DNA of 36,326 bases from Dissophora ornata (taxonomy: Eukaryota > Mortierellomycota > Mortierellomycetes > Mortierellales > Mortierellaceae): assembly GCA_025201705.1 (NCBI GenBank), contig MU616859.1:1-36326 (forward strand), given 5' to 3'. A program made the translations under genes and the position numbers. The notes beneath the pieces are model-generated. The model saw nothing but the letters and a program-made list of their open reading frames with translations, searched no databases and was not told where the DNA came from. Of this stretch, positions 1 through 36,326 are shown piece by piece (the stretch's first letter is position 1; each line of letters starts with the position of its first letter).

Positions 1-358
1 AAAAAAATCGTTGGCGTAGAGTTGGCGTTTGGTTGCATGATAGGCCAAGTATCACAGGACAGAATCTCAATGTTGGTCACCAAGTGCACCCCTGCAGAAA
101 TTGATAGTTCCTGCGACAATGGCGTGCTGAGGCCACATACATAGCAAGAAACCACCTCTTTCAAGCATGGTGCAATTGTGCAGGATCCACAATAAGGTGT
201 CAAGTACTGTCCCTCTGTTGCTTTAGGATTTTGTCGTGAAAAGGAGTACATCTTTTCTTTCTTTTCATCACTCACTCCTCCTCTCTATTCCCAGACTATT
301 CTCCAGTGCTCACTCACATAATTATTTCCTAGAGCAACTACTCCACTATTGCCCCGCC
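1..358. other. 5' flank of the PIN-Fanzor gene, no gene seen
   Basis: I see no recognisable gene here. The downstream reading frame is open back to an in-frame ATG at 236, but that extension is a low-complexity Ser/His/Leu stretch, whereas ATG 359 gives the Met-Gly start usual in FEN1/XPG proteins. I therefore treat 236-358 as 5' UTR/promoter. I found no terminal inverted repeat matching the 3' flank. Confidence 0.5.
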
Positions 359-3300
359 ATGGGCATCCTGAGCTTATGGCCCTTGCTTAAGCGTAAGGGT
401 TATGAAGCAACCTTGTCCAATCAATGCCAAGACCTTTCCGCCACCTCTGACCCCACTTCAAGGATCCTAATCGACGTCCTGGGCAGTATTTTCCCTACCA
501 TTCGCCAAGCGTACTCAACAAGACCCCTTGACCAGGCACATGCGGTCGCCGAACTCAAGCTACGGGAGCTTGCAGACCCTTCAAATGGAATTCTTTACCT
601 GGATGGATCCCCCGCAGCGGAAAAGATGCTCACACACCAAGGTCGAAAGGATATGCGTGAGAAAGCTCTAGAAGCCGCCGACAAGTGCACCACCAAGCTC
701 ATGGCTCGTGTTACTGAAAAGCTCCGCGTTCGGAAGCAACAGTTCCGCAAGATTCGCAAGCACTTGGACAGATCTTACTATTGGTCTGTTGCATCCCGAC
801 AAGCATTTGCCCAGTACTGCAGATCGAAGGGCTGGACTGTCATCGAGTGTTCAACCGAGGCGGATATCAGGATTGCAAACGACTGCGGAACCCACGACGT
901 CGTAATATCAACAGACAGTGATATGCTTGTTTACAAGACGGTGTCAAGGATCTGGAGACCAATATCAAAAAGGCGTTTTCTTCAGTACAAGATATCAGAC
1001 GTGCTTGACAGCCTTCAGATAACCAGGACCCAGTTGACTACACTGGGGATTGTGTCTCGCAATGATTACAATCGTAATGCGTCCGGATTGGGGCCTGAAA
1101 CTAACTTTGAGATAGTCAAGGGGCTTCGGGGCACTGGTGAGTTTTGTCCGCATTATACTATTACATCCAAGGATATGAAGGCTTGAATATGAATTAGTGG
1201 ATTGATACCAGGTGCTGGTATTGTGGCTGCAATTGATAGATCCCGAAGCGATGGTGAAGTGTTATTTGGCTGATCGTCGCGTTGTCCTCAAGAACACGGA
1301 GAATTATACGTTTGAAAACGCTATACGGGTGTTCGTTCGCAGGATCCAGACGCTTGCAAAGCCAGGACCCTGCACATTCTCTCCAGGGCAAACGCCGGCG
1401 CTCACTTTTGACGCTGTCAAGGCCAGATTCCATCAAGTGTGCGTGCTACAAGCCAGGAACAAGATCGAACAAAGAGCACTCCAACTCACGCGGAGCAGGT
1501 AGGATGCTACTGCTACTGCATTACAGCCTAGGTAATCAAGATACCCTATCTTCACTCGGTTGAGTATGTTGGACTTACAAATGTCATTATTCTCTTTGTC
1601 CAGGACCTCTTATGAGGACAAGGTCCAGAGGCACAAGCTGTCTCAGGAGTTCAATAGGTATCGCACTATCGACCAGCCCCCTCCAAAAGAGAAGGAAGCT
1701 CCCGAGGACATGGCGACAGACGCTGGCGCTCCAGGACTCCATGCGAATTCCCCCCGTCAACGACTGCGATTTTCCATCAAAGTGCGCATCCGTCAGAAAA
1801 CTCACGAACCGCCTGAGGCCATGAAGCAGTATGTCTGGAAACCTTGGACGAAGCTACCCGAGAAACCAATTGACTCCAGCAGCAACGCCGCCAACAAAAA
1901 CAAGGCCGGGGCAACTAAAACCCCACGGAAAGATATCAAAAAGCTGGCAGACATAGGAAAAGTCGGCCTTGTCCGTGCTCTAGGCCGGGAGCACCCTGTT
2001 GTCAACTTAGATGTTGGCACTCTAGGAGCGAACGTCAGGGAGGTTTTAAAGGGCGAGCCGGCTCTGCTACAGGAAGTACTTAAGACCATAAGGGAGGCTG
2101 TTTATCTCGCGGCACGCATTAAGCGATCAGGCCAACGAGTCATTGGGCTGTACGTTGAGCAACTCAGTCGTCAAAGTGTTTTGCAAGATCTCGATGGAAC
2201 CCTTTTAGGATTTCTCTGTAAAAGCATCGCACCCAAGGACATGAACTCTACTCTGGACGACAACGATAGTGTTGATCAAGTTGAGGACAACAGTGACCTG
2301 GATGGAAAGGGCGACAGGCACATGCAGTTCCTAGAGTCTTTTCTGCGATACCTCTACTCTGGCAACTATCCGCGCCAGAAAGGGATCGGACAGCATGTGA
2401 ACAATTTCATAAAGCGTTCGGAGGAGTTGGGACTGCTGGAGAAAGGTGAACCTGGCGCGATAAAGGTAACAATAGACTTCACCCCAGAAGCGCTGACACG
2501 GAGCGCTGCTTCTCAGCTCGCTATCGAGATCAGGAAGATGTACAGAAACGGGAGTTATGACCTGTATGAAAAGGTATGCGCCAACGTCATTACACCTAGC
2601 TCGCTGCATTATACATCCTAGCTCGCTGCATTATATACTAATATTGATAATGGTTTCATCGTAGCTCAAGCTCCAAAAGGAGAAAGGGTTCCTGCCGGAA
2701 GGTTGTAACATTGAGATTCGCAAGGACCGCTCAGCAATCGAGAACTTTATCCATCTGAACAAGATCAGCAGCAACAGTCGCCGATTGGCTCCTTTGTCGC
2801 CTATAGAACACCAATTCCTGACGTTCAGTGAGAGAGAGCTGGCGGCTTTGTTTTGGAAGAGGGACCTTTTGAAAGTCCGACTTCAAGAACTCGCCTCGTC
2901 CTCCTACAGCAGCATCGAGGCTAGCAGGCTAACGCTCCAAGACGTAGATGATTGGGTCGCGGGTATCGAGCCTGGATTCCTCATCAAGCGCCTTCTTTCA
3001 GGTGTTGCTGAAGAGTATCCGAGTTCTCGCAAACGAAGTAAAGCAGGAGTCAAGGCTGCGGTTCAGTTGATGTCTTTGGAGGAGATCAAGAAACATGTCG
3101 AACTCCTGCAGCAAACCGATTTCAATCCTGCCACATACAACAAGAAAGGATATGTTTTGCGAGGCTCCATTCGGACGGACGGTTTTCGAGTACAGTTGTT
3201 GGCATTTAAACTTAGAGAACTACAGTCAGTCCGATATAGATGGTTACCAGACAGCGTCCTACCTTCGCGACTCACCACCGCCACTGCAGGGACCGACTAT

Positions 3301-4290
3301 TATCTAACGGAGATCCGCAACATCATCAAAACCAAGCAGGATGTCACAGATCTTTGGGGCTGTAAGCCGGAGCAGATTAACATCGTAGGTTTGGACCTTG
3401 GCCAGGCTTGCGTTGTTGGCGCGAGTGCGCTGTTTTCAGAGTCTCCTCACCCTCTGGATCACTTTAATCCTGTCAAATTCTACAATTTGGCTGTCAAGCG
3501 AAAGGCTGTATATCAACCGACCTTCAAGCATCGCCTCTGGATGGAGGAGCAAAAGGCACTTGTCCCGATGGATGCCACAAGATCGATAGCTGACATTGAG
3601 AGCAGTATGCCACCGCTCCGTGGCGAAGGCGCCAACTTGCTCAGCTATTATCAGGAACTGGAAACAATGCAACAACAACTCGACACATTCTATAACGGCA
3701 ACAATAACCGGTTCAAGAAGCACAAGTGGGACGCACAAAGGGCCAGGAACAGCGAGTTCATTGCTATCACGAATAGGATCCTGAGGTTAGTAGGAGGGTC
3801 GATTGGCTGTCGCAGGAAGAAGAAGCAGAAGGTGGTTATGGCCGTTGGTCTTGGCCAGTTCTCAAGCAGCGCAAGACTTTCCTCGTTGCATGACGCTTTT
3901 ATGGCGTTTTTTGTGCAGAAAGTGAGTATCTTTTATCAATCATGTATTGCTGCCCGCTGTTTGACTTTTTTATTATAATATGTCTAACGCAGCGTATCCG
4001 GTATTGTTCTTGGCTAGGTGCGATCCCTGGGCTATATCGTGGTTGGTGTGAATGAGTACTATACCTCCAAAAAATGCCCTGTGTGTGAGAAGTTTGTGGC
4101 TCAAGTGGAAATCCGCCGCCTGTACTGCCCACACTGCAAGGTCTTTATGCACAGGGATGTGATGGCAGGGCACAATATTGCCAACGTGGTTCGAGGCCAC
4201 TTGTTCAATCAACAACGGCCCCTCTATCTGCAGCCCGTGGACAAGGACGGCTCTTACCCTTGGATGCAGTGGCAGCACAGACAGCAATAG
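359..4290 (+). CDS. XPG/FEN1-like PIN nuclease fused to a Fanzor (TnpB-like) RuvC nuclease
   Basis: Exons 359-1136, 1240-1498, 1604-2573, 2665-3921 and 4018-4290 join with GT-AG introns in consistent phase to give 1178 aa. Residues 1 to about 300 resemble the FEN1/XPG fold: an MGILSLWPLL start and acidic residues at the expected metal sites (D39, D82, E167, D169, D186 and D188 in ISTDSDML). Residues about 300-670 are helix-rich, with a basic linker, and unrecognised. Residues 670-1178 resemble Fanzor: TDG (840-842), RuvC-I GLDLG (D913), GLGQF (1064-1068), VNEYYTSKKCPVC (E1101, C1108, C1111), CPHC (C1125, C1128) and HRDVMAGHNIANV (D1135). The usual TnpB glutamate position is not acidic, and E1101 sits where Fanzors carry their relocated catalytic Glu. 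Fanzors are known RNA-guided DNA endonucleases of eukaryotes. That this copy is active, and what the PIN domain does, is inference. No transposon ends were seen. Confidence 0.88.
2595..2635 (+). repeat. 22-bp-period tandem duplication inside PIN-Fanzor intron 3
   Basis: A 19-bp block (cctagctcgctgcattata) occurs at 2595-2613 and again, identically, at 2617-2635. The period is 22 bp. It lies wholly within the intron at 2574-2664, so it does not affect the protein. The identity of the copies suggests a recent local duplication. Confidence 0.85.
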
Positions 4291-4375
4291 CGAGCCTTCC
4301 GTCATTACCGCGTCGAGCCAAGAGTGTGCTGCTGGTGGGCGTAGGAGAGTTGAGTTAGTTAGACAAGTATTATTT

Positions 4376-4459
4376 GTGTGTTCGCCAACACACTTCCCCA
4401 GTGCCGATCTCGGATCGTCTCAACGCGCTCACGTCATTACAATAATAATGACGTGAGCG
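4376..4459 (+). other. Three consecutive stem-loops 3' of the PIN-Fanzor gene
   Basis: Three inverted repeats follow one another, starting 86 nt after the stop codon. The first has 7-bp arms (4376-4382 and 4387-4393, loop of 4). The second has 5-bp arms (4405-4409 and 4413-4417, loop of 3). The third has perfect 14-bp arms, cgctcacgtcatta at 4426-4439 and its complement at 4446-4459, with a 6-nt loop. In TnpB/Fanzor systems the guide RNA (omega RNA) is typically encoded at and beyond the 3' end of the nuclease gene, so this could be a scaffold. Alternatively, the TGACGTG half-sites in the third repeat and the nearby TCACGTGA could be bZIP/bHLH sites for the next gene, whose ATG is 118 bp downstream. 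Confidence 0.6.
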
Positions 4460-4576
4460 TCATCACGTGATTCATCATGATCGAAAAACAAATAAACAAA
4501 ACGGGCAACCTCATTCGCATTCATTCGTCAACGCAGACCCGAACAATTGGCAGAAAAGATAGAGACTACAATCGAC

Positions 4577-5426
4577 ATGGTCCGCAACGCAAAGATCCCC
4601 GCCTACTCACTCCGCCGGCAAATGCTGCGCATGTCCTGGAACAAGTACAACCTCTTCAATCTCACACAGCGCGCCAGGGTTCCTAACAACTCCAACAAGA
4701 CCCTGTACCAACAAAAATGGGCTGCCAAGAAGGACACCCGCGCCTATCACGGAGACCAGATCACAGAGCGTCAATGGCAGTCCATGTTCAAAACTCGCCT
4801 GCCTACCGCCAACACAAAGGTCGGAGGTGTCGAGCCCCACCCTCCAGTGTTTTCCTTGACTTTTGCAGAGATGGAGAGGCGTCTGGATTTCATTGTCTTC
4901 AGAAGCAACTTTGCCCCTAGTATCTATGCTGCCCGCCAGCTGGTTGGACACGGAAAAGTCACTGTCAACGGAAAGACCGTACGTCTCTCGTCTGGAATGA
5001 CATGTTGCAATTTTCCCAATTTGATCTGAGGAGCAACGGATCGGAAACAGTAGGCGGATCGGACTAGAGATACTAAAATACAGCGCTCATTTGATTTCGC
5101 TCTAGATGCCCTTCCCTTCCCATCGTGCCACGGACGGGGATATCATTCGTGTTGACCCAGCATCAATTTCGACCTTGAAGAAGGCCACACCAGCGGAGGG
5201 CGATCTTGCAGAATCAGCGGCTAAGGCACCGATGGAGTTTGTCCCCAAGCCCTTCTCTCAACCCTTCCTCTTTGTCCCTGATTACCTCGAAGTCAACTAT
5301 AACACATGCTCAACATGCTTCCTCCGTTCACCCATCTCCCGCCCAGGAAAGACCGAGATTCCAAGTCCCTTCCCACCGCAGATGCACGCCTTGGCGTACG
5401 AGTTCTACGCCCGCAACAGGAAGTAA
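4577..5426 (+). CDS. NAM9: Mitochondrial ribosomal small-subunit protein uS4m (Nam9-like)
   Basis: Exons 4577-4978 and 5106-5426 join in phase 0 to give 240 aa. The protein should be a primary rRNA-binding protein of the mitochondrial small subunit. The N-terminus ([18 protein letters not shown]) is basic. An S4 RNA-binding domain spans about residues 105-155, with [20 protein letters not shown] then GKVTVNGKT, and is completed after the intron by DGDIIRVDP. The C-terminal [17 protein letters not shown]...[13 protein letters not shown] segment is typical of fungal Nam9. ATG 4577 is the first ATG in this frame; an earlier TTG was not used. The gene is shorter than yeast Nam9 (486 aa). It is convergent with the F-box gene, with 201 bp between stop codons. 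Confidence 0.88.
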
Positions 5427-5627
5427 ACTGGGCACAGCTCCATCGGGTGCGCTCAGGGGGAATCGGAGGCATTTGGGAGCACGTCGCGTGGAACGTACTG
5501 CCAAAGCTGGTAGTCGGGTCGCAACGAATGCGATCGATTGCATTGAGAGTAATTGTTACATTAACATAGAAACACAAAAGTCATTAAATATATTTGTTAT
5601 ACATGTAGACATCATGTTCTGTTTTCA

Positions 5628-7039
5628 TCAGTAAATATTGTCCACAAAAATATTGACGACTGCCTTGTGGGCACCAATCCGGCGGTCGTTGAACTTGCGG
5701 ACAGTCTGGTCAGAGATATTCTGGTCTTGCTCATACGCAACCGCGTAATTGCCAAGGAGGTAATCACTCGCAAACGAGCCTCTATACAGGTTTATGGTAT
5801 CCAGTTTGCCACGGCTGGCCTGAAATGCCAGATCCCAAAAGAATAGCGCCGGGCTGTGCTCAGGTACTTCATAGATATCAATTGTCCGGAGCCCATGGAA
5901 GTCACGGAAGGCTTCCATCACGAGCTTGAGGTCATCTCGCTGTGAGTTGATCTGCTTGTAGGTGAGAGTAAGTCGTTCCAGGACATTGCATTTGTGGGCC
6001 AGCAGCCCGAGCAGAGGCAAGCCGAACATGATCCTATCGCAGCGGTGGAGTTCCAGCTCCTTCAGGGACGTACTCGAACAGGATCGTGCGATCCACTCCA
6101 CCGCTGAATCTGTGATCTGATTACACTCTGCCAGGTACAGCTTCTGAATTTGAGGACAGTGCTTCGCAACGGCGAGTAGAGATGCATTGGTCATCTTAAG
6201 ATTGCCGGTCAGGTTTAAGACACGCAAGTTCCGCCGACAAAACTTGGCGACCGAGAACAGACCCAGATCGGTGAGCTGTCGACAGTATGACAAGTTGATG
6301 GTTTCGAGGTACTGGCACCTGTCCACAATCAACGCAACGGCCGTGTCTGTCACCCCAGAGGTTCGCGACAAGTTTAAGGAGACAAGATTTGGGAAGAATG
6401 TAGCCAGAGATTTGAGAGTCGGCTCCTGTATGTCGGTACACTCGCTTAGGTCCAGGTTCTCCATGCCCGCATGGACCAAGGAAGCTTTGGCTAGTTTGCG
6501 GAAGGTTTGACCCTGGACGAATGGTGAGGAGGTCTTCTTGCCCGAGAGACAGAGAGTGTGGAGTTTTGGTGCGTTCTGGAGAAGCGTGAGAAGCCAGTCG
6601 TCAGGCAGAGTGCCATATAAAGTTTCCTCGACCTGGGACATGTCTAGAGAATGGATCATCTGTAGGGTATCAGGCTGCAGTGCACAGCTCTTCATCGAGG
6701 AAAGGATAGACTGCATGCACTGGAGAGGCGTGTAAACAAAGCTGTTGCTGAGCTGAGGGTTTGCCCAGAGGAATGGCTTCACTACTTGGTAGCACTTCAG
6801 ACGAGCAACGGAGCAAGGGGAAACGTAGTTAGGGGTGATGTGTAGGCTGGCTGTCGTGGGAAAGAGATCATGAGCTTATCAATGACTGCTAGCAGACGCT
6901 GACTTGCCTCGTGGTTGACGAGAGCGAGCGTTGCAAGGGTCTCGTTGGTGAGACTGTGGTAGCGCAGGATAACGTCGAGCGCATCTGGGAAGAGGGAGAA
7001 CATGGTCGGTGGTCTGTAGTGGGCAATGAAGTCGTCCAT
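5628..7039 (-). CDS. F-box / leucine-rich-repeat protein
   Basis: Two exons on the minus strand, 7039-6904 and 6850-5628, flank a 53-nt GT-AG intron and join in phase to give 452 aa. The start at 7039 has a strong context (accATGG). Residues 10-45 (LFPDALDVILRYHSLTNETL) look like a weak F-box. The rest carries cysteine-containing LRRs of the AMN1/Grr1 type, such as LDLSECTDIQEPTLKSLA, INLSYCRQLTDLGLFSVA and LYLAECNQITDSAVEWIA. Such proteins usually act as substrate adaptors of SCF ubiquitin ligases, but the substrate cannot be told from sequence. Fungal genomes of this type often carry many F-box/LRR paralogues. The F-box match is less certain than the LRR match. Confidence 0.8.
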
Positions 7040-8078
7040 GGTTGTGGTGGCGGTAGTGGTGGTAGTGAGCGCAATAGAGTTGCGAGGAGTGAATGGGAAA
7101 CAGAGCGGCTGGATAAAGCAAATGAAGGAAAAGGGTGAATGTGCCAATGAGGTTTAATGAAAACGAAGAACCATGAGGAGTGTGTGAGCCAGAAGAAGAG
7201 TCGAAAAGAAGTTCGTTCGACTTTGGTGCAACGGCCATGATACGAACGAGCATGCACTGCTGCAGGTGCTGTCTGCCTGCCTGCCTGCATCGGTGGAGAG
7301 GGCGTGAGATATCCATGCCACATGGCACGATCGCAGTAATGCCTGTTTGTGATAAGAGTATCTTCTTTGATGTCTCTGTGGCGCCAGTCGAAGCCACGGG
7401 CGACTATGATGATACGATGCTGCAGCGACATGGCTCACTGGGGCACGACAGGACAATGCGCGTGGACGGAGCATGGGCGTGTCACGTTTGGAAGCCGCCC
7501 TTTTTTTTTTGGCTTCTATTCAAATTCGGCACCATCCATCACAAAGCATCTTTCGAGACTCGCTTGTCTCTTCTTCATCGACCCTCAACCTCTACGCAAA
7601 CACAACCCTATCGCCGTTGTAAGTAAGAGCTACTCTCCGCCGCTGATGCACAAGCAATGCAAAGACTGCATGCATGCATGCAACTCATAGTCAAGGGAAC
7701 GTGCCAAGGGGCCTTTGAACCCCTCAGAACAGCGGAATACAGGCTTGGGCTGCAAAGGCGACAGGGATAGCGACACCTGCAGAGTTGTGCCATTGATGAC
7801 CCACTTTCTCCTTGGAGGGACATGTGTGCCCCAGCAAAAGAGCACGGCAATGGATCAATAGAAACAGCGCCAACAAGGTCCAACGAGTTAATCGTCTCGC
7901 TTCTGCCGTCTTTCCTTCTACTCTCCTCCGCCTAGAAGCCCACTGCTCAACGAATACACATAGACGAGGCTCAGAAAACACACTTGTACACACTTGCACA
8001 CACTCGCACACGCACATACACGCGCAGGTCGTTAATGTCTCTTTAACATTGGTTGCGCCCTCACCCCAGACGGATTCC
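7040..8078. other. Divergent intergenic region between F-box/LRR gene and VPS8
   Basis: This is probably a bidirectional promoter plus 5' UTRs. It holds short simple repeats: a (CTGC)n run near 7265-7287, a T run near 7500-7511, (TGCA)4 at 7667-7682, and a CA-rich stretch at about 7980-8030 just before the VPS8 ATG. Open frames on both strands lack family resemblance. No gene is supported. Confidence 0.6.
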
Positions 8079-11000
8079 ATGAACACATTCGGGACCAAGC
8101 ATTCGCCACCATCGACCCAAGACGAGTACGAAGCACTGCTCAAAGAGATTCTCGAATCTGATTCCTCTGACGAAGAACGCTCCCGCCGTCTGATCCTCAC
8201 CAGCAGGAACCAACCCCCGTCCTCGCAGCACACAGTCCGCACTCTTGCCCTCGATTTGGACCTGGATCTTGACCTTGACCTAGACTTTGATCCCGCCTAT
8301 TCGAGAAGCAACTGTGCAGGGAGTCCCGCCAGCAACACCACTCGTGCCTTTGTCAATCATCCCAACAGCAATAGCACCGACAGTAATAGCAGCACTCCAC
8401 GGAACTCGATATACGGACGTCCCGCCAAACACGCCTCTGTTAGCATTGTAATCGGGACTGATACTCCAGAGATACACCCGGACGTGCCTTTGAGCAGCAC
8501 CTCGCCTTACAACCCGACCTTACTCTCATCAGTTTCCAGCAAGGACAGATCCCTTTCTCTCCTCTCACTCTCGGCTCCTTCCTCAGCAGCTTCCAGTCCC
8601 TCGTCCTCAGTAAACACCCTCACGCGTGCTAGCAGTGTCACCTCATCCTCCAAACACAATCATAATCACCTTCACAACTCAATTCTCCTTTTGGACACGC
8701 TTTCCAACAAGGATTCCGCCCACATCTCCTCCTCTGTCGATACCGACTCTTCTTTTGAGCGCTCTCCACCAAGCTCGAACTATCTTTCAAATCTCAAGTC
8801 CTTTAAACAGCGGAAAAGGGGCAGTATCGCTGACACTGTTGCGAAACGGCTTGAAGAACACCAACATAGCTATATCCTTCGACACGAGCAGAGACTTGCG
8901 CGGTATACTCATCGGAACGAGTCATTGTTAAAGGCTGTAACCAGGATGGACTCTAGCAATCACTACTCTCGGTCTCTGTCGCGTGTAAATGGATCCCAGC
9001 GCAACGGACGTGACACCTCGTAAGAAAAGACCCGTGTTAGCGATCTCACGCTCTGCAGCTAGCCTGTTACTCTGTGCTAACAGCTGCAATCAATTGCCCT
9101 TCACAGCACATCTAGGCCCACCGGGATGCCCATCATACTGAAAGGATCAAACACTCGTCTTGGTATGCCGCGGGCTGGATGTTGGCAGGAATACTGACGG
9201 GTCTAAACATCAGAGCCAGGACTAACCTGTCCACCATATATCTCAAATCTGTGATTAGTAAATGGCCTCCAGTCGATCACTTCGCTTGAACAAAAGTTCA
9301 ATGACCTCCGAATTCCGGAACTCGAGCTCTTAAATACCCCAGAGACAACGATTAAAGCTGTTCTCGCCGACATTTACAAGATCTCAGAAGAGCTCCATAT
9401 GCATCTACAAGGAGGACCATTGGCCGATAATCCACACCTAGCACGAAAGGATGGCGATGGCATTGTTATATCTGGTGAGACTCAGAGACAGAAGCGTATC
9501 AAAGAAATCATCGACAGGATCACGCGGGAAACATCATTATACGAGGAATTTGTTCGAAAGTCCAACTACCTTAGTCTAGATGCCATTTTGAACGAAGCAT
9601 CGGATGAAGATGACCAGGAGCTTCAAGGATTCGCAGACGTCGAAGGGGAACCATCGGAAATGGACTCTGCATCTGATATCCACCACGAAGATACTCTCTC
9701 GCAAACATCGCTCATGTCTGGTAACCGCTATGGACATGGAGTCACCCCTCTTCCGAGCTCGCCCATGTCAGCTCTTTCTTTGCGGTCAGCTGAGCCCATG
9801 CATCGACTTCGCCCACACCCATTCTCACATGGAGGTCCAGGCTCTGTAGCTTCGTCCTCAGCCCTGACAGGGCGTCATTCGCACAACTCGTCTGTCTCAT
9901 TCTCAATCACGGGGCTCAACCAGTCGGACTCACACTCACCGGGACCTGGCGCTGGCGCTGAACCTTGGGAGACCTTTCGCTGGACGCCTCTTGTTAAATT
10001 GTCAGATCAACTTTTTTCAGAAGAAATCAAAGCCTCTTCAGGACTCGGCACCTGCATTGCGGTCTCAAACATCATCGCAGTGGGAACAAGCCGCGGATCT
10101 ATATTGGTATATAGTGCAACTCAAGCACTCATAGGAATTTATGGCAGTGCACAGTATGCATTGGAGCATGGGTCGGTGTGCTCGATCGCCATCTCAACTG
10201 ATAACACCTACATGGTCGCTGGACATTCCCTTGGGAGTATCATTGTTTGGAACATTAGTAAGCCGAACACACCATCTCGGATCATCCCACCGGTTACAAG
10301 GGAAATGGCGCTATCTGGCAGGAAACTCGGCCACATTCGTGGATCCGCCGTTCTTCATGTTGGCTTCGTAGGCATCAAGAGGGCCGAGATTGTCAGCGCC
10401 GACGATCAGGTATGACTCACAAAACAATAGCCTACGGCGTATCTCATGTGGGATGGATTATGTTTATAGGGAAATGTGAACTAACATAACCCACCTTTCC
10501 GATCAACAGGGAATGGCTTTCCATCATTTGCTGTATAAAGTCATGATGGTAAACGCTGTTGAGACAACGAGGCTACTTGGAAAATACCCAGCGCCAAAGT
10601 TTGCGAGAGGTCAGGATGCTCGAGGAGTAGTTGCTGTTCCACGACAGAGCACAGTCTTTGGAATGGGCTTGCTGCCATATGGGCAGGTCCCTCACGCTGC
10701 AGAAAGCGCCGGACTGGTCGCGCTTTTGACGCCGTTCAAGGTAGCTAGGATGACGCGGAAAAGACTAGCTCCACCTTTGAAATGACGTTCCTCACGAATT
10801 GCTTCTTCCAATCCCATCTAGATGCTGATTGTCTGTATAAAACCTCAGCCGCAAACGTTGTTCAAGTTTCTGCGGCCAAAGGACCTGCAAAGCAGAGAAG
10901 GAGAGTCATCAGCAGTCATCTCTGGCAACCTCGCATGGTTCCCAGCGACGAAAAGCCCGCGAGGATCTGGTAAGGATGTATCTATAACGATCATGCTAGT

Positions 11001-14000
11001 TAAATAACCCGAAATGTATTCGGATCGTGACCGAGACTAACACATATTCCTTAGATAATGAGGTTGTAGAAACGGATCCTGTGCTCGCATTTTCGTGGAA
11101 TCGACACTTGTATATTTTCCAGGTTTCCAAGGGTTCAGGACAGATTCCTGGTCCCACACCAACCCATCTAAGCCCTGACAGGAAACCGACCCCGGAAATG
11201 AATGGGAAGACTCCAAAGCTTGACTTTGTCAAAGTTGGAGACTGGGTCTGCAGAGAAGGGATTGTTGGCATCCAATGGGTTCGCCCACAGGTCCGTCGTT
11301 GTGAAATTGGTCTTTGATATCCAAACATGGCCCAATGGCGCGTCGCTGACTGGGATTTTTCCACTTAAATAGATTTTGTTGCTGTTGACAAACACGGAGG
11401 ACATTATTGTTTTCGATCCCAAGCTTATGTGCGAAACAGAGCGATGCAGCGCTCGTGCTCTCCAGATTGTGTATCACGACTGGTTCAAGGACGTTGCGAA
11501 GGTTCACCGCCCATCTGCTGCTGCCGCGCTCACTGATGCAAAGCAGCCAACAGGCGACATGTGCTACAACAGCAGTTGGCGAGTGCACAAGGGGAAAATA
11601 TTTGTTCTCGTAAGTTGGAAAAGCAGTTTACTGGAGTTCTGTTCGCGCCATATTATCCTCTTGAAATGATGTCTAACGCACGTTTGATTCGTGACATCTA
11701 GGGTGTAAGGCGTGTGCAAGTGGGAATGATTCTCAACTGGACAGACCGTATTCTGGCCCTTGTAAAGTCTGGCGATTTCCTCGAGGGAATCGCGTTAGCA
11801 ACTCTGTTTTATATCGGAAAGTCCGTCCAGGCAGCAGTGGTAGGACTACCGGAGAATGAGGTGACACGGAAACAATTGGTCAGCGAAGAAATCTATAAAC
11901 TCCTGACTGCCTCGCTCAACTACACCTTCAATCCTGAAAGAATGATGGATGTGGACACGGATGCAGCGGCTGGGGGAGTTGGAGCAGGAACTGTTTTATT
12001 TCATGATTTGGCGATCCAGGCCATCGAAAGCTGTCTTGCCATCGAAGATCAAGGATTTCTTTTCGAGGACGTATATGAGCGCTACGCTGAGGCAAGCACG
12101 CTTGTGAAGGGTATCTTCCTGCAGTCATTGGAGGGTTATATTCTGCAGGATCGACTCACAGAGATGCCGCCTCAAGTGATGCAAGCTTTCGTGAGGTATT
12201 ACAGCGACCGCGGCATGTTCAAGGAATTGGAGCTGTGCATCTGTCATACACCGTGCCATGTTCTCGAGATGGATCAGATTGTGGATCTTTGTCAACGACA
12301 CCAGCTCTACACGGGGCTGATTTATGTGTGGAACAAGAGCATCGGCGACTACGTTAGTCCGGTAGTGGAACTTCTGAAGGTCATTAAGACTATCCTCAAG
12401 GAGAGACGGCAGGCAAGGGTCGCGGACGAGGCTGAAGTGCCGCATCAGAGTCGGGAGTATGCACATAACAACCATGAATTAGTGTCGCGTGGGATCTTGG
12501 GAGACAAAGTACGCCATCAGGAAGAGCTTTCGAGCGAGGAGATAGTCCAAAAGCTGTACAACTATCTCTCTGATAGTCTTCTCGGAAGGTCCTATATCGA
12601 CGGTGCAAAGATGGAGGAGAGCGAGGCAGTTGCAGCCAAGGTGTCACTCTATTCCTTCATATTTTCTGGCCGATGTGTCACGTGGCCGCCTGTAGGAGGC
12701 CAGCTTATCTTGACAGGGGACGCGGATGATGCTGAGGACTCGGAGCCGACATATCCGTATCTGCGACTGCTTCTGAGGTATGACAGCGAAGAGTTCCTCA
12801 AGGTGATGGATATGGCTTTCGAGGACAGCTACCTCGCTTCAACGAGCCGAGACTTTTCGCAGGTTTCGAGGAGTGGACAGGATGGACCTGGTCGGGTGAT
12901 GAGCCGGCAGCTGATTATCAATACCCTGCTAGAGGTTCTGACACCCAGCGCCTCCTCATTTTCGAGTTCATCTCTCTCGAATTTGAGCGGCAACGACAAC
13001 TTTTCCGATGAAGAGTACACTGCCAAGGACGTTGCTCATCTCTATAGCTTTATTGCTCGCAGCTATGCAAAGTCACCCAAGACTCTTGCCCTCTCGCCGA
13101 CAACACTCCACAGGATCCTGACTCGACTTTCCAGTGACACGGACCCTTCGACCCGAGAAGAGCGGCAGATTGCCGTACAGGCTCTGCTCCGATGTTACTC
13201 GCCTGGAGATGAAGCCGGTATGATGTCTTTGTATGAGCAGGCAGGGTTCTACAGAGTTCTGGAAAAGATGTACCGATCTCAGAAGCTATTTGGACCCATG
13301 GTCGTTACATTCTTGAAGGACCCCGAGCGTCGCGCCTTTGTGTTCGAGGCGATCCGGAAATTGCTCGACCCGTCAAGGCCACAGCGTGCTGCAATCACTG
13401 AGAAGCAGAGGACAGACATTGTGAAGACAGCGATGGAGCACATTGCAGAAATTGTTGACATTGATGGAGAGCAGGCCGCACTTTTGGTCCACAGATATCT
13501 CAATGCGGAACATCGCTCGGTTCTTGAAACAATTCACGGATCCAAGCCTCGACTCTTTGCCTACCTTCGTGGACTACTGGAGCCATCCAATGCGCCAACT
13601 AAGGATCAGAACCCTGTTCTACAGGGAGACTACTCTGGGGGTTCAGTCACTGCCGATAACGATCTTATTGGGGCTTCGTCCATCACCGATCCCGAAATTC
13701 ATGAACAGTACATCGAGCTCCTGTGTCAGTATGATCCCTCGGGAGTTTACGATTATCTTGAGAGGCATCAGGACAACAGCTACCGTCTCGAGCGTGTACT
13801 GAAACTGTGCGAGGATGCAAGCGTCGTAGACGCGGTTGTGTGGATTTTGGAGAGGAGCGGCAACGTGGGAGGAGCTTTAGGAAAAGTTTTGGAAATCGTT
13901 CAGGAACGCATCGATTTGTTGTCAAAGTTGGTGAAGTCCAAACCTGACGGAGGGATCCAAGACGCGCATTGGTCGATGGAGGAGCAGTCCAACATGCGCG

Positions 14001-15553
14001 CCAGTTTAGTTCGCCTGCGCGGAGTACTGAATGTTGGCAAGCAACTGTGTGAGCGCCGCAGCCAGAAGGTCAAGCTGCTCTCTCAGGTGGCCAAGGCACC
14101 CCTGCAGCAAAACGCGGCAGCACAGAGCGACACAGAAACGTTGTGGTTCAGGCTCTTGCAGGTCTTTGTTGCTGCCTCAAGAAAGATGACGCTCCTGGTT
14201 TCAACCAAACTTCCCAGCACAGAAAAGGAGGTCGATGATGAGAAAAAGACGCTTCCCACGTCCTCGACTGCTCTGATCATCGAGAATGCACCTCCAGCAT
14301 TATTCTCAAACTCGAGTCCCGAAAGCCAGCAGTCTTATCAGGTTGTTGACCAGCTCATCAGCAACTTCAAAGGATTCGTTCAGTCGATCCTCGCAACATT
14401 GCTCCTCTCAACCTCGACTCCACAGGTGTCCTTGCCGTCGCTCCTGCGCCGTCTTTTGAAATCAGAATCTGCAGAAGAAGGAGAACTGAACCGATTCTCT
14501 GATTTCAAGGACATTTTTATTGGAATGCTCGACACGTTCAAGTACGAGGGGCAGTTGCTGGAGATGACCAACGGACTCTTTGAACGGGATTTGTTCATGG
14601 GTGTCGAGCTGATTGTGAAGAGTCGATCCAAAGGTTGGCGACCACGGAAGGGCAACTGCGAGATTTGTGGGGGAGCATTCTGGGGCCCCAATATTGTGCG
14701 TGAACTATGGGTGCAGCAGCAGAAGGCGGCAGCCAACGCCATTAAGGCAGCACTGGCGACAAATGTTACTTCTGAACGAGGAACTGGTTCTCCTACGCCC
14801 TCTCCAGCACCTGAAGCAACATCCTCGTCTTCGACTTCGGAGGCGGGCGGCCAAGACAAAGCTGTCAAGGGCAAAGAGAAGAATATGCCGGACAAGGATC
14901 TGTTGCTCTTCCGGTGTGGACATGGTTACCATCGTCAGTGTCTCGAGATGGAAACTGTGTCGATTCCATCTATCGCGACTACGGGTATATCCACCCCGCA
15001 ACAGCTATTACAGACTCCCGAAAGCGCCAAGATTCTTAACTGTGCAGTCTGTAACGGGCTGGTCAAGGCGCCCAAACAAAGGACATCCTCACACTCCTCA
15101 TCCCGGCCAGGTTCTCGCAATGAAAGCCGGTCCCGCCACCGCCTCCATGGCGTGAATCGATCCAGTCAACTCTCCTCTAGTCATTCCAAGGGTGATTGGG
15201 TCACAGTAGAGTCCCCTCAGCCAAACTCCCACCCTTCACGGATGAGCTCAGTCGCAGATCCATCCTCATCCCCCAACTCACGGTCGAGCTCGACAGCAGC
15301 AGCAGCAGGAAAGTCGTCCACAGCGCTCAGCTATGGCATTGGGAACGATAGCGGCATTGACAACAGCAATGGAGGTGGGTCCAGTCCTGCTAATAGTCGC
15401 CCCCATACACCACAGAACCGAGAGCGTCAGGATGACGGCAGGGGTTCTCCTAGACCGGATGGGTACTACATGAGTAGCAACGAGTACGAGGCTGCGACGA
15501 GCCCGAGCATGATGGTGGTTAACAATAAGGGCAAAGGAAAGGCCACGTACTAA
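8079..15553 (+). CDS. VPS8: Vps8-like CORVET subunit with C-terminal RING-H2 finger
   Basis: Eight exons (8079-9019, 9107-9162, 9259-10409, 10510-10740, 10822-10969, 11055-11290, 11373-11609, 11702-15553) join to 2283 aa. Vps8 is the Rab5-binding subunit of CORVET, which tethers early endosomes. The first ~550 residues are Ser/Asn/Asp-rich, with an Asp-Leu alternation near residues 56-71. A WD40-like propeller follows from about 570 (GTCIAVSNIIAVGTSRGSI, AISTDNTYMVAGHSLGSI). Helical clathrin-repeat-like sequence comes after residue 1005 (RILALVKSGDFLEGIALA). The RING ligands are C1986, C1989, C2072, H2074, H2077, C2080, C2114 and C2117. The Ser-rich tail ends at KGKGKATY. The protein is much longer than yeast or human Vps8 (about 1270-1430 aa), mostly through the N-terminal extension and low-complexity insertions. 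ATG 8079 is the first ATG in the open frame. Confidence 0.88.
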
Positions 15554-15565
15554 TTTTTTTTTTCT

Positions 15566-15571
15566 AATAAA
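15566..15571 (+). terminator. Polyadenylation signal AATAAA after VPS8
   Basis: A canonical AATAAA hexamer lies 13 nt after the VPS8 stop codon in an A/T-rich context. Its use as a poly(A) signal is inferred. Confidence 0.45.
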
Positions 15572-16296
15572 AAAATGCAACAGTAAAAATGTGAAGTATG
15601 AGCTGTGCTTCCAAGTGTCTTAAGAAATGAGGATAGGATTTGATGGATTGCTTCTTTTTTCACGAAAGGTCGCCAGTCCATGTGGAGTAGTTATGCGAGA
15701 GATTACCATTGCCATTTGGCAGTCCGTCTGTGGCAAACAACCTGTCCATATATTCCAGGCACACTAACACCAATTGTGCGCGACACTCAACCAATCCTAA
15801 TTGCTGGAGCAGTCTTCCTGCTAACCTTTTTTTTTCTTTGTTTTCATGTGTATCGTAGTGGAATGTACGAAGTCTCTGACGATGAAACCTCACGACAAGG
15901 GCGAAAACCGCCCCTGTTGAAGCCAATCTCTTTATAAACTCCGGTCAGTTCTACCGAGATGGAATCTCCGAGGTAAGCCCCATAGAAAACGAGCTGTTCG
16001 GTACTGTAATATCTCGAATGTAGATGGAGTTCTTACTTTGGGTGCTGGGGCAGCATTTAATTTGTACCCCCGGGACTGTCAAATTTGACGTGGTTTGTGG
16101 TGATTTGTCGCAGATGTGGTCAAATGGGATCGTGTGGGGACTGACTATGTTGGACGGTATAAATTTCGAGGGAAAAAACCTTGTCAAAAAAAATACGCGT
16201 CCTCCTCTTGTGTGATTTGCAATCAAGTGGGGGGTCCCAGGTTTCCGCTTCGAATATCATACAATTGACTTTTACAAACTTGACATTCGACCAAAG

Positions 16297-16334
16297 GGGT
16301 GGCACGGGACGCAGAAATCGCTCCCGTGCAACCC
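16297..16334. repeat. Intergenic hairpin with 13-nt arms
   Basis: The left arm gggtggcacggga (16297-16309) pairs with tcccgtgcaaccc (16322-16334). One mismatch (G opposite A) interrupts an otherwise continuous 12-bp helix. The loop is 12 nt. The role is unknown; it could be a structured RNA, a MITE remnant or a regulatory palindrome. Confidence 0.7.
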
Positions 16335-16524
16335 AGTCAGTGTTTATCGAAAATCAAGATTTCATTCGCGATTCCCATATCCTGCTGTATGGCTCCAGGG
16401 CTGCAAGGGGATTAAATCGATACAAAACATCAGTTTGAAAGCTACACAAAGAAAGGCAACAACGATATCTAATCCTAAGAATGAAAGCTGATATTGCTGT
16501 CATCTCTCGTGATGTGCACAGAGT

Positions 16525-16525
<1 letters not shown>

Positions 16526-16560
<35 letters not shown>
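16526..16560. repeat. (T)35 homopolymer
   Basis: Thirty-five uninterrupted T residues, followed by gcagaaacgg. Read on the minus strand this is a long A run, so a retroposed poly(A) tail is possible. I found no Pol III boxes or target-site duplication to support that. Length may also be a sequencing or assembly artefact. Confidence 0.75.
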
Positions 16561-16562
<2 letters not shown>

Positions 16563-18313
16563 AGAAACGGGGACGGCGGGAAAAACGGGTGCAAATATAT
16601 GCGCGTAACAGCGTACAATCAAAAACACATCGCTCCACTTCCGATCAAAAACTCGTGATACTCATCCGTCCTAGGAGAGCTCTTTTTGACTGCGAAGCAA
16701 CAGGAGCATCCAAAATGGAGGCAATAGTAGCAAACAACAACAGACGCGAAGGATAGAAGCAACAGCCACAAAAGCCCCAAAAGAGTAGAAAAGGGCATTT
16801 GGTCGTGTGTAAACAACAACCAGTGCCCAATGGATTTTTACCGATTGCGAAGCAAATGGTCTGTTTATCCGTGTTCACATCCCAACAGCTCTCCGTTTAT
16901 CCTTTTTTTTTTCTATGGCATCGGAAGCGCTAAACCGACAGCAGGTAGAGCAAAAGGCCAGGTGATGCAATTCACTTGAAGTAGCGAATTAGCTAGGCGA
17001 ACGAACAAAAGGCGCCCCCCTGTGCCAGGTTTTGATGTTTATGGAATTTCTTAGACCCGCGTCTTGCAAGATGCTTGTGCCACCGTACTTCCTAACAGAC
17101 CTATTAACGCTGAGTACTTGGCGCTTCATTACTCCACCGTCAAGCCTCTCTACCTCCGCTACTCCTGGTCGTCGATTGATGCTATAGTTCTACAATCACT
17201 CGTATGTTATATCGACGTGCTAAATTAGTGCAATTAATGCCAAGGCGGAAAAAGTAGCTGCGACGACGGCAGCCATGAAAAGCGGCATTACCAGACGATG
17301 CAGAAGCCACTGGCATGGCCACAAGCTTTTTCGCATCCCACGGTTTGCTTCATGCAGCTCGAGAGATATAACACGGTCAAGAGTTTGATCGTGAATGCTG
17401 GTTGGTTAGGAACAGGAATGAAATTGTTTCTGCGTAACACACGCGTGTGATGATGCTGATTATCTCTAGTCTAGTGGATTGTTGGCTGCTTGAGAGAGCG
17501 TACAAGGCGAAAGGGAAGAGAAACACGAGCATAGTGGAGAATAATATGGCGCCTGCCAGACCAATTCATCGCACATAAACGAGCATACGATTGAAATTGA
17601 TCTAAATCCATTGCTCCCAGGGCCCAGGGCCGAACGACATCGGCGCGACGTATTCTAATGTATTCTACCTATTAATCTAGAGATATTTCTCGTGGGAGCA
17701 AAGTTAACAAACATGCCTCAAAGCAGACGCGCAGCAGAAAAAAAACATAAAGCGTTAAATATCATTACAGTAGAGGAATGTTCAGAATGTCTGTGGTTTA
17801 CATGCCAATGACCAGGGGTGGAGAGAGCGAGGCACAATCTCGCATAATCTACCCTGAGATGCGATCAACAGACACCTGGTTCACGTTGCTGTAACCGAAT
17901 CTTCAAAAGCAGATTAAAAAAAAAAGGGAACATTCAAGGGTCCAAGTATTCAGTACAAGTCATTGATTTGTTAAAGCAAGATAATCGGAGGACCTTTCGT
18001 ACAATGCGAGAACCCTGCAACGAAAACAAAGACGCGCGATTGTTTGATGGCAGTTGAAGTTGAGCATCAAGGACTTTTTCCGATGGCAGATTGTACTCAG
18101 TTTCTTTGACTATGCATTCCATGTAACAGCCTTAGTCATCTACTCCGTGGGCGGGTCTTTGTGGTGGGCGTTTACTATGCGTAGGATGGGTCCATCGCGT
18201 CGGTAGATATTCTTTGCGCCAGGAAAGATAGCTTAGCATTCTCGAGTCCTTGAACTAGTCTTTTTTCCACAAACTCGCTATGTGCCCCCAACACTTTCAG
18301 CGAAAGGCATTCG

Positions 18314-18425
18314 TATAAATAACTGGCACGAGAGTAGCTCTTTCACTTTTTTTTTCTGCACCAAAGTCCCACGCCTCTTCCTCCTCCTCCTTCTTCTCCT
18401 CCTCCACCTCTTCCTTTTCCCAAAA
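18314..18425 (+). promoter_or_regulatory. Chitinase promoter: TATA box plus pyrimidine-rich leader
   Basis: TATAAATAA at 18314-18322 lies about 130 bp upstream of the chitinase ATG. It is followed by a nearly pure CT tract (about 18344-18420) typical of the transcription-start region of highly expressed fungal genes. The assignment is inferred from motif and position. Confidence 0.55.
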
Positions 18426-18453
18426 GACATATAAAGGAACCATCCCAGCAACC

Positions 18454-20652
18454 ATGCATTTGACGACTGCCATTCTTTCAGTTGCCTCGGCCTTTGCACT
18501 CGCCTGGACCTCCCAGGCTGCAACCCCTGTAGTCGGCGGTTACGTTCTCCTGAACCCTACTAATGGACCAGCCAAGCTCCAAGCTCTTGCTCAGAATGCT
18601 GCGAACATTCCCATCAACCGACTTTACCTCGCGTTTGCTCGTCCTGGTTTGACCTACGTCCCTGGTTCCAACACCTTGCAACACGTCGGCTTGAACTATG
18701 CCACCACGGCTGATTACGGTTTCGCTGACCTTAAGACTCAAGTCACAACCCTGCAAGCCAACGGTGTTGAAGTTTTCCTGTCCGTCGGAGGATGGAACTA
18801 CGGATGCTTCCCAGTAAGTCCGGGATCTACTTTAGATTGGAGAGACATCATATGGAGGGTTAAATTTGACCATTTTTGTTTGCCTTCTAGTATGTCTACA
18901 CCTACTACTCCGTTGGTGGCTATGGTACTAGCACTCCCAACTACTACAAGATCCAGGATAATGGCGGATCTCTCGCAGCCTGCACTGAGGCCAACATGTG
19001 GTGCTACACCTGCGAGCCCCAGAGCGAGAACACTACTCTCGCTGACTTTGATATCTTCCCCGAGCCCTCCAACTCCACCACCTGGATTGCCGCCCAGCAG
19101 TACATTATCTCGAAGGCCGGAGGTGACCCTCCAGTTTTCCATCCCGAGATGCGTCCAGGTATGGTTTAACCGCTAGTGCAATATGTCAATTCAAGGAGCT
19201 GCTGACTATCATCCATTTCGACATTTTTTTAAAAAAAAAAAAACTGACGCGTTTTCGCTTTGCCAATGTATAGGCCAGAGCTGGACTGACAGCCAAAACC
19301 AACAGGTCAACACGGTCCCTGGTGATGGTTACTTTGCTTCTGTCAACCGCGACCCCTACCAGGATTTGGTCTACCTCGCGAAGGATCTCGGTCTTGCTGG
19401 TGTCGACATTGGTAAATAATTTACTATCGCTAGTATCCACAGTTGTCGTGCGCCCTTTTATCCTCATTCTAACCCACAAACCCACAACGCATTCTCAACA
19501 GATTACGAGGAAATGTGGCACGCCGACTATTACAAAAACGGTCCATCGGCTGGTCCATGGACGTCCCACCAAACTGTCTACAAGTACGGCGCCATCATGA
19601 AGGACGTCCTGCTTAACATTGCCGCCATTCAGCCCACCTTGAAGCTCTCGACAGCTGCCTCGGCTGCTGGTGGTCTCTCGACCAACTGGTGGGGTGGTAA
19701 CCTCAAGAACATCTGGTACAACCTCAACAAGTGGTACCCTGATGTCTACCAGGGGATTGCCAACAGCGGCGGTGTCAACATCATGACCTACGATCTCTCG
19801 GACAACACGCAGTATTCCGAGTGCCCCGATACTGGTGTCTGCTCGCTGAGCCAGCAGGTCGTCTACTACATGAACTCGTATGCTTCCAACGGCATGTCCG
19901 CCCTCGTTGGTTACGAAATCGGTATCCCAGCCTACCCTGACCCCACCCATGACCCCACCCACCAGCTGCCTCTGATCCAGTCTGAGTTGACCACTATCCT
20001 CGGCTCTCTTGGCTCCAAGGGTGGTTTCTTCTGGGAGCTGTATAAGCCTGCTGGAACCACCGCCAATGTTGATGCTTCGACCGCTGCTCAGCAGATCTGC
20101 AAGTCTGCCCTCGGCGCTAGCACTCCTCGCTGCTCTGGTGTCATTCCTCAGCCCGGTTCGACTTCACCCACTTCAACTGTTACCGTTACCCAGACCTCGA
20201 CCCAGACCACGACCCAGACCCAGACCCAGACCACTACCGTTGTCACCAAGACCACCACCACCACCGCGACTGCCACTCCTACGAACCCTGCTACTTGCTC
20301 TGTCGCCGCCTGGTCTGCCACCACCGCGTACAGCAGTGGCGCCGTCGTTTCGTACAACGGGCACCAGTACACGGCCCAGTGGTGGTCCCAGAACAACCTC
20401 CCAACTGCTGGCGCTCCTTGGACTGACAACGGTGTATGCTCTGGTGGTGGAAACCCTCCTGCCGGGTCGTGCGCTGGCGTCAATGCCTGGTCGTCCTCGA
20501 CTGCGTACAGTGGTGGAGCCAAGATCACCTATGGCGGCTACATCTACACGGCGCAGTGGTGGACTCAGGGAGATACCCCTGGCAGTGCCCAGGTCTGGAC
20601 CGTGGGAGCTGCCTGTTCGGCCACTCTCCGTCGCCGTCTCTATAGCTTGTAA
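18454..20652 (+). CDS. Secreted GH18 chitinase with two C-terminal CBM5/12 chitin-binding modules
   Basis: Exons 18454-18813, 18891-19158, 19274-19411 and 19502-20652 give 638 aa. A signal peptide (MHLTTAILSVASAFALAWTS, cleavage near QA-ATP) directs it to secretion. Residues ~25-500 form a GH18 barrel: VEVFLSVGGWNYG matches the conserved SxGG strand, and GVDIDYEE gives D254, D256 and the proton donor E258. The first Asp of DxxDxDxE is replaced by Ala251. A Thr/Gln-rich linker follows. Two related chitin-binding modules (C521-C568 and C579-C627) each contain YTAQWW. It should hydrolyse chitin for nutrition or cell-wall remodelling. The last intron splits the codon for D256 inside the catalytic motif. 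Confidence 0.9.
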
Positions 20653-21074
20653 AGGGCCGGTACTGCTGTGGATACGAAGCGCGAGTCTGCTGTTCCCCTT
20701 AGTCTCGCCTTGATGGCGCCAATAGAACAAACAGACATATATAAAATATACGCTCTTCAAGTATTGCCACGATGAAAACAGTCTACCAATTGATTCAATC
20801 GATGAATACTACCAAACACACATTAAAAATAACTCGTCATTGGGCTACTTCCCCTTCCCGCTCCTTCGTCTCCTGGTCATGTATATAGATTCTAATCTGT
20901 CCTGAGTCCGGTCTCTTCTCTCCGCCTTTGTCCTCTCTCATTAGCTGACTATACCCTTCTACACTCGCGCTCCCGTACTCTCTGTCTCTGCATTATAAAA
21001 GCGCCCAACATTCATTCCCTTCTCCACAAGAAACACCTCGGATCCGATCACAAACGCATTCACATCGTTCGCAC
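20653..21074 (+). other. Chitinase 3' region and multicopper oxidase promoter
   Basis: A tandem (head-to-tail) spacer. AT-rich sequence (atatataaaatata, near 20739-20752) may serve 3'-end formation of the chitinase. The distal half is pyrimidine-rich and leads into a TATA box at 20994. No gene is seen. Confidence 0.5.
20994..21001 (+). promoter_or_regulatory. TATA box of the multicopper oxidase gene
   Basis: TATAAAAG lies 81 bp upstream of the ATG at 21075 and is preceded by a CT-rich stretch. Position and sequence fit a core promoter. Confidence 0.6.
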
Positions 21075-23276
21075 ATGTACGCCATGAAGAGCCCCCGTTC
21101 CTCATGGCTCCCCCGGAGCATATTCCTTGCCCTGCTCTGGATTTCTTGTCTGCATTCAACACTCCTCTTCTCGTCTTCCTCCTGGTCCTCCACCTCAATA
21201 TTTGCCAGCGCAGCAGGACCAGCATTCACAGACACCCCCCGCAACCGCATCTTTTTCTGGAAGGTCACAAGCACAACACTGGCACCGGATGGAGTCACCC
21301 GCCCCGTCCTCCTTGTCAATGAGAAATACCCTGGCCCCAAGATCGAGGTCAATCGCGGCGACTTTGTGACAGTCGTCGTTCAGAATGCACTGGATGTGCC
21401 AACGTCCTTCCATTGGCATGGGCTAACGATGAAGGGCGACCCCTGGTACGATGGCGTGCCTGGCATGAACCAGTGTCCGATCCCTCCAGGCACCAACTTT
21501 ACATATGCGTTCGGCACAGACGACATTGTTGGAACGTAAGTATCCCATGCTCTGCACTGCTGCGGGGGGGTTCGTTGTTGGCGTTACCTTTGCTCTTATT
21601 TTTGGATTCCACTCTTGACGTTCTGTGGTGTTTTTTATCCGTCGCTGTCTTGCTCGACCGTTTTGTCCATCCGCATTGTTTGGGGGTTTGTTGCTCCCCA
21701 CAGCACTAGCGCAGCGCTTGTGCTGCCAGCTGGCGTTCAGAAACAGGCGTCGCCCTCCTTGAATTATCGAGAGACTGAACTGTCTGTTCCTGGTCTTTCT
21801 TCTTGCTAATTATAGACATTGGTGGCACGCCCATTTCGAGAACCAATACATCGACGGCCTGGTTGGCGCTATCATTATCCGAGACCCACCAGAGACAGAC
21901 CCATTCCTGCACGCCTACGACGAGGAGCGGACTATCATCCTCTCAGACTGGTTCCACGAGACAACAGGCGCGATCCTCCCTCGCTATCTCTCGCCCGAGA
22001 GCCATGGCATGGACCCGGTTCCAAACAGCGGCCTGATCAACGGCAAGAGTATCTTCAACTGCGCCAATGTCCTGGGAGACCTTCCCTGCGCCGAGGCCGA
22101 GCGAGCTGTAGTTCATTTTGTGCCCAATCGACGCTATCGACTGCGAATCATCAACACAGGGTAGGTTTATTCTCCTTTACTGCTTGTTTGATCCGCGCTC
22201 TGCTGTAGAGCTGGTGTTCTTGTCTTGTGTTTGTGCAGGACCGGTGTCTCACTCTACATCCATGTACATCTAGTGCCGCCACGCCGTTCATGTTTTCGAT
22301 CGACAATCACACGCTGCAGGTGATTGAAGCAGATGGGACGAACCTGAACCCGTTCATGGTGGACAGCCTGCCGATCAACGCAGGACAGCGCTACTCTGTG
22401 ATTGTCGCTTCAAATCAGGATGTTCACAACTACTGGATCAGGGCTGAGATGGGCACGACATGTTTGCCGCCCACACTTACCAACCTTGATCCCGTTATCC
22501 TGGGCGAGGTTCGGTATCAAGGCGCAGGCGCCGCGACACCAACCACCCAGGGTAGATTTGTCCCCACACCGCCACAAAAGGGACAGCCGATGCAGGTCAA
22601 CCCAGCATTCACAGAGGCATGCGCGGATTTGGACCTGAACTTGTTGCACCCACTGGATCCGCAGCCCGTGCTGGAGCCGATCACAAACAGCGTTCTGATC
22701 AAGATTTCGTTCAAAAAGAACCAGACTGACAACATTGTCCGCGCATTCATGAACGACATCACATACTCTGGCAATCCATGGAATCCGACCATTGTGCAGA
22801 ATTTGCAGCCGATGCCTGTCTACGATATCAACCAGCATGTGATGAAGATCGAGCGGCGGAATGCAATCGTACAGATTATTCTCGACAACTCGCTGGGAGG
22901 TGAACATCCATTCCATCTACACGGACACGTTTTCCAAGTGATCGCTCAGGGTGTGGGAGTATACGAGGAGGGCAAGACACCCATCAATACGGTTAACCCC
23001 ATGCGGAGAGATACAGCAACGGTCCCTCGACATGGATTCGTAGTGATCCGGTTCAAAGCTGACAACCCAGGAGTGTGGGCTCTACATTGTCATATCGAGT
23101 GGCACGTCACGACGGGATTGGTAATGCAGTTTGTGGAATTGCCAGACGATCTACGTGCGATGGGTATGCCGAAACATGTAGCCAAGCTCTGTGAGGCTGG
23201 ACCACCAAAGGGTTTCAAAGAACACACTGGCTTCGTGGCACCACCACTGCAGGCACCGCCTAAGAAAGAGCATTAA
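21075..23276 (+). CDS. Laccase/ferroxidase-like multicopper oxidase
   Basis: Exons 21075-21535, 21816-22160 and 22274-23276 join to 602 aa. Intron 1 is long (280 nt). A hydrophobic N-terminal segment (residues ~14-46) suggests secretion. All four copper motifs are present: FHWHG (H113, H115), HWWHAHF (H158, H160), HPFHLHGH (H480, H483, H485) and HCHIEWH (H540, C541, H542, H546). The residue ten after Cys541 is Leu551, as in Fet3-type or medium-potential enzymes rather than Phe-type laccases. No C-terminal transmembrane helix follows; the protein ends in a Pro/Lys-rich tail (APPLQAPPKKEH), so a Fet3-like membrane anchor is not supported. It oxidises phenols or Fe(II) with reduction of O2; the substrate cannot be decided from sequence alone. 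Confidence 0.88.
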
Positions 23277-23552
23277 TCCCTGTCACCATGGAGCCACGGA
23301 TGACAATCACTAATTATATATATAGAACATCCTTTTCATCTACTGTAGACTGCAAAAAGAGAAAGTCATTATAAAAAGTTACCCAGCTCACATTACAAAA
23401 CGCAGCTTTCATATTGGTTTGTTTTATTGTTGAGGAATTTTACAAAAATGTCACAGAAAAAAAAAAAAAAAAAAAAGTGTAGAGAGTGTACAAATGTTCG
23501 CTTTGTCTTTTTCTTTCTTTCTTTCGTCCCTTTTTTTTCTTTCTTTCTTTTC
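23277..23552. other. Convergent 3' intergenic spacer
   Basis: This spacer separates the stop codons of the multicopper oxidase (+) and NADP-isocitrate dehydrogenase (-). It holds an A run at 23457-23476, CT-rich microsatellite sequence at 23507-23555, and tttatt at 23423-23428, which reads AATAAA on the minus strand and may be the IDP poly(A) signal. No gene is seen. Confidence 0.5.
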
Positions 23553-26090
23553 TTAAGCGCTGCGCTTCTTCTGCAAGTTCTCGGCCAAACGATCCAAGAA
23601 CTCAAAGGTGTTGAGGTAGTGCTCACGCTTCAAGTCCTTGCCGTGAATGATCAAAGCCAAGTCCTTGGTCATATCTCCAGCCTCGATGGTCTCAATGCAC
23701 ACAGCCTCGAGCTGCTGAGCAAAGAGTCTCAAGGGCTCGTTGTTATCGATCTTGGCACGGAACTCGAGACCACGGGTCCAGGCAAAGATCGAAGCGATGG
23801 GGTTGGTGGAAGTCTCGCGGCCCTTCTGGTGCTCGCGGTAGTGGCGCGTGACGGTACCGTGGGCGGCCTCAGCCTCGCAGCACTGACCATCGGGAGTCAA
23901 GAGAACCGAGGTCATCAAACCGAGAGATCCGTAACCCTGGGCGACAATGTCTGACTGAACATCTCCATCGTAGTTCTTGCAGGCCCAAACGAATCCTCCT
24001 GAGGACTTGAGCATCTGAGCGACCATGTCGTCAATAAGACGGTGCTCATACCAGATCTTCTTGGCCTCGAACTGTTCCTTGTAATCGCGCTGGTAGATCT
24101 CCTCAAAGATATCCTTGAAGCGTCCATCATACCTCTTCAAGATAGTGTTCTTGGTCGACATGTACAAGGGATATGACTTTTCCAAGGCAACCTTAAAGCA
24201 TGAGTGAGCGAATCCAATGATCGACTATTGTTGTGCCGAGCAAAATGAGTAAGGTGGAAAAGAGTGTTGGTCAGCAAGGTCCCATCTTCCAGTACAATGC
24301 AAAAGCGCAAAAAACTCAAGAGAAACAAGTCTTTTTTTCTTTTTTTTTTTTGTGCTGCCATTACCTCGTCGTGGTTGTACATGCCCATGGCAACACCGGG
24401 TCCCTCAAAGTCATAGACAACCAAGTTCTTCTTTGCAGATCCATCAGCAGGGGTAAAAACCAACTCCAAACGACCGGGTGCATCGACAACGAGGTCAGTG
24501 GCCTTGTACTGATCGCCGAAAGCGTGACGTCCCAAGACGATAGGCTCAGTCCAGCCAGGGACCAACCTGGGGATGTTTTTGCAGAGAATGGGCTCACGGA
24601 AAACGGTGCCTCCCAAAATGTTGCGGATAGTTCCCTATCAGATCGGAAGTTTGTGGGAAAAAAAGCCGATGACAGTGTTGTTAATAATTGCATTCAATGA
24701 TATCATCATATTTGCGAGTCTTTACGGGAAAAAAAAATGAGGCGATGGGTCAGAAGCCTTACGTTAGGGGACTTCCACATCGTCTTCAACTTGAACTCCT
24801 CGACACGAGCCTCATCGGGGGTGATGGTGGCACACTTGATGCCGACCTTGTACTTCTTGATGGCCTCCGCAGCGTCGATCGTGACTGGTTGAGAGCAACA
24901 AGATAAAAAAAGTACAGCGTTAGATAAAAAAAAACACGAGACGTTGAGAAAAAAGATCTCCATCGGGACTCCCCGTATACATTTAATTCATAGGAAAAGT
25001 AGGTTTGTGAAAAATAAGAAATGATTTTCAACGAGAATACAAATGCCACTTCAAATGGGATTGGCCAGTGGCAGCAAGATGGGTAAAATGAAAAAAAGAG
25101 GCGACCGATTGGGGAATCCACCTGGTGCAATGATCCAAGTGCAGAGGTGCCGATCCACGATTATCACAATAATATTTCCCTGTGCCATCGTGATCAATGA
25201 CGCGATCGCCCCTCCCCCAGTAAATAAAGAGCGTCTTTCGATCGACATGTGCGAACAGCATTACGTTGTTGATCGAAGAATACAAACGGCTCCTCGTTTT
25301 CCTCATGGCTCCCAGGCCGCCTTGCTGTAAACGAGCACAAAGTATAAAATACATTGGGGAGGGGGAGGGGGACTTGGCATGGTGTGCACTATTACCTTGA
25401 TCGTCGGTCTGGTCACGGTACTCCATGCCGAGGTCGAAGAACTTGATATCGAGGTTGACATAGGGGAGAATCAGCTAAAGATGCCAAAAGCAGGAGAGGA
25501 AGGTGAGCTCTCATGTTATATCTTGTGTCATTTGTACCTCTCCCACGGTCTGTTTGGTTGCTCTTGTTTTTTTTTTTTATATTCTTTTTTGGTGGCACCG
25601 CGGCCGCGGAATATGCGAGAAAGCCGAAGGGAGCGCACATCTTATCGCTGTGCACAAGCTGACAATCCGTTGAGCATGCGCCTGCGCTTTTTCTCCCCTC
25701 TTCCACGCGCTCGCCTACTAGGACCACGAGCAGTTGTGACTTTTTAAAAAAATTGGGGCGGGTCTTTTTTTTACCTTGTCGCGAATGCCGTCCCAGATGA
25801 TGCGGGTCATCTCATCACCCTAAAAAAAGCAATGGGCAATGGGAAAAAAACAGGTGATGCGTGTTAACAGCTTCGCCTCCGTGCTCACTTGCTATTTTTC
25901 CATGGTGGCCGTGAGAAACAAATTGCCTTACCTGCATCTCGACGACGGTTCCTCCTATTAGAGCGTCAATTGAAAAAGAGGACAGAGTGAGAGACACGAA
26001 AGGCGATTGCCGCAAAAAAAAAAAAAAAAAATGCCACTTCAGGAACAGATCGAAAACGAGGGACGTACCGTTGATTTTGTTGGCGAGCAT
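23553..26090 (-). CDS. IDP1: NADP-dependent isocitrate dehydrogenase (cytosolic type)
   Basis: Seven minus-strand exons (26090-26069, 25954-25932, 25819-25775, 25474-25396, 24884-24763, 24634-24365, 24224-23553) join exactly to 410 aa, close to human IDH1 (414 aa). It oxidatively decarboxylates isocitrate to 2-oxoglutarate and yields NADPH. Hallmarks are [15 protein letters not shown] at the N-terminus, [19 protein letters not shown] (substrate-binding Ser/Asn/Arg), [38 protein letters not shown] (Mg-binding Asp) and [11 protein letters not shown] (NADP site). The first Met directly precedes the catalytic fold, so no mitochondrial presequence is encoded; a cytosolic form is likely. In Mortierella-type oleaginous fungi NADPH supply supports lipid synthesis, but that link is inference here. 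Intron 4 is long (511 nt); several introns carry A/T homopolymers. Confidence 0.93.
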
Positions 26091-26183
26091 GTTGAAGCTG
26101 TTGATGAAGGGTAGATGGGTAAGATTGGAGAGGAAAACAGAGAAAGAAGGGATTGGAAGAGAAAAAGTTGATGGGGGTGCTAC

Positions 26184-26191
26184 TTTATATA
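26184..26191 (-). promoter_or_regulatory. TATA box of the NADP-isocitrate dehydrogenase gene
   Basis: On the minus strand TATATAAA lies about 93 bp upstream of the ATG at 26090, with CT-rich sequence on the coding strand between them. The assignment is inferred from position. Confidence 0.5.
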
Positions 26192-27755
26192 GCCGCAGTT
26201 CTGTGACACTAGAGGTAGACGCACTTTGGCCTTTTTTCCACTTTTGATTGCAACGTCCACCGCCTCATTTTCCTCGCCCTCTGTTCTTCTCTGCTGCCCT
26301 GGCCCTCGTTCCTGAGCACATTCCCTTCCGAAGCTGACTTGATCTGCTCAGTTGATTGGCGGTCGATTCTCAATTGATATTGTTGAGCTGAGCCGTGATG
26401 CCTACCTTTCCTGGACCAAGCAGAGCATCAACTTCGTAACACTGCATAATCTATCCGCACTTTTCTTCCGTGTGCCGAGCTCTCTTTCAGTCCCTCTCGA
26501 TTCTATCCTCTATTCATTCGTGATCTAAAGATGATGTGATGCTACCTTTGCCCTCTTTCGTTCGTTGTAACTATATCCTCCAGACTATATATATTTGCTC
26601 TTATCCTCATACTCTTGCCTAAAACCCGCCATCCGGATATTGTCCCTCTGCCCTTCCTGTTTTCTTACAGGGCTTATTTGCATCTGCGATCAACCGTTTC
26701 GCCTCCCCCTGGACGTGTACCACACACTACATCTTGACTTGCTTCAAGTTATATTGCAATGTGGGAGGGGCAGGTACTGGGCGAGTGCTACTCACATGGC
26801 TCGTCTCTTGTGCCTTGCATAAACACGCTATTGCTAGTTGCACAGGCAGCTGAGGGCCTTCCCCTCTCTTCCTTCTTTGATTGTTCCATTGTCAATCACC
26901 CGCCATGATGTGCACTCTGGAGCACGGTAGCACACATCAAACAAAAGACCCGAAGAAAAGAAAAAAAGAAAAAAGGAGTGTGTTCTGCGCATAAACAAAC
27001 ACCCAGAGACCTCATTCTTTGCTCCCGAAGCAGGTGTACACAAACAAGAAAAAAAAGAAAAAAAAAACCAGAGAGAGTCAAGCTATGAGTAGCGTGGAGT
27101 GTGGGAAAAATGCCATAATTTTCAGTTTTATCTGATCGATTGCCGCATGAACCAGGAAGCGACAGGTTCCCAAAAAATCTCTGTTTCGTAGTTTTCTACA
27201 CCTCAGAATGAGATCCGCTCCGATCACTAAAATGAAATGACTCGTATTCAAATGCAGTCTCGTTTTTAAAAAAAAAGTGTCCGGGGTAAAAGATCACCAC
27301 GAGCAAACAATAAAAAAAAAAAAAAAGCGTTGGTCATGGTTCTGGTAAGCAATGTCTATGAAAGACAGCGGCTCCACCCCTCTTCAGTAAATATTTGCTC
27401 GACCATTTCTTACCTTTGACCTCACTGTTGATGGCGGATGGACCAAGAAAAAAAGAGCAAGAAAAAAATTAAAAAAAAAGACTGGGGAAGGGCAAAGAGC
27501 GAGTTTTTTTTAGGTTCCCGAGTGGATTTGTGTGTCCGGAGGACATGTTCCATCTAGCCAATAGGGCGTTGTATCCGTGGCAGAAGATCTCTTTAACTCA
27601 ACTCGTCCACAGAGCGATTTGATTTCGCAGCTGCGCGCTAGCGTTATCTCAAGGAGCACAGAGAGGGGCCACGCTTTGATGGGAACCTTTCTTATAAGAG
27701 CTAGCCGAGCGTACTCCACGAGCGTACACCACGAGGGTACGATCGGACAGCAACA

Positions 27756-27783
27756 CAGACCAGAATCAGGGGGGTCTGGTCTG
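27756..27783. repeat. 9-bp-arm inverted repeat
   Basis: cagaccaga (27756-27764) and tctggtctg (27775-27783) are perfect complements around a 10-nt G-rich loop. The hairpin is in gene-free DNA and its role is unknown. Confidence 0.65.
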
Positions 27784-28233
27784 GAAGGCCCAACATCCTC
27801 ACGAAGAAGGTCTCCATGGGAAAACGTCTGTGTGCACTCGAAGATCAGCCGCATCGACCCTGTTTCCTATTTTTGAGTGGTAGCCATGCATCAGTGTATC
27901 AGCCCACACTGTCGTTTCACACTGTAGTGCTTCTCATCTGGGTTTACCGCATAATACATGGAGAGAGGGGGTAAAACCAAGAGGGAAGGTCCGGTTTCGA
28001 CCAAGTCTCCTTCGGGAGTTGAACTTTTTTGACGGTTTCTGCTGAGAAATCCAACTCTCCACCACCCCACACTTTTTTTCTGTGCGAGAAGGCGCTCGGA
28101 CATTTTAGTGCAGTATCCATCTAAGATCCCCTGCAGGAGATCCTCAGTCACCCGTCAGGCTCAGCTTTGTTGTGCTTGTCCCAGAACATGTGATCCGAAA
28201 GAAACGCGTCTTCATTGACTCGACTCTAGACTG

Positions 28234-29333
28234 CTACGAAGACTGCTGAGACACTCCTATGAGTGCGACTTGCCTCTTGATCTCATCCACAATGGTTCTG
28301 TACTCGGCCATGGCGCCGACACCTACGACGAATTGCACCAAAAGCAACGACCAAAATTATTATCTGCACCACCTCTGCTGAGCTCACATGCCTCCCTGAT
28401 AATAAAAGCTGCCCCGAGACTTACCCAGATCGCCACAGGCAAGTAGTTTACTGATGGGAGGGATCACTTGATAGTTGAGCACATCTGTGAGGGTGGAAAG
28501 GTGCATGGCCGTAAACTTGTGGTTCCACATATTTGTGTTCATGGCTGGACACACGATCACTGGCCGACTCTCATCCCACGCACGAAGGATACATGTCTGT
28601 CAACAAACACAAGGATAAGGTCGTATATCAGCAACCGTATTATTAACACCATTCCAATTCTGCATGTTATCCCTCCTTCTTTCGTACAATGAGGTTATCG
28701 CAGAGACCCTGTGCCAACTTGGCCAGGGTGTTGGCGTCCAGTGGACAGATGATGAACATGTCTGCCCAGTTACGAAGCTGCAGCCAAAAGAGATAGAGAG
28801 AAGTCAACAAAGCCATTCCTCGGAGGTTTGCTCAGAAAACAATGGGAAGCGCACCGCAGCTATGCCTACATCAATGTGCATCACCGGATCGGACATCTTC
28901 TTCCAAGCCTAGGAGAATGACAGGCGGACAGCGCCAGGCACCGTTAATCAACAGTGCAGTCCTTGGATACATGACAAATTTTCATTGTTGAGACCAACAT
29001 ACATTCCATTCGTCCTGATCTGTCAGCACCTCGGCAAGGACATGTTTGGGATCGAAAAAGTGGAGCGCAGCATTGGTGGTAACCACCTTGACCTCCACCA
29101 AATCCCCAATTTCCTATCATGTTGTGCAAGGTCCAGTCCGCAGCATCATTAGTAAGCGAGCTGATCCTCGTCAATGGCAGTGATTACTGATTTTGAGAGT
29201 TCTCCGGTTTACACCTCACCTCTAAAAGTGTCGATACGATGATGGGAATCTTTATACTTGCAACGCTCCCTGTGGCCCCAATAAGGACTCGCTTCTTTGG
29301 GTGGAGGATGGGGGTGCTATCAGGCGTACTCAT
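28234..29333 (-). CDS. Phosphopantothenoylcysteine decarboxylase (HFCD flavoprotein family)
   Basis: Six minus-strand exons (29333-29220, 29113-29003, 28908-28855, 28777-28688, 28596-28425, 28322-28234) give 209 aa, matching the ~200-aa eukaryotic PPCDC. It decarboxylates 4'-phosphopantothenoylcysteine to 4'-phosphopantetheine in coenzyme A synthesis, using FMN. Features in order: KRVLIGATGSVASIKIP (flavin-binding loop), the catalytic His in TNAALHFF (H56), DANTLAKLAQGLCDNL, CPAMNTNMW (N143, the PxMNxxMW motif) and the flap ACGDLGVGAM with C177. Both catalytic residue classes are present, so this looks like a true decarboxylase rather than only a Hal3-type regulator; it lacks the long acidic tail of yeast Hal3/Sis2. 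It is divergent from RFC1, sharing a 427-bp promoter region. Confidence 0.9.
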
Positions 29334-29760
29334 GTCTGTTGCTTTTAAATCACACAAGCTGTCGTGGCAATAAATGGGTGCGTCTGTATATATGTCGACG
29401 GAAGGAGGGAGGGGTATAGTTGGGTCGCCTGTGGGCAATGAATTTGAATGAATGGAAGCAAGGAACGAACGAACCAAGGCCATTGCCAATGCCTAACTCC
29501 CAGGCATCAAAGGCGGAGTGACTGCTCTTCACAGGTGTTTAACGCGCCAAATGATGTTTTTTTGGGCGCCTCCCAGCGATAACGCTTCTGACCTTCCCAT
29601 TCGTCCTACGCGTTCCATCCACTCCTTCGTCTCGATCACTTTGCACACTTGACAGGATTAGCTCCACTCTTTCGTCCCTCATAACACTTTTAGTATTCGA
29701 AAGCTCGCACTTACAGATCAGGATTCATCAGACCGCTCCTTGCAAGTAAAAAGATTCAAC
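29334..29760. promoter_or_regulatory. Divergent promoter region between PPCDC and RFC1
   Basis: The two start codons face away from each other across 427 bp. I see no clear TATA box and no gene. The minus-strand frame remains open upstream of the PPCDC ATG, but the extension has no resemblance to the family. Confidence 0.5.
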
Positions 29761-32700
29761 ATGGATTTGCGAGCGTATTTCAAGGCAAATGCGAAACCAA
29801 AGGAGAATGCAGGCACCGCAGAACAGGTAGAGTCTTTGGGAATCACGCAAGAATAAGCCTGCCGTGCAAATGAGCTGCCTGGAGGTCCTTGTCAGTTGGC
29901 CGTCGCGCGATGGCTAACTATGTTGTTTGCCTTTGCCACCAATTTTATTCAATTTTTTACACACAACAAAAATTTTTATGCCTTCTGCTGCAATACAATA
30001 GACAAAGTCCAAAGCCGAGCCTGAGAAGAAACGAACACCCACACGCAGGAAGAATGTAATTGCAGGTATGGCTATTATCCCCTCCCTCGCTTCTGCCATC
30101 CCGCTCTTGTCACATTGAATACTAATAAGCCTTGTCACAAACCGCCATTGGGTACATGTAGATTCAGACGAGGATGAGAATCAAGTCGTCGAAGTGTAAG
30201 GTTTTGGTCCTCCAAGCTGGACAAAACATATGGAACTCTTGGAGCAGTTTTTTGTCAAAAGCATTGCTTAACTCTGTGTACTCGCCCTATTGTTTGTGAT
30301 GTATAGGAAGTCCAAACATTTTGCAGCGCCTGCACCTACATCCTCTACAAAGTATGGCCCTTGAGTTATATCAGGAATACATTGCCATATCTCTCCTTTA
30401 GTCTGTACACTGACGTGTTCGTGGAACGGCGCCACTACTTCTGAAATCTATTTAGGAAGCAAGCTGTAGAGGAGACAATAGATCCAAAGGCATTCTTTGC
30501 ATCTGCTAAAGCGAAAAAGAGTCAAGCCTCGTCCTCATCTACATCAGCTGCTACCGAGTCCAGCCGATCCTCAGCAACAACACCGGTAAAGGCCGTCAAG
30601 GAGGAAAAGGTCAAGGAGGAAAAGGTCAAGGAGGAAAAGGCCAAGGAGGATAAAGCCAAGGAGCAAAAGGTCAAAGAAGAGAAACCAGTGAAGGAGGCCC
30701 CACCAAAAGCATCTACGGCAGCTAAGCGCACAAAGAAGACGGACGAAGACGACTTTTTTGAAGATGACAGTGATGCAGAGATTATTCCTCAGCCCAAATT
30801 GAGATCTGCACCGGCGAAAGCAAAGACACCTGAACCAAAACCAAACCCCTCACCAAAAAAGACAGCAGCAACTTCGAAAGCCACAAACAGCAAGAAGCGA
30901 AAGGGCGCTGTAGAGGACGATGATTTCGATGACGAGGACGCTTACAAGGAAGAGGAAGAGGTCAAACCCGTCAAGAGACATAAAGCCACGGCAAAGAAAG
31001 TGGACGACGATGCCATGGATGTGGATGATTCAAAAGACGAGGCCCTCAAGCCAAAGTTCAAGTATGAGGTTGTCAGAGCTATAGCCATTGTGGATAATTT
31101 GACAGCTTGCATTCGCTGACTTTTCTGTTGATTTATAGCTATTGGGCGCACAAAAATAAGGCTGGACCCTCTTCTCTTGGATCGAAGGAGATCCCCAAGG
31201 GCCAGGACAACTGCTTGGCGGTAGGTGATTTCGAGTATCCGTGGCTGCATTACAGGGGCTTTGAATATCATGGGCTGACCACGTCATGCATCTCACTTCC
31301 GGACATCGTGAACAGGGCTGGACTTTCGTGTTTACTGGAGAGCTTAGCTCGATTACTCGTGAGGATGCCGCAGATCTGGTCAAGAGGTATTCTGGACGCG
31401 TGACGGGATCTCCGAGTGGGAAGACGTCATTTGTGGTCGTAGGCGATGATGCTGGTCAGTCGAAGCTGGATAAAGTGAAGAAGCTGAAGATCAAGACACT
31501 GGATGAGGATGAGTTTCTAGATTTGATCCGCACATCTCCTGCCAAGACTGAGGGCGGTGAAATTGTGAAGACAAGCTCCAAGGCCAACTCCAAGAGTTCC
31601 AGCACTAGCAGCGGCAGTAGCAGCAATATCGGCAGCGGCTCAACAAAGGTCAAAGAAGAATCTACTGGGTCCTCAGCACCAACACCCAAATCTTCGTCCA
31701 CTTCCGCTGCTTTGGAGTCTCCAAAGGTCAAAACGCCCGATGCTGGCAAAGCCGATTCTTTGCCCGTTGATGACGGCAAGTACGTGACGTTTGTCTCCCC
31801 CTCACTTTCTCCCGCAGTTTCTCTTTTCTCTGTGTATTATTATGCTCACAGATGTCCTTCTGGCTGCTTGAATTCCCGACGTACATTGTGTTTAGGCCCA
31901 TAGAGTCAGAGTTGTGGACGACCAAGTACCGCCCAATGCAGGTCAAAGACCTTTGCGGCAACAACGCTGCCGTTCAAAAGCTGACGAGATGGCTTGAGAC
32001 ATGGTATGTTTTGGATGACTCCAACGACCCCTTGCCGATAACGTGAGACTGATACAGAGTACCTTTGAACCACTAGGGATGCCAACTATCATCTCAACTT
32101 CAAGAAGGATAATGCGGATAAGTCTGGGCTTTTCCGCGCTGTTCTTATCTCCGGTCCACCCGGTATTGGAAAAACCTCGGCGGCTCATCTTGTGGGCAAT
32201 AGTCTTGGATTCAATATTGTTGAGTTTAATGCCAGTGATACTCGCAGCAAAAAGTCTCTCGATGTACGTCTCTTTTCGCGATAATATGTTTTTATCGACG
32301 ATCTATCATTATAATGTCTACGCACGTACTAACTTTTCTTGTCGTCGTGTTAGAATGGTGTTCGCGATCTCCTGGACAACCAATCGTTGGCTGGTTACTT
32401 CCAAGAAGAAAAAAAAGTTGATGGAAAAGGAGTAAGTGGGTTATCAACCTTTACTGTATCCTGCCGCAGATGCCTTTTGTTGCCCAGTCTGTTGGTTACT
32501 AACTAGTCAAATTCTATATTTTATATAGAAATCCGCTGTCCCTGACGCTGATCCTTCCATGGCCAAGAAGCAGCTCATTATCATGGACGAGGTCGACGGA
32601 ATGGCCGGAGGCGACCGTGGAGGTGTTGCCCAGTTGATTTCGTTTATCAAAAAGACACACGTAAGTCCAATGAGAAAGAAAGCCTATCAAGGAAGTTTAG

Positions 32701-34114
32701 CTTATAAGCATAGTTATTGACCTGGACGATATTTTTTTGTTAAAGGTCCCAATCATCTGCATCTGTAATGACCGTCAGTCTCCGAAAGTCCGATCGCTTG
32801 TGAACTCCTGCTTTGACCTGCGCTTCCAGCGGCCGCAGGCAAACCAAGTGAGGTCTCGCTTGATGACTATCCTCCACAGAGAAAGTCGAACGATACCCGC
32901 AAATGTATTAGACAAACTTGTCTCTGGATCGCAGTCAGATATCCGTCAGGTCCTGAACATGCTCTCGACTTGGAGTCTCACGAAGAAGACGATGGATTAC
33001 GACGAAGGATCTGCTCTTTCCAAGTCTTCGGAGAAATATGTCGCCTTGAACCCCTTTCAAATTGCTGAGCAGCTACTAATTGAAACGAACTATCGAGGCT
33101 TGAGCCTAGCAGACAAGCTGGACCTCTACTTCAATGATTACCAGCTGGCACCCTTGATGATCCAAGAGAATTACATTCGCATGAACCCGACAGAGGCCCG
33201 TGGGGACTCTGATGGTCTTGAGGCGATTGAATTGATGAGCAAGGCTGCAGATTCATTGTCAGATGCAGACTTGGTGGACACTATGATTCACGGGTACGTT
33301 TATCTTGATGCCTATGGCATTCGTAATTTTTAAAAGTTTTAGGTAGTATCTCTCTCTTTTCTCTAAAACTCTGCTTCATATTGATAGGAGCGCACAGCAG
33401 TGGTCGCTTATGCCAACACACGCTGCGTTCTCTTGCGCGCGTCCATCGTTCTTCGTGCATGGAAGTATGCGGCCCGGCTCTGGCGGTAATTATGGACCCA
33501 TGATGCAATTCCCAAGTTACCTGGGACAGTTCTCAAAAGCGTCAAAGTACAACCGCATTGTGAAGGAACTTCAAACCAGGATGCGCCTCAAGATCTCGGG
33601 TGATAAGAACGAAGTTCGTCAAAGCTATCTCCCAGCCCTGTTCCCAGCCTTGACAGAACCTCTGGTCAATAACGGAGCGGATGCTATCCCAGATCTGATC
33701 GAGTTTATGGACAGTTACTATCTCAGCAAAGAGGACTGGGATTCGGTGTTAGAGTTGGGCATCGGTCGAAACGATGGCAAGAAGGTGATGGACAGCATTC
33801 CATCTACTACAAAGTCTGCGTTCACGCGCAAGTACAACTCAGAGTCTCACCCGCAGCCGTACCTTAAGGCGACAGTGGTGACGAAGGGACGTGGGTCTTC
33901 TGGTGTTGGAGCAGGTGACGAGGTGCCTGATAACCTGGATGTGGTAGATGCAGATGAAGCTGCCCCAGAGGAAGTAGACGAGGCTGCGGAAGGAGAAGAG
34001 GAAAGCGTTGAAAAGGATAGCAATATCAAGCAAAAGAAGACTAAGGCTAGTGGTGGCGCTGGCGCGTCGAAGGCAAAGGGAAAGGGCAAAGCGCCAGCTC
34101 GGGGGCGCAAGTGA
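29761..34114 (+). CDS. RFC1: Replication factor C subunit 1 (clamp-loader large subunit)
   Basis: Thirteen exons (29761-29826, 30002-30065, 30162-30195, 30307-30351, 30456-31061, 31139-31220, 31316-31779, 31896-32003, 32077-32263, 32354-32431, 32529-32660, 32746-33293, 33388-34114) close to 1046 aa. RFC1 is the large subunit of the RFC complex that loads PCNA onto primer ends. The start MDLRAYF resembles the PCNA-binding N-terminus of RFC1 (human MDIRKFF). An acidic/basic disordered region precedes a BRCT domain (about residues 272-375; [16 protein letters not shown] [18 protein letters not shown]). The AAA+ module has Walker A GPPGIGKT (516-523), [11 protein letters not shown], Walker B IIMDEVDG (D598, E599) and sensor [12 protein letters not shown]. 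The RFC1 C-terminal domain ends in an acidic then basic tail. Confidence 0.94.
30595..30684 (+). repeat. 15-bp coding minisatellite (V/A-KEEK) in RFC1
   Basis: Six tandem 15-bp units lie in RFC1 exon 5. Three are identical (gtcaaggaggaaaag) and three diverged. They encode [25 protein letters not shown] and VKEEK in the disordered N-terminal region. The unit keeps the frame, so copy number can vary without breaking the gene. Confidence 0.9.
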
Positions 34115-34240
34115 TTAAGGGGAAAAGAAAGCGGCCAAGCGGAGAAACTTTAGAATGATGTTGGGCGATAGTGTAGGGCGAATGATAAAATGCATAGTAT
34201 ACAAACACATACACACAGACTCTGGGCTACTTGGCTTGAC

Positions 34241-34745
34241 ACCAGGACGTCCATCGTCCCTTATCAGGTCCTCCACAGCACGGATTCACACATCATGATT
34301 GGTGTAGGCTATGATGGATAGTTTAAGGTCCTTTGCTCACGGACTCGACTCACTATGCGGAAACCCGGCCTACAAGACCAACAAGGTCTGAGTCCGTCAC
34401 CGTGAGTAACTCATTGAGACCTTGACGGAAAGTCTCAAAACCAAAAACAACGAAGAGTGGCTCAAGGCTTTGGAGGGTCGAGGCATCCCCTTTGTGCCGA
34501 TTAATAATACTGCACAGACGTTTGAGCACCCACAAGTTATTGCTCGAGATGTGATTCAGGAGATTGAGCACCTAATGGCGGGCAAGGTCAAATTAGCGGG
34601 ACCGGCGGTGAAGTGCTCGGATACGAAGACGAGCATTAGATTCCTGCCACTACTTCTGGGTCAGCATGCAGATGAGATCTTGAGAGATGTGCTGGGTTAT
34701 GATGAGCAAAGAAACCAGGAGTTGAAGGAAAAGAAGGAAGTGTAA
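34241..34745 (+). pseudogene. Decayed 5'-truncated CoA-transferase family III (SUGCT-like) remnant
   Basis: The sequence matches the C-terminal third of class III CoA-transferases such as succinate-hydroxymethylglutarate CoA-transferase. Block 1 (34241-34342) reads TRTSIVPYQVLHSTDSHIMI, then GVGYDG, then TAG at 34319 where the family has Gln, then FKVLCSR. Between about 34342 and 34353 the frame shifts. Block 2 (34353-34745) reads LCGNPAYKTNKV, TGA at 34389 (Arg expected), VRHRE, TAA at 34407, then an open 112-codon tail with EGRGIPFVPINN and PLLLGQHADEILRDVLGYDE, ending at 34743-34745. No N-terminal two-thirds and no usable ATG lie between RFC1 and this remnant. The stops cannot be removed by an intron of normal length. 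Three nonsense codons plus a frameshift indicate a dead copy. Confidence 0.87.
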
Positions 34746-36013
34746 AGTTTCATGGCATTTTTCGATGCCCACTCTCTTCTGTGCTGACCATAGACGTTTG
34801 ATAAAGCCCTGTGATTCTCTCTATTTTTTTTTTCGGCACCTGAGGAAGTGAAGTCTGAGGGTGGTAGGGGAGAGATTTGTTTTGCCGTATTCTTGTCCCA
34901 ATGTGCTGGCTTCGATCAACAACTCAGATTACCCCGCTGGGGTGTCTGCCACCATCCAACTATGCCGGCTCTCAAGTCAATACCACAGTAACGATGCGGA
35001 ACTCAGCTGTCCGATCTCGACCAGTAACGCTGAAGGTGAGGACGAAGGTCTTTCTTTGGCTCAGCATAGAATGACCTCGAGGAAACAGAGGGTAACAGCA
35101 CCCACTTGATAGCTTTGCGAGCACCAACTTCCTGTTCTCATATCACATCATACGACTGCGCCATCGATAGCCTACGAAAGCACCATCGCGCGTCTGAGTT
35201 TGCTAGGAAGTGGTCCGTGAGCATTTATTGATGGCACTGCCACAGTAATAAAAATGAGCATCGCAAGCATTCGGTAGGGCGAAATTGATTTTACTTCATA
35301 TACAGGCTCTGCTGACCCAGACTCGATGATTTGCCACAATTTCTGAAATGCGAATGACGATCACACATGGCAATGGAGTTCTGGTTGTCACCACACAAGC
35401 AAAAAGCCCAACTTTTCAAACCAACCTGGGCACTTTTGTGCTGTAATTTGAATGGTCGATCCTCATTCCTGATCGGTTTTCGGAATGGCGACTTTTTACT
35501 GCCGCTGTGCTGGCTGGGGCCAAGTAAATGAACCAACAGCTATCGGAAACCACCATTTTCCCGTCGTCGCTACTGCTAAGAAGTACGTATTTATTTCAGC
35601 GATCCAGGTTCTCAAAGCAGCAGATTCACTCGGCGTTGGTAGCGTGGTAACACTCTCTCTTTTATTGTATGCACACTAAGCTCGTTTTCTCAACAACGGT
35701 AGCGATGGATCGTCAGGAGTGTAGGAGTGTTGAATTTGGTCCGAGGACAAAAATATGCCGTTATCTTTGCTGCGATAACTTTTAGTAGTGATGTGCACTG
35801 GTGGGCAGTGTTGGCTCTGGTTTGCGTTTTCTTAAACGATATCAAGCGTGGTTCTCACACTCGTCACTATGTGCTTGATCTCTTGGCAAGGGTCATAAGT
35901 AGATGGCAACTATTGTCATAGTAGCTTCGATGACCTGTCAGTGACAATGACTGCCATTTCGCGCCTTGGCGGCAGCTCGACAGGCTTGCTGCTGCGGGCT
36001 GCGGGCGGCAGGG
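34746..36013. other. Gene-poor right-hand region
   Basis: Short frames at 34861-35109, 35291-35536 and 35485-35679 have no recognisable domain, start context or splice pattern. I see no gene. A GC-rich segment (35970-36013) directly precedes the TATA box at the right edge. Confidence 0.5.
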
Positions 36014-36022
36014 TATAAAAAG
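36014..36022 (+). promoter_or_regulatory. TATA box of a probable gene beyond the right edge
   Basis: TATAAAAAG follows a GC-rich segment and is followed within 30 bp by a long pyrimidine-rich tract. This is the same arrangement (TATA then CT tract) seen before the chitinase ATG in this window, so a plus-strand gene probably begins just outside. Confidence 0.55.
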
Positions 36023-36165
36023 GTCGCCCTTTTGCTTCGGTCCTCTTTTCCTTCTTTCTTTCTTTCTTTTTTTTTCTTTTTTTTTCTTTCTTTCTTCCCT
36101 ATCCACCTCCCTCGCCTTCTCCACTTCCTTTCCTCTCCTCTCCTCTCCCTTCCTCACCCACTCTT

Positions 36166-36300
36166 CCTTTCCTTCCACCTCCCTTCCTTCCACCTCCCTT
36201 CCTTCCACCTCCCTCCCTTCCACTTCCCTCCCTTCCACTTCCCTTCCTTCCACCTCCCTTCCTTCCACCTCCCTTCCTTCCACCTCCCTTCCTTCCACCT
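36166..36300. repeat. 15-bp pyrimidine minisatellite, about 9 copies
   Basis: Nine tandem units close to cccttccttccacct occupy 36166-36300, with two units carrying ccctcccttccactt. They sit in a CT-rich tract that starts near 36041. The strand asymmetry is complete: essentially only C and T, with A once per unit. The complementary strand has an open frame of repeated Glu-Val-Glu-Gly-Arg, which is a by-product of the 15-bp period. Confidence 0.88.
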
Positions 36301-36326
36301 CCCTTCCCCTTCCATCTTTCTTCCCC

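What the first reader, a model, noticed from the sequence alone, without database searches (positions are those of the whole stretch)
359..4290. Single protein joining a FEN1/XPG-type PIN nuclease to a Fanzor RuvC nuclease
The five-exon model is uninterrupted, and both nuclease folds keep their expected metal-binding acidic residues (D39/D82/E167/D169/D186/D188, and D913/E1101/D1135). Fanzors are eukaryotic RNA-guided nucleases related to TnpB. I know of no well-described architecture in which a structure-specific 5'-flap-type nuclease is fused to one. A two-nuclease enzyme could cut a guided target and then process the resulting flap or end. That activity is inference.
Basis: partly seen in the sequence, partly recalled or inferred. 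Interest (0 to 1): 0.95.

Follow-up and report, generated by a model that had tools for sequence, protein, structure and literature searches.

The report
FEN1/EXO1-like nuclease fused to Fanzor
A fungal gene of mobile-element type encodes one protein joining a DNA-repair-type 5' nuclease to a Fanzor, the eukaryotic relative of RNA-guided gene-cutting enzymes, and the pair recurs across related fungi with both active sites kept, a natural counterpart of the exonuclease fusions that genome editors build by hand.

Summary

Related copies carry inverted terminal repeats, and 36 of 41 right-end matches stand without the gene. A hairpin with compensatory changes follows the stop codon, a candidate omegaRNA. 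The window's own copy has the hairpin but no detectable terminal repeat.

Likely mechanism (inferred): RNA-guided cutting, then 5'-strand resection or flap removal that favours homologous copying of the element. My searches found no published description. RNA guidance and 5'-nuclease activity are untested.

The parts
359..1136 (+). Exon 1: most of the FEN1/EXO1-type nuclease (residues 1-259; D39, D82, K89, R96, E167, D169, D186, D188, D236)
   Evidence: open frame and GT donor; PDB profile match to RAD2/FEN1/EXO1; superposition of the P0005 model
1240..1498 (+). Exon 2: C-terminal part of the nuclease domain and start of the linker helix (residues 260-345)
   Evidence: phase-1 intron before it also read in L031 and L038; the profile match to 1a76 runs across this junction
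1604..2573 (+). Exon 3: linker and N-terminal part of the Fanzor
   Evidence: homology to relatives; dN/dS 0.33 against L029
2665..3921 (+). Exon 4: Fanzor core including RuvC-I Asp913 (3394-3396)
   Evidence: D913 in 50 of 50 aligned rows with a residue; dN/dS 0.18-0.30 against L029 and L035
4018..4290 (+). Exon 5: RuvC-II Glu1101 (4054-4056), C4 zinc finger, RuvC-III Asp1135 (4156-4158), stop codon
   Evidence: PF07282 E 1.2e-12; E-x6-CxxC-x13-CxxC-x6-D pattern
359..1331 (+). 5'-nuclease (PIN/FEN1-fold) domain, residues 1-290, interrupted by intron 1
1974..4233 (+). Fanzor fold, about residues 470-1160, interrupted by introns 3 and 4
   Evidence: P0005 residues 445-1122 superpose on PpFz 9cf0; transferred through the alignment, so limits are approximate
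4376..4393 (+). Conserved 3' hairpin GTGTGTT-CGCC-AACACAC
   Evidence: exact here and at C791 and C824; equivalent 6-bp stem in the 13 right ends aligned, two pairs with compensatory changes, three broken pairs in all
4426..4459 (+). Second, 14-bp perfect hairpin; analogous in place to the terminal stem of other copies
   Evidence: inverted repeat I12; RNA fold of 4340-4465, z -4.4
4291..4460 (+). Candidate omegaRNA scaffold / element right-end region
   Evidence: position after the stop codon and folding; inferred, no RNA data

Best explanation
The gene encodes one bifunctional protein: an N-terminal FEN1/EXO1-superfamily 5' nuclease joined to a C-terminal Fanzor. Shown by sequence and by the model of a relative: the fusion, both folds, both conserved active sites, multi-copy occurrence, and element right ends with a conserved 3' hairpin. 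Inferred: the 3' hairpin region is an omegaRNA scaffold that takes its guide from flanking DNA. The Fanzor half cuts the matching empty site. The N-terminal domain then resects 5' ends or removes 5' flaps at that break, suppressing end joining and steering repair towards copying the element from a homologous template. Gene-less copies may supply guides, or simply be carried, in trans. My separate estimates: one fused protein with both folds 0.95; RNA-guided DNA cutting 0.7; 5'-nuclease activity on DNA 0.65; biasing repair to retain or copy the element 0.35.
Against: No RNA-seq or biochemistry. The structure is of P0005, not the window protein. 48 of 63 Fanzor-C loci have no PIN detected within 6.5 kb upstream; truncation and contig ends were not checked for each. 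The window copy lacks a detectable terminal repeat. PIN exon 1 against the internally deleted copy L036 gives dN/dS 0.6, weak constraint on that pair. RuvC-I is DLG rather than DPG. Many paralogues are broken: one search reports stops inside numerous hits. Of the loci whose 3' end I read, L046 keeps only part of the hairpin and L035 has none. No guide-target match was sought or shown.
Confidence: 0.5

Rival explanations
1. The PIN domain acts mainly on RNA or on the R-loop: it trims the 5' end of the omegaRNA or cuts the displaced strand, rather than resecting the break.
For: The 3' region is structured and could be a substrate; the fused position suits processing in cis.
Against: Closest solved relatives are the DNA 5' nucleases EXO1, FEN1, XPG/RAD2 and the Lys/Arg pair is kept.
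Confidence: 0.15
2. The protein is itself the mobilising enzyme: the flap nuclease and RuvC cooperate to cut the hairpin-rich element ends during transposition, replacing a transposase.
For: The repeat-bounded C237 element (about 4.7 kb) holds a PIN-Fanzor gene, though a degraded one; six of 7 MULE transposase hits are on contigs without a listed repeat and the seventh, under the cut-off, lies about 2 kb past one on C292 (100 of 116 repeats listed); element ends fold into long stems.
Against: Short gene-less copies, one with a clear 10-bp flanking duplication, look like cut-and-paste elements mobilised by a Mutator-type transposase; Bao and Jurka describe MuDr-like Fanzor elements that encode no MuDR transposase (PMC3627910, section 12 read).
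Confidence: 0.17
3. Two separate genes or isoforms: the fused model is an artefact, or the PIN half is also made alone by retention of intron 2, whose donor contains an in-frame TAG (1500-1502).
For: In-frame stop just after exon 2 in the window (frame ends at 1502) and a similar TAA in L038.
Against: Conserved intron positions and phases, fused gene models in several species, conserved coding sequence on both sides of the junction, no such immediate stop in L031.
Confidence: 0.06
4. The PIN domain is only a DNA-binding or structural extension and does not cut.
For: A few relatives lose single residues (D186 in P0010, P0018, P0023; D39N in L049, D82N in L048, three changes in L042).
Against: The acidic positions are otherwise nearly invariant.
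Confidence: 0.07

Closest known systems
Fanzor1 (e.g. Parasitella parasitica PpFz, 9cf0; Spizellomyces SpuFz1)
   Same: fold over 488 aligned residues for PpFz, D-E-D triad with alternative glutamate, C4 finger; gene-less partner loci and a 3' structured region as described for SpuFz1
   Different: fused N-terminal 5' nuclease; RuvC-I DLG rather than DPG; 12% identity to PpFz over the aligned part
FEN1 / EXO1 / XPG-RAD2 family
   Same: nuclease fold, seven acidic positions, Lys93/Arg100 pair, N-terminal Met-Gly in many members
   Different: carried on a mobile-element-type protein and joined to an RNA-guided-type nuclease
MuDr-like Fanzor elements of Mucoromycota (ROr-4, PBl-3, MCi-4)
   Same: fungal DNA elements with terminal repeats and no MuDR transposase inside; 9-bp target duplications are reported there
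   Different: no fused 5' nuclease mentioned in the passages read; repeats here not compared with theirs
Engineered EXO1-based Cas9 editor and T5exo-Cas12a
   Same: 5' nuclease combined with an RNA-guided nuclease; N-terminal in T5exo-ErCas12a
   Different: man-made; here it is natural and conserved across related fungi

Membership tests
Fanzor | D-X(125,275)-[TS][TS]-X-X-[C4 finger]-X(5,50)-RD (PMC3627910 abstract) | tested here: met
   36 of 36 proteins that have a C4 finger + D, out of 151 held (window included); the regex allowed a looser gap before RD
Fanzor | alternative RuvC-II glutamate six residues before the finger (PMC10711439, passages) | tested here: met
   34 of those 36, window included: E1101-x6-C1108; E1101 in 35 of 38 aligned rows
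Fanzor | DPG motif at RuvC-I, reported as near-exclusive (PMC10711439, passages) | tested here: not met
   window DLG; among 52 aligned rows DLG 39, DGG 5, DAG 3, DMG 1, DPG 1, gapped 3
Fanzor | Fanzor fold | tested here: met
Fanzor | binds omegaRNA and cuts guided DNA | not testable with these tools
   candidate structured 3' region only
FEN1/XPG/EXO1 5' nuclease | seven acidic metal-site residues | tested here: met
   all seven in the window; conserved in relatives (invariant in the 11 of 20 PIN segments aligned)
FEN1/XPG/EXO1 5' nuclease | Lys93/Arg100 catalytic pair (equivalence from spacing; roles recalled) | tested here: met
   K89 and R96, 23 of 23 rows with a residue
FEN1/XPG/EXO1 5' nuclease | fold | tested here: met
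FEN1/XPG/EXO1 5' nuclease | structure-specific 5' nuclease activity | not testable with these tools
   none
Mutator-like (MuDr) element | terminal inverted repeats | tested here: inconclusive
   present on relatives, not found for the window copy
Mutator-like (MuDr) element | 8-10 bp target duplication | tested here: inconclusive
   10 of 10 bp at C465, weaker elsewhere; over 11 elements mean shared length 4.18 against 2.78 mismatched, largest of 300 shuffled means 4.9

The most novel reading that the evidence does not exclude
A natural exonuclease-coupled RNA-guided nuclease: a selfish element evolved a single enzyme that makes a guided break and then resects its 5' ends itself, forcing recombinational repair that copies the element, the same trick genome engineers reached with EXO1-Cas9 and T5exo-Cas12a fusions.
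Probability: 0.35. Interest if true: 0.93.

Novelty: new variant of a known kind. Interest (0 to 1): 0.85.

Why it matters
In the passages I read, Fanzors are described with a single nuclease centre. A conserved two-nuclease version would suggest that a eukaryotic RNA-guided nuclease recruited its own DNA-end-processing enzyme, would give a direct handle on what Fanzors do for their elements, and would be a ready-made editor scaffold that may bias repair. It would also be a case of a FEN1/EXO1-type enzyme captured by a mobile element.

Tried and rejected
Chance or artefact fusion: rejected. Terminal inverted repeat for the window copy: none above shuffled scores (W 18 against shuffled mean 15.9, max 25; likewise L036 and L031; L033 had no shuffled control). 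Right-end motifs sought on the 5' side with one pattern set gave no inverted hits; left-end repeats appeared only after reading flanks. Target duplication test: only suggestive. Covariation beyond hairpin 1 was not quantified; the terminal stem was judged from separate folds of 14 sequences, where L042 lacks it; L033 folded poorly (z -0.7). One dN/dS row (exon 3, ratio 1.01) used a wrong frame and is replaced. One search printed nothing (bad regex; redone). A first count of 4 PIN loci with a left repeat includes C120, where that repeat belongs to a gene-less copy lying directly upstream, so 3 of 49 stand. Protein searches scored only the candidates sharing most words (8000, 7998 and 8000), so more distant relatives outside Mortierellaceae are not excluded. 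Literature: no paper held Fanzor+fusion+XPG, Fanzor+PIN domain, Fanzor+Mortierella, or transposon+flap endonuclease domain+TnpB; TnpB+FEN1 gave one listing on genome integration, not opened; Fanzor alone is in 82 papers, 40 listed, four opened in part; a broader search listed 20 of 47 papers, none opened from it and none titled on such a fusion. The 2023 Science Advances Fanzor survey is recalled and was not looked up by id. FEN1 residue numbers are recalled.

Full report
The five reported exons join without interruption into 1178 aa and all four introns are GT-AG; the named acidic residues are present. Pfam alone is strong only for the C-terminal finger region (E 1.2e-12) and borderline for XPG_I.

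The fusion is a family trait. A protein search returned 51 relatives, all named and all from Mortierellaceae genera (family membership of the genera recalled, except Dissophora); about a dozen, 1002-1358 aa long, align over 95-100% of the query. Two further searches gave 24 PIN-type and 100 Fanzor-type proteins; their named hits are again Mortierellaceae, the rest unnamed metagenome entries. Each search scored only about 8000 candidates, so wider occurrence is not excluded. One hit, a Dissophora ornata protein on a 14,480-base contig, matches the length of contig C791 of this genome, so the host is probably D. ornata; the nearest protein of another D. ornata record set is 82-95% identical to the window gene, so probably not the same strain.

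In the window's own genome I counted 49 PIN loci and 63 Fanzor C-terminal loci (59 PF07282 sites plus four). Fifteen Fanzor loci have a PIN on the same strand within 6.5 kb upstream; in 14, the window included, it is a substantial PIN and in C824 only a remnant. Spacing is 2.6-3.1 kb except at C120, where the hit is an inner exon (C123 has a second, more distant PIN fragment). The other 48 of 63 have no PIN detected. I did not resolve why for each, so PIN-less Fanzors may exist here. Introns 1 and 2 of the window gene recur at the same positions and phases in L031 and L038, read from the sequences. The window, L031, L033, L038 and L045 keep all 12 examined catalytic residues of both sites; L042, L048 and L049 have substitutions; the remaining fetched loci cover the sites only in part. 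This does not make them intact: one search reports stops inside many hits.

The N-terminal half is a FEN1-superfamily nuclease. One family profile matches RAD2 (8e-13), FEN1 (1e-12) and EXO1 in the PDB, and the PIN alignment does so over most of the domain. The seven acids correspond to D39, D82, E167, D169, D186, D188 and D236. Among rows with a residue (window included) they are kept in 18/19, 22/22, 25/25, 25/26, 24/28, 27/30 and 30/31. K89 and R96, spaced from D82 as FEN1 K93 and R100 are from D86 (FEN1 numbering recalled), are 23/23 each.

The C-terminal half is a divergent Fanzor. D913 is kept in 50/50 rows, E1101 in 35/38, D1135 in 36/36. Of 151 proteins held, 36 have the C4 finger plus Asp; all 36 meet the Bao-Jurka motif and 34 the alternative-glutamate pattern, but the family has DLG, not DPG, at RuvC-I. 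By sequence the only PDB match for this half under E 0.001 is mimivirus TnpB-like L79 (E 6e-4).

Selection. Against paralogue L029, dN/dS is 0.33 in exon 3 and 0.18-0.23 in exon 4; against L035, 0.26-0.30. For PIN exon 1 the only copy compared was the internally deleted L036, giving 0.6, so PIN constraint rests on between-species conservation: mean identity 43% for PIN and 42% for Fanzor over 17 chosen proteins, with correlated distances (r 0.63, 0/5000).

Element context. After the stop codon of the window gene lies GTGTGTT-CGCC-AACACAC (4376-4393), also exact at C824 and at C791, an internal-deletion derivative. Equivalent hairpins occur in the 13 right ends aligned. RNAalifold gives six pairs, two with both sides changed in some sequences, and three broken pairs in all. 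L046 keeps only the first part and L035 has none. Right ends fold better than shuffled sequence to varying degrees: z -6.2, -5.2, -4.4 (window), -2.9, -2.9, -2.8, -2.1, -1.8, -1.0, -0.7. A right-end probe from L041 has 41 matches; 36 have no PIN or Fanzor hit within 3 kb. Fourteen short elements (0.5-0.9 kb) with both ends can be paired from the listed matches: nine facing repeat pairs and nine left-right end pairs, four shared. This recalls the 134 ghost loci of S. punctatus (PMC10432273, passages). The fullest left ends are inverted copies of the right end (GAAACGAGGACAATGGGCGCGAAAATT; 2 of 14 left ends show all of it, others part or none). The 21-base core has 116 matches with up to 3 mismatches against 0 for the reversed control. 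Of the 63 Fanzor loci 8 have a right repeat within 800 bp (0.08 expected); of 49 PIN loci 4 have a left repeat within 1.5 kb (0.12 expected), one of which, C120, belongs to a gene-less neighbour, leaving 3; both counts use the 100 of 116 repeats listed. A clear 10-bp target duplication exists at C465; others are imperfect and the pooled test is weak. The window copy shows no terminal repeat, and the contig starts 358 bases before its ATG, so its left end may be missing.

Mechanism. Fanzors are RNA-guided DNA endonucleases (PMC10432273, passages). Combining a 5' nuclease with such an enzyme is known from engineering: an EXO1-based Cas9 editor raises HDR and lowers NHEJ (PMC11107001, abstract), and T5 exonuclease has been fused to the N terminus of ErCas12a (PMC8945719, passages). 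An element that gains from recombinational repair of a guided break would gain from carrying the same combination. This step is inference; omegaRNA processing and end processing during transposition remain open.

Novelty. My literature searches found no description of such a fusion; the library lacks many subscription papers. Public records already hold some of these proteins as hypothetical, Cas12f1-like TNB domain-containing, XPG-I domain-containing or Rad2 nuclease, so the sequences are deposited but, as far as I could see, not described as fusions.

Noticed in passing
window 1498-1502: The intron 2 donor carries an in-frame TAG, so retention of intron 2 would make a PIN-only protein of about 346 aa; L038 has a similar TAA, L031 does not.
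   Followed up: partly
L036 (C791) 3061-3890, minus strand: Internal-deletion derivative of the window-type element: sequence matching window 251-903 is followed directly by 4268-4395.
   Followed up: partly
L050, L051, L053 and other places: Gene-less copies of roughly 0.5-0.9 kb share ends with PIN-Fanzor elements; in those read, a GT...AG stretch that could be an intron precedes the 3' hairpin, so they may be transcribed ghost loci.
   Followed up: partly
L048 (C120) 5998-6820: A gene-less copy lies with its right end about 5 bases from a PIN hit of a PIN-Fanzor locus.
   Followed up: no
L031 5730-6463 and 7125-7859: A 735-bp piece of the Fanzor RuvC region is duplicated downstream at 95.5% identity.
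   Followed up: no
L030 102-290 and L040 790-978: Short repeat beginning ACAGTCAACCCCCGATAT, resembling a pogo/Tc1-type non-autonomous element (label recalled).
   Followed up: no
window 4496-36326: Ordinary host-type genes downstream by Pfam among the ten frames scanned: S4-domain protein, LRR protein, VPS8 (two frames), CBM5/12 protein, multicopper oxidase, RFC1 C-terminal domain; three frames had no match.
   Followed up: partly
L041 553-2269 and L043 7933-9501: Two contigs beside Fanzor loci hold similar long tandem arrays (unit about 126 bp, judged from alignment offsets).
   Followed up: no
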